Source: Planctomycetes bacterium syqfu
Lineage (GTDB): Bacteria > Planctomycetota > Phycisphaerae > Phycisphaerales > Phycisphaeraceae
DNA: 64,000 nt
Assembly (NCBI GenBank): GCA_020974905.1
Contig: CP087563.1
Location: 2,232,001 to 2,296,000 of the forward strand
Direction: 5' to 3'
Positions 1-64,000 of the stretch are shown in pieces (the first letter of the stretch is position 1; the number at the start of each line of letters is the position of its first letter). A model generated the notes under the pieces. It did not search any database. It had not been told where the DNA came from and saw only the letters and a program-made list of their open reading frames with translations. The position numbers and the translations under genes are program-made.

Positions 1-3
1 GAG

Positions 4-3000
4 GTGATTGACTTGGTCCCCGATGGTTTTGAGCTTGTTCAAAAGAAGAACTATATCTACAACACCGACTATGCTGCGCAGCATTTCAGAAAAGGTGCTG
101 CAGAATATCGCATCACGCTACGTCGGGAAAAGCCAGACAGCAAGACCGTCAAGGCTGCGGACCGATATGCAAAATGGTTCGCACCACAAGCAAACAATGT
201 CGCCAAGTTCTATGACAAAAACATGGGACTTGGAAAAAACAGCGTCTGTCTTGCAACCAAGTTTCCCGGATCACGCTTGGTCGAAGCATATGCTGGTCGT
301 TGGACTTTGAGTGTCAGACAGACCGGGATGATTGGCTCAAAGAAAGAGCTGACCAAGTACTTCATTCAAGCAGACGAAGTTGCTTACGATTCGGAAGACC
401 AAGCTGTCAACGAATTGAAATCTGTTGCCAGTGCCATTTGGTCGCGTCTAAAAGTGATTGCACCTCAAACCCCGGCCCCAAAGCAAACACCATCAAAGAG
501 GACGTCAAAGGCCAAACAGCCTTCCCCCGTGTCAAAGCTCCCCACAATAGTCCCTGCCAAGGTACCAGTCAATCAGTCTGTCAATCTCAGCCAACAGGAC
601 CAGCAGTATCTGGACCTGATCAAGCAGATGGACGAACTCCTGCACCGCGTTGAACAACCGTTACAGGAGTCGCTTACTCAAGTTCGGTTACTCTCTGAAT
701 CGCAAGACAAGATGCGTCAGCAGATGCGTGAACTGTCCAAACTACGATCATCGGTCAACGATGATGCACTCAAGAAAAAAATCCAGAATCGGATCAATAG
801 CACAGCCCAAATCTTGCGCGAAACTGCTGTACAAATCCGCCATGTGATTGCTGATGCAAGAATGACTGCCCTTGAAGCCAAACGTGCCATCGACACTCTA
901 TTCAACAGCAAAGGTTTCGGGGACCTGTACCTTGCAGCCAACACACGGCGAGAATTGATTGCGGCGCGTGTCCTGTTACTGGAAGCACAAATCGCCTTTA
1001 ATTCAGGTGATCTGGATGCAGCTCAACGTGCAGCAAGTTCCATGCGATCCAACTTCCGACTGCGTGGTCATGCCGACTACATCGACGGTATGTCACTGCT
1101 TCAGCAAGGCAAATCACTTGATGCACTGGCAGCATTCCGCAACGCACGCGAGTTCGGCAACCAGTCACCGGGCGCTAGTTTCAAAGCACTCGAGCGACGC
1201 ACCGAAATCCATGTCCTACGGACGCTCAAACGGCTGAGTGCTGAAACGTCCAAAGCGTTTGACGATGATTTATCAAACTGGATCAAGGATAAAGGCGAAC
1301 TCAACCAACCTCAGGACAAAACACAATTTCAATGGCTGGTCGCCCGTTTTCTCAAACGCCCCTGGTACGACACGATCAGCGGTGTCACCGGAACCGGCAT
1401 CGCCGAAGCCGATCAACGTGGCCGAGAAGTTGGGATCGTGGCTGACGACATGGCCGTCAATCAAGTCGGTCTCAACTTCATTATCGCACTGCGCGAGAAT
1501 ATGTCATTGAGTGAAATCCAAAAGCTCTCCACTAATCAACTGCGTAATGAAGCAGCCAAACGATGGGGACGCGATCTGCCTGATGATCAAATCAAACGTA
1601 TGCGTCATGCAATCCATCACGTATTTCAGATGCCAGAAGTCAAAGCCTTGGCCGATGGGACTGCGCATCTAAAACAATCCGCGTTTTCCGATGCACTTAC
1701 CCAACAGATTAAACTTCAGGATCGCTGGGCCACTGCCGCAGATGTCGCTGCCATGGGCGCAAGCATGATCGACAGTTGGACCGTCATAACAACGCTTGCC
1801 CCCTCAGCCAGAATGAGTTTTTCCGGAACCGGTCAACTCGTTCGTACAGCCGATGCCACTGAGCGATTCAAGAACACGGTGACACTTGGTGAATGGTTTG
1901 CCGCATCGCGTCCGGTGGAAGGAGCGCTACGCACACTCAATGAGACAAATGCAGGCCGAGTCGCGATTCGTACTGTAGCCAAGGTGCAGGACTTTGCGGA
2001 TCAAGGCGTGCTCGAATCAATCGCAGTCACGGGTGCGAACATGGTGCTGGATACTGGCGTTGCCTACGCCGCTAAGGAATATCTGGGGCAACCCGGTGAA
2101 ATGCTCGTTGATGCGATGACCACTCTGGGTGTTACCAATCCGCAGCTTTACCAACATACGTTGGAGAAAATGACCCAACAGCGTGTCATCGACTTTGCCG
2201 AGTCGATGCGGCAAAAGGCAATACAACAACGCACCCAACTCTCTAAGCTCGACGAGTTGGTGCAAGCGCTTCCTGCAATCGGCTCCGATGCTGCCGACCT
2301 CGCTGCGTTTCGTGCCAAGCTTGATGGCATCGACCTTGATGTTGATTTAGCGGATCGCGTTGAAGGACTCGCAATCGCTGTTACATCAGGTAACCAGGCG
2401 ATGGTCAAGCAAGCACGTCTGGATCTTGATCGTCTTCGGGCACATCAATCACATCTGGCCAATCAAGCCAACCAAGCTGCGGCACAATTTCGTCAAGCGA
2501 TACCGACACGAAGCAATCCGCCATCTATACCTGATGCAGAAACACCTTCTGCCAGTACACGCCAGACAAACCCAATCGGTGATCCACTCGAGACACAGCC
2601 TGTTCAGACAGCACGCAATCCTTCTGCACAGCAAGATGCCCCCCTTGCCGAAGCAGTAGGTGACCCACTTGCAGCTGAACCTGCCAGAACCATTGGTAAC
2701 CCGTCAACACAACGGAACACGCCATCAAACCAAGCCGTTGGTGACCCGCTGGCAGTCGAACCTGTCGGAACGGTTCGCCATGCAACTGCCCAACCTCGAT
2801 CGACTGCGGGTGATCCACTAAATCAGACACCAGACCGATCAACATTACGCAACACGACTGATGCAGAGGAACCTTCCTCGACATTGGACCGTTCGCGCCA
2901 ACCCGCGGCACCTTTATTCAGCCTGACGTCAGATACGGATCAACTTTTGTCAGAAGGACGATTCACCGAAGCGATCGAATCCTACCAGCGTCAAATTACC

Positions 3001-4209
3001 CAACTTCCAACTGATCACCCACACCGTGCCCGTCTTGAAGCTCGGATTGATGTGGCTCGCCAAGCTCTTGTTGATCGTCAGCGTATTTCTGAAGCGATGT
3101 CACATACCGCCATGCCTACCCAAACACCGAAAATCTTTGATCAGCCCGACAGTCAAGCACTGATTGAAGGCATCGTCAAAGAGACCAACCCAGACGGCCA
3201 ATGGATCCCGGTTGGTGCGGAGATTCCCAGTGCTTCGGACACTGCATCCAGGCCGCGATTTGTGAAAGATGCTGCGGGGAGAAATCTGGCTGTGACAAAG
3301 AACGCAAACGGTATGGCTGGACATCCGGAAGGTCGTGCCGAGGTACTGGCGTCGCTTGTTGCTGAAAAACTCGGGCGTGACACACCGCGAAGTCGTTTAT
3401 CAAACTTTACAATTGAACTTCAAGGCAGCGCACAACGCCTGGTCATCAGCGAACTGATGCCACATGGCATTGAACTCAAAGATCTCAATCCAACCACTGC
3501 CCAACTGCTGGCACGTAAAAAAGCGATTACCGAAGACTTCGTATTCGCCATGTTCCTGGGAGATGGCGATCGACATTTTGGGAATCTACGCATCACTCCG
3601 GATGAGCGATTGATCGGATTCGATTATGGTTTGGCTGACATCCTGCCAACACATCCTTATCGGCAAGAGAAAATTCTTAAAACCGTCAGCCCGATGTATG
3701 AAGAAGCCAAACGCAAGCTTGATGTCTTGATCAACACGCCGGGCACTCCGCAATCTCAGATCGATCAAGTCCGACGCGAGTTGTCATCGTTGCAAGTACG
3801 AACCTTGTATTTTAATCTCGAACGCCCAATGAAAATTCCAAGTCCAACCGATCCTGATTTTACAGCTTTCGTTGAACAAACCATGAACATGCACATGACA
3901 TGGGGTTCGCGGCAGTGGACCGATCATGAACTGTTTGTACGTTCCATGACCTATGAAGATTTTCTGCCACACATCCAGCGACTGGAAGAAGCGATGCAGA
4001 AGCCCGGTGTACTCGATGGGATCGTGAACCAGGCCATGCAAGGCCATCCTGATATCGAGTACACCCGCGAGTTACTCCGCAAGCGTCTTGAGATCATGCG
4101 TGAGGTCTTCAGAGCACGTTATCCCTCTCGCATGAGTATGAACACAGAGCCTGTTTTTCGGCTCATCCCCGGGTCTTATCAATCAATTCCAAGGAGGATG
4201 GCCGCATGA
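4..4209 (+). CDS. Giant coiled-coil protein with C-terminal PI3/PI4-kinase-like domain
   Basis: The frame is open to the left edge, so the GTG at 4 may not be the true start. No signal peptide is seen. Residues 1-150 form an unassigned globular region, and 205-300 look helical or coiled-coil. About 840-980 is a proline/serine-rich linker with four GDPL-containing repeats, followed by a short TPR-like stretch. The last 330 residues look like a protein- or lipid-kinase fold of the PI3/PI4-kinase or actin-fragmin-kinase type: a candidate ATP lysine K1099 (VTKNA), a hinge near SELMPHG, the catalytic loop GDGDRHFGN (D1189, H1191, N1194) and the metal-binding GFDYG (D1207). In that family, DRHxxN plus DxG defines the active site. 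The substrate is unknown. The gene overlaps its downstream neighbour by ATGA, so the two are probably co-translated and may work together at the envelope. Confidence 0.8.
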   Translation: MIDLVPDGFELVQKKNYIYNTDYAAQHFRKGAAEYRITLRREKPDSKTVKAADRYAKWFAPQANNVAKFYDKNMGLGKNSVCLATKFPGSRLVEAYAGRWTLSVRQTGMIGSKKELTKYFIQADEVAYDSEDQAVNELKSVASAIWSRLKVIAPQTPAPKQTPSKRTSKAKQPSPVSKLPTIVPAKVPVNQSVNLSQQDQQYLDLIKQMDELLHRVEQPLQESLTQVRLLSESQDKMRQQMRELSKLRSSVNDDALKKKIQNRINSTAQILRETAVQIRHVIADARMTALEAKRAIDTLFNSKGFGDLYLAANTRRELIAARVLLLEAQIAFNSGDLDAAQRAASSMRSNFRLRGHADYIDGMSLLQQGKSLDALAAFRNAREFGNQSPGASFKALERRTEIHVLRTLKRLSAETSKAFDDDLSNWIKDKGELNQPQDKTQFQWLVARFLKRPWYDTISGVTGTGIAEADQRGREVGIVADDMAVNQVGLNFIIALRENMSLSEIQKLSTNQLRNEAAKRWGRDLPDDQIKRMRHAIHHVFQMPEVKALADGTAHLKQSAFSDALTQQIKLQDRWATAADVAAMGASMIDSWTVITTLAPSARMSFSGTGQLVRTADATERFKNTVTLGEWFAASRPVEGALRTLNETNAGRVAIRTVAKVQDFADQGVLESIAVTGANMVLDTGVAYAAKEYLGQPGEMLVDAMTTLGVTNPQLYQHTLEKMTQQRVIDFAESMRQKAIQQRTQLSKLDELVQALPAIGSDAADLAAFRAKLDGIDLDVDLADRVEGLAIAVTSGNQAMVKQARLDLDRLRAHQSHLANQANQAAAQFRQAIPTRSNPPSIPDAETPSASTRQTNPIGDPLETQPVQTARNPSAQQDAPLAEAVGDPLAAEPARTIGNPSTQRNTPSNQAVGDPLAVEPVGTVRHATAQPRSTAGDPLNQTPDRSTLRNTTDAEEPSSTLDRSRQPAAPLFSLTSDTDQLLSEGRFTEAIESYQRQITQLPTDHPHRARLEARIDVARQALVDRQRISEAMSHTAMPTQTPKIFDQPDSQALIEGIVKETNPDGQWIPVGAEIPSASDTASRPRFVKDAAGRNLAVTKNANGMAGHPEGRAEVLASLVAEKLGRDTPRSRLSNFTIELQGSAQRLVISELMPHGIELKDLNPTTAQLLARKKAITEDFVFAMFLGDGDRHFGNLRITPDERLIGFDYGLADILPTHPYRQEKILKTVSPMYEEAKRKLDVLINTPGTPQSQIDQVRRELSSLQVRTLYFNLERPMKIPSPTDPDFTAFVEQTMNMHMTWGSRQWTDHELFVRSMTYEDFLPHIQRLEEAMQKPGVLDGIVNQAMQGHPDIEYTRELLRKRLEIMREVFRARYPSRMSMNTEPVFRLIPGSYQSIPRRMAA

Positions 4210-5900
4210 GGTCGACCCTACTTTTTCTCTTTGTCTTTGCTTTGTTTGTCACAACTCCCACTGTCTCTGCGGCAGATCTAGAGCCGTCTACGCAGATGGT
4301 ATATGGTCGGTACACCCCGACCCAAATCACCCAAGCCAGACTCCGCAAATTATTCAAAGCCCTGTCAGAATATCGCAAGACATTCGATGCCATGCCAAAG
4401 TCCGTAACCGAACTGCTTGATCTTGGGTACATCACGAATCAATCGGATCTGGTCGACGCACGTCATCCGATTCTCATCCAAAGCATTAATGACGAAGGCC
4501 CTGTGGATCGTGTGGATCGCTTCCGAATCGTACAGACATGGCGTGAGGGGGCCGTTGCCACAACCGATTTGCCCCATCAAGGGAATTGGATCATTCTCAA
4601 TCATGATGGATCGATCGACATTCGACCTGTTGCCTCGCAATGGCTCGGTCGATACACCCCCAAAAAAGTCAGTGATACCGAACTGGAAAATTTCCTTTCA
4701 CATCCTGCAAGTCGACTTGGCGTGGTGGCTTCATCCGCTTCAACCGACACAGGACGCAAAGGACTTGGTGTGGACCGAATCATCCCGGGGTTTTCACGTA
4801 ACCGCATCGATTATCGCTACGATTCTGATCTCATTCCCGGCGATCTGATTCTCTCGGTAAATGGAAAGCATTTCGACACACTTGAAGAATATGCATCTGA
4901 AGCAAAAGCCAATCCACCCGCGACATTCTCTGCATGGGAACGCCCTATTCTGGAAATTATTCGGCAAGGCAAAATCCAAACGGTCTGTGCATTAAACACC
5001 AACGAACATTTCCCATACTTGCAAACAAGCAAGGCTGTATACCAACTTGCCAGAATCTGTATGAGTCAAGTGGGACCGGGCGCGATCAACATCAACACTG
5101 AAAAAAACGACACCGCAGGACGCAGAATCAAAAAAGCAACAACGGATCATACAAGTCAATATCTACATCCGGGCGATATACTTCTTCGCATCGATGATCA
5201 ACCTGTCCCCCAATACCTCCCCAGCTTCTATCCCAAGCCAGCGGGTAGCCAGATTCAACTCACCATCGAACGTAACGGCAATATCCTGCAAATCCCATTC
5301 CCACTGGATCAAACCAATGCATACACTCGCTCGAAAATTCTCGATTCCATCCAGATGGGTTTGCTCGATCTGGACGCTGTACGCAAACGAAGAACGCAAA
5401 ACCCTGAACATGTGGGGATCAATCTATGGCTGATGGGGTTGCATCAGACACATGGACCTGAAATAGCTACTCAGGAAGCCAAACGTCTATATGAATCAGA
5501 CAATATGTTTAAATTCCGTCGATTCAAAGCCTGGGTAGGCCAACTCCAGCGATCTCAAAAGTATCAACAAACCATCGAACTCATCGATCAAGAATTGAAA
5601 AAATTTACACATCACGATCATCTGGCCGAATGTATGTTACTCAAAGCCAAAACACTTACGCTCTGGGGGAGAATTGATGATGCAGTTCGCTATGCTAAAA
5701 CAATCCCAATCGCTGACGAACGATACAAGCAAACAGCCTTTGGTATTTCAGGATTCCTGATGAAAGCTGGCTATCCCATAGCGGTTCTGGACATTGGACA
5801 AGTATACTTGCATGCGAAGCCTGACGACGAAAACCTCAAAGCAGGCGTTGAAATTTTAAAGGAACATATTCAACGTTTAGACAATGCCATGCAAAACTGA
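4206..5900 (+). CDS. Secreted protein with two PDZ-like domains and TPR-like C-terminus
   Basis: The start is the ATG overlapping the previous stop (ATGA), with a strong AAGGAGG ribosome site at 4191-4197 inside the upstream gene. Residues 1-22 are a signal peptide ending near VSAA. Two PDZ-like segments are visible: PGDLILSVNGKHF around 215 and PGDILLRIDDQPV around 320. Both have the PGDxIxxVNG-type carboxylate-binding turn. From about 400 the protein is helical and TPR-like. No protease triad is visible, so it is more likely an adaptor or scaffold than a DegP-type protease. It is tightly coupled to the kinase-like giant, which suggests a shared pathway, but the function is unknown. Confidence 0.75.
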   Translation: MRSTLLFLFVFALFVTTPTVSAADLEPSTQMVYGRYTPTQITQARLRKLFKALSEYRKTFDAMPKSVTELLDLGYITNQSDLVDARHPILIQSINDEGPVDRVDRFRIVQTWREGAVATTDLPHQGNWIILNHDGSIDIRPVASQWLGRYTPKKVSDTELENFLSHPASRLGVVASSASTDTGRKGLGVDRIIPGFSRNRIDYRYDSDLIPGDLILSVNGKHFDTLEEYASEAKANPPATFSAWERPILEIIRQGKIQTVCALNTNEHFPYLQTSKAVYQLARICMSQVGPGAININTEKNDTAGRRIKKATTDHTSQYLHPGDILLRIDDQPVPQYLPSFYPKPAGSQIQLTIERNGNILQIPFPLDQTNAYTRSKILDSIQMGLLDLDAVRKRRTQNPEHVGINLWLMGLHQTHGPEIATQEAKRLYESDNMFKFRRFKAWVGQLQRSQKYQQTIELIDQELKKFTHHDHLAECMLLKAKTLTLWGRIDDAVRYAKTIPIADERYKQTAFGISGFLMKAGYPIAVLDIGQVYLHAKPDDENLKAGVEILKEHIQRLDNAMQN

Positions 5901-6297
5901 TGATGGCAGGTTGGCAATCAATGCGATGCCACGATATCAGTTGCACATTCAGATACATCCTCGAAATCTTCAATCAAACCCATGATCAGTTGCCACTCTT
6001 ATCACTTATTACTGTCCATAAAATCGAGGATATTGTAAATTCTGATCGAAAATGGAAGTGTTAATTCGTAGAAGTGTTGAAACGCTCTTTTGGTAAACCA
6101 GCAGGTTGGTCCGGCAGCATCCATTCCAACTCAGCGGGACTACAACAAATTCTGGAAGTCGTGACATACCCCCTCGTTGACCGGATACGTCACGCCGATG
6201 TACGTATCTTAATTTTTCAAACGGCAGTTCGTGCCGACGTTACCTACTATCTCCAGCGGAACCTCATCTTTGTGATCTGTCGCAAAGGAACTTTGCA
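5901..6297. other. Intergenic decay zone, no intact gene
   Basis: I see no convincing gene between the PDZ protein and the pseudopilin remnant. Short open frames here have no recognisable motif. Reverse-strand fragments might be the eroded 3' part of the dead pseudopilin gene next door, but this cannot be shown by eye. Confidence 0.4.
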
Positions 6298-6452
6298 TCA
6301 CGAAAATCTGATGATGATTAGACAGACAGCCTGTACGAAACGCAACCTTGCGTATAGCCCAGGAGGATGGAGATCAATAAAACCACAATCGAGATAACAA
6401 CCAACAGTTCGATTCAAGTAAAACCCTTTTGATTGTTTTGAGTCATATGCAT
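6298..6452 (-). pseudogene. Decayed pseudopilin (prepilin-type) gene, 5' part
   Basis: Reading leftwards from the ATG at 6452 gives MHMTQNNQKGFT, then a stop codon, then [18 protein letters not shown], the unmistakable N-terminus of the planctomycete pseudopilins found intact elsewhere in this window. The stop replaces the conserved Leu of FTLIE, and an indel close by shifts the frame again after ISILL. The following 300 bases hold no open continuation. The gene is therefore dead. It lies back to back with the LacI remnant, which suggests that a whole regulator/pseudopilin cassette has eroded. Confidence 0.75.
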
Positions 6453-6579
6453 TTCGTTTCAACCATGATATAAATTGACAGGTAAAATTAAATAATATTT
6501 TATTCCAATTTTTTTGAACCGACCTACGATATGAAGGTGGCCCAAGTGGCTTGACTGCTGACTTCATATTCATTTCGAG

Positions 6580-7195
6580 GATATAAGGCGTCTTTTTTTA
6601 CCACGATTGCAAAAGAAGCTGGCGCCTCAACTGCCACGGTGTCGCTGGTCGCCAACAACAAAGGCAAGATCTCTGAAGCGACGCGAAAGCGTGTTAAAAG
6701 TCTGCTGGATCACTATCAGTTTCAGCCCCGCTCATCTCAACCGGGCAAGTCCAAGACAACAGCCAAAACACAAGCAAGCAAGATAGGGACGATCTGTGTC
6801 GCCCGCCCGTAGTTAACGTCGGATCAAGACTGCGAGCCTGCGGGTGTCTACCGTTTCTGCTCACAGGCTTTGCAAGAAAAGATCCTCAAACGCAAAGACA
6901 ACTTCTGCTTTGTCACCGGCGATCTCTTTGCCAAGAACAATCTGATTTTTTCAGCATGGCATCAAGGATGAACTTTCCCAGGGCCTCATTCTCATGGGTG
7001 TCGAAGATGAAGACAGCTATGTGGACGCGGCACTTTGCAGTCGCATCCCACTGGTGCTTTTGAATCGTCGGTCGTAACACGGCGAATTCAGTACCGTTGG
7101 CTAGGACAACTTCGGTGGCGGTCGTCTCATTGCCAAGCATCTCATCGAACTGGGGCACAAACACATCGACATCATTGCCCCAAAAAGCAGTTCTT
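6580..7195 (+). pseudogene. Decayed LacI-family regulator
   Basis: From 6603 the frame reads TIAKEAGASTATVSLVANN and continues into KISEATRKRVKSLLDHYQF, which is a LacI-type helix-turn-helix. The frame then meets a stop near 6812. Later pieces in shifted frames still resemble the sugar-binding domain: GLILMGVEDEDSY, RIPLVLLNRRS and GGRLIAKHLIELGHKHIDI. At least one stop and two frameshifts separate them, so no working repressor can be made. Confidence 0.75.
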
Positions 7196-7215
7196 AAATT
7201 TCACAATACACCGAA

Positions 7216-7241
7216 ACACGGTAGGTAGGTAGGTAGGTAAG
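7216..7241. repeat. Short GGTA tandem repeat
   Basis: The tetranucleotide GGTA is repeated about five times here, between the LacI remnant and the next eroded frame. It is a simple repeat of the kind produced by slippage, and no role is evident. Confidence 0.6.
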
Positions 7242-7251
7242 CAGGGAGGTT

Positions 7252-7610
7252 TTGAATTTGAACTCGGCCCCCTTGATCTCAAACCAGCGTTCAACTATGA
7301 ACTGGCATCCCATCGGTCAAGGGGAAGTTTGGACGACCACCGCTCCCTGGTTTGAAGGGGTGCATACCGACTCTCTTGGGTTATGCGCGCAATTGTGGGA
7401 TTACCTGATCAGCCAAGTCCAACCGGTTCAAGTCGAAGGCTTACCTGCAGAATGGGCACGGCTAACACTGATGATGCAACGCATGTCCTCATCGTCAATC
7501 ATGACCCGATTCTCTGGCTAGGTCATGTCAAAGTCATTACTGAAATCGCATCAGCAACAAGTCTGTTGAACAAACAACCAATGCTAATGGTTAACAACCG
7601 AATCACATGA
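7252..7610 (+). pseudogene. Unidentified frameshifted gene remnant
   Basis: Two overlapping frames each carry protein-like sequence: WHPIGQGEVWTTTAPWFEG and GLCAQLWDYLISQV in the first, and THVLIVNHDPILWLGHVKV in the second. The switch is near 7450. The composition suggests a beta-rich, possibly carbohydrate-active protein, but I cannot name the family. Stops bound it on both sides. Confidence 0.35.
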
Positions 7611-7759
7611 ACCATCGCGGCATATGATCTGGCCATCATCAAGAATCAATGATTCACCGATGGGGAAGTGGCGACTACTTTTTTGAATGACTCTTAGCCT
7701 GCCTAATGCACACAAGATAACCTGCTGAATCGAGAAGGCGATCATTTCAATATCCATTT

Positions 7760-10700
7760 TTATTTATTTGGATAAGCAACCAACTTGATCTTACCGAACC
7801 CTGCAGGATCTTTACCATCCAGAATACCGTTAAAAATGCGAAGTGCACGGCGTGGAACCTTAGTGTCTTTATCATTAACAACCATGCTAAAACCAATTTC
7901 AGTTCCGGATTCAGGGCATGCATCCAACCCCAAAATCTTCCAGGGAAACTGACAAACATAGGATGTTATTCTGGACTTTGAATCGCGTGTAATGTGAACT
8001 TGACGCATCAGGGTTTCATGAAGTCCCTGTCTTAATCCCGGCACATATGCACGCCAACACCACACCACAGGTGCGTTCTCTGTTGGCAATGCCAGACCAA
8101 ACTCCGAGATACGATGTCCATTCAATCCGTTGCCGACATTGTTGGGTTGCCATGGTTTTTCAGCATCGACATCAAAGGCAACTTGAATTGAATCTTCCTT
8201 CCATATCGCATCCTCAAGTAAATTTGCAACATGTTCATCGTCATGAACATCAACCTGTAAATGCAAGCCATCAGGCGTTGCTAACATCTTTAACGATGCT
8301 GAACAATCCGTCGTAGCAATCGATCCGGGCCATGGCCCCCAATCTGATAGGTCAACCGCTTTAACTTGCTGCCAGTTTACTTCGGTGGATGAGCTGTTAA
8401 TCATCAAACACTGGACGAATGTCACATCAATTGGTTCAGACACCTGCCAGCGAATTGGTGAATCAATGGCCAATTCGACTGTTCCTTGATAGCGTTTACC
8501 CAATTCAATGAAATGCAACGCAACAGCGTGCTGACTCGTCTGCCCTGCTTTGAGTTCGATTGTTTGTGCGGGTAAATCAAGACCGGGCACATTGAATGTC
8601 AATCTGGCATCAACAGCTTGAGATGCCAGAGAAACAATATTGATTTCAATCTCTGGCAATAATTGATCGGATTTCCCTTGTGAAGATTCAACCGTCATAC
8701 TCACTGGGCCACATACCGTTACAGGTTGGTTGATCCATGATTGCTTGTTGCGGATAAGTAATTGATATTCACCGAGCGGAGCTGTTTCAGAAATGACCAA
8801 CTTCGAACCGACAGTCTTGATTGGAGCAGGCAACATGCAGCCATCGAATTCGATCGGCAAAATGCTGCCGGGCATCAGCCGTTTGGACTCGTGTGAAACC
8901 ATGTTTGTCAAGGGGTTTTCAGAAAAAACAAGATAGATTGGGCTTGGTGACAGGGTGACGCTGTGACTGTTCACGGGTACATTACGACCGCACATGTCAA
9001 CCATTTGCAATGGTTGATGCGGTAATTGCAATGTCGATTCACCTGCGGTATCCCAGGCAGCAACGAGATATTGATCCTGTCGTTTAAATCCCACCCAGTT
9101 GACGGATGGCGAGAGTTTAAGCCACTGCCCACCGTCTCGAATGGTACTCATCTGCTTGAGCAAAGTCGTAAATGCAGAATAGGTTGGCGTGGGTGTGTAG
9201 TCAGCATGCACCATGGCATAGCTTGTGCCTTTGCCGGCCTTGGCGTAGCGTCCGCAGAAGTAGACCAGACCATCAATATCCAACGCCGTAGTGAGAATCA
9301 GCGAACGTGCACAGTAACGTGCCTTGGTTATTTCATCGACAGGTGTTTGCCAATCACCGGGTGGTGTGGTCCAACCGAACTCGGTCAGATAGATGGGCAT
9401 GTCATCTTTGCCGGTGCTTTGCATGTACTGTTTGAGCTCGGTAATGCGTTGGATAAAATCGCCCTCAGGTGCGGTGCCGTTGACGTAGGCATGAATCACC
9501 AGGCAATCCAAGCCATCGAGAATCCCCATCTGGGCATACTCTTTAAAATCGTCCATGCGAATCGAGTAAAAGCCCGGGCCGCCGATCACAGCTTCAGGTC
9601 TTGCACGTCGCACGGCACGTGTAAAAGTCTGCACATAACGAACCAACTCCTGTTTGGTCCCACGCCAATGCGCATCAGGCTCGTTGTACACCGTCACCAC
9701 ATCAGGTAACGGGTTGCATGCTTTGGCCCAAGTTTCGATGGTTTTCTCAAACAAGCCCCAATCACGCGGAGGATACAGGCCATGATCATGCTTGACATGT
9801 GGGGGCTCAAGCCATGTGGGTAAAGTGCCGTTCATGGCCCAGAGTCTGAACATTTTGCTTGGCCAACCACTGTTACCTGACACTTGTGGTTGCCCCGCTG
9901 CGTCCAGCGTCATGTGATTGATTTTCCAGAACCCCCAATCCATTCGCGCACCGGTCTTGACGGCCCAGTCTTCTGAGCCATGCACACGCATCACCCCATA
10001 ACGCGATTTCTGACGCACGGATTCATCAAGCTGCAGACCGATGACTGCAGCACGGGTCTGTGTTTGAATCTGCTGGCCGTCCTGATAAGACGCATCAACG
10101 GAGATCTGGTAATACCCCAACGTCGGAAGATCAATCTCCAGATTGTTCATCCCCGGCTGGATATGTTTTTCATCAATGAGTTGATCCAACTCATCATGCA
10201 ACTGCACCCGTCCTGCAAGCAACTGATCTGGATATGCAGGCTTGATGCTCAACCTGCCTTGCGTGTCATGAAAGACATGGCCGAGTTGTTCGGACTGTAT
10301 CAAGTGATTGACCGTGTACTGCTGGGACACGGTCAATTGATCAATCACAATTTTGCCTTTACCTGTTGGACTGCTGACCCGGAAGCATAATCTGGCTTGC
10401 GTTGTCGCATCTGGCAGATGACCACTTTCACTTTCTTTCGTCCACTCTTCCCACGCGTGACGTTGCATCAGGTGAATAATCGTATCAAACGTGCGATGAG
10501 GCGATACGGCTTTGAGCCAATGATTCCCTGCCATCGCACGGACTTCAAAGGCGTCATCGGTCATGTCATGAGCCTTGGCATGGAGTGTGACACCTAACTG
10601 TCGACCCGTGGCAAAAGAAGGTGCCTCTCCGACCTGAATCTCCGGGCCGTAAATGATGACGGGTTGCCTGATGGGTTTATCGAATGTCAGAACCATTGCA

Positions 10701-11536
10701 GGTTTGTTTTTTTTGCCAGCCTTCGAGTCGATTACCAATCTAACCCCATCGGGTATTTCCCATTGCGCCAGGGCGTCTTGATCCATCTTCATGTCATAAT
10801 GGATCGTCTGCCGTGATTGCGTTTGGGGTGTCTGCCCAATGACATCGAACTGTTGGAAAGTGACAACAGATTTCCCAGCAGGCGCTGGACCTGGACTGAT
10901 GGTCTGCACGCGGACCATCAAGTTCGTGTCATTTGCAAACGTGACTTTCGATTCCCATTTGAATGTCTGGGGGAAATCACCATGCCCCCCGGGCGAATTG
11001 AGTTCCAATGACTTGAGAACTTCTGATTGCCTACCAGCATCGGAGATCAAGATGATTTGTAATCTGCAATGCCCTGCTGTCTTAGAAGTGACGGTAGCTT
11101 TACCCGCAATCACAACACGACAGGTTCCGGCATCTGCGGGTGTAAATACGATCACACTGGCTGGGCTTTCCGAGGGACCGTTTTGAGCCTTGGCAGCCAA
11201 TGTCTTTTCAAGGTAGTAAAAATGTGGATCTGACTTGGCAAGACGATCGCGCCAGACGAAGTTGTAGTTCCATGCTTTGCCTTGCTTCATCAAGTCATAA
11301 GGATCGGTCGGTGATGGGTTGTTCTTGTTCTGAATCCCAAGTGTCCAGGTCGCTCCATCGCGTGAAAGCGGGTTACCACTCTGCCAAGTCCAATTGTTTG
11401 CATCTTTGCTCCATACATTGGGGGCATGACCATTAATGGCTGGCAGGGACCAACAGAACTCTTTAGTTGTCTGAGCCAACAATGTCGGACACAGCAGCAG
11501 CAACAGTGCATGTAATAGACACCAATTCAAACGCAT
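7760..11536 (-). CDS. Large secreted clan GH-A glycoside hydrolase with CBM9-like C-terminus
   Basis: The 1258-residue product begins with a signal peptide (residues 1-21, hydrophobic run ending LLAQ). About 200 to 480 looks like beta-sandwich carbohydrate-binding or Ig-like modules. A TIM-barrel follows with the clan-A hallmarks: E619 in VVTVYNEPDAH (acid/base) and E719 in YLTEFGW (nucleophile), 100 residues apart as expected for strands 4 and 7. It most resembles GH39-type or related families, and the substrate cannot be told. The last 220 residues resemble a CBM9-like domain (LHLQVDVHDDEH, EDSIQVAFDVD). It is the last gene of a cassette with a pseudopilin and a LacI regulator upstream. Confidence 0.8.
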   Translation of the reverse strand: MRLNWCLLHALLLLLCPTLLAQTTKEFCWSLPAINGHAPNVWSKDANNWTWQSGNPLSRDGATWTLGIQNKNNPSPTDPYDLMKQGKAWNYNFVWRDRLAKSDPHFYYLEKTLAAKAQNGPSESPASVIVFTPADAGTCRVVIAGKATVTSKTAGHCRLQIILISDAGRQSEVLKSLELNSPGGHGDFPQTFKWESKVTFANDTNLMVRVQTISPGPAPAGKSVVTFQQFDVIGQTPQTQSRQTIHYDMKMDQDALAQWEIPDGVRLVIDSKAGKKNKPAMVLTFDKPIRQPVIIYGPEIQVGEAPSFATGRQLGVTLHAKAHDMTDDAFEVRAMAGNHWLKAVSPHRTFDTIIHLMQRHAWEEWTKESESGHLPDATTQARLCFRVSSPTGKGKIVIDQLTVSQQYTVNHLIQSEQLGHVFHDTQGRLSIKPAYPDQLLAGRVQLHDELDQLIDEKHIQPGMNNLEIDLPTLGYYQISVDASYQDGQQIQTQTRAAVIGLQLDESVRQKSRYGVMRVHGSEDWAVKTGARMDWGFWKINHMTLDAAGQPQVSGNSGWPSKMFRLWAMNGTLPTWLEPPHVKHDHGLYPPRDWGLFEKTIETWAKACNPLPDVVTVYNEPDAHWRGTKQELVRYVQTFTRAVRRARPEAVIGGPGFYSIRMDDFKEYAQMGILDGLDCLVIHAYVNGTAPEGDFIQRITELKQYMQSTGKDDMPIYLTEFGWTTPPGDWQTPVDEITKARYCARSLILTTALDIDGLVYFCGRYAKAGKGTSYAMVHADYTPTPTYSAFTTLLKQMSTIRDGGQWLKLSPSVNWVGFKRQDQYLVAAWDTAGESTLQLPHQPLQMVDMCGRNVPVNSHSVTLSPSPIYLVFSENPLTNMVSHESKRLMPGSILPIEFDGCMLPAPIKTVGSKLVISETAPLGEYQLLIRNKQSWINQPVTVCGPVSMTVESSQGKSDQLLPEIEINIVSLASQAVDARLTFNVPGLDLPAQTIELKAGQTSQHAVALHFIELGKRYQGTVELAIDSPIRWQVSEPIDVTFVQCLMINSSSTEVNWQQVKAVDLSDWGPWPGSIATTDCSASLKMLATPDGLHLQVDVHDDEHVANLLEDAIWKEDSIQVAFDVDAEKPWQPNNVGNGLNGHRISEFGLALPTENAPVVWCWRAYVPGLRQGLHETLMRQVHITRDSKSRITSYVCQFPWKILGLDACPESGTEIGFSMVVNDKDTKVPRRALRIFNGILDGKDPAGFGKIKLVAYPNK

Positions 11537-11633
11537 GATGATTCAATCCAATCTAGCTAAACGATAAGCGGTCACCTTGCAGCGCGTGTTTAAGGCTTGT
11601 TTTACAGGTCAAATGTGAATCCAGATCAATCTC

Positions 11634-12311
11634 TTACTTGAGCACCCAGTTAAATCCGCCATAACCATAGGACACACCATTGCGGTACTCCCAGTGGTAA
11701 ACCGAAGTGGGTTGCTTGATCCACGTGTTCGTTTTGAGTTCCACATGTCCATCACCAAAATTGATATTGGCACCATATTCACCGGAAGCAAGGTGGCGTG
11801 TCTGGGCATATTTCTCATACAGGAACGGATAATCATGCCAGATGGCGCCCCAACCTCTATTGCCATCAATGAACATCAACATCTTGCCGGGTTCCAGTAA
11901 ATCAGTCATCTTGAATCGGCCATGTTCATCAAGCCATGGTGTTCCAGCCCCACCATATCCCGGTGACATGTAACTGGTAATCGGATAAGAGAAATTGGCG
12001 TTCTGATCGTATCCCACGGTCACGGTTGGATCGGTTTCAGATGGACATCGATCCACTTCCAAACTGATCTGCATTTTCTTAAACTCATCACGCCAGAGAT
12101 TGGGCAGCACCCATTCGTGATGATCCGCACTCCATGCAGCAGAGCCAACACCGATCTGCCTGAGATTGGCTGCACAGGCTATCCGGCGAGCAGAGCGTCG
12201 AGCCCCTGCCAAAGCTGGTAACAGAATGGCGATCAACAAAGCAATAATCGAAATGACGACAAGTAATTCGATCAAAGTAAAAGCAGCGATCTTCTGGGAC
12301 TGTTTATCCAT
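11634..12311 (-). CDS. Type II pseudopilin-like protein (prepilin N-terminal motif)
   Basis: A GGGAG ribosome site precedes the ATG. After a short positive leader the protein has [18 protein letters not shown], the prepilin peptidase site plus hydrophobic helix. The residue before the cleavage site is Ala rather than the usual Gly. The body has the conserved [14 protein letters not shown] segment and a late [11 protein letters not shown], matching the H-X9-DG type C-terminal motif of planctomycete pseudopilins. It should be membrane-inserted, processed by a prepilin peptidase and assembled in a T2SS-like pseudopilus. It lies between the LacI gene and the glycosidase and probably serves that cassette. 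Confidence 0.9.
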
Positions 12312-12379
12312 TTCGTGCTCCCGTATGGTTCCTTTGTATCACCAGTTAAGTCTGACTGAATGCATCAGGACAGATCTGA

Positions 12380-13415
12380 TCATTGATGACATGCACTTGT
12401 TGATTCACGCTCGATGAGCTGGGGCTTAAGCTGAATATATTGGGGTCGGTCAGGCTTGCTTTTGCCGTTAATCGACGCAAACATCATGGCAACAGCCTGT
12501 TGTCCGACAGCTTCGGAGTCCTGGCGTAAAGTGGTCAACGACGGAGCGAGCATGTCAGCCAAACGCAGATCCGCAAACCCGATGATGGATAAATCGTTGG
12601 GGATTAACAGTCCCATGTGATAGGCAGCTTTATAGACATAGGTTGCCAAAATATCCGAAGCCGCAAAAATCGCTGTCGGGCGAGGAGTGCTTTGTAACAA
12701 AGCCTGAGCCTGCTCAATCGCATCGTCAAATACCTTGTTCTCCTGAAGATGATAAATCACATCCGCTTGGCAGATGACTTGTTCAAATCCTTCGCGTCGC
12801 AAACGTCCCGTACTGGCATAGCTTGGACCAGCCAGATGCCCGACGCAACGATGTCCCAACTTCAACAAGTATTCAGCAGCCATACGACCACCTGCCAGAT
12901 CATCTGTCCCCACAAAATCTGCCTGTGTCTTGGGCATCTGTCGGTCGACACAAATCACGGGCAACTGATGTTTGCGTGCTTCACCAAAAACAGCCTCAGG
13001 TGTTTCATCTTCGATCGGGCAGATGATGATGCCATCAACACGCTGCTCCACCAAACGATGAATTAAATCCAGCTCATTAGTCGGCCCCTGAAATGCATCG
13101 CTGAGTTCTCGCCCGGTCACTACGATCGGCAGATAGTCGTTAGCCAGCAACGCCTCTTCAATCCCGGCTAGTACGCCTGCGTGATACTCCGATTTGGGAT
13201 CAATCATCACTCCCACTGTCTGGGTCTTACCTGATTGCAGCGCATGCACCAGGCGATTGGGCCTCGTAATTGAGTTTCTCGGCCACTTTCATGACCCGAT
13301 CACGTGTTTTCTGCGAGACCTGCTGCTTCTTGGCAAGCACCCTTGAGACCGTGGCAATAGACACCGAGGCTTCCTCAGCGATCCGTTTGAGTTGAATCAT
13401 TTTGGTTGTGGTCAT
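12380..13415 (-). pseudogene. LacI-family regulator, split by a single-base frameshift
   Basis: The N-terminus from the ATG at 13415 reads MTTTKMIQLKRIAEEASVS and on through ATVSRVLAKKQQVSQKTRDRV, a standard LacI helix-turn-helix. The hinge ends at LNYEA. The sugar-binding domain (NRLVHALQSGKTQTVGVMI onward, 280 residues, complete to the stop) lies in the +1 frame. Removing one base from the run 13259-13261 (CCC on the coding strand) restores an ordinary full-length LacI protein. It is therefore either a recent inactivating insertion or a sequencing error. I chose 13415 rather than 13448 because the palindromic repeats at 13432-13454 would otherwise be inside the gene. The expected role is control of the pseudopilin and glycosidase downstream. 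Confidence 0.8.
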
Positions 13416-13431
13416 CGTCAATCCATTACTT

Positions 13432-13454
13432 GCAAATATTTGCTGCAAATATTT
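13432..13454. promoter_or_regulatory. Candidate LacI-type operator
   Basis: A perfect 12-bp palindrome, GCAAATATTTGC (13432-13443), is followed one base later by a second copy of its first ten bases (13445-13454). It lies 17 bases upstream of the likely LacI start, the expected place for autoregulation. No binding data are available, so the assignment is by position and symmetry only. Confidence 0.5.
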
Positions 13455-14039
13455 ACAGGATATTATGCAGCCATTTCAAAAAAATCAATCTGCAAGCATA
13501 AACAAATGAACACCGCGATCTTCACAATTACCATAAATCAATTTAAAAAAACTGCTTACATCTATTTTGTGCAGCAAAATATGAAGATTGACAATCCATC
13601 CGATTGACACATGACTAACAATAAATACCAGGAAAACTACCAGTTCAACGGAAACGAGCAAAATCAATGTGCAGACTCTGAGTATAAATCCACATATCCT
13701 CCGAATAGCGTAAACTAATATTGTTGCTGTGATGTACGTTGCAACCCAATGTCATCTCAAATTACGAGAACAATCAAATCCGAATATCAAGGGAAAAGGT
13801 TTTGTAACACAGCAACCAGTCAAGTCGTTTCAACACATCCAGGACGAACCCGTCAAACAACCACATGACAGATTTATGTGATACGCCCAATTTTATTTAT
13901 ATATACATCACGTTCTGAGACTGTAAACGATTCAGGTCCTTGTCAAGTCATTCGAAATTCATGAACTCCTCAATGCCCAGCCCCATCCGATGCTGATTGC
14001 CGAGATTGTGGAGCATCTGGCATCAACAAACCCACCGCA
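13455..14039. other. AT-rich region without a gene
   Basis: About 580 bases upstream of the LacI gene. No open frame carries a recognisable motif. It probably holds the LacI promoter and the eroded 5' part of the sulfatase gene. Confidence 0.4.
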
Positions 14040-14640
14040 GTGAGATTACTTCAAAGTCTTGTCGAACTGCCCCGCCCACTTTGTAGTCCGGCACGCGGTT
14101 CGATTATCACAAGACTGTATCCCCATGCATACGGTGTCACCTGCAATACCGAAGACACTGGTTGCTGTGCGCAGGAACTCAATGACTCGCCTGCACTGTT
14201 ACCACACGTACTGAAGTAGGCAGGCTACCGCTGCCTTCGGACTTTGGCTATGAGGGATACGATTTTCCGGGGCTTGGTGGCATCGGCACGCAATATCCAC
14301 TCTACCGGGATTACCTTAAACAACATAGCCTGGAATATCATGTCCAACGACAGAATGATATGACCACGTTGCACTACGGTGTCTGCAATCTCGTCGAAAA
14401 CCACGACGTCCCGGTATTCATTACCGCCCACGTCATCGAGATGATCCAAACGTTAACCCATGACAACCAACCGTTTTTTATTCAGAAAAATTTCTGGGAA
14501 CCGCATCAACTTTACTTTGTTTCACAAGCGGTACTGAATCAATATGCTGATGTCCCCATCGCCACTTGGCCCAATTATGACGTCCTCAAACCGTTTGTCC
14601 GGCCCACATGTCCAAGGCATTCTCCCCAATCAGAGCGAAA
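14040..14640 (+). pseudogene. Decayed sulfatase gene fragment
   Basis: At 14082 the frame reads CSPARGSIITRLYPHAYGV, the formylglycine sulfatase signature (C-x-P-x-R) followed by the usual TGLYPH-type stretch. It continues to an in-frame stop near 14217 (VLK-stop-AGYR, where intact sulfatases have LKxAGY). In another frame the gene resumes with GYEGYDFPGLGGIGTQYPLY and then FFIQKNFWEPHQLYFV, and ADVPIATWPNYD, which match the mid-region of sulfatases. The 5' and 3' thirds are missing. The gene is dead, and it suggests an ancestor that used sulfated glycans. Confidence 0.75.
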
Positions 14641-14719
14641 AAACATAGGATGACCAACTCCCAGAAATCGTACCACCTTTATGTTCGTGTGCCGGTGGTG
14701 CGATGGGGGTGGTGGCGAA

Positions 14720-14764
14720 GCGGAACTCGGCTCAACAACCAGCCATGTTTCCGGGGCTGGCGGA
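14720..14764 (+). repeat. Dispersed 45-bp repeat, copy A
   Basis: The segment beginning GCGGAACTCGGCTCAACAAC and ending GTTTCCGGGGCTGGCGGA matches the minus strand of 47320-47364 at about 40 of 45 positions. It lies just past the sulfatase remnant and is probably debris of a mobile element. Confidence 0.6.
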
Positions 14765-14830
14765 TAGTCGTTCAACGCAGCCGTTACGGTTGTGATGTTA
14801 ATCTACAGGGATCATAATCGCCGAACACCG

Positions 14831-15919
14831 CTACAATCCGTGTGTATCCTGTATTTCAGGTTCACTTACCGGCTTAATGAGCGTTCGGAATTCGCAGGGC
14901 TGATTTGCATTCTGAGAGTCAATGACAGCCAGGCAGTTTTCAAGCAAATGTCTGCTGTCAAAACCCATACGATGTACGGGGAAAGCACTGACGGCCGGCA
15001 TGGGAAAATTACTATATGCCACGATATCCAGATCATCTTTCACACGCAATCCGGCATCCATGATTGCCAGAGTAACGTGTTCCACCAAATTGTCATCGAG
15101 AATAATGATGCCATCGGGGCGTTGCTGCTGCTTGGGATTCATCAGCAGTTCAATAAGGTTTCCTGTCATGGCCTTGTGTGATTCGTGCAGCATCTGTATC
15201 CATGCGTTACACGTTTGGGCTCCCTGCAGCGAGACGGCCTCTTTGAACATGCTGACATGGCCTGGTGTCATGCGTGCCATAATCAATGCCAGCTTGGATC
15301 GCCCTGAGTCAACAAGGTGACGCACAGCTTTTTCAATCAGTGCCTGGTAGTCCATCCAGATGGCCGGAATATTGTTTGACGATTGGCTGGCGATCATCAC
15401 ACGGGAAACCCCAGGCATCTGGATGATCGGGGTTTGATTCAAGCGGTAAGGCGACATCACAAAAATCAATCCAGCCAACCGGTGTGTGTTGATCTGCTTG
15501 AGCAGTTCGCTGTAATCCTTCTCGTCCGTCCGATCATGAAGATTAAACAATGCCCAATCGATATGTGGCATTTTCTGTTGAATCTGTTCTGCGGCATTGG
15601 CAAAAGCCTCATAAAACCGGGATTGCCCATGAGTACCCTCACCATGGAGAGGAAAAATCAACGCATAGCGATGCAGATGTGGAGGTGCTTCCACAACGAA
15701 AGTCCCCCGACGTCCATCCGTACGGATAAACCCTTCGCGACGTAAAGCATCAAATGCCTGCTGAATCGTAAACCAACTGACACCCAGGCGTTCTTCAAGT
15801 TCCACACGGGTCGGCATCCGGTCACCAGCCGCAAACACCCCTTGAACAATCTCACCTCGCAGCGTGGTCAATAATTCCTGCTGCTTGGTGGCGCGGAGTT
15901 TTGAAGGCTTGTTATCCAT
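14831..15919 (-). CDS. GntR-family regulator with LacI-type sugar-binding domain
   Basis: Residues 1-75 form a GntR winged helix: KQQELLTTLRGEIVQGVF, GDRMPTRVELEERLGVSWF, then TIQQAFDALRREGFI and GRRGTFV. The remaining 280 residues resemble a periplasmic-binding-protein fold of LacI type (RYALIFPL, GLIFVMSPYR, PDGIIILDDNLVEH). The start at 15919 (MDNKPSK) is preferred because an in-frame ATG at 15970 adds an unusual arginine-rich leader. An 8-bp perfect palindrome CGTATACG at 15953-15960 lies just upstream and could be its operator. It is the last gene of the row starting with the giant secreted proteins and probably controls that locus. Confidence 0.85.
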   Translation of the reverse strand: MDNKPSKLRATKQQELLTTLRGEIVQGVFAAGDRMPTRVELEERLGVSWFTIQQAFDALRREGFIRTDGRRGTFVVEAPPHLHRYALIFPLHGEGTHGQSRFYEAFANAAEQIQQKMPHIDWALFNLHDRTDEKDYSELLKQINTHRLAGLIFVMSPYRLNQTPIIQMPGVSRVMIASQSSNNIPAIWMDYQALIEKAVRHLVDSGRSKLALIMARMTPGHVSMFKEAVSLQGAQTCNAWIQMLHESHKAMTGNLIELLMNPKQQQRPDGIIILDDNLVEHVTLAIMDAGLRVKDDLDIVAYSNFPMPAVSAFPVHRMGFDSRHLLENCLAVIDSQNANQPCEFRTLIKPVSEPEIQDTHGL

Positions 15920-15979
15920 GGACCGCCTTGTATGGTCTGTGATTCGGTGACGCGTATACGGTAACATCAATTTCTCACA

Positions 15980-18592
15980 TTATACACCATGGCACAATTC
16001 AATGATTCCCTCACGGGCACGAATGGAAGTGTTGACTTCAGGGTCCGCTGCTGCTCGTTGCAAAGTCGATCGGGTGGTCTCAGAACCGATCCGATTCAAT
16101 GCCAAAGCCGCCACACTGTGCACGGTGTAAAAATCACGACTTCGATCAAGGATTTGAGCAATGATCGCTGCAGACTGCGAATCATTCAGACGGCCCAAAG
16201 CAACAATTAACGCCAGCTTCAAACGCCAACGCTTGGCACTGCCAATACAGTTGCCATCCTGGTCTTCAGCGTAAAGTTCATCCAACGGAATCTGTTCTTC
16301 TTCATGGAGCAATTCACGTAAGAGTGGAGCATACTCGCCAAGCTTCAAACGCCCGATCCGCTCGACAGCAGCATAAACGACCGGCCAGTGATCACTGTGG
16401 AGTACGATATTTAACCAGGCATCGTCCTGCTGCTCATGCATCGCGCTGATGATGGGTAACAGGCAGGCATTCGCGGAGTCCAGCCATGCTGAAGCGGTCG
16501 CATCATTTTCATGATGCTGATCAAAGTCGATGGACGCGAGTTTGTCATCCACATCCCACTGGGGCATTGCAGTTTGATCCTGATGTGAATCATTGAACAC
16601 CTGCAATTCCAGTTCATCCATTGTTCCATCATTACTCGACCAGAAGCATTTATTGGCTTGCAGGTCCAGTTCAATATGATGAACTTTATCTCCGGCATAA
16701 ATCACCCAACGATGGGTATCACGCCCCGAAACCCGAAGATCATTGATATCCACACCGATAGCGGTCACAAAATTTGCTGTCGGTCCATTCGATGAAAGTG
16801 CCATGCGTTTGGAGGCACCTTCCTGTGTTTTGGGAAACCCCGGGACATCGTGTATTTGAACGTCTGCCACACTCTCCCATGCCAGCAAGACACGATGGTC
16901 ATTTGGCAGGTTCATACTCAGACCTGCATTGCCTTTCAGAGATGCAGATGGCCTCAGATACGCTTGCCAAGTCCAGCGATGCGATGTTTGAGCAGCCAGT
17001 TCATCGACGACCAGGCCGATCCCGTAGCGAGTATTCCAGATGGAGATGCGTTGGGCTTTGGTCAGATCAAATGCAGGTTGATAGAACGGAGTCACATCTG
17101 CGCAGACAGCCTGCAAAACATCGCTACGCCCATACCATAGCGCGTTGCCTTCAACTGATCTTCCAGGCCAATAGGCTTTGATGTCATCGACGACAATCGC
17201 ATTGGCTGCACCGAGCATGCCGCAGGATTGTGACTGGACGAATCGTGTGAGATTGCGATCCGAGCCTGGCGTGGCATAGTTTGCCAGGCGTCGACGTGCA
17301 TCGTCACTTAAGGTGCTCATCGCCTGTTGCGGGTCAAATCCGAAAGGGTCTTGGCCAACCGCTGGCACACCATCCTGAAAAACTGGTTCACCATCGACTT
17401 CAAGAATCAGATGATTGGGATTCACCTGCATGCGCCCCACTGCCGTAAAAGACTCGGCGCATCGATCCCAGACCTGTACCAGGCGCGTGCGTCGGCTGGC
17501 ATCCTCCAAAGCGGCACCCGTTCGGGGCAGACACCAACCTGTCAACGCTGCTGGTTCTCCAGTATCCTGCCATTGATTCATGGAAGCAGGCCACCAGATC
17601 AGTGTCCACATTGGATTGTCATGTCCCCACGCCATCATCCCCGGTTTGTTCCCCAATCCCAGGCGATGGATCATGCCCAGTAAATGGTTTCGTTGATTCT
17701 CCTGTTCCTCCAACCCAGCAAGATAAGCCAGTGGCGCACCATTGATCGCCTGACTCCAGCCATAATGGTCCCATGGCAGCATTTGACCAGTCGGCCCGAT
17801 GAGCTTGCGTTCAATATCGATCAACTGTTTAAACGTTGAGCCATTGGGTTGAAAACCTTTTGGATTCTGAGGCAGATTGAACGTTTCAAATAGCTGGTGC
17901 AACAAGCAGAACAACGGTGTATTCACGTGCGAGGTATAAGTTGAACCTTCACCGGCATAACCATCACGTGGAAAAAGTCCAAGGAGCCTTGGCAGCCGTT
18001 GCAAGCCATAGGCAAAAAGAAATCGACCGGTCGCATGTCCGGTGAGTTTGTGTCCAAACAGGTATCCGACCACGGTACAGTAAAGCGTCATGGAAAGATT
18101 CTGGTTATCTGCTGAAGGGACGCGTGAAGCCAGAGTCGGGTAAGCATACTTAAAAGCGATCCCAAGGTGAACCTCGGCTGCGAGTTGTAGATCCTCTTGT
18201 GAAAACGCTTGTCTGTGATGTAACCAATCAACAAAGACCGCCTGGCGTATACTCGCTCCGCAGGCACACCATGTATGCTTCTGCAGTCCATGCCCCTGAT
18301 CGCTGGCAAGCAGTTGCGTCCACTTTTCACGCAGTTGATCTTTGGCTTCGGACATATCCTTGCCAGTCAGCGCGGCCAAGAATGGGAGCATTTTCTGACG
18401 CGCCTCAGGATCATCACGTAACATATTTTGATAGTCCTGCCATAAATCCTTCAACGGACCAGTGGCAGTCTCAAGCTTGTTGAGCAGCGCCTGTGGATCA
18501 CCTAAAAACAAGGGATATTGGTCTGCCTGCTGCAGCATCTTTGAAGTCAGTTCAATTGATTGATCGGATAACTTATTACTTATTACAATCAT
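15980..18592 (-). CDS. Heparinase II/III-like protein with C-terminal HEAT repeats
   Basis: The 870-residue protein has no signal peptide and starts 4 bases after the upstream stop. The first 330 residues are helical with aromatic and small-residue motifs (FKYAYPTL, FPRDGYAGEGSTY, LPWDHYGWSQ) reminiscent of the alpha/alpha toroid of heparinase II/III or alginate lyases. The next 350 residues are a beta-sandwich-like region, as in those lyases. The last 110 residues contain HEAT/PBS-lyase-type repeats (RWRLKLALIVALGRLNDSQ, YTVHSVAALALNRIG). The Tyr/His pairs fit a lyase but I cannot name a catalytic set. The absence of an export signal is odd for a lyase and suggests action on imported oligosaccharides. 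The family assignment is tentative. Confidence 0.55.
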   Translation of the reverse strand: MIVISNKLSDQSIELTSKMLQQADQYPLFLGDPQALLNKLETATGPLKDLWQDYQNMLRDDPEARQKMLPFLAALTGKDMSEAKDQLREKWTQLLASDQGHGLQKHTWCACGASIRQAVFVDWLHHRQAFSQEDLQLAAEVHLGIAFKYAYPTLASRVPSADNQNLSMTLYCTVVGYLFGHKLTGHATGRFLFAYGLQRLPRLLGLFPRDGYAGEGSTYTSHVNTPLFCLLHQLFETFNLPQNPKGFQPNGSTFKQLIDIERKLIGPTGQMLPWDHYGWSQAINGAPLAYLAGLEEQENQRNHLLGMIHRLGLGNKPGMMAWGHDNPMWTLIWWPASMNQWQDTGEPAALTGWCLPRTGAALEDASRRTRLVQVWDRCAESFTAVGRMQVNPNHLILEVDGEPVFQDGVPAVGQDPFGFDPQQAMSTLSDDARRRLANYATPGSDRNLTRFVQSQSCGMLGAANAIVVDDIKAYWPGRSVEGNALWYGRSDVLQAVCADVTPFYQPAFDLTKAQRISIWNTRYGIGLVVDELAAQTSHRWTWQAYLRPSASLKGNAGLSMNLPNDHRVLLAWESVADVQIHDVPGFPKTQEGASKRMALSSNGPTANFVTAIGVDINDLRVSGRDTHRWVIYAGDKVHHIELDLQANKCFWSSNDGTMDELELQVFNDSHQDQTAMPQWDVDDKLASIDFDQHHENDATASAWLDSANACLLPIISAMHEQQDDAWLNIVLHSDHWPVVYAAVERIGRLKLGEYAPLLRELLHEEEQIPLDELYAEDQDGNCIGSAKRWRLKLALIVALGRLNDSQSAAIIAQILDRSRDFYTVHSVAALALNRIGSETTRSTLQRAAADPEVNTSIRAREGIIELCHGV

Positions 18593-18596
18593 GGTT

Positions 18597-21500
18597 TTAT
18601 TCCGGCATTAAACTCTGCATGCCTGCATCGTAGATCATCTGAATTTCACTGGTATCGAGTATGCGGTTATAAACCCGCACATCATCGACTTTGCCTTCCA
18701 ACTTCCGTGCAGTCCCTTGTATTTTCACAAAACCCACCAGGAATTTAGACTCGGGGAGTGCCATGGTGACCGATCCCTGCAGGTCCATGACACACTGTCC
18801 GTCGAGGTAGACTTGCAATCGATCCGTATCGACCACTTCGACAAGATGATGCCACTGATCGACACTGACATTGGCCTGGGTGTTTTGCACGGCATAGTAC
18901 CCCACGGCCGAACTCCAGAGCTGGTAGTTCGCGACCCAGATACTTCGACTATGGGATGCATGCTTATTGAGCCTGATCAGTCCCGCTTCAGAACCCATCG
19001 TCTTAAACCACATACTGGCCGTGTATGGGGTGTCGGCAAGGTCGGCGGTGATGGCACTCTGTTGGATATAGTTCTGTACACCATTAAGTACAATCGATTT
19101 GCCATGGACGGCATCATCGCTCAAAGTCGTCACTGGCCCAATGATTTTGCCGTCCTGCCCCGTACCGGATACATCAGGGACATCCAGACCATTGACCTGA
19201 TCAAAATCCCAGTGCAATACCAAACCGACACTTGAAATGGCTTCGTCATCAATCAGTTCAATGCTCGCAACGGACTCATCAGGCATCGCGGTCCATTGCC
19301 CATCGAGTACGGGAGTAATCTGAATGTTGCGTGTCCCATTGAGCTGTTGATTATTGACAGCTTGAATCGTCATACTCTGAGATTGCGTCTGACCTGCGGG
19401 AATCACCAACTGTGGAATAAAGCCTTGAATATCGCCAGGATCGACGCCCAGCAATTGCATGTCCAGAGTCAGATTATAAGCCAGAGGCGACGGTATGGTG
19501 GCGTAGCATGTGGCCGTATCCTGCTGACCTTCATGCAACGGGCCACCGGTTGTCACCATGGTGATCTGTGGCAGGTCCGTGGGGTTGGTGGGTTTGTACA
19601 GGGACATGGGAATCCGCTGGCGTTCGAGAGTCGGTGACTCCCAGATTAAGCTGAATTCCGCAGGGTTGGCACCCCAGAATCCATATTCCACGGTGATCTG
19701 ATAACGTGCCCCGGCTTGAAGCATCAGCGGGTCACTGTCAGGACGACGTGCCACTGGCGGATTCGTTGCCGCATCAGGATACCAACGTTCCAGGATCCGG
19801 CGCCCATTGAGCCAGATACGTACGCCACCATGAATGTCATCCCACCTTTCGCCTTTGGTTGTCCCGATTTGTGATTCATTGATAATCGAAAAAGTAAACG
19901 GCTCTGAAAGAGGAGCAACCAGCGTTCCCGTCCACCGGACACCAAAGGGCTCATCCCGTGCAAGGCCGGGCACCACATTGTCATAATCCCAATTGCCGTT
20001 GGCAGCCTTATCATTTCGAACGGAGTACCAAAGTTGTTCGTCGGTACGTTGAAGCACTGATGTACCTTGAAGGTCGTAATTGTCAAAATATTCTGCGTGT
20101 AATCCCGTACCATCATTCGCAGCAGATGGCGGTGTTTGTGACAGGGCAACCGATCCGGATTGACGGGTCCAATTCTGCCAGCCGGTGATACGGTAAACCG
20201 GCGTGTTATGATTGCCCATGGCATACCAGATCACTTCGTTGTTGTTGATCTGAGCAATGGTCCCGATGGTCAAAACATCATAAGGCACCACGGCATCTTT
20301 CAGGGTCACCGGATCACGCCACCAACAGTAAAGTCGCCCGGGCAGACCATCATTAGCGCGGCGGTCAAAGAATGAGCCGGCATAAAGGCCATCCTGAGTA
20401 TATGCCACCGCAGGTCGCACCACGCGATCGCCAAAAATAATACAGTCGTTTGCGCCACCGAGTGTGACCTTGCCCATGATGTCATACAGATCATGGAACG
20501 CAGCAACGGGTTGCGGTTCGTAAATTGTGGTGTTGGGATTCTGGACCGCATGTTTACCGACAACCCACGCAAGCGAACCATCGGCATGGCGCTTAACCAG
20601 ACGACTGGCACCGGCAGTGAGTGTGGGCCAACCTTCTGCGGGACGATCATATTGCGGGGAACTCTGACCTTCATAGCTCTGGTAAATCGAACCGTCCGTG
20701 TCACGGAACATCCCGCGCGACTTCCAGCCTTCAGGTCGATCCGCGGTAGCGATGTCCCAACCGATGACCTCGGTGATCTGTGCCGGATCCCAGAATGGGA
20801 TATTCGAAAGCAAGTTGGAATTGTCATTGGGCATGATGAGATAGCCGCTGGGCGTTGAAAGATAAACATTCCAATCCGCATCAAGACTCATCTGCCAGTT
20901 ATTGAAAATCCAGTTATTCGAATTCGAATCGATGCGTACTTCATCGGCTGTGATCAGGCCATCGACATTGCGGTCTGACCATGCAAAGAGCACATCAAGG
21001 GATAGATTCCCAGGCGTCAGGCCATTGGCAATCACAGCCTGCTCCAACACCGCGGGCATGGGGTCGGTTCTGTATTTGTACCAGATACCAGAGGTGGCTA
21101 CGGGAACGAGTTGGCCAGCAGTTTGATCGACGCGGACAATTCCCCAGTGTTGGCCGGAGTTGCCTGCCAGGAAAAGTGAACCATTGCGCCGCTTGGTCTG
21201 CCAGCGTATGTTGTAACGTCCAGTGTTGGGGAAGAGGCCGTCATGGTTGGTGTGTGCATAGTTTTCCAGGACGTCCCACTGCCCTGTGGTCAGGTTAAAG
21301 TTTGCCAACGTCTTGGGGGTGAAAGCTGACCAATAAAAGAGTTTGGTAGGGTCAGCCGGATCAGGGCTGGCATAGTTGAAGAATTTGAGCGCGCCATACC
21401 ATGTGCGGGCGTGTTGTCCCTGGGCATTGATACGGACGGTGCGTCGCAATGCTTCGTCACCGCCTTCCTGAATGATCATGCCCCCCTGCCCGTCATCCGC

Positions 21501-22589
21501 AACATCATTGATATTATGAAAGTCGGTTTTGACAAATGTCCCGCCGAGTCTGCCGCCTGCACGCCCATAGGTTTGCAGCAATTGTGTGGTGGCAATATCA
21601 AAACGTTTGACGACATGACTGCCATCACGTTCAGCGACCAGCAACTGGCTATTGATGGGGACCGCAGCGATCCGCCAAGGTGATTGAAGCGATGTTGCGG
21701 GAATGATGGTTTGTGTCGTTCCACTCACATCGATACTGACCACCTGATTCTGGCTGATGACATAAACCGTACCATTGGACATGCCTGCCAGGTCGATGGG
21801 TTGTGTCACCGTCACATCAGTGGACGCTGGCGGATTGGTGCCCGAATTGATGTTGTACCAACGCAGCGTATTGTGTGCTGGATAACTGACCACGACATAA
21901 CTGCCTGCCACGGTCATTTGATATTCGTTGGTAGGTTCGGGCGTGTTGGGATCCCAACGGACGTCAAAATCGGATTGAGCGATGCCTGTTGCCGGATCGA
22001 TGATCGAAACCGTTGCATTATTACCGTGTGTCGTCAGTTCGTAGAGCATTCCCTGCCCCAAGGCAAGACTTGTGGCGCGGCCGGCGACAAAGCGTTGATC
22101 GGCGGTCCATTGCTGTGTGTCACCTACGAGACTCACTGACAGGCTGGAGGGAACATTCTCACCTGAGCCTCCCAGGTAAACCCACTGACCATCGGTCACA
22201 ACCGAGGTCGGGCCACTGTGATTGCCATACCAATAGTCATAGGAATTGGGGACGGCATTGGTCCCAAGCATGCCGATGTACTCTGCCTGCAAACCCGGTG
22301 TCACCAGCAAACGCCAATCATACGATCCCACGGGCATGGGGTTGCCATAGCGATCCAGACCATCCCACTGCACCTGGTAATTGCCAGCCTCTTGTTGCTC
22401 CCCGGACAAGAGGGTACGCACCATGGTTCCCTGCTGATCGTAGACAGCTATCGAGACTTGGCCCGGATCATTGAGGGTATACGGAATCGTCACCGGCACC
22501 TGGGCATGGGCCATCAGGCTCATCATGGCGAAGCAACAAACTGCGATCACCCAATGGATGCGTTTGATGTGATTCAATGGCATTGGCAA
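18597..22589 (-). CDS. Giant secreted FlgD-like / propeller / PA14 / LamG protein
   Basis: The product of 1330 residues starts with a signal peptide ending near AHAQ. Residues 30-110 are a FlgD-type Ig domain (YTLNDPGQVSIAVYDQQG, WDGLDRYGNPMPVGSY). Residues 110-800 look like a beta-propeller, with an EF-hand/dockerin-like DRNVDGLITADEV near 560. A PA14 domain follows from GLHAEYFDNYDLQG, then a Calx-beta-like stretch. The last 220 residues are a LamG/concanavalin domain (VLHWDFDQVNGLD, QWHHLVEVVDTDRLQVYLDG). PA14 and LamG modules usually bind glycans, so this is probably an extracellular or surface glycan-binding protein, possibly with an unrecognised catalytic propeller. It is co-directional with the lyase-like gene 4 bases downstream. 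Confidence 0.75.
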   Translation of the reverse strand: MPMPLNHIKRIHWVIAVCCFAMMSLMAHAQVPVTIPYTLNDPGQVSIAVYDQQGTMVRTLLSGEQQEAGNYQVQWDGLDRYGNPMPVGSYDWRLLVTPGLQAEYIGMLGTNAVPNSYDYWYGNHSGPTSVVTDGQWVYLGGSGENVPSSLSVSLVGDTQQWTADQRFVAGRATSLALGQGMLYELTTHGNNATVSIIDPATGIAQSDFDVRWDPNTPEPTNEYQMTVAGSYVVVSYPAHNTLRWYNINSGTNPPASTDVTVTQPIDLAGMSNGTVYVISQNQVVSIDVSGTTQTIIPATSLQSPWRIAAVPINSQLLVAERDGSHVVKRFDIATTQLLQTYGRAGGRLGGTFVKTDFHNINDVADDGQGGMIIQEGGDEALRRTVRINAQGQHARTWYGALKFFNYASPDPADPTKLFYWSAFTPKTLANFNLTTGQWDVLENYAHTNHDGLFPNTGRYNIRWQTKRRNGSLFLAGNSGQHWGIVRVDQTAGQLVPVATSGIWYKYRTDPMPAVLEQAVIANGLTPGNLSLDVLFAWSDRNVDGLITADEVRIDSNSNNWIFNNWQMSLDADWNVYLSTPSGYLIMPNDNSNLLSNIPFWDPAQITEVIGWDIATADRPEGWKSRGMFRDTDGSIYQSYEGQSSPQYDRPAEGWPTLTAGASRLVKRHADGSLAWVVGKHAVQNPNTTIYEPQPVAAFHDLYDIMGKVTLGGANDCIIFGDRVVRPAVAYTQDGLYAGSFFDRRANDGLPGRLYCWWRDPVTLKDAVVPYDVLTIGTIAQINNNEVIWYAMGNHNTPVYRITGWQNWTRQSGSVALSQTPPSAANDGTGLHAEYFDNYDLQGTSVLQRTDEQLWYSVRNDKAANGNWDYDNVVPGLARDEPFGVRWTGTLVAPLSEPFTFSIINESQIGTTKGERWDDIHGGVRIWLNGRRILERWYPDAATNPPVARRPDSDPLMLQAGARYQITVEYGFWGANPAEFSLIWESPTLERQRIPMSLYKPTNPTDLPQITMVTTGGPLHEGQQDTATCYATIPSPLAYNLTLDMQLLGVDPGDIQGFIPQLVIPAGQTQSQSMTIQAVNNQQLNGTRNIQITPVLDGQWTAMPDESVASIELIDDEAISSVGLVLHWDFDQVNGLDVPDVSGTGQDGKIIGPVTTLSDDAVHGKSIVLNGVQNYIQQSAITADLADTPYTASMWFKTMGSEAGLIRLNKHASHSRSIWVANYQLWSSAVGYYAVQNTQANVSVDQWHHLVEVVDTDRLQVYLDGQCVMDLQGSVTMALPESKFLVGFVKIQGTARKLEGKVDDVRVYNRILDTSEIQMIYDAGMQSLMPE

Positions 22590-22629
22590 GTCTCCTGTGT
22601 GTGATGACGATACAGTCGATAACCCCGGG

Positions 22630-25600
22630 TCAAGGTTTGAATTTTGCTACGCCCCACTCGTCGGGTTGCAGACGGCTTTCGTTGGGAATGTCATTGGTGA
22701 CATAAGCAGAAAAGCCCCGGTTATGCCAGTACGCGCGTGCGGCAGCCACAAGGCCGGTGCGGTTGCCGAAGATGTAACCCATATCCATCTGCACCGTCGT
22801 GCCGGGTTTGGGCTTCCAATCCAGTAACTGCAAGGGAATCGTGACATAAGCAATAAAGCCATCAGCAACAGATTGGGTCTGAATGTCAATGCCCTGTACC
22901 TGATCGATGCGGTCAAATGATTCACTGCCTGTTGGTGAAGTGAAGACTTTTGGCTCGCCGGCAAAACCTGCGAGTTTTGGACGGTAGCGCATGGCAAACG
23001 CTTTGCCCTCACGCATGGTGATCAACAGTCGCATATCCCCGGGAGCAGGTTTCTTGCGGTTGGCATCCGCCTGCGAATCCGTGGCAATCTGAAAATCAAT
23101 GAGATTACCTCCCTTGAAAATCAGTTGTGGTTCACTGATCTGATTTTTCAAAGGTGCATCACTGGTCACATCATAGCGCAGATACAGGTTGTCCTGATCG
23201 TATGCAACGCGTGCGGTGAAGTGACGATCCTCATCCACCTTGGCATGGATCGGGCGGGCGCTGTCCAGGGCATCGCGGCCGCGCTCCACGAACAACTGCT
23301 TCTCGCCCTTGAGTCCCTGCTGATAGATTTTGTATTCGGTAGCGACCTGCTTGGCCTGTTGGTCTGAGATGAAATATTGCTTTGTTGGCAGACGTTTGAC
23401 GGTGTCCAAACCAGTCACTTCCCAGACACGTGAATCCTGCCCGCCATGAATGATGAAATAACGGTCTGAGCCTTTGATATTCAACTTGACGAACTGGCCG
23501 TTCTGTCCTTCGGGTTGGCCGTTGTTCGCATCCAGGCCACCTAATCGTCCATCTTTGAGAACAGCCGCGACATACACGCCGTCACGGGTAAAGAAATGAT
23601 TGACGCCGAAGTAAGTCATCATCCCCAGGTAATCGCCCGCTGTCCCCATCATGCCGGTCAAGCCCCACAGACGTCCTGGACCGACAATGGGTTTATTCAG
23701 TGCTTTTTGCCACTTGACCAGATTGGGGAACTCCCACTGCAATTGCCCATCGTCTGTCCAACTTGTGAGTTTTTTGCCGGTGGTGTAGATGCTGCCGTTG
23801 TGATCCGTCCAGAGAAATGGATGGCCATACTTGGCATAACGGCCGGTTGCCAGAAACGTCGGCTTTAACTGTGCAAAATCGTAGAAGGGTTGGCCGTCAC
23901 CACTGATTCGCGAGACCGGTAGTTTGTAGCCGGTGTTGAACATGATGCTCAAATCCGGATTGACCCAAGCGATGTTGATACGATCAAATTGATCAGGGAC
24001 CGGCGTGACTTCCTTGGCCTGCACCCTCTGATCATCGTTGGCATCCTGCCAGAAGTAATAGCCTTGGCTAAAGGTTTTGGGATCACCATCAATGACAGGG
24101 ATATCCTGTCCCTTGTAACGAGGTGATTGGGTATTGCAGTTCATCAAGCAGGCAAACGGCTTAAACAGATCGCCTTCACGTTTTGCAAGAATCATCTTGG
24201 CCTGATAGGTCTTTCCAAACATGTATTGCCTGCCGCTGTCCGCGGTGAAAATCTCCGGCGTTCCGCGATAACCGCTTGGGCTGATGGCTTCGACCATGTT
24301 CGTATCTGTCTTGCGCCAGACGGTTGTGGTGGGCTTGACTTGATATGTATCCCAATCGATGTCCCAGAGCACATGGTGCGCCAGTATTTCATCAGGCTTT
24401 TTCGGGTCGATATAGCCGTATCCGAAATAGCTGCTGCCCCCGAAAAATTCCTTGAGATTCTCTCCGGTTTGGGTCTCCCAGACGCTGATACGTTTGGGGC
24501 CGTCGGTGGTTTCGGCGACCCACAACCTGCCGCGATTGTCTATGTCGATCCCACCGGGCATGTACATACCTTGCGGGTCATAGGCTCCTTTAGCCGGGCG
24601 TCCGCCAAGTTTGCCAACCATTCGCAGGAATTGTCCCTGGTCATTGAAAACACTTACCGCCTGGGTTTGTCCCTGATTGGCAACATAAATCAAGCCTTTA
24701 TTGTCGATAGCCAAACCGGTGGGTTGATCCAGGTGTTGCTCCGTGAGGATACGAATCTTTTCCTGTTGAATACTGACAAGTTTGTTGTCACTGATCACCA
24801 GCAATTTCTGATCCGCCAATACAGCCAGATCGTGCGGTGAAGCAACTGCCAGAGTTTTGAGTAGTTCTCCGCTATCAGCATCAAAGACCGCAATCTTGTT
24901 CAGTGACGCATAGGACACATAGACGCGACCATCCCGATAAGCCAGTCCAGTGACCTGCGCTTTTTCTGCTGCCTGCTTGTGATTGTCTTGCGATGCGTTC
25001 AACTGCAATTGCAACGCCGGCTGTCCATTATCAAAGTTCAAGGGTCTGCCGTCGGCAACCGCAAAAAGACGCACGACATCTTCGCCCATATGAAAACCAT
25101 GACCACCTGCTGCGAAAAACCGCGAGCCATCGGTAGCCAGATACTTGGCGTTATGTTTACTGCCCCAGAGTTTCTGGCCCTGGAGATCGGTTCGGATAAT
25201 GCCCCAGCCATATTCCGAGACTTTCCATGCCAGGAGCATCCCATCGGGTAATGCCGCAACCGTGGTTGGTGAGCCATGGTCCCCCCCCCATCCGCCGGTC
25301 CCATCATCGGTGGGCCAGGGTGGGTTGCCACTGTTGTGAGCACTGAATCGCCACTGGGTTTTAATCGGATCATGCACCAACATCTGCACGTCATATTGGC
25401 CTGCGGGTAACGGCTTACCATGATCATCAAGACCGTCCCATGTTTCGTGGTGATCGCCTGCTTCACGTTGAGCTTGTGCCAGCAGAATGCGTCGAACCCT
25501 GCGTTCCTGATCACGCAATTGCACCGTTACTTCACCGGCTTTGGGCAATGTGTAATCGAGTGTCATCAGGTTGGGCATTTGTGTAACCGCTTGGACACTG

Positions 25601-26436
25601 ATCATTTCCTTTGGCAGATTACCCACCGGCGAAAACCACATGGCCCCCCAACAGGATGACTCCTGAAACGGGAAGCCGGGCTTGCTCAACACATCGTTAA
25701 CCCATGCAGAACTGCCTGCTGTTTCCAGACCATCAGGCTTGCCCCAGAACACACTGACGGTTGTTGCCAACTTGTCCCCCGCATCGGGAACACGCTTAAG
25801 TGACAGCGTGGTCCAGGGAATGCGATATTCAAAGGTGTAGCTTTGATTGTCTTGAGCTTTGCGATAGGCCGCCTGAAAATGCGTCCGGGGGATCAGACCC
25901 TCTGCATGCAAATCCGAACGGACGGGCTCCTTAAAACCCATGCCATGATACATGGCCATGTTCGGTTCCTGACGATCCGTAAAGTACCACAGGTACATCG
26001 TGGCCACCGGGCTGACGGCATCTTCCTTCTTGAATCGACTGTAAGGCAAAGGCTGTGATGCATCGGGGTCAAGACTCAGAAAAATCTGACAGACATCCGC
26101 GTTCCAGGCCTTGCGAGGGTCGACCTGCGGATCATGCCGATTCATCATGGGCGAATCGTCACGCACCACCCCGCTGATATACAACGCCTCATCGTCATAC
26201 ATCATGGCAATGCGGGCGCTTTGCCGATCCATCGTCTCCTTGATTACATAGCTGAGAATCTGTCCCGACAAGTCCCAGTCAGAAAGATCGCCATCGACCT
26301 TGACAGGTTCAGCAACAGGGGTGACGTAGATTTTCTTATGCTGCCCACGACCGCCCTGCTCTTGAGCCTGGCAGACAGAATAACTGGAACACATGACAAG
26401 GAATGCAGCAATACAAATAAGCAACCATTTAGACAT
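22630..26436 (-). CDS. Giant secreted CBM9-like / FlgD-like / NHL-propeller protein
   Basis: I place the start at the ATG at 26436, giving 1268 residues. A GGAG site lies about 10 bases upstream and the protein then opens directly with a signal peptide (MSKWLLICIAAFLVMC). The longer frame to 26520 has a leader with no such signal. A CBM9-like domain comes first (VKVDGDLSDWDL, IAMMYDDEALYISGVV), then a FlgD-type Ig domain (DYTLPKAGEVTVQLRD, TWDGLDDHGKPLPAGQYDV), then an NHL-type propeller (PTGLAIDNKGLIYVANQG, GGIDIDNRGRLWVAET). A second CBM9-like domain closes the protein. It shares the FlgD/propeller plan with the next gene, which implies related jobs. I see no catalytic motif. Confidence 0.75.
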   Translation of the reverse strand: MSKWLLICIAAFLVMCSSYSVCQAQEQGGRGQHKKIYVTPVAEPVKVDGDLSDWDLSGQILSYVIKETMDRQSARIAMMYDDEALYISGVVRDDSPMMNRHDPQVDPRKAWNADVCQIFLSLDPDASQPLPYSRFKKEDAVSPVATMYLWYFTDRQEPNMAMYHGMGFKEPVRSDLHAEGLIPRTHFQAAYRKAQDNQSYTFEYRIPWTTLSLKRVPDAGDKLATTVSVFWGKPDGLETAGSSAWVNDVLSKPGFPFQESSCWGAMWFSPVGNLPKEMISVQAVTQMPNLMTLDYTLPKAGEVTVQLRDQERRVRRILLAQAQREAGDHHETWDGLDDHGKPLPAGQYDVQMLVHDPIKTQWRFSAHNSGNPPWPTDDGTGGWGGDHGSPTTVAALPDGMLLAWKVSEYGWGIIRTDLQGQKLWGSKHNAKYLATDGSRFFAAGGHGFHMGEDVVRLFAVADGRPLNFDNGQPALQLQLNASQDNHKQAAEKAQVTGLAYRDGRVYVSYASLNKIAVFDADSGELLKTLAVASPHDLAVLADQKLLVISDNKLVSIQQEKIRILTEQHLDQPTGLAIDNKGLIYVANQGQTQAVSVFNDQGQFLRMVGKLGGRPAKGAYDPQGMYMPGGIDIDNRGRLWVAETTDGPKRISVWETQTGENLKEFFGGSSYFGYGYIDPKKPDEILAHHVLWDIDWDTYQVKPTTTVWRKTDTNMVEAISPSGYRGTPEIFTADSGRQYMFGKTYQAKMILAKREGDLFKPFACLMNCNTQSPRYKGQDIPVIDGDPKTFSQGYYFWQDANDDQRVQAKEVTPVPDQFDRINIAWVNPDLSIMFNTGYKLPVSRISGDGQPFYDFAQLKPTFLATGRYAKYGHPFLWTDHNGSIYTTGKKLTSWTDDGQLQWEFPNLVKWQKALNKPIVGPGRLWGLTGMMGTAGDYLGMMTYFGVNHFFTRDGVYVAAVLKDGRLGGLDANNGQPEGQNGQFVKLNIKGSDRYFIIHGGQDSRVWEVTGLDTVKRLPTKQYFISDQQAKQVATEYKIYQQGLKGEKQLFVERGRDALDSARPIHAKVDEDRHFTARVAYDQDNLYLRYDVTSDAPLKNQISEPQLIFKGGNLIDFQIATDSQADANRKKPAPGDMRLLITMREGKAFAMRYRPKLAGFAGEPKVFTSPTGSESFDRIDQVQGIDIQTQSVADGFIAYVTIPLQLLDWKPKPGTTVQMDMGYIFGNRTGLVAAARAYWHNRGFSAYVTNDIPNESRLQPDEWGVAKFKP

Positions 26437-26543
26437 GTAAGAAACTCCAGAAAGAAAATAGGCAGAAATAAAACGTGAGAAATGAAAAGGTGGATGAGTC
26501 TGTTGACCGGGAAACGACACCAGCGTTGCAGTGAACCAGATTA

Positions 26544-27350
26544 TTAATAATCAACAAGGTACGTACCGAACTGCCAGTTGTAATTATCCACTTCTTTTAT
26601 AGCGTCAGCCTTAAACCACTGACCGGAGAGATCGCCACGGATCCCGTTCCCCCCCGTGGCAATGCCATTGCTTGTATGCATGGCTGCTGGAGAGGAACCG
26701 GGTGTATTGACCACATCTGACAGGAAAACCGTATCAGCGATCTCACGCTCCCTGCCGTAAGTCCACCTTTGCCCAAGTCGCACCGTAGGCTGGCCTTTAA
26801 TATCAGCGTTATATTTAAAGCTGTAAATAAACGGACGGTATCCCATATACCAGTAACACATCCGGGCTTTAGTAATGTCAACACCCAGCACCCCTGGCAA
26901 ATCTGCATACAACCACTTGAACTTGGAGTCACTCGTATCCAGTGTGAAGGCTGGGCAATGAGCCACATCGTGTGACTTCACATATTCCTGACTCCATATT
27001 TTATGAAATGAATAGGGATAAGAAGGACCACCGGAAAGCACTTGGAAATAACTATTATTACCCTGGAGAATGACATCATTGGCAGTTCCGCCATTCCCAT
27101 AACCCAATGCAATCGGCATCCAGTCATCATTGTCATGGGTGTACTGAATCGTCCCCAAAGCCATTTGACGCACCCCACTCAGACACCTGATCCGACGTGC
27201 TGAATCACGCGCCTTGCTCAGAGTCGGCAATAAGATGCTGATGAGCAACGAGACGATCGAGATTACCACCAATAACTCAATGAGCGTAAATCCTGTACTA
27301 AAATCTTTAGAATGGCATTCTGTTCGTTTCACCAAAAGGCTCCTATCCAA
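26544..27350 (-). CDS. Type II pseudopilin-like protein
   Basis: After a 19-residue leader the protein has [18 protein letters not shown], with the canonical Gly before the prepilin peptidase cut. The conserved segment ARDSARRIRCLSGVRQMALG follows. The body has 268 residues and ends DNYNWQFGTYLVDY. It leads into the two giant secreted proteins and so repeats the pseudopilin-first arrangement of the other loci. Upstream lies a 618-base gap, so it probably has its own promoter. Confidence 0.9.
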   Translation of the reverse strand: MDRSLLVKRTECHSKDFSTGFTLIELLVVISIVSLLISILLPTLSKARDSARRIRCLSGVRQMALGTIQYTHDNDDWMPIALGYGNGGTANDVILQGNNSYFQVLSGGPSYPYSFHKIWSQEYVKSHDVAHCPAFTLDTSDSKFKWLYADLPGVLGVDITKARMCYWYMGYRPFIYSFKYNADIKGQPTVRLGQRWTYGREREIADTVFLSDVVNTPGSSPAAMHTSNGIATGGNGIRGDLSGQWFKADAIKEVDNYNWQFGTYLVDY

Positions 27351-27968
27351 TATGGTCCGAAATCAGGCCGTCTGAAAAGAACGATACAAGACGGAAGCAT
27401 GCACACAAGACCGGAAGTAACGGGTAACAGATGTATTCCGAAACACGCAAGGCACTCGAGACAGTGGCGATTTTATGTTACGCACTTTTTTATTTTACCC
27501 CGCAACAATCAAATATCAATGCGTGATAATAATATTTTTCTCCTATCGGTCCTAAAAAAACTACTCATGGCACAATACTGTCCGCCAGCATTAAGACATT
27601 GCCATTTATATTTTTATGATCAAAACAAAACTGCAAGAACATTCAGGCATTGCGATGACCACACTGCCCCTGAAATTGAATGTTTGAATACCCAAGCCCT
27701 TCAGAGACATTGGCTCTGCATAACAGATGTATGGCCCATTCCACAAATAAGCTGTGCGCGATTGGAGTACTGAACACCCTGCTGATGCGAGACTCTTCTC
27801 AAAAATGAACCACTGATCATGCGGCTGCGTTAAACGTTTGAGGATTGTCCCATGCCGTTTGTGGTAGGGTTAAGCGTATCGCTGAATAAACAATACTGTT
27901 TTCACGTGAAGTCGCGTTAGACACACCGTCTATATCTTCCACAAACAAAGTATGTTTAAGCGGCAAAA
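27351..27968. promoter_or_regulatory. Long intergenic region between transporter and pseudopilin genes
   Basis: No gene is visible. At 27832-27839 there is a perfect AAACGTTT palindrome with a central CG, within TTAAACGTTTGA, the usual form of a LacI-family operator. It lies about 480 bases upstream of the pseudopilin start, and a role for it is unproven. The region probably contains the promoter for the pseudopilin and giant-protein genes. Confidence 0.35.
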
Positions 27969-29879
27969 TTACTTCTCAACGGGCACAACAATACCACGCA
28001 TAATAATATTTTGTGCAAATACAAAGACGAAAAATGTGGGGACGGATGCGATCATCAGGGAAGCAAACACCACACCTTGCGTACTCTGGGATTGCAGTTG
28101 GTACAACCAGACCATCAGTGTCCACATCTTGCTGTCCTGACAGGTTAACAACGCAAACATGAAGTTGGAGTAAGCATGATTAAACGCGGAAAGTGCGATC
28201 ACTGCCAGAATGGGCTTGGATAGATTCATGGTGATCTGCCAGAACATCACCCATTCACCTGCACCATCCAATTCGGCTGACTCATACAACTCCTTGGGCA
28301 GTGAATCAAAAAATCCCTTGAGCAGGAAAATACTGTACCCATTGGCTAACGAAGGCAGAATCAATGCTGCAAACGAGTTGAGCAGCCCCAATTCACGCAA
28401 CATCAGAAAGTTGGGGATCTGTGTCACCATCGGAGGAAATGCCATCGTCAGCATCAGGAACAAAAGGATCTTATAAGTCGAAGGCATTTTGTAACGACTC
28501 ATTGCATAGGCTGCCATCGGGTTGACAATTAACGCAGAGAGAATCGACAGGACGCAGTAGACAACGGTATTAAACACACCGCGCCCATGCAGCACAATGT
28601 AGTTGAACACCGTGATGTAATTGCGTGCAAGGAACTCCCAGCGAAGTTTTCCAGTGATCTGTCTGAACATACGATCATGCCATTGCCTTTGAGGTGGCCG
28701 AATGTCAGCAATGGATGCGTAGGTGGTTCCCAGCGTCTCGTTGATCTTATCCAGGGAACCATGCTGCATAAGCAGGTAGTCAGCAAAACGAAAGTCCGTG
28801 CAGTCATACATCAGAGCATTGTCAGGAATGATGAATTTTTGACCGGTCTTTGGATCGATCCAACCTTCCACCATCCCCTGCCAATCCACAAACTTTTGTG
28901 GCGTGGTGTATGGTTGTCCGCCCATGGGAACCTGAGCATAATCGACATAGGATGTGCCATGAGCCTTATTCAAATCATCAATGCCTGGATATTTCGCTTT
29001 GAGAAAATCGATGTAAAGAGGCCTCGCCGATTCATCAGCAGTGAGCCACAACAGATTGACGGTTCGGCGGGTGAAATTGAGCCAATCCTGCTTTTCCAAA
29101 GCTGTCCCATTCACTGGCAACATACGCGGCAGATGAACTTGATCATAGCTTGTATAGCCTGTCCCATGTATCCTGTTATACTCAGCGATATCCCGTGTGT
29201 ATTGTGTCTTCAAAAATAATGAACGATACATCCCAGGAATGCTGGGATAGATACGATAAACATTCGGAGCTTCTTTTAAAAATGCTGCGGTACGCATCTG
29301 GAATTCTGACTGATTGGGCACCTCACGTCGCTGGATATAAGGTATCTGCTGGATGGTGAATGTATTCCAATTCATAAACTGCGTATTTAATTGACTGTTA
29401 AGCTTGTCAATATCGCCACCATATGTTTCACCCATCTGCCCCATGAATTCACGCAGCAACAACGGCTGGACCGTCCTGGAGACCGACATACCAGTCATCC
29501 CCACCACATTGGTATATTGAGACAAATCGGCCTGCTTAAGAAATGATTCCCAGCTATCTACGAGTTTGTCATTGATCGCATCCGGACGACGAGCTGCTTC
29601 AAAACTATTGTCATCCAGATTGTATGTCAGCTTGTACAGGTCCAACTTCTCATTGAAAAGACTTTCAATATACTTACGATAAAGCAGATCGTCACTTGTC
29701 AGAAAACCAGGAACCACACGCAGTTCATTGATATCCACGGAGCTTTTTGTGCTGCCGGCAATCATGAGCATGAATGGGTAAATCATTGTGACTGAACCAA
29801 GAATCAAAAGCAGATAGATTCCGCCAATAAGTAGTCGAACACGCAGACTCTTTCGGCCAATGGTTGAGATCAAGGGCAT
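27969..29879 (-). CDS. Sugar ABC transporter permease (MalG type) with ~380-residue insert
   Basis: Residues 15-40 form the first membrane helix, and the remaining five helices and the EAA loop (LYESAELDGAGEWVMFWQI, 531-549) lie after residue 425. These match carbohydrate permeases of the MalG/binding-protein-dependent type, which are normally about 280 residues. Residues 45 to about 425 form an extra domain between helices 1 and 2, on the outer face. In it a motif of the form NxxxGTxY recurs: NRIHGTGY (235), NKAHGTSY (304), NETLGTTY (380), and a weaker NSQLNTQF (161). The insert might bind substrate or meet the binding protein. It sits 49 bases after the MalF-type permease gene. No ATPase gene is nearby, so a shared ATPase must serve it. 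Confidence 0.85.
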   Translation of the reverse strand: MPLISTIGRKSLRVRLLIGGIYLLLILGSVTMIYPFMLMIAGSTKSSVDINELRVVPGFLTSDDLLYRKYIESLFNEKLDLYKLTYNLDDNSFEAARRPDAINDKLVDSWESFLKQADLSQYTNVVGMTGMSVSRTVQPLLLREFMGQMGETYGGDIDKLNSQLNTQFMNWNTFTIQQIPYIQRREVPNQSEFQMRTAAFLKEAPNVYRIYPSIPGMYRSLFLKTQYTRDIAEYNRIHGTGYTSYDQVHLPRMLPVNGTALEKQDWLNFTRRTVNLLWLTADESARPLYIDFLKAKYPGIDDLNKAHGTSYVDYAQVPMGGQPYTTPQKFVDWQGMVEGWIDPKTGQKFIIPDNALMYDCTDFRFADYLLMQHGSLDKINETLGTTYASIADIRPPQRQWHDRMFRQITGKLRWEFLARNYITVFNYIVLHGRGVFNTVVYCVLSILSALIVNPMAAYAMSRYKMPSTYKILLFLMLTMAFPPMVTQIPNFLMLRELGLLNSFAALILPSLANGYSIFLLKGFFDSLPKELYESAELDGAGEWVMFWQITMNLSKPILAVIALSAFNHAYSNFMFALLTCQDSKMWTLMVWLYQLQSQSTQGVVFASLMIASVPTFFVFVFAQNIIMRGIVVPVEK

Positions 29880-29928
29880 GATGTACGTTTCCGTTAGAAA
29901 AACATTCAGGGATTGATGACGCTGTATC

Positions 29929-31026
29929 TTACTTTTTGCCAGTGGTTTTAAATTCCAGACGGCTGAGAATGCGCAACTGATACACGGTAAAACCGATCAT
30001 CATGAAACCCAATAGCCAAGCCATCGCGGTGGCAGGTCCCATATTCAAATAAGTAAACGCCTCATAGAAAATGCGCAGACCAGCGACTTCTGTATTTGCC
30101 CCACCAGCTGTCATAGCCAGAATGTTGGCAGAACTCATCCATGCTCCAATGAACACGCCGATGAAGTTGATGATGATCAACGGCTTTAAAATCGGGAATA
30201 CCACGAAAAGTATCTTGTCAATAAAGCCTGCACCATCCAGATCCGCAGCTTCATAAAAGTCATCAGGAATGCCTTTAAGTGCCGCCAGGTAAATCAGGCA
30301 TCCCGGCCCCATCCCTGCCCAGACCATCGGAATCACACAGGCGATCATGGCCGTATTACTATTGCTCAACCACTGATAGGGTTCGGGCAAAGTATTAAAC
30401 AATCGGGGCACAAACATGATCGCCCAGTGGATCATATGTTCGCCCGAGGGAAAAAGAATCGGCGATGCCAGTGAAATACTGGAATAGCACAGTACAAAGC
30501 CCGCAATAATGAAAGCCACCCCTGGTTTAAAGGCATCATGGAATAAAAGACGTCGGCCGAATTGAACACAGACAACGAGTAATACCAAACCGAAAGCAAC
30601 ATACACCACTGCCGGAACCATCATCAGGACACAGTTGAGTGCACCAGCTTCTGATGGAGCGTAAAACATCTTCCACAATAACATCGTCACAAGACCCGTG
30701 ATCACAGCCGGCAGGTAAAAAATTGTACGAAAAAGGATCTTGCCACTGGGCACTTCCTGAAGCAGAATCGCCAGAATGACCGGCGGTAGGAAGGTCAATG
30801 AAATGACCAGAAAGCAGTAACGCATTGAGTTATACAGCGACTGCCACCACTCGACATCAAAGAGCACATTGCCAAAGTTATCCAAGCCGGTGAACTTGGA
30901 ATTGCCCATGATATTGTAATCCATAAACGCCATCGCCGAACCGCGAGCCAGCGGGATGTAACTCCAGACAAAAATAGTCAGCAGCGCAGGAACGAGTAAA
31001 AGGTATGCATTCCAGTACTTTTTAAA
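29929..31026 (-). CDS. Sugar ABC transporter permease (MalF type), probably made by -1 frameshift from the binding-protein gene
   Basis: The C-terminal 330 residues match MalF/UgpA-type permeases, with the EAA loop FYEAADLDGAGFIDKI. The first in-frame ATG (30933) would start inside the protein. The frame upstream encodes an obvious first membrane helix (NAYLLLVPALLTIFVWSY), and no ATG, GTG or TTG occurs in this frame between the stop at 31195 and 30933. The frame is the -1 frame of the binding-protein gene and is entered exactly at a T-TTA-AAA heptamer (31020-31026). A frameshift there would give a fusion of about 929 residues. An inactivating indel or sequencing error is the alternative. The coordinates given are those of the part in the permease frame. 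Confidence 0.75.
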   Translation of the reverse strand, partial: FKKYWNAYLLLVPALLTIFVWSYIPLARGSAMAFMDYNIMGNSKFTGLDNFGNVLFDVEWWQSLYNSMRYCFLVISLTFLPPVILAILLQEVPSGKILFRTIFYLPAVITGLVTMLLWKMFYAPSEAGALNCVLMMVPAVVYVAFGLVLLVVCVQFGRRLLFHDAFKPGVAFIIAGFVLCYSSISLASPILFPSGEHMIHWAIMFVPRLFNTLPEPYQWLSNSNTAMIACVIPMVWAGMGPGCLIYLAALKGIPDDFYEAADLDGAGFIDKILFVVFPILKPLIIINFIGVFIGAWMSSANILAMTAGGANTEVAGLRIFYEAFTYLNMGPATAMAWLLGFMMIGFTVYQLRILSRLEFKTTGKK

Positions 31027-32717
31027 TCCCCAGCTAACTCGCTTACCGTCAAGCGCTGCGCGCTGGGAGGTGTGAAGGTGCGAATGACTCTTCGGAATAC
31101 ATATCCAAATGCAATCACAATCAGAGCCAACACAATCGCAGCTGTCAGACGTCGCTTCTGTTTTTGCTTTGGTGTCAGGATGCCGATCATTTTTTCATTG
31201 GCTTTGGCAACCGCGTCATCAAGAATCTGCCGCAACTGTGCCGTGCGAATATCAGGATCTTCCGACAGATCACCATTCATATACATCTGCTCAGCTTGCT
31301 GAATCGGAACGGTCATCATGTCATAAGCAATATTACTATTGCGACCGTAAGGTTCGGGCTTGCCGGTATCGATAGCAATTTCAAATGCCCTGGCCCAACC
31401 TGGAGGGGTCAACTGCATCACATCTTCATAGCCATATTTCTCAAGATATTTGGGGTTCACAAATCGTCCCAGACCGCCTTCGACCATGATTCGTGTTTTA
31501 ATTCTTGAGGCCTCATCTGAGTCGTAGAACCAGATATATTCAAATGCAGCATCACGAATCACGGGATTATCAACCCCCGCGAATATGCCGAACATACGAC
31601 TATTGAGTTCGCCACCGCGCATACGATTGCCGTTCTCATCAGGGGGGCCAAGTGGAACAGGAACCATGCCTGTGACATCAGGATTAATCGTGGAAAACAA
31701 CTTCTCATCAATGTAGGCAAACTGCATCCCGATCTTGCCTTGATCCCATTTGGTTCCGGCACCAGCCGCATCCTTGGAACTGTAACCCCGGCGGATCATA
31801 CCATTGTTATCCGTCCATTTTTCAGCACCCAATTTGGTATAAAAGTCCAGCGCTTTGACTGCAGCTTCGCTGTTAAATGCACAGCGCCACTGATCATTCG
31901 CTTCGTCATAAATCATCACCTCACCACCAGCGGACCATAAGAACGTAATCCAAAACCAGGATTCAGTTTTACCACGGCCTAATTGCATCCCATAAAGGTC
32001 ATTGGCCGGGTCCGTCAGTTTTTGGGCAGCATCAAAGAGTTGTTCCCATGTCCAGTTCAAATCGGGATATGGAATATTGTTTTCGTCAAAGCGATCTTTT
32101 CGAAATAACAACACCTTACCCAATGCACCACCATACGGAAGCGACCAGACATGGTTTTCACCCTTGGGCCCCTTGCGCTTGATGACGGGCCAAATTCGCT
32201 CATGCACGCGTTGATTCAGTTCATCCTGTGGCACGTTCTCAAGCCATTGATCCAATGGGTACAAAAAGCCATTGCGGATATAGGTATCACTTTTTCGAAA
32301 ATTAACATACAAAATGTCTGGCGCCATATCACCCGCAATCGCCAATAAATCCGTCTCGACATTCTCTACCTGAAGACCGGCAAAACGTTCTAGCTCAATC
32401 CGCACGTTGTCCCAGTTGTAATCGCCATAGATTTCAGGATGAGCTTTGTATTTAGCTGCATATTTACGGGAAAATATTTCACGAAACCGACGCTCAAACT
32501 GCCGTATCGCTGCAACATCGGCCCGACTGGATGTATCCATCCTGGATGGATCAGGCAGGTTGGCAACTTTGATATGAATAATTGTCTGACCGTCTTTGGA
32601 TTCAATCCATCCCGCATGAACATGCGAACATAAAATGGTAAGTAAAATCAAATATGCTACGCTCAATCGATACGACACAACATAAGTCAATAAATGTCGC
32701 TGCATTGGGTTTATCAC
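30978..32717 (-). CDS. ABC sugar-binding protein with C-terminal membrane anchor
   Basis: A signal peptide (hydrophobic run ending VHAG) precedes a bacterial extracellular solute-binding protein of family 1 type: DILYVNFRKSDTYIRNGFL, YPLDQWLENVP, LLFRKDRFDENNIPYPDLNW and TWEQLFDAAQKL are the standard motifs. The start is the GTG at 32717 (AAAGG seven bases upstream) or the ATG at 32705. Unlike ordinary binding proteins, the C-terminus carries KRRLTAAIVLALIVIAFGYV (about 521-540), a membrane helix with a basic cytoplasmic side. Free ribosomes end at 30978. Those that slip at 31020-31026 would continue into the permease. The topology (periplasmic domain, helix, cytosolic linker, permease) is consistent with such a fusion. 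Confidence 0.85.
   Translation of the reverse strand: MINPMQRHLLTYVVSYRLSVAYLILLTILCSHVHAGWIESKDGQTIIHIKVANLPDPSRMDTSSRADVAAIRQFERRFREIFSRKYAAKYKAHPEIYGDYNWDNVRIELERFAGLQVENVETDLLAIAGDMAPDILYVNFRKSDTYIRNGFLYPLDQWLENVPQDELNQRVHERIWPVIKRKGPKGENHVWSLPYGGALGKVLLFRKDRFDENNIPYPDLNWTWEQLFDAAQKLTDPANDLYGMQLGRGKTESWFWITFLWSAGGEVMIYDEANDQWRCAFNSEAAVKALDFYTKLGAEKWTDNNGMIRRGYSSKDAAGAGTKWDQGKIGMQFAYIDEKLFSTINPDVTGMVPVPLGPPDENGNRMRGGELNSRMFGIFAGVDNPVIRDAAFEYIWFYDSDEASRIKTRIMVEGGLGRFVNPKYLEKYGYEDVMQLTPPGWARAFEIAIDTGKPEPYGRNSNIAYDMMTVPIQQAEQMYMNGDLSEDPDIRTAQLRQILDDAVAKANEKMIGILTPKQKQKRRLTAAIVLALIVIAFGYVFRRVIRTFTPPSAQRLTVSELAGDLKSTGMHTFYSFLRC
31020..31026 (-). promoter_or_regulatory. Candidate programmed -1 frameshift site (T-TTA-AAA)
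   Basis: On the coding strand the binding-protein codons are GAT-TTA-AAA-AGT. The heptamer T-TTA-AAA is in the phase needed for tandem -1 slippage, after which codons read AAG-TAC-TGG-AAT, the start of the permease's first helix. The 0-frame stop follows 13 codons later at 30978. T-TTA-AAA is among the established efficient slippery heptamers. I did not find an obvious stimulatory hairpin or a well-spaced upstream ribosome-like site, so efficiency is uncertain. Confidence 0.6.
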
Positions 32718-33913
32718 AAGTCAACCTTTGCGTGGGGTAAACAATAACATCGTCATCAACAAAAATCGCATGAGGCATCTACACGGAAATTTCACCAATA
32801 CCTCAACGGTAAAAGCTCAATATCAAGTCAGGATGGTCAGCCAACAACATGAACACCGTCGTGTCGACGATTTGTATGCGGATCATCAAAACTGAGAGAC
32901 ACATGCCAAAAGGATTGTCATGATGCCCCAATTGCCAGTTCGACACCCGCCCCGGTAGTTGGTCTGTGCCTTGCACTTCACACATGAGCGAACTTAAACG
33001 CCCAGTGCATGACATACACCTACCTGGTCGCCATACATGACCACGAATCACATGCTGCCATAGCCACTACCATTAAATAGCTTCAATGTCATTTTACCCC
33101 ATATTTTTCATGTTTCTATACGTGATAAAATATTTCTTTGCATCTTCTCCCATAAAAGCCATCCATAGGTGCGTCCGAAAACCAGAAGCGACAAGAATCT
33201 GTCTATATCTTTTTATTTTTCTAATCTTTACATTTAAAACCCCAAAATGGCAGATCGCCATATGTTCTATTAATCTGATCCTGCAAAATTCACTCCAATG
33301 CACCGCACCTGTTTACTGAAAAATGAATACTGACCTGATTTCTCAAACAACGCCCATGAATTTCGAGAGAATCTCACGCCATTGAACACCATTTCAAGGC
33401 CCGAATACGGCACTCCTCAGAATGGGTTATTGACAAGCTCCGCAGAGCAGAATTGCTGCGAAACGGGTAGCTAAGCAAGCGTGGATATGGCGATCTTAAA
33501 GAAGGTCAACCGCTCAAACTTGTACCCCACGAATCTCAATGGCGAATGGTCGATGCGGATCGGTAGCTGATCACACAGATGCGTCAACTGCTTGCGTTCT
33601 TTCACGTTACGATTCCGTAAGTGTCCTTCCCGCACTCCCAATATCTGTGTTCACGCCAGCCAATTCAGTAGTGATGCCGGTGATCAAAATTACTTAGCAC
33701 CGTCCTGATGCTTGAGAGCCCGACCAAAATCCAAATAACCAATAGACAAAGCAATCATTGTGATTGTTGTTGTATGTGCGTTACATGTTTTTGAAAGGAT
33801 GCGAGCTGAACAAGACATTTCAAGAATTCGCAAACCCACACAAACCAGCACAACAATCCACTACGCCTCCAGTACGCAATATTACCTATTTGCAAACCAG
33901 TCTCATTTATGGG
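32718..33913. other. Long intergenic region between divergent transporter operons
   Basis: About 1.2 kb with no intact gene between the leftward sugar transporter and the rightward porin/metal operon. 33050-33320 is AT-rich. 33420-33610 reads, in one plus-strand frame with stops, GYGDLKEGQPLKLVPHESQW, which looks protein-like but belongs to no family I can name. It is probably eroded coding sequence plus both promoters. Confidence 0.4.
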
Positions 33914-33942
33914 TTGACATATGCTCTCTTTTGAAATACTGT
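33914..33942 (+). promoter_or_regulatory. Predicted sigma-70-type promoter of porin/metal operon
   Basis: A perfect -35 box TTGACA (33914-33919) is followed after 17 bases by TACTGT (33937-33942), a weak -10. The first gene of the operon starts 45 bases further on. Both position and spacing fit a housekeeping promoter. Confidence 0.5.
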
Positions 33943-33944
33943 TT

Positions 33945-33964
33945 TTCAAAATATTTATTTTGAA
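33945..33964. promoter_or_regulatory. Candidate metalloregulator operator
   Basis: A perfect 20-bp palindrome, TTCAAAATATTTATTTTGAA (nine-base arms, two-base centre), begins two bases after the predicted -10 box and ends 23 bases before the porin start. A bound protein would block transcription start. DtxR/MntR- and Fur-type repressors use AT-rich palindromes of this size. The operon itself encodes a DtxR-like domain, an obvious candidate ligand. Confidence 0.55.
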
Positions 33965-33987
33965 TAATCAAAATTAAAATCAAGACC

Positions 33988-35283
33988 ATGCAAAATATAA
34001 TGTCAACAGACCGAGCCATCGCAAAAAAAACACTCATACCTGTCCTGGCACTTGGTCTATTGGGAATGGCCAATCCCAATCATGCTCAGGACGCGCAGTC
34101 TAATCAACCCGCCAAGTCCACATGGCTGGAGCAAGACCGCATCACTGGTCATTGGGGCAGCACCAGGGAACAACTCGAAGACACGGGCATTGCCATCAAT
34201 GCCGAATATGTCGCTGAGTACTCCGCGGTTCTCTCTGGCGGTATCAAAGAAAAGGCATCGTTCCGTAATCTGCTGAGCTTTGATGTGACATTAGATATGA
34301 ATGCTTTGGCCAACATCCAAGGTGGTACATTTTTTATACAAAACCTGCAAGTCAATGCTGAACGCGGCGGATCGGCCGATGCGGGCGACCTTCAAGTGTA
34401 CTCCAACATCGAAAACGACCGATCACTGGATGTGATTTATGAACTGTGGTACGAGCAATTTCTGCTTCACGATCGTTTGCGAATCAAGGTTGGTAAGGTC
34501 GATGCCAACACCGAATTTTTCTTTGTCAATGCTGCCGTTGATTTCGCCAACTCCTCAGCAGGTTTCTCTCCAACGGTGCAAGCCTTCCCAAGTTATCCCG
34601 ATCCGGCGATGAGTGTCAATATCTTTGCCGCCTTGCTCGATGAAGGTGATTGGTCACTGACACTTGGCTATGGATTTTACGACGGCGCTGCCGGTGTCGA
34701 TGGCATCCCCACCGGCAGTCGAGGTCCAACAACCTTTTTCTCCGACGATAAGTCTGATGACTATTTCCATGCCTTCGAAGCTTCACTTGCATGGGGCAAA
34801 CTCGGGAATTTACCAGCAGGTCGTCTTGCGGTCGGTTACTGGTATCACAGCGGTATCTTCACTCAATTCGATGTTAACACCGCAGACGGAACCGATGGCT
34901 TTACACTCAGTTTTGAACAACGCATAAACACGCTCGGCGAACCTGACGGTGAACGTGGTGTCTATGTCTTTGCACAATTCGGATACGTAGACGAACACAT
35001 CGCAGAAGTCACTCAACACATTGCAGCAGGCATCGTCGGACGTGGACTGATCAACAGCCGTCACGAGGACGCGATGGGCTTATATGTCAGCTATGCCGAT
35101 CTTTCCGACGATAGCAACGCAGGGTTTGACAAGGACGAATGGGCCTTGGATCTATATTACAAGCTCCAACTCACACATGCGCTCTATCTCCAACCGGAAC
35201 TGCAATACATCATTAACCCATCCGGTGATACGAGCATCAACGATGCCCTGGTCGTTGGACTGCGTGCAGGTATTACATTCTAA
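33988..35283 (+). CDS. oprB: OprB-family carbohydrate-selective-type porin
   Basis: The protein has a signal peptide (membrane run ALGLLGMANP, cut near HAQ). It matches the OprB porin family in order: GHWGSTREQLEDTGI near the mature N-terminus, then alternating amphipathic strands, the conserved ERGGSADAGDLQVYSNIEND segment, KVDANTEFFFVNAAVDF, and a C-terminal strand ending in Phe (VGLRAGITF), typical of outer-membrane barrels. It heads an operon with a metal ABC transporter, so it may serve as the outer-membrane entry for metal complexes, not sugar. No clear Shine-Dalgarno precedes ATG 33988. ATG 34000 is an alternative. Confidence 0.85.
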   Translation: MQNIMSTDRAIAKKTLIPVLALGLLGMANPNHAQDAQSNQPAKSTWLEQDRITGHWGSTREQLEDTGIAINAEYVAEYSAVLSGGIKEKASFRNLLSFDVTLDMNALANIQGGTFFIQNLQVNAERGGSADAGDLQVYSNIENDRSLDVIYELWYEQFLLHDRLRIKVGKVDANTEFFFVNAAVDFANSSAGFSPTVQAFPSYPDPAMSVNIFAALLDEGDWSLTLGYGFYDGAAGVDGIPTGSRGPTTFFSDDKSDDYFHAFEASLAWGKLGNLPAGRLAVGYWYHSGIFTQFDVNTADGTDGFTLSFEQRINTLGEPDGERGVYVFAQFGYVDEHIAEVTQHIAAGIVGRGLINSRHEDAMGLYVSYADLSDDSNAGFDKDEWALDLYYKLQLTHALYLQPELQYIINPSGDTSINDALVVGLRAGITF

Positions 35284-35336
35284 AAACAACTTCAACAAAC
35301 CTCATGAATCGACAACAAGTCCGAAAGGAATTTTTT

Positions 35337-36350
35337 GTGTCTCATCGCAACACTTTTATGTTTTCCGTCCTTTGTGCTTTGTCACTGCTCTTTGCCATTG
35401 GTTGCGACAATCAATCTGACAACCACAACCATGACGATGCAACAACACAAAGCGAAATCCAATACCCGTACAAGATCACCACCACCGTGGGTATGATCAC
35501 CGACATCGTGCGTAACGTAGCTGGTGACAAGTCAGCGGTCCAAGGCATTATCGGTGAAGGCATCGATCCGCATCTCTACAAACCCACCCGGGGCGATGTG
35601 GTCAAACTCAGCCAGGCTGATGTCGTCTTTTACAGCGGTCTGATGCTTGAAGGCAAGATGGGGGATGTGCTCATTCGTGTGGCTCGCTCGGGTAAACCGG
35701 TCTATGCTGTCACCCAAGCGATTCTCGATCAAGGCGATTACGTGATGACCGATGAAGCAGAACATTACGACCCGCACGTCTGGATGGATGTGGCTGGTTG
35801 GATTCGCGCTGTGCAAGTCGTCGCCAAGTCATTGGGCGAATTTGACCCACAAAACAAGGCCTTTTATCAAACCAATGCCAAGGGTTACCTGGAACAATTA
35901 CACAAGCTCGATACTTATGCCAAGCAGGTGATCGGTTCGATCCCTCAAAAGCAGCGCGTGCTGGTCACTGCCCATGATGCGTTTAACTACATGGGTCGGG
36001 CCTACGATCTTAACGTTCGTGGCATTCAAGGTCTGAGCACAGAATCCGAAGCCGGTTTACAGGACATTGAAAAGCTCGTCAGCTTCCTGGTGGACAATAA
36101 AATTCCCGCCGTGTTCGTGGAAACTTCGGTTGCAGACAAGAACGTTCGCGCCCTGGTCGAAGGGGCCAAGGCACGCGGTCACCACGTCAGGATCGGTGGC
36201 GAACTCTTCTCCGATGCCATGGGCGAAGCCGGAACCTACGAAGGTACCTACATCGGCATGATTGATCATAACGTCACCCTCATCGCCCGTGCACTCGGAG
36301 GTCAAGCGCCCGAACGTGGCATGCAAGGGAAACTCAATCTTGAGCACTGA
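35337..36350 (+). CDS. Metal-binding lipoprotein of manganese/zinc/iron ABC transporter (TroA/YtgA type)
   Basis: I chose the GTG at 35337 because AAAGGAA sits seven bases before it. An ATG at 35304 in the same frame lacks such a site. The leader ends FAIGC, a lipobox-like site (Cys23). A short His/Asp-rich linker (NHNHDD) follows. The cluster A-I solute-binding fold is clear: [33 protein letters not shown] and LFSDAMG. Metal ligands are predicted as H79, H147, H213 and D293, the three-His/one-Asp set seen in TroA and ZnuA. The metal (Mn, Zn or Fe) cannot be decided from this. It delivers the ion to the downstream ATPase and permeases. Confidence 0.9.
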
Positions 36351-36402
36351 TCCGCTGGTCATAACGCAATCAAACTGTGACAAACAGAAAGTTCAAACCG
36401 CC

Positions 36403-37218
36403 ATGAATGCCCCAACTCACCCGCCATCTGTCCCATTGGCAATTGACGATTTAACCGTTGCCTATCACCGCAAGCCTGTACTCTGGGATGTCGATCTGGA
36501 TATCCCAGAAGGCAAACTCGTGGGCATCGTGGGCCCCAATGGTGCAGGTAAAAGCACGCTCATCAAAGCCTGTCTGGAACTCATCCCCAAGGCTTCAGGA
36601 CACGTAACGATTTACGGTCAACCGTATCGCAAGCAGCGATCACTGGTCGGTTATGTCCCGCAGCGCGAAAGTGTCGACTGGGACTTTCCGGTCAGCGCAC
36701 TGGATGTCGTGGCAATGGGAACCTACCGCAAACTCGGTTGGCTCCGCCCGGTGGCCAAAGAGCAAAAAGAATTGGCCTGCCATGCACTGGATCGCCTGGG
36801 CGTGGCACATTTGGCGAATCGTCAAATCAGCCAACTCTCCGGCGGGCAGCAACAGCGTGTCTTCCTGGCGCGGGCACTGGTTCAGGATGCTCAACTGTAT
36901 TTCATGGATGAACCCTTTGCAGCAGTGGATGCAGCGACGGAGCGCGCGATTGTCACCCTGCTACATGAACTCAAAGACCAGGGCAAAACCTGCCTGGTGG
37001 TCCATCACGATCTGGCGACAGTCGCACAGTATTTCGATTGGGTGGTGCTCTTGAACATGCGCGTCGTCAAGGCCGGCCCCACCGAAGAAATATTCACCAA
37101 GGAAAATCTCAAGGACACCTATGGCGGGCGATTGGCTTTGCTCGAAGAAGCAGGTCAGCGGCTACGTTATGCTGGAATCCCTGGCAGTTACCCCGGAAAC
37201 CCCGGAAGGAGTCAGTGA
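36403..37218 (+). CDS. Metal ABC transporter ATP-binding protein
   Basis: Starting at the ATG at 36403 gives 271 residues. The upstream open frame to 36262 overlaps the previous gene and adds no family sequence. The Walker A motif GPNGAGKST is at 44-52, the ABC signature is LSGGQQQR, Walker B is LYFMDEP, and a switch histidine follows in VVHHDL. It most resembles the MntB/ZnuC/YtgB ATPases of metal importers. It ends in TGATG, overlapping the next start by one base, so translation is coupled. Confidence 0.92.
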
Positions 37219-38714
37219 TGATAATGCAGCGTTGTCTGCCAATGTCTGTGTTCCTGCTTATTGCTTGCTTTGCGACGGTAGCCTTTGCATCACCATTTCA
37301 CAATCACGATCAACCGGTATCAGCGAATCGTGAGCTTGAGGCGCTATCCAATCGTGGGATCGACTGGCCCGGGGCATCGCAAATCATGCGTGTGGCAACA
37401 CTGCAAAATTACAACACGCGACTGGTCGTCTTGAGCACCACGATTCTCGGGACCGCCTCCGGACTCATTGGGACGTTTTTGCTTTTGCGTAAGCGTTCAC
37501 TGATGGGTGATGCGTTATCACATGCGTGTTTACCGGGAATTGGTTTGATGTTCATGATGATGGGCGCTCTGGGGGGTGACGGGAAATATCTGCCGGGACT
37601 TTTGCTTGGTGCAACCCTCACGGGTGTCGGAGGGGTCGTGCTGGTACTGCTGATTCGCAACACCACACGGGTCAAGGATGACGCAGCAATGGGACTCGTG
37701 CTATCCGTCATGTTCGGGATCGGCGTTGCGGTATTGGGGATGGTGCAAGCCATGCCTGGCGCAAGTGCTGCCGGACTGGAGTATTTCATCTATGGCAAAA
37801 CGGCGTCGATGGTGATGCAGGATTTCACGTTAATCAGTGCCGTCGCCGCAGCGGTGACCGTCATGAGTATGCTACTGTTTAAGGAATTCACGCTGGTCTG
37901 TTTTGATGAAGGCTACGCAAGCACGCAGGGTTGGCCGGTGAATTGGCTGGACATTGCGATGCTGAGTTTGGTTACATCGGTGACCGTTGTTGGCTTGCAA
38001 GCAGTGGGTTTGATTTTGATCATCGCGTTTTTAATCACCCCTGCTGCTGCTGCACGATTCTGGACGGAAAACCTCAAACGCATGTTACTGCTTTCAGGCA
38101 TGATCGGCGCGATCAGCGGTTGGTTGGGCTCGTCAATCAGTGCGTTACTCCCAAGACTACCTGCAGGTGCGGTGATCGTGGTGGTTGCTGCTACGATCTT
38201 TCTGATGAGTATGATTTTCGGTTCCTCGCGTGGCGTTCTTTTGCGAATGCTTGCGCGTCGTCGTCTGAATCGTAAGGTCGGTCGTCAACACCTGCTTCGT
38301 GCGGTGTATGAACTCATCGAATCGCGCAAGCATCCTGAGATGTCCGATGTCGCCAATGTTGCCATCAGCATGGATGAATTGCTCCTTCGTCGATCCTGGA
38401 CACGCAGTGAATTAGAAAAACTGATTCGTATAGCAACGCATGAGGATCACATCGAATATTACAACGGCAAGTTAATACGCCTTTCCGAACCGGGGTTTGG
38501 CGAGGCAGCACGCATCACGCGCAATCACCGGCTGTGGGAGATGTATCTGATCAAACACGCAGACGTTGCTGCAGCTCATGTGGACCGCGATGCCGATGCC
38601 GTGGAGCACGTGCTTGGTGCTGAGATGGTTCGCAAACTCGAAGAAGAGTTGGTCAAGCGCGGTCAGGCTTTGCTGGTACCACCCAGCCCGCACACGATTA
38701 TCACGGGAGCATAA
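37218..38714 (+). CDS. Metal ABC permease fused to DtxR/MntR-type repressor domain (YtgCR-like)
   Basis: The start is the ATG at 37218, overlapping the ATPase stop with a GGAAGGA site 7 bases upstream. The 498-residue product begins with an extra signal-like helix and a HNH-containing linker. An ABC-3 family permease follows to about 345 (LLLRKRSLMGDALSHACLPG, ITPAAAARFWT). The last 145 residues are a winged helix (MDELLLRRSWTRSELEKLI) and a DtxR metal-binding/dimerisation domain (ITRNHRLWEMYLIKHAD, DRDADAVEHVLG) with the conserved His and Glu-His ligands. In Chlamydia the equivalent YtgCR is cleaved to release an iron-dependent repressor. The same could apply here, with the palindrome at 33945 as target. 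Confidence 0.88.
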   Translation: MIMQRCLPMSVFLLIACFATVAFASPFHNHDQPVSANRELEALSNRGIDWPGASQIMRVATLQNYNTRLVVLSTTILGTASGLIGTFLLLRKRSLMGDALSHACLPGIGLMFMMMGALGGDGKYLPGLLLGATLTGVGGVVLVLLIRNTTRVKDDAAMGLVLSVMFGIGVAVLGMVQAMPGASAAGLEYFIYGKTASMVMQDFTLISAVAAAVTVMSMLLFKEFTLVCFDEGYASTQGWPVNWLDIAMLSLVTSVTVVGLQAVGLILIIAFLITPAAAARFWTENLKRMLLLSGMIGAISGWLGSSISALLPRLPAGAVIVVVAATIFLMSMIFGSSRGVLLRMLARRRLNRKVGRQHLLRAVYELIESRKHPEMSDVANVAISMDELLLRRSWTRSELEKLIRIATHEDHIEYYNGKLIRLSEPGFGEAARITRNHRLWEMYLIKHADVAAAHVDRDADAVEHVLGAEMVRKLEEELVKRGQALLVPPSPHTIITGA

Positions 38715-38719
38715 TGTAG

Positions 38720-39652
38720 ATGGTTTGGTTACCTTTGGATACATGGATTGTGGTGATCGGCGCGTTATGTGCGATGGCCTGTGCGCTGCCCGGATGCTTT
38801 CTGGTTCTCAGAAAAATGAGCATGATGGGTGATGCGATCAGTCACGCAGTCTTGCCCGGCTTGGCAATTGCGTTTTTAGTGACCGGTAGTCGTGCGAGCT
38901 TTGGCATGTTTATCGGCGCTGCCATCGTCGGTGTCATAACGGCTGTGTTCACGCAATGGATCAGCAGCTTCGGCAAAGTCGATCGCGGTGCGTCAATGGG
39001 CATTGTGTTCACCACGCTCTTTGCGTTGGGATTGCTCTTGATCGTACAGGCTGCGGATCACGTGGACCTTGATCCGGGGTGTGTGCTTTATGGGGCGATT
39101 GAACTCACGCCACTGGACACGACCATGACGATTGGCAGACTGGCCATCCCGCGTGCGGCGGTGGTGTTGGCAACGGTACTGTTGATCAACATGGCAATCA
39201 TTATCAGTTTTTTCAAGGAACTGCAGATCAGCGCGTTTGATCCTGCGCTCGCGACAACGATGGGCATCAATGCCACGCTGATGCATTACCTGCTTATGTC
39301 AATGGTCGCAGTCACCACGGTCGCCTCGTTTGAAGCAGTCGGCAGCATCATCGTCATTGCCATGCTCATCGCCCCGGCAGCTACCGCGTATCTGCTGACG
39401 GATCGGTTGTCGGTGATGCTGGTGATCAGCGCAGTTGCAGCAATTTTATCTTCAGCCCTTGGACACCTGAGTGCATTGACTGTACCACGTCTGTTTGGTT
39501 TTGAGTCCACCAACACGTCGGGGATGATGGCGGGCGCTACCGGTTTACTCTTTGGATTCGCATGGATATTGGCCCCGCGCTATGGCTTGTTGTCTCGATG
39601 GTTCCATCGCAAAAATCTGCTTGCTGAGGATCCAACAGTAACTGGCGAATAA
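38720..39652 (+). CDS. Metal ABC transporter permease (ABC-3 family, YtgD-like)
   Basis: The 310-residue protein starts 5 bases after the fusion permease and has eight to nine membrane helices. ABC-3 hallmarks are visible: FLVLRKMSMMGDAISHAVLPG, SFGKVDRGASMGIVFTTLFA, FEAVGSIIVIAMLIAPAATA and a C-terminal basic tail. Together with the previous gene it would form a heterodimeric channel. Gene order (binding protein, ATPase, permease-repressor, permease) is the same as ytgABCD. Confidence 0.9.
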   Translation: MVWLPLDTWIVVIGALCAMACALPGCFLVLRKMSMMGDAISHAVLPGLAIAFLVTGSRASFGMFIGAAIVGVITAVFTQWISSFGKVDRGASMGIVFTTLFALGLLLIVQAADHVDLDPGCVLYGAIELTPLDTTMTIGRLAIPRAAVVLATVLLINMAIIISFFKELQISAFDPALATTMGINATLMHYLLMSMVAVTTVASFEAVGSIIVIAMLIAPAATAYLLTDRLSVMLVISAVAAILSSALGHLSALTVPRLFGFESTNTSGMMAGATGLLFGFAWILAPRYGLLSRWFHRKNLLAEDPTVTGE

Positions 39653-39708
39653 GTATTTTGTGAATTTTTAAACGTGCAAATGCAAATATGACTCTATTGT
39701 GATTTAAG

Positions 39709-39834
39709 GCGGAATGGGGGTTGCCGTCTCGAACAGGCGCTTGGCAAAAGCCGTTTCCATGGCCGGACAACTGGGTGTTGTCTCGGGTACCGCATTGGAT
39801 ATTAATCTTGTTCGACGCCTGCAAATGGATTACT
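39709..39834 (+). pseudogene. Fragment of nitronate monooxygenase-like gene
   Basis: One frame reads [20 protein letters not shown] and on through [19 protein letters not shown] to a stop at 39832. This is the FMN-binding N-terminal block of nitronate monooxygenases (2-nitropropane dioxygenases). Nothing of the remaining ~300 residues is present, so it is a scrap. Confidence 0.65.
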
Positions 39835-39839
39835 GACCG

Positions 39840-40008
39840 CGCCGTTGACGTCCAGGAGAATTGGATCGTTTAGAAGTTGCTGGTGAGCTCGATTCGACTG
39901 TGCCGCATGGCAGCATGGGCGGCGTGGGGATGGACACCGATGACGGTCAAGTGGATGCCGAAGGTGGTGCGAAGGGTGTAGATGTCGACGACACAGCCAC
40001 GCGTATCA
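39840..40008 (-). pseudogene. Fragment of tyrosine recombinase (integrase) C-terminus
   Basis: Read leftwards: VDIYTLRTTFGIHLTVIGV, then AMRHSRIELTSNF, then after a one-base shift YNDPILLDVNGAV. This matches the end of phage/plasmid-type integrases (LRHTFGT, MRHS, FYTD). A frameshift interrupts the catalytic Tyr region. It abuts the nitronate monooxygenase scrap, marking an old integration site. Confidence 0.65.
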
Positions 40009-40112
40009 TTTTTCGCAATCCTACGGCATGACAGTCAGTGTCAATAACGCGAAGCCGGAGGGATTGTCGAACGAGGGTGCATGGTATCTTTGCTTACTGC
40101 TATGTTCGAGGT

Positions 40113-40235
40113 ACTGCCTGATCTTCTCGGCCACATCACCCCGAAAATGGCAAACGACTGCCCTTGTCCAAGAATAATCTTAGCTTCTCGAAGCTTGCCA
40201 ATGTTCTGTTCTGAGGAATGTCGAATTCGGGCCAA
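40113..40235 (-). pseudogene. Fragment of IS3-type OrfA transposase
   Basis: The frame starting near 40235 reads RIRHSSEQNIGKLREAKIIL then GQGQSFAI, the N-terminal helix-turn-helix of IS3-group OrfA. Similarity then ends. The IS end repeat at 40241-40315 lies directly upstream in the same orientation, as in an intact element. Confidence 0.65.
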
Positions 40236-40240
40236 GAGGC

Positions 40241-40315
40241 CCTGCCTTTCAAAGTATGTCCAAACTCATGAGATCCACGAATATATTATGGACAAGGTTT
40301 GAGGGGGCAAGTCAA
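40241..40315 (-). repeat. IS left-end remnant, copy 1
   Basis: 75 bases on the minus strand, beginning TTGACTTGCCCCCTCAAACC and ending GAAAGGCAGG. They align without gaps to 47230-47304 at about three quarters of positions. They sit just before the OrfA fragment. Confidence 0.6.
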
Positions 40316-40456
40316 ATCTGATAGGTTAATTGATGACACTGCTGAACCTGTTGCCAACGTTCGCGCTGTGGGTAAAAGGACTTAATATGATCGGATTCTT
40401 GTTGATACTTCATAATAATGGTTACGATTATTTTATAGATACGTTATTGTAAATCA
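40316..40456. other. Intergenic spacer, no feature seen
   Basis: AT-rich sequence between the IS remnant and the 3' end of the beta-helix gene. I see no gene or strong terminator hairpin. Confidence 0.4.
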
Positions 40457-41554
40457 TCAGGGAAACAAACCGATGCTTGTTCCCTGTGGTATGCCAGATT
40501 TTAGCAGCGAGGATTCGTCCATAAGTCGAAAATCATCTTCTTTGGGATTCTTAAACATTGGATCGGTTTGACGAGTTGCCGTTTCCAGCACGGTCCACTT
40601 GTTACGGGTCACAAAAGCAGTTGCGTTCTGCCAGAAGACGCAGTGATCAAGTGCCAAACCATTACCCAGCATCGATACGGATACCTGACAATTCGCAATG
40701 ACACTGTTCTGGATCACCACATTCCCTTGGCCTGATCTTGTCAGATAAATACCAACACCTGCCCCCCAAATAACATTGTTGGTCAGCATGTTATCGACAC
40801 CCGGTTTGTCAATCCGGATACCTATTTCAGTTGTCTGCTTTATGAGATTTGAGATTAATTTATTACGAGAGCCACCGACTTGAATCCCGCGTTTGCCTGA
40901 AAAAATCGAATTGCCTATGATTTGATTTTCGTCAGCTTTGCCATATAGGCAGACACCGACTCCCCGGTTGTCAAAAAAACGATTATTCTCAATCAGATTG
41001 TTATGGGCACTATTAATCAAAATAGATTCCTCCATGCAATTGCGGAATGTATTACCCCTTACAACTGCATTTCTTGCCGAATGCAAAACCAACGCACGAG
41101 CACAGTCTGCAAAATGATTTTGACGAATCATCGCGCTCTGGCAGAGCATCCACTCTACAGCGGAGCATCCCTTAAGCGTGTTATGACTAAACTCAACGTC
41201 ACAGCGATCCATCAACATAAAAGCATTATGCCATTTCTTATTCGTCGTCTGAACTTGCTTGAACTGGCAGTTCGTGATATTGACATCACAGTATCGAAGC
41301 AGAATTCGTTGCATTTCCTTTAAGGGAGCAGAGGCTTGAAAGGTGATATTCTTCCAATCGATTCTAATGGACTTGGCTTCAATACGCCCCTGGTCTTTGA
41401 AAGTAATCACTGTACCTGGCTTGATTGAAAGTTGACCGGGCCTTTCCAAGAGCATTGGCTGATCCAACACTATTTCACCATCCCATTGAACCTGCTTGGC
41501 GGCGAGTGTCTGACAAAAACAAAGTGTACAGAGAATAATTAGTGGCAATCTCAT
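40457..41554 (-). CDS. Secreted right-handed parallel beta-helix protein
   Basis: The start is the ATG at 41554, sharing one base with the upstream stop (TAATG) and preceded by GGAGG. The leader MRLPLIILCTLCFCQTLAA is a signal peptide. From 90 to 320 there are PbH1-type coils rich in Asn/Ile/Val ladders: HNNLIENNRFFDN, ENQIIGNSIFSGKRGIQVGG, DNMLTNNVIWGAGVGIYL and GNVVIQNSVIANCQ. Such folds occur in polysaccharide lyases, epimerases and pectinases, as well as glycan-binding proteins. No catalytic residues can be identified. Translational coupling to the GH20-like gene points to joint action on one glycan. Confidence 0.82.
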   Translation of the reverse strand: MRLPLIILCTLCFCQTLAAKQVQWDGEIVLDQPMLLERPGQLSIKPGTVITFKDQGRIEAKSIRIDWKNITFQASAPLKEMQRILLRYCDVNITNCQFKQVQTTNKKWHNAFMLMDRCDVEFSHNTLKGCSAVEWMLCQSAMIRQNHFADCARALVLHSARNAVVRGNTFRNCMEESILINSAHNNLIENNRFFDNRGVGVCLYGKADENQIIGNSIFSGKRGIQVGGSRNKLISNLIKQTTEIGIRIDKPGVDNMLTNNVIWGAGVGIYLTRSGQGNVVIQNSVIANCQVSVSMLGNGLALDHCVFWQNATAFVTRNKWTVLETATRQTDPMFKNPKEDDFRLMDESSLLKSGIPQGTSIGLFP

Positions 41555-44409
41555 TATTTTTCCTCCAATTTCACGCCTGTAAACCACTCAACTGCTTTTT
41601 GCGCCAAGGTCGCATTGAATCCAAACAGTTCTTTTTCCTCATAGTTGTAAGTATTATTTTGACTGGCCAAGCTGATACTGCCGTCAAAAATAACCTTGCC
41701 AGAACCGACTTGTCCACCAACGCAAATGGGAACAGCGTCCTTATTGGTCGCGATAACGAATGCATCTTCACCTAGGACTGGTTCAAAAAAATCAACATAC
41801 ATTGATTTCTGAATCAACTTGCCATCCAGACTGGGAAACAGTGGCGAAGAAGTATTAAATGTCACATCACGATCAAAGAGTTCGTGTCGATTCACACTCA
41901 TCTTACATATTTCAGGAAATGGCGTGCGGGATTCAAAACGTTTATTACCCAGTAACGTATGCTCAAATACAACACTACCCCCACCTTTGACGACGTAATC
42001 ACGAATGTAGTTGAAGAAGTCAAACCGGTCGATTTTATCTGACCGCATCATAAACAGGCAATCAAACTGATCGAGTGTCGCCAAACCGAGATTGTCAATG
42101 ATCTGGGCTTTGACATTGGCAAAATGATCAAAGAATTTCAGAGTTCCCTGAGCACCGGGCCCTTGATAGATGGCCACTTTCAAATAGGCCCCAGGTCGTC
42201 GCGGCGCGAGAACCACCTGGGCACTTTGCAGCTTTCGTTGAATTTTTTCTTTCAGTTCAACAGCGATATTTGATTCTTTGAACTTTTCCTCTCTAAAACC
42301 ATAGAACGGATCACTAATCTTCTGAACCTGCTGCATATGTTCACGAGCAATTGCCATATTTGCCTGGTAGTCGGACATGGCCTGTTGATAAATCTGCGTC
42401 GCCTGTTTTACACTGCCATCAACCATTGACTGGTCCCCCAGCCTCATCTGATACCGAGCCTGCGCAATCGCCTTCCAAAAAGCGACCCGGCGATAGTATC
42501 CTGCGAATATGACACGTTTGCGAGGATCCAGTTTCATACCTGCTTCAAAGCCACGGTCCAAGGCTCCTAGACAGCGATTTGCGATCTTAAACTGCTCTTG
42601 CATCATCTGAATACTATCAATCACAACAGCAGGACGTTCGCCAGTTGATATACGCTTCTTGGAAAGTGGATCGGTATCGGCCAGCGGATCGATGCGATAA
42701 CGGTTTTGAAGAGAAAGAGTCGCGCCAGGATTCATCAAATAATTAGGATATAAACCCGAAGTATAAAATGCTGTCATCTCCTCAGCCAAATCTTCTCCCC
42801 AAAACAATCGACAAGCCTTGGGAAGCCACTGTTCCATGATAACATTGGGTTCGGTATGATCACGCATAAAGTCATAATGCAATGTCCCAACCGGCCAGAC
42901 TTCATGCCCAGGCGACTTCGTATTCCATGCAAACTCTGCAAAATTCCAGTAGAACATCCATTTGCCATAGATCGAGTTATATCCTGTCAACTCCAGCAGG
43001 TCCTTCTGATCGGGCTTATGGTCGGTGATGGCAAATCGACTGAAAGTTGAAAAGAGACCGATATCGCGCTCGTGCCGATCCTGAAAATGAATGTTTCGTC
43101 CATGAAGAATATTGCGATACTCATCAAGTACATCTCGTGTCCCGAGCCATGACAAGAACATGATTGACGGATCCATTTCGCGATGAATATTTGACCAGTA
43201 GTCTATAACATTCTGTTGCCAAAGGGCCTGATTTTCAGGAGTCTTGATTCGCAGATAACTGGCTGAGTATGGATAGACCACATTCACAAATAACATGTCA
43301 GGATTCTTCGCCTTAATGGCGTCATGCCAAATTTTGGCCTGATGTACTGACGCTTTCCATCGCTCACCATCTTTCCATCGGCTTCGGCATCTCTCACAAC
43401 GCTTGGACCAGAACTCCGGGTCATCCAACGAACCGCCATCAATATTATGAAAATACAAAATTTTGAATTGGCATTCCTTGAAATAGTCTGCCATCGCGAC
43501 AGCTGCCTCCTGAGCCTGCTCATCAGCGCTCCAACAGTGATAGCTATCTCGATAAACACGACCATCATACACACAAGGCCAATCCTTTTTCGTCTTTATA
43601 CCGGGTGGTAATATGCCATGTGTTTTTGAAGTCCACCAACCGTAAACCTGCGATGTCCAATTGCACATCGGATAGATACCACGTTCGACAGCATATGTAT
43701 TAATATCACGGTAAAAAGTCTTGAGTTTTTCAGGCACAACACGCGGATCATAATACTCATAGTCCATGACCATATTTAACTTGTGGTGCATCAGCCAATC
43801 CAAGCCCGTCTTGATGGCATCAGCTCGATCCTTGGCATTCAGTGCAATACGAGCCAAACCACGTTTAACAGACAAACCGCCACGATAAAAATAGTCCGGT
43901 TTGTCACGCACCACAGCAGCATTGACATAGGCCCCTTGCTCCCCCCCCTGAATCATCTGCCGTAATGTCATCGCACCATACAACGCACCAACGCTATCAG
44001 AGCCCACGATGACAATCTGATCTTTTGACACAGCAATGGCATAGCCTTGTGACCCTGGATCAGTGGGTGTGACGTTCATCGCATACCTTTTCATCAACAC
44101 CGCAGCAGACTGATCTTCACAGGTCAGCACAAAAACACCTGGCTTTCCGGTATCGATGGATGTCGAAACACTTCCTGCTTTACCACCAGAAGTAATGATT
44201 TGTTTGACGATTTCCTCAGCAGCAATCTGGCATTGCCTGTTACCTGGCGGAATAAAAATCGGCTTTTCATCAATATCAAACATACCTTCTTTGGCTTGGT
44301 ATGTATGAGGCATCGGAACCATGTCCGGAATTACGCCTGCGATGCAATATTCACTGCAACTAATAATCAACACAACCAAAACAGTTAACTCGTATAGTAA
44401 ATTTTTCAT
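41554..44409 (-). CDS. Secreted GH20-like glycoside hydrolase with C-terminal glutaminase-like domain
   Basis: Residues 1-24 are a signal peptide. Residues 25-165 match the GH20b/alpha-glucuronidase-type N-terminal domain (MVPMPHTYQAKEG, IVIVGSDSVGALYGAMTLRQM). The next 420 residues are probably a TIM barrel (GIYPMCNWTSQVYG, FKILYFHNIDGGSLDDPEFW, YGKWMFYWNFAEFAW). The Asp-Glu pair of true hexosaminidases is not visible; IDGGSLDDP lies where it would be, so the activity may differ. Residues 580-720 are helical, and the last 210 residues resemble a ThuA/class-I glutaminase-like flavodoxin fold (GTLKFFDHFANVKAQIID, YIRDYVVKGGGSVVFEH). It is fourth in a LacI/pseudopilin cassette. Confidence 0.7.
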   Translation of the reverse strand: MKNLLYELTVLVVLIISCSEYCIAGVIPDMVPMPHTYQAKEGMFDIDEKPIFIPPGNRQCQIAAEEIVKQIITSGGKAGSVSTSIDTGKPGVFVLTCEDQSAAVLMKRYAMNVTPTDPGSQGYAIAVSKDQIVIVGSDSVGALYGAMTLRQMIQGGEQGAYVNAAVVRDKPDYFYRGGLSVKRGLARIALNAKDRADAIKTGLDWLMHHKLNMVMDYEYYDPRVVPEKLKTFYRDINTYAVERGIYPMCNWTSQVYGWWTSKTHGILPPGIKTKKDWPCVYDGRVYRDSYHCWSADEQAQEAAVAMADYFKECQFKILYFHNIDGGSLDDPEFWSKRCERCRSRWKDGERWKASVHQAKIWHDAIKAKNPDMLFVNVVYPYSASYLRIKTPENQALWQQNVIDYWSNIHREMDPSIMFLSWLGTRDVLDEYRNILHGRNIHFQDRHERDIGLFSTFSRFAITDHKPDQKDLLELTGYNSIYGKWMFYWNFAEFAWNTKSPGHEVWPVGTLHYDFMRDHTEPNVIMEQWLPKACRLFWGEDLAEEMTAFYTSGLYPNYLMNPGATLSLQNRYRIDPLADTDPLSKKRISTGERPAVVIDSIQMMQEQFKIANRCLGALDRGFEAGMKLDPRKRVIFAGYYRRVAFWKAIAQARYQMRLGDQSMVDGSVKQATQIYQQAMSDYQANMAIAREHMQQVQKISDPFYGFREEKFKESNIAVELKEKIQRKLQSAQVVLAPRRPGAYLKVAIYQGPGAQGTLKFFDHFANVKAQIIDNLGLATLDQFDCLFMMRSDKIDRFDFFNYIRDYVVKGGGSVVFEHTLLGNKRFESRTPFPEICKMSVNRHELFDRDVTFNTSSPLFPSLDGKLIQKSMYVDFFEPVLGEDAFVIATNKDAVPICVGGQVGSGKVIFDGSISLASQNNTYNYEEKELFGFNATLAQKAVEWFTGVKLEEK

Positions 44410-44508
44410 TTTAAAGACCTACTTTAGATGACGTTATTATTGTAAACATACGACAAGTACTATCGATACATCTGATCGAATAACTCGCTGACTTTGCCTA
44501 ACTATTGG

Positions 44509-45204
44509 TTATTGCCGGTAAGTGGTATCCAGAAATTCCTTTGTAGATGCCACATGAAAATCATTAAACAGGATATTGACACTTTGATTGTGTCTATAAC
44601 CAACCACGACGGGACTTGCTGTAAAATCGTGATAAGATAAATATGCGCGCCCTGTCACATCAGACATTAACAAGACTTCGGAAGGCCTGGCAATATCAAA
44701 TAAACGTTTGTGCACTACATTGTATGTCCCAATCTCGGGCTTGGGGGCACTACACAAATAGCCATTCCAGCCATAATTGGCCAACGTATAATTTGTACCG
44801 GACGACGGGCATACGACAACAGGATGCGTGGCAACATATATCTCTTCGATTGTTGTCCCCCTGTAATCGTAAATGCTATACATCCCGGGTGTCGTAATGG
44901 TCTGATCAGACCGCCGGGCATTAATGTACCTGGCCAGTGCATTGATCTGAAGAATGCCGGAAGCATAACCATTCGTGCTATGAAGATAATTGGGGAAATA
45001 GCCGTGATTGTCATCAATATATGTATTCGTTGCCAAACCAAGCTGTTTTAGATTGGTACCGCACTTGATTTTACGGGCTGACTCCCTGGCATTCTGCAAA
45101 GCAGGCAAAAGAATTGATATCAGCAAAGCGACAATTGAAATCACAACCAACAACTCAATGAGCGTAAACGCATCCATTCGACTTTCTTTTTGACGCTTTT
45201 TCAT
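44509..45204 (-). CDS. Type II pseudopilin-like protein (tandem copy 2)
   Basis: The 231-residue protein has [19 protein letters not shown] with Ala before the cleavage site, then [19 protein letters not shown]. It is near-identical in plan to the gene just upstream (same length, shared YGWNGY, CSAPKP, VVCPSS, RRSD and [11 protein letters not shown] blocks), so the pair arose by tandem duplication. The C-terminal NDFHVAS motif replaces the DGHV of other pseudopilins. Confidence 0.9.
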
Positions 45205-45234
45205 ATCATTTCCTTAAAATGCAACATCCGCTGA

Positions 45235-45930
45235 CTAGTAACGATAAGTGGTATCCAGGAAATCCATGGTCGAAGCCACATGAAAATCGTTATAGAGAAT
45301 ATTAATACTTTCATTATGTCGATAGCAACCATTACCCGGAACACCTTTAAAATCATGGTAGCCAAGATACCCGGATTGATAGACATCGGACATCAACAGA
45401 ATCTGTGATGGCTTAAGAACTTCTATCAATCGTTTGTACATCACATTGTAGCTTCCTGAAGACGGTTTGGGTGCGCTACATATGTAACCATTCCAGCCGT
45501 AGTTTTCCATCACGTGGGTGGTATTGGATGACGGGCAGACCAGAACCGGGTGTGTGGCTACATATTTTTCGGCTGAGGCTTCACTACGGTAATCATAAAT
45601 ACTATAAACACCAGGCGTTTTACTTGTTAAATCTGAACGGCGTGCATTGATGTATCGAGCCAACTGGTCCATCTGCAGAACACCGGAAGCATATCCGTTG
45701 GAACCATGTAATCGATCTGGATAATAATCGTGGTTATCATCAAGATAACCATTGGTTGCCAAGCCCAATTGTTTGAGATTGGTAGCACATTTAATTTTCC
45801 GAGCTGCTGCACGAGCCCCCTGTAATACCGGCAACAAAATTGCGATCAGCAAAGCAACAATGGAAATGACGACCAGTAATTCGATAAGCGTAAAGGCATA
45901 TTTTCGAGAAGTTGAATGAGGTACATTCAT
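45235..45930 (-). CDS. Type II pseudopilin-like protein (tandem copy 1)
   Basis: Again 231 residues, opening [20 protein letters not shown] with Ala before the cleavage site. The rest parallels copy 2 with moderate divergence ([44 protein letters not shown]). It lies 24 bases downstream of the LacI gene, so it is probably the first target of that regulator. Confidence 0.9.
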
Positions 45931-45954
45931 AGCTTGCTCCTAAATTGAACCGTA

Positions 45955-46995
45955 TCAGGTTGATTGTCGAACAATCAATTCCGTACGGACTCGCAGGTGA
46001 ACTTCGTCAACGGGCTTGCCATCAATTTTGTCAATCAGCAAAGAAGTACTCATCTGCCCCATCTTATGCATCCTTGAATCGATGGTCGTCAGGCCGATTT
46101 CAGGCAATGATGCAAATTCCATATTGTCAAAGCCGATGAGACGCACGTCCCCTGGAATCCGAAAGCCAGCATCAATCAAATGCCGCCTTGCCCCCAAGGC
46201 AAGCAGATCGTTCTGGCAAAATAAGGTGTCAAAATCAACGTTGCGTTTCAGTAATTCTGCGACACCGCGACGCCCTGACGCTTCGTTGTAGCCATGTTCC
46301 AGAACAACATGTGAATCAGGAAGTGACATCCCACGACGGGTCATGGCCATTTGCAAGCCGGCAAGACGCTCCTGGGAATAGATGTGATCCATATCGCCGG
46401 TCACCATGGCAATCTTGCGACCCCCGCGTTCAATCACATGCTCCAGAGCCTGATCCATGGCCTGGATATTCTCGATCTGAACTTGTGGCACATGCTCGAC
46501 GGCACGGTTACTGTCGACAAGCACATAGGGCAAACCGAGATTTTCCAACCATTCTCGCATCTCATCCAACCACCAGCCGCGGACGATCAAACCATCCAAT
46601 TGCCCACCTCGGATCGCCGCAGGCATCATCTTCTGCTTGACCTGGTCAATGGTCATCTTACAGACCATCAGTCCCCGGCCATGCCCCTCTGATGCATCAC
46701 GGCAACCTTCCAGCAAGTCATGAAGATAGGAACCACCGAGCTCGTTACCCAGACGTGGCATGTCTTCACTGATAGCTGCAAAAGCCAATCGCCCAGTAAA
46801 TACCCGCCCTTCACCTTGATGAACAGGGGATGGCCAATAGTTGAGTTCCCGAGCGATGCGAACAATCCGCTGTCGAGTCTGCTCAGAAACGCCGGACATG
46901 TTCCGCAAAGCTCGGGATACGGTTGCTTTGGTCACACCCGCTTGCTTGGCGACAGTCGAAATGGATGAAACGCGGCTCAAATAATTATCTTTCAT
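45955..46995 (-). CDS. LacI-family transcriptional regulator
   Basis: From ATG 46995 the protein has 346 residues. The helix-turn-helix is STVAKQAGVTKATVSRALRN with hinge ARELNYWPSP. The sugar-binding domain follows (LDGLIVRGWWLDEM, ERGGRKIAMVTGDMDH, DTLFCQNDLLALGARRHL, GDVRLIGFDNMEFASLPE). The upstream ATG at 47019 is rejected because it would put the candidate operator within the gene. It probably represses the two pseudopilins, the GH20-like enzyme and the beta-helix protein, relieved by a sugar from their substrate. Confidence 0.9.
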   Translation of the reverse strand: MKDNYLSRVSSISTVAKQAGVTKATVSRALRNMSGVSEQTRQRIVRIARELNYWPSPVHQGEGRVFTGRLAFAAISEDMPRLGNELGGSYLHDLLEGCRDASEGHGRGLMVCKMTIDQVKQKMMPAAIRGGQLDGLIVRGWWLDEMREWLENLGLPYVLVDSNRAVEHVPQVQIENIQAMDQALEHVIERGGRKIAMVTGDMDHIYSQERLAGLQMAMTRRGMSLPDSHVVLEHGYNEASGRRGVAELLKRNVDFDTLFCQNDLLALGARRHLIDAGFRIPGDVRLIGFDNMEFASLPEIGLTTIDSRMHKMGQMSTSLLIDKIDGKPVDEVHLRVRTELIVRQST

Positions 46996-47017
46996 TACTA
47001 AACGATGTTTACTAAAC
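46994..47017. promoter_or_regulatory. Candidate tandem LacI operator
   Basis: Two copies of TTACTAAAC lie 13 bases apart. The distal copy is within a perfect GTTTACTAAAC inverted repeat (47007-47017). The sites directly precede the LacI start at 46995, as expected for autoregulation. Confidence 0.45.
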
Positions 47018-47019
47018 AC

Positions 47020-47229
47020 ATTTATTTTATGACCGAATTAATCCAGGTCAATTAAAATATGCATTGATAAATGACTGTTATTTGCACAAAACAACACCGG
47101 TATTCCCAAGAAAATGGCAGTTTGACCTGCTCTGTAGAAAGGCTCAAGATCTCACTGATCTGCTTGAAGGAACTACGTTCGCGTCCTAGTGTTTGGATTA
47201 TGAGCATCTCCAGCAAGCCATTTGTTTTG
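47020..47229. other. LacI upstream region, no gene
   Basis: About 210 bases between the LacI promoter region and the IS remnant. The open frame on the minus strand shows no family motif. Confidence 0.4.
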
Positions 47230-47304
47230 TTGACCTGCCCCCTCAAACCTAGTCCAGGATTTATGCGAGAATCTCGTAATCATGGACGTCAATTGAAAGG
47301 CAGG
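47230..47304 (+). repeat. IS left-end remnant, copy 2
   Basis: 75 bases beginning TTGACCTGCCCCCTCAAACC and ending GAAAGGCAGG align to the minus strand of 40241-40315. Here no OrfA follows, so this is a solo end or an internally deleted element. Confidence 0.6.
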
Positions 47305-47319
47305 TCAGTTGGGCTACCG

Positions 47320-47364
47320 TCCACCAGCCCCGGAAACTTGGCTCGTTGTTGAGCCGAACTCCGC
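47320..47364 (-). repeat. Dispersed 45-bp repeat, copy B
   Basis: The minus strand matches 14720-14764 at about 40 of 45 bases, including CGGCTCAACAAC and GTTTCCGGGGCTGG. It sits between the IS end and the broken 3' end of the FG-GAP gene. Confidence 0.6.
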
Positions 47365-47407
47365 TGCGCTGCGTTCGACTCAACAACCGTATCACACCAC
47401 CGCAAGA

Positions 47408-48955
47408 CTAGCATAACGGTGGTACAACATCTGGGGGCAGGTCGGTTTCATCACCGTATACCAAAAAGGTTTGCCCACTGTTATATGCCGATCCTCGATT
47501 GCCATAAGCACCGATGATGATGTCATCACAACCATCACCATCAATATCGCCAGCCACGTCAAAGACGACACCACCGAAACTGGGCTCTATCCCATATTCG
47601 ATTTTTACACCTGGCAGATCACCATAGACAACATAGATATCATTCGTATAAGTTAAACCTGAACTCAACTCTCCGATCAGAATATCACTGTACCCATCAC
47701 CATTTATATCACCCGAAGCAACGGAAATCCCGACGCGGCCAAACAGTTGCTTGCCATGAAAAACGTCACCAGGCAATTGACCCGATTGAATATCAGATAG
47801 CAAATAATCACCATAGAGACCTGATTCGTTGCCATAGACAAGATACACTTCACCAGGCATGACTGTAGTACCATCGGCATCAGACGCACTGATTAAAATA
47901 TCATCAAAGCCATCACCATTGACATCGCCAGCAGAGTCGATTCGGTATCCCGCCCGATCATCTTCATCAATCCCCAAAAACGTAGCACTATCGAACAACT
48001 GCCCAACCACATCAGACATCGCAATTTGACCAAGCATGCTCTGTTGCTCCACATCCAAGGTGGCGAAGGCAAAATCCATGTTGTTTGCTGAATCCGTAAC
48101 CAGTAGATCGATAGTGTATTCACCACCCATCAATCCAAGTTGCCGCAATGTGTCCCAGAAGATATCCAGCGTCTTCCCCATGGCATCGTCATACACGCCG
48201 TCGCCATCCAAGTCCCACGCATAGGTTAGATCGTCGATACCAACATCCGTTGTCATACTGGCATCCAGGAAAAGGCTTTGCCCATGCGTGATGTGATATG
48301 CGGTCCCGGCATTTGCTTGCGGGGCAGAATTGATCAAGCCAATATCGATACTGTCCAACTGCATACCGGCAGCCAAGCTGATCAGGTTTGACATGCCCGT
48401 TAACGGGTCAATGTTGCTATCGATTTGACTGGTAGTATCAGGATTGTTGTCGATCCACAATCCACCGGACGCATTCATTAAAGTGAGTACTGCCGAATCA
48501 TCCAAGCCAATCGGTTCCGAAAGAACGGAGATGCCACCAGCAACAAGATAATCATTCAGATGTTGGTCAAAATTCAGACCAGCGGAACTTGAAGTCATAC
48601 GAACTTCAACGGGAGTTTCTTCGATATCGTATATGAGGATGTATCCCACATTGAGATCCGAATCAGTCGCATGTTATGGTGCATACTGATAACGGGAATC
48701 AAGGACGACACTCACGCGATATTGCCCTTCGGATAACTGGTCAAAACGATATTGACCAGAGCCATCCGTCATGGTCGTGTCAATGACATTGCCTAATTCA
48801 TCATGTAGCTTGATGGTGATATCTGGAATACCCGATTCGAATTCATCCATCATTCCGTTTTGATTCAGATCCAACCACACATAATTGCCGAGACTGGCAG
48901 TTCCTGCATCGGACTGCACTCCCGGGGTACCAGATAATAAAACACGTGGTTCAAG
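47408..48955 (-). pseudogene. Broken SdrD-type / FG-GAP repeat surface protein
   Basis: The minus-strand frame opens with LGNYVWLDLNQNGMMDEFES, an SdrD B-type Ca-binding repeat, and reaches RYQYAP. There it meets a TAA (48674-48676) where CAA would be expected. The same frame continues with HATDSDLN and SNLISLAAGMQLDSIDIGLI, the normal SdrD end, then a PKD-like part (YAWDLDGDGVYDD) and three or four FG-GAP/VCBS repeats (SAGDVNGDGFDDILIS, SGDINGDGYSDILIG, AGDIDGDGCDDIIIG). There is no signal peptide upstream, and the 3' end runs into IS debris, so both termini are missing. It is a fragment of a large adhesin-like protein. Confidence 0.8.
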
Positions 48956-49223
48956 CGGTTAACAATAAAATTTCGGCTTCGACTTGCTGTGCATGCCAAG
49001 TAGTATTTCGCGATACCACTTTTTAAGTAGTTAGGCCCCACGACTGAAATGGCACATAAAAAACTCCAGGAATTTTTCGTTCATACCGCTTGACCAGTGA
49101 TAAATTGTAGCACATTGCACATACATTTCCGAATAGTAGATGATGCAAATCCAGTCGGTTCAATTAGCAGATTGTGGTCCCGGCGATTTAGTGATCATCA
49201 AACATTAGCATTCACAACCTTTA
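48956..49223. other. Intergenic region without gene
   Basis: No protein-like frame is seen upstream of the SdrD fragment. The 5' part of that gene seems to have been lost here. Confidence 0.4.
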
Positions 49224-49338
49224 ATACCAATCCCATTTATAACTCGTGCGTTTGAATTCATTGAGCAACATGGACACAACGGGCGCCGGATTAACATCCG
49301 GTGCTCATTCAAGCACGAGTTATAAACAGGATTGGTAT
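49224..49338. mobile_element. MITE-like palindromic element (115 bp)
   Basis: Terminal inverted repeats of 26 bases, 24 matching (left 49224-49249 begins ATACCAATCC and ends ATAACTCGTGC; right 49313-49338), enclose 63 bases. A smaller hairpin lies inside: CCGGAT-TAAC-ATCCGG. It has no coding capacity. The size and long terminal repeats fit a miniature inverted-repeat element. Transposition is inferred from structure alone. Confidence 0.65.
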
Positions 49339-49349
49339 CAGTCGACGAT

Positions 49350-49560
49350 CAGTCCAACGAATCTTACATGACCTCCAACAACGCCTTGATCAGTACCAAG
49401 CTTGGTACAACATCGAGCGTCCGCACCAAGCAGTCAAGAGCTCAACACATGATGAAGCATGGCATTGTATCCAACCTGCTGAACCGATCCCGATCAGGAC
49501 TCCAGATTGTCCTTACCACACACCCCACATCCGTATTCAACACAGCGGCTTCACGAACGA
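49350..49560 (+). pseudogene. Fragment of IS3-type integrase-core transposase
   Basis: The frame reads LQQRLDQYQAWYNIERPHQA then VKSSTHDEAWHCIQPAEP, the C-terminal end of the rve/DDE integrase core (typical WYNxERPHQAL). The rest of the transposase is absent. The MITE-like element lies directly at its 5' edge. Confidence 0.75.
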
Positions 49561-49626
49561 CATGAATTTGCCTGTGATAAAAATAAGCGTGACACGTCAA
49601 GCTGCTTGAATGAATGTCCGTAGCAA

Positions 49627-52600
49627 CTAAGGTTGAATCAGCATCATCTGGCCAAACCTGAGGATATCCCTGAAGTCCGTTGCCTGCTGCCAGGTGACAA
49701 AACCATCAACACTGTCCAGGCCACTGAAGTTGATGCGGATCGTTTGCCCCGTTTCCGGTTTCCCGCCCAGATGTTCCCAGGGGACCGCCATTTCCAAAGT
49801 CAGTTGACTGTCGGTTTGTGTGACCGCAGTCTCCATGGGCAATTGGTAAGGCAGGAGAATTTGCAACGGTTTACCCGTCAGGTCCACACCAAAGGAAAAG
49901 TTCTCCAAGTCAATTTGCAAGTGATCGCCCTGCTCGGGTAATCCCTGGCTGCCGACGATGGTATTGTCATTGGAAAGATCGATGGTCATCGCCACGTAAA
50001 ACTGCTTGTCATCCGAAGCCAGGTAAAGGGTGCGCGGTCGGGTCAGCGGTTGGCCATCGGCTTGCTGCCAGCCACCGATGTGACGATCGGACTTTTCAAT
50101 GAACTGCCAGACCTCTTCATCAAGTTTGCCATCAATCTTGGGTGCATTGCGCGATGGGGTGATGGCGGTGACGGGGGCAACAGGCTCATCAAGGATAAGT
50201 TGCCGACCATCAAGAATGACATTGAACTGTCCGGGCGTGAGCGTCAGTGGTAACCATGTGTCATGTTCCTGGTAGGACATGTTGGCTGCCATGTTCAACA
50301 ACAGATGCGGCTTGGAGGCGGGATTGACTTTGACCATATCCCATGGGATGGCAATCTCGGCGGTCCAGTGATCGTTGCCGGTGTGTACTGCATATTCAAT
50401 GCGCGAGAAGTTGGTGACATTGGTGAGATTGCCCGGCCCAAGTTGACCGGAGAAATCCAGGCCGCATTGAAGGTAGACATCATCATTTTTCAAGTGGATT
50501 TCCAATCCGTCACCGGAGTAGGGATTGCCGGGCGGACCAGGTTTTAAAGCCATGATGTCCGAAGTGGTGGCGTGCATGGCGATGTAGAGTTTTTTCTCAT
50601 CGTAACTGACCCATGACTGTCGAGGATTGACGGGTAATTCGACTTTGTCTGAGCGGTGAATGTAGCGATACCATGGGCCGGTGTTATTGTAGCCTGTTGC
50701 CTGCATGCGTTGCCAGATCACATCATCAAGCTTGCCATCGACCAGCGGCGGAATGTTGGCAGACTGGGCAAAGATGGGCTGCTGTTGCTGGCTTTTTTCA
50801 TGGTGATCGTAGGATTGATCGATAGCATTAATCTGCCAGACGACCACGTCATCAATATCGATAAATTCAGGCTGAGCTCGATGGTTCCAAAGCGTGGTGA
50901 TACCGATGCCACCACTTGGAGCGCGCTGGTCTTTGGCATCGATGATGACCTTGCCATCGAGTCGGACTTGGGAGCGATCACCGACGGTGCGGACTTCCAG
51001 TTCATGCCAGTTCTGGTCGATTCGCGATCCGAGGTTTGACAGTCCCGTGCCGACGGTCATGTTTTCCATATCGAAGAAGGGTTGCTTGCCATTCCATGCC
51101 ACGCGCGGTCCATCAACACGCCATGTCATGTTCGGCCGGTATGCCTGGATATATGCCAACTTGTATTCACTAGGATGGTTGACGGTGGGCCGATGGTTAT
51201 GCCAATCCACACGGAAGAAGGATGTCACCATCGACGCATCAGATTGATCGGAGACAATGGCACCTAAGCGGAAACGGAACCGAAATGCGTAATCTTTCCA
51301 CTGGCTTAATGCTTGCTCAATGATTTTCTCATCATGACTTTTACCTGCAATGGGTGGCGTGAAAATTCGCGCTCGTGAATCTGTTATCCGGCCGACCTTC
51401 CTCTGCTCGCCATTTTCAAGTGTCAGTGTATGCACCTTAAGACCGGTGTCATTGACCCATTTCGAACTGATACCTGCTTCAAAATCATCCTTAAAAAGCA
51501 GGCGTTTTTCATCGACACCGCGATATGGGTCCCCCTCCGGGAGCACGCTGTTGGTGACTTTGTTTTTCGCAAGAGTTGGTTTTTCAGTCACCGGAGCCAA
51601 CTCATTAGCAATGACTTTGGGATCACGCCATGTCCAATTGACCTGCGGCTTGGATTGGGATGCATAGGCTAAGAGCACACGAACGCCATAAGGTGCAGGC
51701 AGCGTCACCGTAGCCGTCTGCTGATCCACGGCATCAATCGACTCACCAGTCCGGGCATCGATAAACTGCCAGCTTTGCGACTTACCCTCTGTGAGTTGGG
51801 GCAGCAGACGTAATGCAACCTGCACATCCTTGGGATCCCATGAGGCGAGAATAATCAAGGCTTGCTGCGCTTTGGGATTGTGCACCAACATCCATTTGAC
51901 CTGGTCATTATCGACCTGTGCAACAGGCAGGTCATCCCAATAGCGATAACTTGGAATGCCTGATTCGCCATAGCCAAAGCCGTGGAGTATGTCTTCCAGT
52001 TCACGGTACTCTCGCCCCGGATCGTGAGCTGGCGCCAATTCATGAACGCGACGCATCCCCCATTCGATGAGTCGGACATGCGATTTGGAAAGTTTCTTTA
52101 ACAGCGGATTGTATCGCCCCGCAAGATGATGCAGCGCGTAAGGCAGGTTCCCACATTTGGTCCCCAACATGGTCGTGCGAATGTAATCAGGATTGGCAGG
52201 CTCGGTTGCATTAAATTCGTAATCCAGCTGAATGGTCGCAAACGTCTGCAACGGTAAAAGCAATGTCGTGGTCATGTGAATGGACCACTCCAAAGGCAAC
52301 GTCGCTGTCTTGCGATGTTCCTGTAACAGGTTCCAGATGCGCTTCTGGTATGCGCGTTGGCTCCAGATCGACAAAGCCGGCTGAACACTGCCATCCTCGG
52401 TGACATAAGCATTGGAAGTCAGCGGATCATAGCAGACCTGCGGATAGGTATTATCACAATACAAACCCACACCACGCTTGAGCCACTGGTCAGCGTAATA
52501 CAGTCCCATATCCCGGTAACTTTGGGGAAAGCTGATTAACGCATATGGAGAAGCATTAAAACCACGACGCATGACCGCCTCGTCGGGCCACTGACGATCA

Positions 52601-54198
52601 GTAAAGGTGTCGGTCCCCCACTCGTCCTGGAAAGTGGTCCATGGTTTTTCAATGGTCGAAGCTCGCATCTCTTCAAAATAAGTTAATGCGGGAATGTCAG
52701 TCCCACGCCTGGCTTCGCGGTCTGCAAGGTAAAGGGTTCGCTTGACCCAATCGATTCTGCCATGAACCAGGGGCGGATTATTTTTTGCTGCCCAGTCTTT
52801 GTACCACTGCCTGTCGACTTTGCCAGTGCGGCGGCCTTCGTTGATCTTATCGACAACTTCCCATGAATCCTTGTACGGCGACTTGGCAGCACATTGGATA
52901 GCGCCCCATGAATTCACAGGGCCCGACATGCCAGGGGGCATGGGGTCACGTACTCTCCAACCTTCAGGCTGAGGCTTGGTCGGCGAAGCCTGCAACCCAA
53001 ATACAATCGTTCGAACACGATTGAGCTTTGAAGGCATGTTGATGAAATTCACCTGTATATGTGTGGTGTTTTCATCGCGGACGATCTGCTGGATCGGCCT
53101 GGTGCTACCTGATTTTTCGGTGATCCAATCCTTGTCATTTTCAGCAAACCAGGCAAGCCCTCGCGTTTCATTACCCAACCAGAGATAGGCATTGAAACTA
53201 TTGGCCCACGCAGCCTGGCGCCGGGCATCACTGCTGGTCCAGACCACGCCTTGGCCTTGTGGCGTCGGGCCGATGTGATGAACGCGGTTGGTGTCGGTGA
53301 CATTGTGCATGAGTCTTGCCATGCTTGATCTGATGGGAATATTCAACCACATGCGTTTGATGGTCAGATCATTTTCACCGGGCGTGAGGGTCCACTGGAC
53401 TTTGGTCATGCCATCGAATTCGACGGTGATCAGTGAATCGATTTGCATCTGCGGCGTTTGCGCTTTACCGACATAGGTTGCATGGGTGCTGGCAGAGTCC
53501 GTGCGATTTAAAGCACCCGGCTCAACGGTGACCACCTTGCCATCCGCCAATTCGTATTGCAATGTCATGGGGCTTGCAAGTAACGGGCGATTTAGCGCAG
53601 TGACCTGTTGCATCAAGCCAAGGCCGTCAAGTTCATAGCGTCGATCGACAATCTCCACCTTGCCATTTTCCGCTGCTTTGACAGGGGTAAATGGCGCAAA
53701 AACCTCATCGGTAATGCCCAGTTGATTGTTCTCCCAGGCAAAACGCTCACGGGTAAAAGGCACATCGATTTTGACGGATTGGTCGGGTGTCACCAAAGTG
53801 AACTGCGCAATATATTGCCCTTCGAGTTGTGGCAAGGTCATCAGCGATGCGCCAGAGACGCCCTGTTCCACAGTGAGTTGTGTAGTCGCCAGAACCTCTG
53901 ACGCGTCAGCAGGCATGATGCTCACTGTTGCATGATTGATCTGTTTACCCCAATCGACGATGCGACTTAAGCGAACCTTGGCCAATTGCATGTCCACTGC
54001 GACGCGTGCCTGATTCAAGCTTGGATAGTAAGCCAACAGACAGCCACGCTGCATGGCCTTGTAATCCATGGAGGTCGGCTGCTGATCAATAGCTATCGAT
54101 GATGCAGCGGACACCTGCGTACTGCCAACACCTATGAGTAACAAACAGGTCATGAAAACAGGCCAGTTTTTAAGCTGTTCTATGAACTTCAAAGACAT
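49627..54198 (-). CDS. Giant secreted DUF6067/GH123-like protein with two CBM9-like domains
   Basis: The ATG at 54198 has AAGGA eight bases upstream, giving 1523 residues. The first 30 residues are a signal peptide ending VSA. About 200-900 resembles the DUF6067/GH123-like group of predicted glycosidases: NAYLWLGNETRGLAWFAEND, GLYCDNTYPQVCYDPLTSNA and WSIHMTTTLLLPLQTFATIQ. A concanavalin-like domain follows near 920-1130 (LLFKDDFEAGISSKWVND, HELEVRTVGDRSQVRLDGKV). Two CBM9-like domains end it (PPLVDGKLDDVIWQRM and APKIDGKLDEEVWQFI). It is the last gene of the GntR/pseudopilin cassette. The substrate is unknown, and the catalytic residues are not assigned. Confidence 0.72.
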   Translation of the reverse strand: MSLKFIEQLKNWPVFMTCLLLIGVGSTQVSAASSIAIDQQPTSMDYKAMQRGCLLAYYPSLNQARVAVDMQLAKVRLSRIVDWGKQINHATVSIMPADASEVLATTQLTVEQGVSGASLMTLPQLEGQYIAQFTLVTPDQSVKIDVPFTRERFAWENNQLGITDEVFAPFTPVKAAENGKVEIVDRRYELDGLGLMQQVTALNRPLLASPMTLQYELADGKVVTVEPGALNRTDSASTHATYVGKAQTPQMQIDSLITVEFDGMTKVQWTLTPGENDLTIKRMWLNIPIRSSMARLMHNVTDTNRVHHIGPTPQGQGVVWTSSDARRQAAWANSFNAYLWLGNETRGLAWFAENDKDWITEKSGSTRPIQQIVRDENTTHIQVNFINMPSKLNRVRTIVFGLQASPTKPQPEGWRVRDPMPPGMSGPVNSWGAIQCAAKSPYKDSWEVVDKINEGRRTGKVDRQWYKDWAAKNNPPLVHGRIDWVKRTLYLADREARRGTDIPALTYFEEMRASTIEKPWTTFQDEWGTDTFTDRQWPDEAVMRRGFNASPYALISFPQSYRDMGLYYADQWLKRGVGLYCDNTYPQVCYDPLTSNAYVTEDGSVQPALSIWSQRAYQKRIWNLLQEHRKTATLPLEWSIHMTTTLLLPLQTFATIQLDYEFNATEPANPDYIRTTMLGTKCGNLPYALHHLAGRYNPLLKKLSKSHVRLIEWGMRRVHELAPAHDPGREYRELEDILHGFGYGESGIPSYRYWDDLPVAQVDNDQVKWMLVHNPKAQQALIILASWDPKDVQVALRLLPQLTEGKSQSWQFIDARTGESIDAVDQQTATVTLPAPYGVRVLLAYASQSKPQVNWTWRDPKVIANELAPVTEKPTLAKNKVTNSVLPEGDPYRGVDEKRLLFKDDFEAGISSKWVNDTGLKVHTLTLENGEQRKVGRITDSRARIFTPPIAGKSHDEKIIEQALSQWKDYAFRFRFRLGAIVSDQSDASMVTSFFRVDWHNHRPTVNHPSEYKLAYIQAYRPNMTWRVDGPRVAWNGKQPFFDMENMTVGTGLSNLGSRIDQNWHELEVRTVGDRSQVRLDGKVIIDAKDQRAPSGGIGITTLWNHRAQPEFIDIDDVVVWQINAIDQSYDHHEKSQQQQPIFAQSANIPPLVDGKLDDVIWQRMQATGYNNTGPWYRYIHRSDKVELPVNPRQSWVSYDEKKLYIAMHATTSDIMALKPGPPGNPYSGDGLEIHLKNDDVYLQCGLDFSGQLGPGNLTNVTNFSRIEYAVHTGNDHWTAEIAIPWDMVKVNPASKPHLLLNMAANMSYQEHDTWLPLTLTPGQFNVILDGRQLILDEPVAPVTAITPSRNAPKIDGKLDEEVWQFIEKSDRHIGGWQQADGQPLTRPRTLYLASDDKQFYVAMTIDLSNDNTIVGSQGLPEQGDHLQIDLENFSFGVDLTGKPLQILLPYQLPMETAVTQTDSQLTLEMAVPWEHLGGKPETGQTIRINFSGLDSVDGFVTWQQATDFRDILRFGQMMLIQP

Positions 54199-54325
54199 AA
54201 TCAATCCTTATTGAACGAATACATATCTTAAACATTTGCAAGTCAAATCCATGATGGACTTAACGCACATACCGACAGCAATAGCCTTTGTCAGACTTGA
54301 TCGTTTGCTCATCAGGGCATGGTGA

Positions 54326-55378
54326 TTACTTGTTCGACACCGCTTCAAGCAGCTCTTGGACACGTTGGTAAAGCGGCTGCAACTGCTGTGGTAAGTCCGT
54401 CAACGGCTTGTCTGCGGTAATCTCAATGACGTTGTTATTGGTAAAGCGATCCGCTCTTGCTCGATGCCATGGGATGTGATTCATTCCCACCAGGCAGTCG
54501 TTTAGGACGTGTTCGCCTTTGTCAAAATAAAACGCATGCCCACGATTCAAAATTGAAGTGCATCGCGTGTAGGTCGTATGCGACTCATTGACGTCTGCCA
54601 CGCCGCCGGCTTGTGATCCGTTGCTGGCAATGATGCTGTCATAGACATGCATCTGTGTCTTGCCATGCGCGCTGATACCTTCATCGCCGCAGTACATGGC
54701 AGTGACATTGTGCAGCTTGATGTCCTGGCAATTCCCATGAATATTAAACCCGTCATTACCTGCATGACGCGTGTTTAAATCGCGGATGGTGACATTGCTT
54801 CGGCGGATTGCCACACAACTGGACTGATAGTCGGAGTTGAGAATGATCGTTGCATCACTGAGGTTCACCCCCTCAGGCAGAATCACGCGCATACGATCAC
54901 CGGGCAGATACTGCAATTGCCCAGGCTTGGGCGCTTTACCAAACCGTGGGTCAAACGCTGAAATGGGTTGGTTGTTGATGTAAACATTGGCGTTTTGCCA
55001 GGGAGCTTTACCAACACGTCGTACGACCGGTTTGGCATAGATGTAACCATCCCCATCAGGCTCCCAGGGCCCCGCGGTGATGTCGGTGCCCAGGTTGATG
55101 GTCGCGTCATGGCCCAATATCTCAATAGGCGCGTCATCTCTATGACCATGCAATTCCAGAGGCTCAGTAAAAATTGCCTTTGGCGCCAAGTGCATCGTCC
55201 CACCCAAGACCCTGAGCATTTCAAAAGCTTTGCCCAGTGTCTTGACCGGCGTTGCCTCTTTGCCATCCTGCGAATCCAACCCCTTAACTGGATCGACATA
55301 CACCAGGACCTGTGCTTGAACAGTGAGTGTACAAAGACAAATAACACTTAAAACAAAGAGTGATTTGAAATAACTCAA
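54326..55378 (-). CDS. Secreted right-handed beta-helix protein, TTG start
   Basis: I choose TTG at 55378. It overlaps the pseudopilin stop as TTGA, has GGGGGA seven bases upstream, and leads straight into a signal peptide (MSYFKSLFVLSVICLC). Residues 25-80 are the usual DUF1565-like lead-in (LVYVDPVKGLDSQDGKEATP). From 170 to 300 there are PbH1 coils: SNVTIRDLNTRHAGNDGFNI, QDIKLHNVTAMYCGDEGISA. The family includes polysaccharide lyases and their inactive relatives. It is translationally coupled with the pseudopilin, an unusual direct link between the two families. Confidence 0.8.
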   Translation of the reverse strand: MSYFKSLFVLSVICLCTLTVQAQVLVYVDPVKGLDSQDGKEATPVKTLGKAFEMLRVLGGTMHLAPKAIFTEPLELHGHRDDAPIEILGHDATINLGTDITAGPWEPDGDGYIYAKPVVRRVGKAPWQNANVYINNQPISAFDPRFGKAPKPGQLQYLPGDRMRVILPEGVNLSDATIILNSDYQSSCVAIRRSNVTIRDLNTRHAGNDGFNIHGNCQDIKLHNVTAMYCGDEGISAHGKTQMHVYDSIIASNGSQAGGVADVNESHTTYTRCTSILNRGHAFYFDKGEHVLNDCLVGMNHIPWHRARADRFTNNNVIEITADKPLTDLPQQLQPLYQRVQELLEAVSNK

Positions 55379-56112
55379 TAGCCAGTCCCCCAATCCACTT
55401 CGCCTTGAACCCGTTGGCTGGCGGGTGAACTTACACCATGCCCATCCATGTAAAGCACATTGACACTAGTCCATTTCATGTGAATGGATCGCTTGGCCAA
55501 TTCGGTGCTGGCGTGATTCGGATCAATGTCATCTTCACCCGATATATTGGAATGTGTCGTGTGATTGGCCATCCCGTCCATCGCGCCGATGGCATTGGAC
55601 AAGCCGATCTTCAAAGCGATTTCATCAGAGCGAATTGGAACATTACTCCGCCATGCATCGGTGGGTACCAACGACCGGAAGAACGTATTAAAACCATACG
55701 TCGTCGCGTATCCGTTAGAACGAAAATCTTCATCAGCCGTACGAATACTCGGACATGTCAGAACACCACTGTAAACCTGCGTGGCTTCCCCCCATTTTTT
55801 TGTATCTGGTAGATAGTCATCTGCAACCAACTGTTCAGCCAAGCGTCGCTTGGAACCATATTGATTGGGAGCCGTGCTGTTGTACAAAAACGGCAGGTAA
55901 GTCCGATCGGTCTCAAAGGCATTGAGACTGATGCTGATCTGACGGATGTTGCTTAAACACATGGATTGGCGTGACGCCTGTCTTGCCATCTGCAATGCAG
56001 GGAGTAAGACCGCTATGAGCAATGAAATAATCGAGATAACCACCAGGACTTCAATAAGCGTAAACCCCGTTGAGACTGATTTCGTATTTAACCTGGGATG
56101 TGTTGATTTCAT
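55375..56112 (-). CDS. Type II pseudopilin-like protein
   Basis: A leader of 15 residues is followed by TGFTLIEVLVVISIISLL, with the canonical Gly before the cut, then ARQASRQSMCLSNIRQISIS. The C-terminus has NVLYMDGHGVSSP, a DGH motif. Its stop overlaps the start of the beta-helix gene by TTGA, so the two are produced together. Confidence 0.9.
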   Translation of the reverse strand: MKSTHPRLNTKSVSTGFTLIEVLVVISIISLLIAVLLPALQMARQASRQSMCLSNIRQISISLNAFETDRTYLPFLYNSTAPNQYGSKRRLAEQLVADDYLPDTKKWGEATQVYSGVLTCPSIRTADEDFRSNGYATTYGFNTFFRSLVPTDAWRSNVPIRSDEIALKIGLSNAIGAMDGMANHTTHSNISGEDDIDPNHASTELAKRSIHMKWTSVNVLYMDGHGVSSPASQRVQGEVDWGTGY

Positions 56113-56163
56113 GGAACTCTCTTTCTTGCAAGACGCATGTTTCCACTCGCAACCAACCTGCCA

Positions 56164-57267
56164 TCAAAGACTGCATTGGTTGATGCGTAATTCACCTGCA
56201 ACAGCATGATGAAGCTGCATCAGTTCGTTGCCTTCGATGCGGTTCTTGAGCATATGACCCAACTGTACCGCGACGGCATTGGCGTCCAGTTCGACCACAT
56301 CCGTGGGAAAAGGCAGGAAGTTATGCATGTCCTTGTTGATGATCGTGGAGACATGCAATTGCTCCGGGACTTTGACTCCCTTGGCAAGCAATGCCATCGC
56401 CGCGTCACGGTAAAAATGATCGTCCGCCAACACCACCGCCTGGGGTTGCTGCGATAGTGACAGGAACCGTTCCATCACCCGCCAACCGGCACCGGGTTTG
56501 CCCGGATGCTCATCGGTGATCTGACACCCCGGCCGAACCGTGCACCCACATTCCTTTGCCAATGCTGTCACCCCAGCGGGTGACAACTGATTGCTCGGCG
56601 CGTCCTGATCACACCATGCTGCCACTGCAAGATCGGTATGCCCTATCGACGCGTTGTGTTGAAAAAGTAATTTCAGTGATTGCTTGATATCAAAGCTCGC
56701 TGAATGATCGAAGCTCGAATTCAATCCCATGATCGGCACGTTCAATGACTTGGCCAGATCAAACCAGCTTGGATGCGGGTTGGCTGAAATCGCAACCAGT
56801 GCGCTGACCAAACCCCGATCCAGATCGTTGACCAATTCGACAGCTTCAAAGGGAACGCTCTGGTATGGCGAACGCTCGTTGCCATGCCCTGCATAAATCT
56901 CCCCACGCAAACCATGTTGATGAAGCCAGTCCATCAGGCGTTGGGCCACGTGCAATGTCGGACTGTAGGGTGAAGGCACTGCCAACCCCTGTCCAACGAG
57001 GATGCCCACGTATCGAATCTTTCGCAGGTCCGCGACATAGGTCCCGCTGCCGTGACGACGTTCGAGCAGACCATCATGGACCAGGGTCCCCACAGCCTCG
57101 CGAATGGTCCGGATACTCACCCCGTAGCGGTCGCTCAGGTCACGCTCATTGGGAAGACGGCTGCCGGACTTCTCGGTGACAGCAACCTGACGACGAAGGA
57201 GTCGGGCAACCTGTTGCTGCAAGCCGTCGCGATTCACGTTTTCTGTATTGATTTGAATTGATGTCAT
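56164..57267 (-). CDS. GntR-family regulator with LacI-type sugar-binding domain
   Basis: Residues 10-80 are the GntR winged helix (RDGLQQQVARLLRRQV, SRLPNERDLSDRYGVSIRTI, LLERRHGSGTYV). A LacI-like ligand-binding domain fills the remaining 280 residues (YVGILVGQGLAV, QPQAVVLADDHFYRDAAMAL, LPFPTDVVELDANAVA). It is transcribed away from the GH36-like gene, from which it is separated by 61 bases. It probably controls both that gene and its own cassette. Confidence 0.87.
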   Translation of the reverse strand: MTSIQINTENVNRDGLQQQVARLLRRQVAVTEKSGSRLPNERDLSDRYGVSIRTIREAVGTLVHDGLLERRHGSGTYVADLRKIRYVGILVGQGLAVPSPYSPTLHVAQRLMDWLHQHGLRGEIYAGHGNERSPYQSVPFEAVELVNDLDRGLVSALVAISANPHPSWFDLAKSLNVPIMGLNSSFDHSASFDIKQSLKLLFQHNASIGHTDLAVAAWCDQDAPSNQLSPAGVTALAKECGCTVRPGCQITDEHPGKPGAGWRVMERFLSLSQQPQAVVLADDHFYRDAAMALLAKGVKVPEQLHVSTIINKDMHNFLPFPTDVVELDANAVAVQLGHMLKNRIEGNELMQLHHAVAGELRINQCSL

Positions 57268-57273
57268 GACTAC

Positions 57274-57286
57274 ATGATGTTATCAT
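57274..57286. promoter_or_regulatory. Candidate GntR operator between divergent genes
   Basis: A perfect inverted repeat ATGAT-GTT-ATCAT lies within the 61-base gap shared by the GntR gene and the GH36-like gene. Its position lets one regulator control both directions. No further support is available. Confidence 0.35.
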
Positions 57287-57328
57287 TAGATGAAGTAATG
57301 TCAATCTTTTTAACCCAGGATTTTTAGT

Positions 57329-59425
57329 ATGCTTCAGTCCACAGCCTGGAACAACGACAAGCTCGGTACGACTCCAACCGGCAAGAATATCTCGCAAGAT
57401 CATTTAAAAAATCGACTTAAGAGCCATCATGTCGAATTTAAACAGGGACGATTAACCGTCACTGCCCAACACGATGATGGGAAAACAGTTGGCTGGGACG
57501 GCATCTCTTTCACGGTTAATGGGCAGTCAAGCACCCAGCAAACATACCAATCCAAACCCTCTCCGACTCCTGATACACAGATATGGCAGACGTATTACGC
57601 AACTTTACAACTCATTGAAACCATCGAAGTGAACATCGATCCCGGCCAATTCGCGGTCACCGTCAAGCGATATTTACAGCCCAAGTCATCTTGCCGGATT
57701 GACACGATCACTGACGGCATGCTCGACGATCAGCTGCAACTACAGACATGGACGACCAATCAGCAATTGCGATTAGCCCATACCAATCACTTGCGGGTTG
57801 AACATTACCCCCGCTCACGTGCGGAGTATCCGTTGTTGCGTGTCCCTGCTTTTGAGCAAAAGGAATATGGGTTAGGTGAAGCCAATGACCTGCCAATGAT
57901 TTATCTCACCGATGAAGCGGGGCAGATCGGGCTCATGGAAGTGTCACTGGCTGAAAGTCCGCTGCGTCGAATCTGGTCCGTCCAACTCCACGAGCACATG
58001 GTCAAGACCGGCTTTGCCCGTTGGCAGGCAAGCATGCAGCCAATCGGCAGTGATCATTTCATGCTACCCACAGACTGCCCAACCCTGGTCAGCGCAACCC
58101 AATATCGCATGGTCGAAAATCTCAGACCGGCTGACGCATTTGCATTGGGTGCCGACCAGGTTGCCAAACAATATCAAGCGCGGGGCAAGGTCAGTTCCAT
58201 GCGACATGGCAGTTGCTACTGCACATGGAACTATGGCATCAACCGCGAGATTGATCACGATGCATTAATCAGACGCGCAAAAATCATCAAAGCAAACTTC
58301 CCTTCCGTCCATCATTTTTTAATGGACGATGGCTATCAGAAGGGTCCGCGGACACTCGATCCGTTTTATCCTGATCCGCACCAGAATATCGACCTGCAAA
58401 AATTCCCCCAAGGCATAAAAGCCTTTGCGCGTGAACTTCGCGAAATAGGATTGGAACCAGGCATCTGGTTTGCCCCAACAGTCAATCTCTCCAGTCCATT
58501 GGCTCAACAGAATCAGGACTGGTTGTTACGCAATGATCAAGGCCAACCCTTTAGTATGGGAAATGAAGGTTACCTGGACATCTCCGTCAAACCTGCCCGT
58601 CAATGGCTGTGCAGCGTACTGGACATGCTCTATGGCAAAGACCGATTCGTCGGCTGCAAGCTCGATTTCCAATCACAAATGTTTGAGTCAGACAAAGTCC
58701 GTTATCGCAGTGGCAACGGTTTGATCTGGCGGAGTTGGTTCTATCAACAAATCCGAAATCGCATCGGAGAAGATGGTTTTTTTGAAACCTGTATTGCCAT
58801 GAGTATGGGTAACCCACATCTTTCCAAATGGTGCGATGGCTATCGCGTGGGATCGGATATCGAAGATGGAAGTTGGCAGAGACATGTCGATAGCGCCCGC
58901 TGGACCTTGCCTGTCTTATCCATTGCAGGCAATCAAAGCCTGATGCTCAATGCCGACAGCTTTGGATGGAATCCAGATGAAAGTCTGGCAGTCAATCGAC
59001 ACCGTGCTACATGGTGTTTTATCACCGGCGGACTGCTTGAATTGGGTGGCAAACTTGAGAACTATCCCAAACAGGCAATGGACATGCTCAGTCGCATACT
59101 CAACAATCCGGACCGTGGCTATGCCTGTCGCGTGGTTGATGAAAATGCATACACCGGCGTGCCGCTTCCGCGCGTGTGTGTGATTGACTACCCCGAAGAC
59201 AGCTCGACAGCTCAACGGGGTATTACCCAACACATCGCGCTATTTAACTGGACAGACCAAACACATATGGTCGGTAGTACCTTTGAAGCATTGAACCTCA
59301 AAGCCGATGCGAAGTTGGTGGACTTTTGGGATGATCAACCCTATACGTCTCATCAGCATGGACTTTTTGAATTGCTTGGTCCAAGGGAAAGTCGCCTGTT
59401 GACCGTTCTGACCGAGTCAAGATAA
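57329..59425 (+). CDS. GH36-like alpha-galactosidase, cytoplasmic
   Basis: The 698-residue protein has no signal peptide. A beta-sandwich N-terminal domain precedes a TIM barrel with HFLMDDGYQKGPRTLD, GLEPGIWFAPTVNLSSP, VGCKLDFQSQMF and YRVGSDIEDGSW. By analogy with GH36/GH27, D446 (KLD) would be the nucleophile and D510 (GSD) the acid/base. It likely removes alpha-linked galactose or a related sugar from imported oligosaccharides. It is divergent from GntR and so probably under its control. Confidence 0.78.
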   Translation: MLQSTAWNNDKLGTTPTGKNISQDHLKNRLKSHHVEFKQGRLTVTAQHDDGKTVGWDGISFTVNGQSSTQQTYQSKPSPTPDTQIWQTYYATLQLIETIEVNIDPGQFAVTVKRYLQPKSSCRIDTITDGMLDDQLQLQTWTTNQQLRLAHTNHLRVEHYPRSRAEYPLLRVPAFEQKEYGLGEANDLPMIYLTDEAGQIGLMEVSLAESPLRRIWSVQLHEHMVKTGFARWQASMQPIGSDHFMLPTDCPTLVSATQYRMVENLRPADAFALGADQVAKQYQARGKVSSMRHGSCYCTWNYGINREIDHDALIRRAKIIKANFPSVHHFLMDDGYQKGPRTLDPFYPDPHQNIDLQKFPQGIKAFARELREIGLEPGIWFAPTVNLSSPLAQQNQDWLLRNDQGQPFSMGNEGYLDISVKPARQWLCSVLDMLYGKDRFVGCKLDFQSQMFESDKVRYRSGNGLIWRSWFYQQIRNRIGEDGFFETCIAMSMGNPHLSKWCDGYRVGSDIEDGSWQRHVDSARWTLPVLSIAGNQSLMLNADSFGWNPDESLAVNRHRATWCFITGGLLELGGKLENYPKQAMDMLSRILNNPDRGYACRVVDENAYTGVPLPRVCVIDYPEDSSTAQRGITQHIALFNWTDQTHMVGSTFEALNLKADAKLVDFWDDQPYTSHQHGLFELLGPRESRLLTVLTESR

Positions 59426-59655
59426 CTCGGCTAAGTGCATAACATACTCTTAGCGATGTCGTCACAAAATATTCACCCAAAGCACCAAACAGCGAATGTG
59501 CGTAGTGACCAGAAAAAATGCTGTATTCTTGGCTTATCGCGTAGCGATTCCACGCCAATGCTTGAGTTTCTCAAAAGCGTTTACAACTAGTCTTTGTCGG
59601 ACAAGTCAGGTCATGCTGTTGAATGAACCGAAAGTAGTTGCATGGACCTGTTTTG
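59426..59655. other. Intergenic region, no gene
   Basis: No protein-like frame is visible downstream of the GH36-like gene, and I did not see a clear terminator hairpin with a T run. Confidence 0.4.
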
Positions 59656-59817
59656 ATGAAAGGGCTCATCATGCTTCGCCATCAACTGACAGACACTCAA
59701 TGGCAACGGATTGCCGACTTGTTTGCTCCGCCCAAACGCATGGGCCGACCGCCGCTGCAATTCCACATATCCGTCTTAGACATGCTGGCTAAGCGTGATC
59801 GAGCCGAACCAGAATGA
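59656..59817 (+). pseudogene. N-terminal fragment of IS5-type transposase
   Basis: The frame reads LRHQLTDTQWQRIADLFAPP then KRMGRPPLQFHISVLDML. This is the start of IS5-group transposases (LTDxQWxxIxxLLPPPKxxGRP). Similarity stops after about 45 residues, and the frame overlaps the end of the convergent GH36-like gene, so this is a truncated scrap. Confidence 0.65.
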
Positions 59818-61374
59818 TTGTTGATGCAACATATCCAGAGATTGTATGGAAGCAACAGAATCAATTTGACCGTCTCCTGCCAACTTCATTGTATTGAGCA
59901 ATCGCATACCATCGGGCAATCCTTCTGTCAGATTAATATGTTCCTGTTGATGGTTGCATACCAGCAAATAGCCCGTCATGTCCTGAATATTCAGTGACAT
60001 CAAACCCGACCACCGGACACCGTCTGGTTCATGGCCAATCGGCAAGATCGTGTTGGCATGAATAGCTTGGCGATGCTCTTTCCACAATGCGACCAAAGGA
60101 TCAAGTTCGGCCAAGTCGTGCTCAGGCAGGTTGCACAATTCACACCATGCCAATGGTTGACAGAACATCAAGGGGGCAAATATGCTGGTACTGGTAATGC
60201 ATGCTGGTGCCAGAGGGTCGTCTGGGTATTTGAGTGTATTGCGGTTGCGATTAAGCAGCATCAGTCGCAGGCGTATCGGGTCGATCCAGTGAGCAAGTTG
60301 CCAGAGCATGCGAAACGTCTGATGTGGCCAATACCAATGATTGTCCGTGTAACGATTGGCGACAAACAATGGGCCACAATCCATACGTCCGAAATAGCCG
60401 GGTCGGCTTGCTGCAGTGATATCCAGATCGATCACAATCCGCCGACTTGATTGTTCCTGAATCGCATCAAGCATCCGATGCAGGTTCACTTCACCTTGGC
60501 GCGACCGAACGTTGATGCTGTCGAATTTAAAATGCCGGACATCGTATTGCTGACAGAGATGCATCACGGTCTGAACATCCTCCTGCCAATGGGCAAAATC
60601 ATCAGCCGAGTCCGGTGCGTACCACAAGCCGATCTCCACGCCATGAGATTTTGCAGCTTTAATCACAGGTTCAAGCCCATTGGGAAAACGCACGGGATCG
60701 GGTAACCAGAAATCCGACGCACCATCGTGAAATCCCTCCCATCGACCTTGCGCGGTTTTGGCATCGATCGAATTCATGGAGCGGCCTTGTTGCCAACCAT
60801 CATCCAATTGCACGACCTCGACACCCAACCGCTGTGCTGCATCAATCTCCTGGAGTACAAACGCTTCGCAAAGCCGCGCGTCGCGAGAACGATCCCCCCA
60901 TGTGTTGGATAGAAACCGGATATCGGTGAGGGGGCGAAATTGCCTTTGAAACTGGTGTAAAACCTGCGTTCGTCCCAAGACACCGCCCTCATATCGGAGC
61001 ACGTGCCATGGGTAGGTTTGATCGTCATGCAGGCAAACGCGAAACCCAGTAGGCTTGTTGGCCTCAACCCGCACATCCCAATCCGATGGGACGGCACGCC
61101 ATTCCGGCAGCGCTGCCTGCTTGATGACGATGATGCCCGACTGATCGAGTATGTTCTCAAAGACAAACAGATTCCCGCGTGCCTCAACGATTTCTGATGG
61201 ATGCAAGAGCCAATGACGCCGGTGCACCAATTCATTGCACGCATCGGAACGATCCTGCAATGTGACAGCCGTCATGCGAACATGTTGTGGCAAGTCGATG
61301 ACCTGCGCGACATGCATCTCGTCACGTGTCTGGTTCGTTGACGGATCGGATTCAATACCAAGGACGTGATTCAT
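59776..61374 (-). CDS. GH36/GH27-like alpha-galactosidase, cytoplasmic
   Basis: The 532 residues have no signal peptide. The barrel carries VEVVQLDDGWQQGRS, GVEIGLWYAPDSADDF and VRHFKFDSINVRS, where D285 (KFD) is the expected nucleophile. The C-terminus resembles the GH36 beta-sandwich (GYLLVCNHQQEHINL). The acid/base is not certain; GRMDCGP is a candidate. It starts 11 bases after the FG-GAP gene ends and belongs with it and the beta-helix gene. Confidence 0.72.
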   Translation of the reverse strand: MNHVLGIESDPSTNQTRDEMHVAQVIDLPQHVRMTAVTLQDRSDACNELVHRRHWLLHPSEIVEARGNLFVFENILDQSGIIVIKQAALPEWRAVPSDWDVRVEANKPTGFRVCLHDDQTYPWHVLRYEGGVLGRTQVLHQFQRQFRPLTDIRFLSNTWGDRSRDARLCEAFVLQEIDAAQRLGVEVVQLDDGWQQGRSMNSIDAKTAQGRWEGFHDGASDFWLPDPVRFPNGLEPVIKAAKSHGVEIGLWYAPDSADDFAHWQEDVQTVMHLCQQYDVRHFKFDSINVRSRQGEVNLHRMLDAIQEQSSRRIVIDLDITAASRPGYFGRMDCGPLFVANRYTDNHWYWPHQTFRMLWQLAHWIDPIRLRLMLLNRNRNTLKYPDDPLAPACITSTSIFAPLMFCQPLAWCELCNLPEHDLAELDPLVALWKEHRQAIHANTILPIGHEPDGVRWSGLMSLNIQDMTGYLLVCNHQQEHINLTEGLPDGMRLLNTMKLAGDGQIDSVASIQSLDMLHQQSFWFGSITLSQHV

Positions 61375-61385
61375 CAGCTATCCAG

Positions 61386-62555
61386 TCATTGCACTGAGGG
61401 ACTGACATTTTCCAGGAACAGGACAAACATCTTGCCTCCCAGGGCATTGTCGGGACTGGCATGCCAGGGCTTGGCGATGATGTCCATTTTGCCGTTGCCG
61501 GTGAAGTCAGCAATGACAGGTTCATGGCCACCAAGGTTGGCATCGAGAATGACGTGTTCTTTCCATTTGAGGCCTTTACCATCGACGTTTTCCCAGATGC
61601 GATAGCGTGGCGGCGCGTTGCCCCCCACCGCTTCCATCTCCGCAGCAAAGACATCGACATCACCATCCCCGTCAAAGTCGCCCACACACAGACCGTGGAA
61701 AGCTCCACGTCTTGGATTAAGCGGCAGTGCGATTTCATGGCGGACCCATTTGCTGCCGTCACCGTTGACATTCTCCATCCACCAGACTTTCCCGCCGGGG
61801 ATTTCGGCATCGCAGAAGACCACGTCATTTTGCTTGCCGTTGCGGGTCATATCCAGCACGTGACACCGCGTGGCATTAAAGGTGAAACCTTCACAAAAAT
61901 CCGGTGGCGGTGGCGTATTGGGGCCGATGGGATGTTCGACCCATTTGCTGCCGTCACCGTTAACGTTTTCAAACCAGATATCCGTGCGGACGATGTCCAG
62001 ATCACCGTCACCGTCGATGTCACCCAGCGCAATACCCGAGTGAACGGCTTTGCCGATGTGCGTGCATGGCCAGGGATCGTTGATCGGGTCCTTGGGAATT
62101 TTGTACCAGCTCACATCACGGCGGTCGGACATGATGACGACTTCGTCTTCCCCATCACCGTCAATGTCGCCCATGAAAATGTCATGTACGTCCCAGATTT
62201 TTTCGTCAAAGACATGCAGCTCAAAAGGCTTGTTCAGATCACGGGAGTTGCGATACCAACCACCGCCGCTGATGTAGTCCATCCAGCCGTCGCCGTCGAT
62301 ATCGACACAGATGCCGCCGACTGAGCCGGGGGATTTTTCGCTGATGGTAAAGCGTTGCCATTGGCCATCATCATGTCGCTTGTAGCAGTAAAGCGGCCCG
62401 ACACGCGCGCCCAGAATGTACTCCGGTTTACCGTCGTTATCCAGATCACCCACGCCGGTCTGACCATAGGAAATGTCGGTTGGCAGCGTGGTGTCGATGA
62501 TGTGATTTTTAAAACGAAACTTGGACAACGGGTCCGTCAGATTCTCAGCGTTCAA
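61386..62555 (-). CDS. FG-GAP/VCBS repeat beta-propeller protein
   Basis: The start is TTG 62555 with GGAG nine bases before it. There is no signal peptide. Seven or so repeats carry the calcium-binding DxDxDGxxD motif: VGDLDNDGKPEYILG, CVDIDGDGWMDYISG, MGDIDGDGEDEVVIM, LGDIDGDGDLDIVRT, VGDFDGDGDVDVFAA and IADFTGNGKMDIIAK. These form a seven-bladed propeller, as in several glycan-binding or lyase-associated proteins. The absence of an export signal is odd for this family. No catalytic residue is apparent. Confidence 0.8.
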   Translation of the reverse strand: MNAENLTDPLSKFRFKNHIIDTTLPTDISYGQTGVGDLDNDGKPEYILGARVGPLYCYKRHDDGQWQRFTISEKSPGSVGGICVDIDGDGWMDYISGGGWYRNSRDLNKPFELHVFDEKIWDVHDIFMGDIDGDGEDEVVIMSDRRDVSWYKIPKDPINDPWPCTHIGKAVHSGIALGDIDGDGDLDIVRTDIWFENVNGDGSKWVEHPIGPNTPPPPDFCEGFTFNATRCHVLDMTRNGKQNDVVFCDAEIPGGKVWWMENVNGDGSKWVRHEIALPLNPRRGAFHGLCVGDFDGDGDVDVFAAEMEAVGGNAPPRYRIWENVDGKGLKWKEHVILDANLGGHEPVIADFTGNGKMDIIAKPWHASPDNALGGKMFVLFLENVSPSVQ

Positions 62556-62635
62556 GTGTCTTGCTCCAGAAAAAAGATAAGTGTCGATGATTTACAGGAA
62601 GATCAATTAGCGTAAAAAAGTCCATGTATTGCAGG

Positions 62636-64000
62636 CTATTCCAGGTCAGGAAACACCAGCAGTCCGGCACGCTGCACATCACGAAAGGACGAGGTGATCG
62701 GCGTCCAGGCCATCCAACTCGCATCAGCCATGCGCCGGACATTGAGATTAAAAAGCAGGCGTCGCATCTCACGGGTATCAAAACCCAAGGCTTTGAGGTC
62801 CAGACTCACTTCACAAAGCCATGCATCCTTTTGCTGTGATGTGGCCATGCGCATCGCCTGTTGCGTGAGCTTGTCGGCATGTGCCTGATCCAACTGTTCA
62901 CTGACGGCGATGTGGCCGGTCCCGTCGGGGAAACACTGAACCAGCAAAGTCGGGCTGGGTGACATGCCGGGGTCGGCAAAGGCAAACTCCAACCCGTCAC
63001 GTCGCCCCCATGCGCCTTGATTGACCAAGGGTTGATCCGCATCCACCTGCACCTTCACAGCCAACAGCAGGTGTGTGCCATCGGTTGCGATCCAGGCTTG
63101 TGTCTGTTTGTCGGATTTATTTTTGCCCAATGCCGTGTTGCAAGTCAGTGGCTGGGCATCGGACTGATTCCATTCACCTCTTTGAATCTGCCCATCCACC
63201 ACGATACGTCCAGCCTCAACGCGCTGAGCAGGATGCTGGGGCAACTCCTCAAGCAACTTGGCTGATGATGTGAACGGCGGCAACTTGCTGACGTCCGGGC
63301 CGAATCGCCGCGATGGTGTCGCGCGATCCGGTGACGGGTACAAGCCCATTTCATCCAATGCAGGCAGTGGCGCAAAGTCGGGAACCTGTTTAAGAATCGG
63401 GCTGTCCGACTTGAATCGGAAATCCAATCCCTGCGGATCGACGAAGCCCGGATCGCCATGGATGTGAATATTGTCCTTTAAATGCAGGGTCGGGAGAATA
63501 ACCTTCTTGTTGTAGATGACGAAGTTGCCACTGTCGACACCGATATTGTTGGCATAGGTATTGCCAAAGGCACTGTGCGCGGTGACGGGGTCTTTGCTGT
63601 CCATCCACTGTCGGAGGTCGGGATATTTTTCCTTCCAGATTGGCGTGTCGATTGGAAAGCTTTCGGTGCGTTTCCAGAGGCGGCTTTGATCGCCCATCCG
63701 TGCATGCTTGCGTGCAAAGGACTCGGGACCACGGCTGGCAAGATCCATCGACTCATCGCATTGGATGAGCAGGTTGTTGGTGATCACGTTGTTCTGACCG
63801 CCGCCGATGTGAATGCCCAGTGTTGCCATGGTGACGATGTTGCCGTCGATGGTTGTGCCGGAGGTGTAGTCGTCAAGATAAATCCCGCGACATCCCGAAC
63901 CGTGGAGTTTCTTGCCCAGGCCGTGGACGAGATTGTGTCGAATCATCGTGCCGCGTTTGGCCCAGTTGCGGGCACAGGTGTAAATCGCCCCGGCATCGGA
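62636..64000 (-). CDS. Beta-helix protein with CBM9-like C-terminus (5' end outside window)
   Basis: The frame is open across 63946 to the right edge, where it reads SDAGAIYTCARNWAKRG, so the true start lies beyond 64000. The N-terminal visible part has PbH1 coils (GCRGIYLDDYTSGTTIDGNI, IHIGGGQNNVITNNLLI). A C-terminal CBM9-like domain runs over the last 200 residues (RIVVDGQIQRGEWNQ, TQAWIATDGTHLLLAVKVQV, FAFADPGMSPSPTLL). Beta-helix plus CBM9-like suggests an extracellular polysaccharide-active or -binding protein. It precedes the FG-GAP and GH36-like genes in the same direction. Confidence 0.8.
   Translation of the reverse strand, partial: SDAGAIYTCARNWAKRGTMIRHNLVHGLGKKLHGSGCRGIYLDDYTSGTTIDGNIVTMATLGIHIGGGQNNVITNNLLIQCDESMDLASRGPESFARKHARMGDQSRLWKRTESFPIDTPIWKEKYPDLRQWMDSKDPVTAHSAFGNTYANNIGVDSGNFVIYNKKVILPTLHLKDNIHIHGDPGFVDPQGLDFRFKSDSPILKQVPDFAPLPALDEMGLYPSPDRATPSRRFGPDVSKLPPFTSSAKLLEELPQHPAQRVEAGRIVVDGQIQRGEWNQSDAQPLTCNTALGKNKSDKQTQAWIATDGTHLLLAVKVQVDADQPLVNQGAWGRRDGLEFAFADPGMSPSPTLLVQCFPDGTGHIAVSEQLDQAHADKLTQQAMRMATSQQKDAWLCEVSLDLKALGFDTREMRRLLFNLNVRRMADASWMAWTPITSSFRDVQRAGLLVFPDLE

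What the first reader, a model, noticed from the sequence alone, without database searches (positions are those of the whole stretch)
29929..32717. Predicted -1 frameshift makes a binding-protein/permease fusion
The sugar-binding protein ends with a membrane helix and a short tail. The MalF-type permease lies in its -1 frame and has no ATG, GTG or TTG ahead of its first membrane helix (open from 31194 to 29929, first ATG at 30933 is internal). At 31020-31026 the coding strand has T-TTA-AAA with codons TTA-AAA in the binding-protein frame. Slippage leads directly into AAG-TAC-TGG of the permease. That would yield about 929 residues with a sensible topology: periplasmic domain, helix, cytosolic linker, permease. 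Slippery heptamers and phasing are established knowledge; the functional claim is inference. It would couple binding protein to channel at a set ratio.
Basis: partly seen in the sequence, partly recalled or inferred. Interest (0 to 1): 0.85.

Follow-up and report, generated by a model that had tools for sequence, protein, structure and literature searches.

The report
Fused sugar importer gene, frame broken
In relatives this sugar-binding and membrane-channel protein is made from one unbroken gene; the copy in this window carries a small insertion-type change that knocks it out of frame, so it is most likely a sequencing error or a recent mutation rather than a built-in ribosomal frameshift.

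Summary
The permease has no ATG/GTG/TTG before helix 1, and T-TTA-AAA sits in phase at 31026-31020. The fusion inference is right: 47 distinct homologues carry both parts in ONE open frame (929 aa in the closest relative), from the same genus to Lentisphaeria, Kiritimatiellota and Verrucomicrobia, including two intact paralogues in this genome. The programmed-frameshift inference is not supported. A frameshift-aware alignment puts the break at a net +2 change (probably an extra GC in AGCGCGCAGCGC, 31064-31053), about 30 nt UPSTREAM of the heptamer; from there the permease frame is the homologous one. The heptamer is a by-product of conserved Phe-Lys-Lys codons: absent in the closest relative, and read in frame as TTT-AAA-AAA in the six homologues that have it. 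No downstream RNA structure. Both halves show strong purifying selection without decay, so the break is very recent or an error. Natural SBP-MalF fusions are already known (Licht 2019). Verdict: an ordinary fused importer gene with a singleton indel.

The parts
31062..32717 (-). Binding-protein half of the fused gene: signal/TM anchor, SBP_bac_1 domain, TM helix (LTAAIVLALIVIAFGYVF), ending ...TFTPPS; homologous in this frame up to 31062
   Evidence: Pfam SBP_bac_1 E=4.9e-19; 86.7% identical to G003:C42 in this frame up to 31056; dN/dS 0.08
31053..31064 (-). Site of the frame break: AGCGCGCAGCGC, net +2 nt (probably an extra GC) relative to eight close homologues
   Evidence: Frameshift-aware alignment gives +2 after 31062 against 7 of the 9 nearest homologues, +2 after 31053 against one, and -1 after 31041 against the most distant
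31020..31026 (-). T-TTA-AAA heptamer, the proposed slip site; off-frame reading of the conserved codons TTT-AAA-AAG (F-K-K)
   Evidence: absent in the closest homologue (TTT-AGG-AAA); no downstream RNA structure, z=+0.69
29929..31059 (-). MalF/UgpA-type permease half, homologous to relatives in this frame from AALDGKRVSWGFKKYW onward
   Evidence: BPD_transp_1 E=1.2e-7; UgpA model 78 bits; 91% identical to G003:C42; dN/dS 0.05
30978..31061 (-). Out-of-frame tail of the binding-protein ORF (AQRLTVSELAGDLKSTGMHTFYSFLRC, then stop); not homologous to the relatives in this frame
27969..29879 (-). Partner MalG/UgpE-type permease with a roughly 330-aa insert after helix 1; intact
   Evidence: BPD_transp_1 E=1.9e-12; 85% identical over 641 aa in one frame to G003

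Best explanation
The locus is an ABC sugar importer gene that is ancestrally a single open frame. It encodes a membrane-anchored binding protein, a transmembrane helix, a short cytosolic linker and a MalF-type permease, followed by a MalG-type permease gene. The window's copy carries a net +2 nt change (probably a duplicated GC) in the linker codons, which leaves two frames in place of one. The break is either a sequencing or assembly error or a very recent mutation; the data cannot separate these. The TTTAAAA heptamer is a by-product of conserved Phe-Lys-Lys codons. Shown: the single-frame fusion in relatives, the position of the break, the lack of heptamer conservation. Inferred: error or recent mutation, and the import function. 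The normal function (inferred from the family) is tethering the binding protein to its channel at 1:1.
For: 49 homologous ORFs (47 distinct) hold binding protein and permease in one open frame, across several genera and phyla (loci). Two intact paralogues lie in the same genome at 6.74 Mb and 6.70 Mb (931 and 958 aa, 86% and 83% identical). Frame-aware alignment places the shift at 31062-31053, upstream of the heptamer, as +2 against eight of nine relatives. tblastn of intact homologues changes frame between 31071 and 31056. The closest relative has TTT-AGG-AAA and no heptamer; six others have it only as in-frame TTT-AAA-AAA. dN/dS is 0.05-0.08 in both halves, and the distance to the outgroup paralogue is about the same as that of the intact relative. 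Structure after the heptamer is no better than shuffles. GeneTack classes homology-validated singletons as likely sequencing errors or recent indels (PMC3711429).
Against: No raw reads or second strain were available, so the extra bases are not shown to be an error. The other 16 window genes compared with relatives (about 27 kb) show no frame break of the window's own, so the assembly is not generally error-ridden. A dinucleotide indel is less typical of long-read error than a homopolymer indel (general knowledge).
Confidence: 0.93

Rival explanations
1. A programmed -1 ribosomal frameshift at T-TTA-AAA makes the fusion at a set ratio to the free binding protein.
For: The heptamer is in the right phase and leads into the permease frame without a stop.
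Against: Homologues are single-frame and need no shift. The heptamer is not conserved in the nearest relative and is off-phase in the six others that have it. Homology changes frame upstream of it. No stimulatory structure. If programmed, 31059-31027 would be read in the binding-protein frame, yet the homologous reading there is the permease frame.
Confidence: 0.02
2. The indel is a real mutation, and incidental slippage at T-TTA-AAA rescues a small amount of full-length protein (a 'saviour' frameshift), so the gene is not fully dead. This is compatible with the best explanation's mutation branch.
For: The heptamer lies 30 nt after the indel in rescuing phase with no stop between. Purifying selection shows no decay. 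Frameshifting that corrects problem indels is a recognised category (PMC5009743 abstract).
Against: No evidence of expression. The U_UUA tetramer alone shifts only 1.8-3.6 times above a 0.064% background threshold region in E. coli (PMC4066793); the figure for this heptamer could not be read. No stimulatory structure. The lack of decay is explained equally by a recent break or an error.
Confidence: 0.06
3. Genuine recent loss of function: a third, redundant copy becoming a pseudogene, or a mixed population (the mutation branch of the best explanation, without rescue).
For: Two intact paralogues exist in the genome. Other window genes are unbroken, so the error rate is low.
Against: No second lesion and no raised dN anywhere in the gene. 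It cannot be told from an error here.
Confidence: 0.4
4. Phase variation by a dinucleotide repeat.
For: The break lies in a short GC repeat, GCGC.
Against: So few repeat units are too short for known slipped-strand switches (general knowledge). No such repeat at this place in the relatives.
Confidence: 0.01

Closest known systems
MalE-MalF natural fusion transporter (Licht et al. 2019, Res Microbiol 170:1-12, cited in PMC7756565; from Bdellovibrio by recollection)
   Same: A single solute-binding domain fused to the MalF-type transmembrane subunit; reported transport-competent (PMC7756565)
   Different: Substrate unknown here, other phyla; this window's copy is out of frame
SBD-fused importers GlnPQ and OpuA
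   Same: Substrate-binding domains covalently linked to the transmembrane part (PMC8025302, PMC11065425, abstracts)
   Different: Amino-acid and betaine families, not the carbohydrate MalFG type
dnaX / IS-type -1 programmed frameshifting
   Same: A slippery X_XXY_YYZ heptamer in phase
   Different: No conservation, no stimulator, and homologues are single-frame

Membership tests
SBP-MalF fused carbohydrate importer (CUT1-like) | Solute-binding domain of the SBP_bac_1 type | tested here: met
   SBP_bac_1 E=4.9e-19
SBP-MalF fused carbohydrate importer (CUT1-like) | BPD_transp_1 permease of the MalF/UgpA type, C-terminal | tested here: met
   BPD_transp_1 E=1.2e-7; UgpA and MalF models hit below their equivalog cut-offs; MalF structures matched by the intact homologue
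SBP-MalF fused carbohydrate importer (CUT1-like) | Both in one polypeptide | tested here: inconclusive
   One open frame in 47 distinct homologues but two frames in the window's own sequence
SBP-MalF fused carbohydrate importer (CUT1-like) | Sugar transport activity | not testable with these tools
   No assay
-1 programmed ribosomal frameshift gene | Slippery heptamer in zero-frame phase | tested here: met
   T-TTA-AAA at 31026-31020
-1 programmed ribosomal frameshift gene | Frameshift arrangement and motif conserved among homologues (GeneTack criterion, PMC3711429) | tested here: not met
   Homologues single-frame; motif absent in the nearest and off-phase in six others
-1 programmed ribosomal frameshift gene | Downstream stimulatory structure | tested here: not met
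   z=+0.69 against shuffles; some proven cases lack one (PMC4066793)
-1 programmed ribosomal frameshift gene | Trans-frame product observed | not testable with these tools
   No proteomics
Singleton indel (sequencing error or recent mutation) | Homologues span the junction in one frame; no other member shares the break | tested here: met
   L058 is broken too, but at a different place

The most novel reading that the evidence does not exclude
A real, fixed 2-nt insertion in a fused importer gene is tolerated because ribosomes slip at the pre-existing T-TTA-AAA 30 nt downstream, giving mostly free membrane-anchored binding protein plus some fusion protein: an incidental frameshift rescue newly captured in a bacterium.
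Probability: 0.05. Interest if true: 0.45.

Novelty: new member of a known kind. Interest (0 to 1): 0.12.

Why it matters
It shows how a slippery heptamer in phase can arise passively from conserved codons (F-K-K) once an upstream indel changes the frame, a trap for frameshift prediction. It also documents a broad family of single-gene SBP-MalF fusions in Phycisphaeraceae, Lentisphaeria, Kiritimatiellota and Verrucomicrobia, in which binding protein and channel subunit are fixed at 1:1.

Tried and rejected
A pattern search for TTTAAAAGTACTGG in the genome gave no match because I wrote one A too few. A two-sequence DNA alignment used wrong coordinates in the relative and is not used; replace it. 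One search failed on a wrong frame; rerun. A DNA search over the length limit failed; rerun in pieces. Literature searches for SBP-permease fusions in Planctomycetes found nothing direct. Considered and rejected: a separate permease gene with its own start (none among the relatives read); translational coupling with reinitiation at 30933 (would lose helix 1); phase variation (repeat too short); structure-stimulated frameshift. No structure prediction was run, because it would not decide between error, mutation and frameshift.

Full report
What is in the sequence. On the minus strand the binding-protein ORF runs 32717-30978 (579 aa) and ends in a transmembrane helix and a tail. The permease frame is open 31194-29929, and its first ATG, at 30933, lies after helix 1. 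T-TTA-AAA lies at 31026-31020 in the binding-protein phase, and a -1 slip leads into AAG-TAC-TGG. Pfam assigns SBP_bac_1 to the first part and BPD_transp_1 to the second; the permease scores best with UgpA. The partner gene 29879-27969 is a MalG/UgpE-type permease.

Homologues. The window lies at 2.232-2.296 Mb of a 7.38-Mb single-contig genome. Its nearest matches in the named collection are Phycisphaeraceae/Phycisphaerales MAGs (UBA7800, NAT22, NORP295). The permease part hits the same genus at 82-91% identity, and every such hit lies in an open frame of 929-965 aa; only the window's copy lies in a short one, 421 aa. Of 51 homologous ORFs collected from Phycisphaeraceae, Lentisphaeria, Kiritimatiellota, Verrucomicrobia and others, 49 hold binding protein and permease in one frame (two of these 49 are duplicates). 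One exception is cut by a contig end (L073). The other (L058) is disrupted at a different place. The window's own genome has two intact paralogues, at 6,741 kb (931 aa) and 6,703 kb (958 aa). Pfam finds both domains in one ORF in the two intact copies tested, the permease domain falling below Pfam's cut-off in one of them. So the fusion is ancestral and needs no frameshift.

Where the frame breaks. A frameshift-aware alignment of window DNA to the proteins of nine relatives gives a +2 shift after 31062 against seven, +2 after 31053 against one, and -1 after 31041 against the most distant. tblastn of intact proteins changes frame between 31071 and 31056. With GC at 31061-31060 counted as the extra bases, the permease-frame reading from there, AALDGKRVSWGFKKYW, matches the relatives (for example TSLDGKQVRWGFKKYW) in sequence and in linker length. 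A single-base loss with one more residue cannot be excluded, but fits the linker length worse. Either way the break is about 30 nt upstream of the heptamer, and the stretch between them is homologous in the permease frame, not in the frame a ribosome would use before slipping at 31020-31026.

The heptamer. It is the off-frame reading of the conserved codons TTT-AAA-AAA/G (F-K-K). Of the 47 homologues readable at this place, six carry TTTAAAA there, all in the TTT-AAA-AAA phase; the closest relative reads TTT-AGG-AAA and most others TTC-CGC or similar. Folding of the 85 nt downstream is no better than shuffles (z=+0.69). In-phase X_XXY_YYZ heptamers of any kind occur in 23% of comparable stretches of the window's genes, the AAAA/AAAG kind in about 3%.

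Error, mutation or rescue. dN/dS between the window and its closest relative is 0.08 (binding protein) and 0.05 (permease). Distances to the outgroup paralogue are nearly equal for the window and the intact relative (dN 0.170 against 0.162; 0.095 against 0.089), so there is no decay. Synonymous distances are large (dS near or above 1), so dN/dS is approximate. The break is therefore an error or very young. Sixteen other window genes (about 27 kb) compared with syntenic or homologous genes show no break of the window's own, so a generally poor sequence is not the reason. GeneTack (PMC3711429) classes such homology-validated singletons as likely sequencing errors or recent indels. Whether the heptamer gives some rescue cannot be tested here.

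What is known. Fusion of a binding domain to MalF is natural and transport-competent (Licht et al. 2019 as cited in PMC7756565). GlnPQ and OpuA are analogous in other importer families. The locus is therefore a member of a known kind, widespread in these groups, and the frameshift part of the finding is most probably not a biological device.

Noticed in passing
27969-29879: The partner MalG-type permease carries a roughly 330-residue insert after helix 1 with repeated 'GTxY'-type motifs and a weak GH42 (PF02449) match; it is conserved in relatives and its role is unclear.
   Followed up: partly
27500-33900 against L094 (G001:C207): In a congeneric genome the flanking genes (24.6-27.5 kb and 33.9-39.8 kb of the window) are neighbours on one contig and the whole transporter module is absent between them; related modules sit on other contigs.
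   Followed up: partly
L094:7147-7962 against window 38720-39652: The congeneric contig shows a frame difference near window 39030 in an ABC-3 metal transporter permease; the window's ORF is intact with a continuous Pfam domain, so the break is probably in the MAG contig.
   Followed up: partly
L058:3990-4010: A Verrucomicrobia MAG (SKYG124) copy of the same fused gene is also disrupted, with helix and linker missing, at a different position.
   Followed up: partly
35304-39652: ZnuABC-type metal importer operon; one ABC-3 permease (37038-38714) has a C-terminal iron-dependent-repressor domain (Fe_dep_repr_C) fused to it.
   Followed up: no
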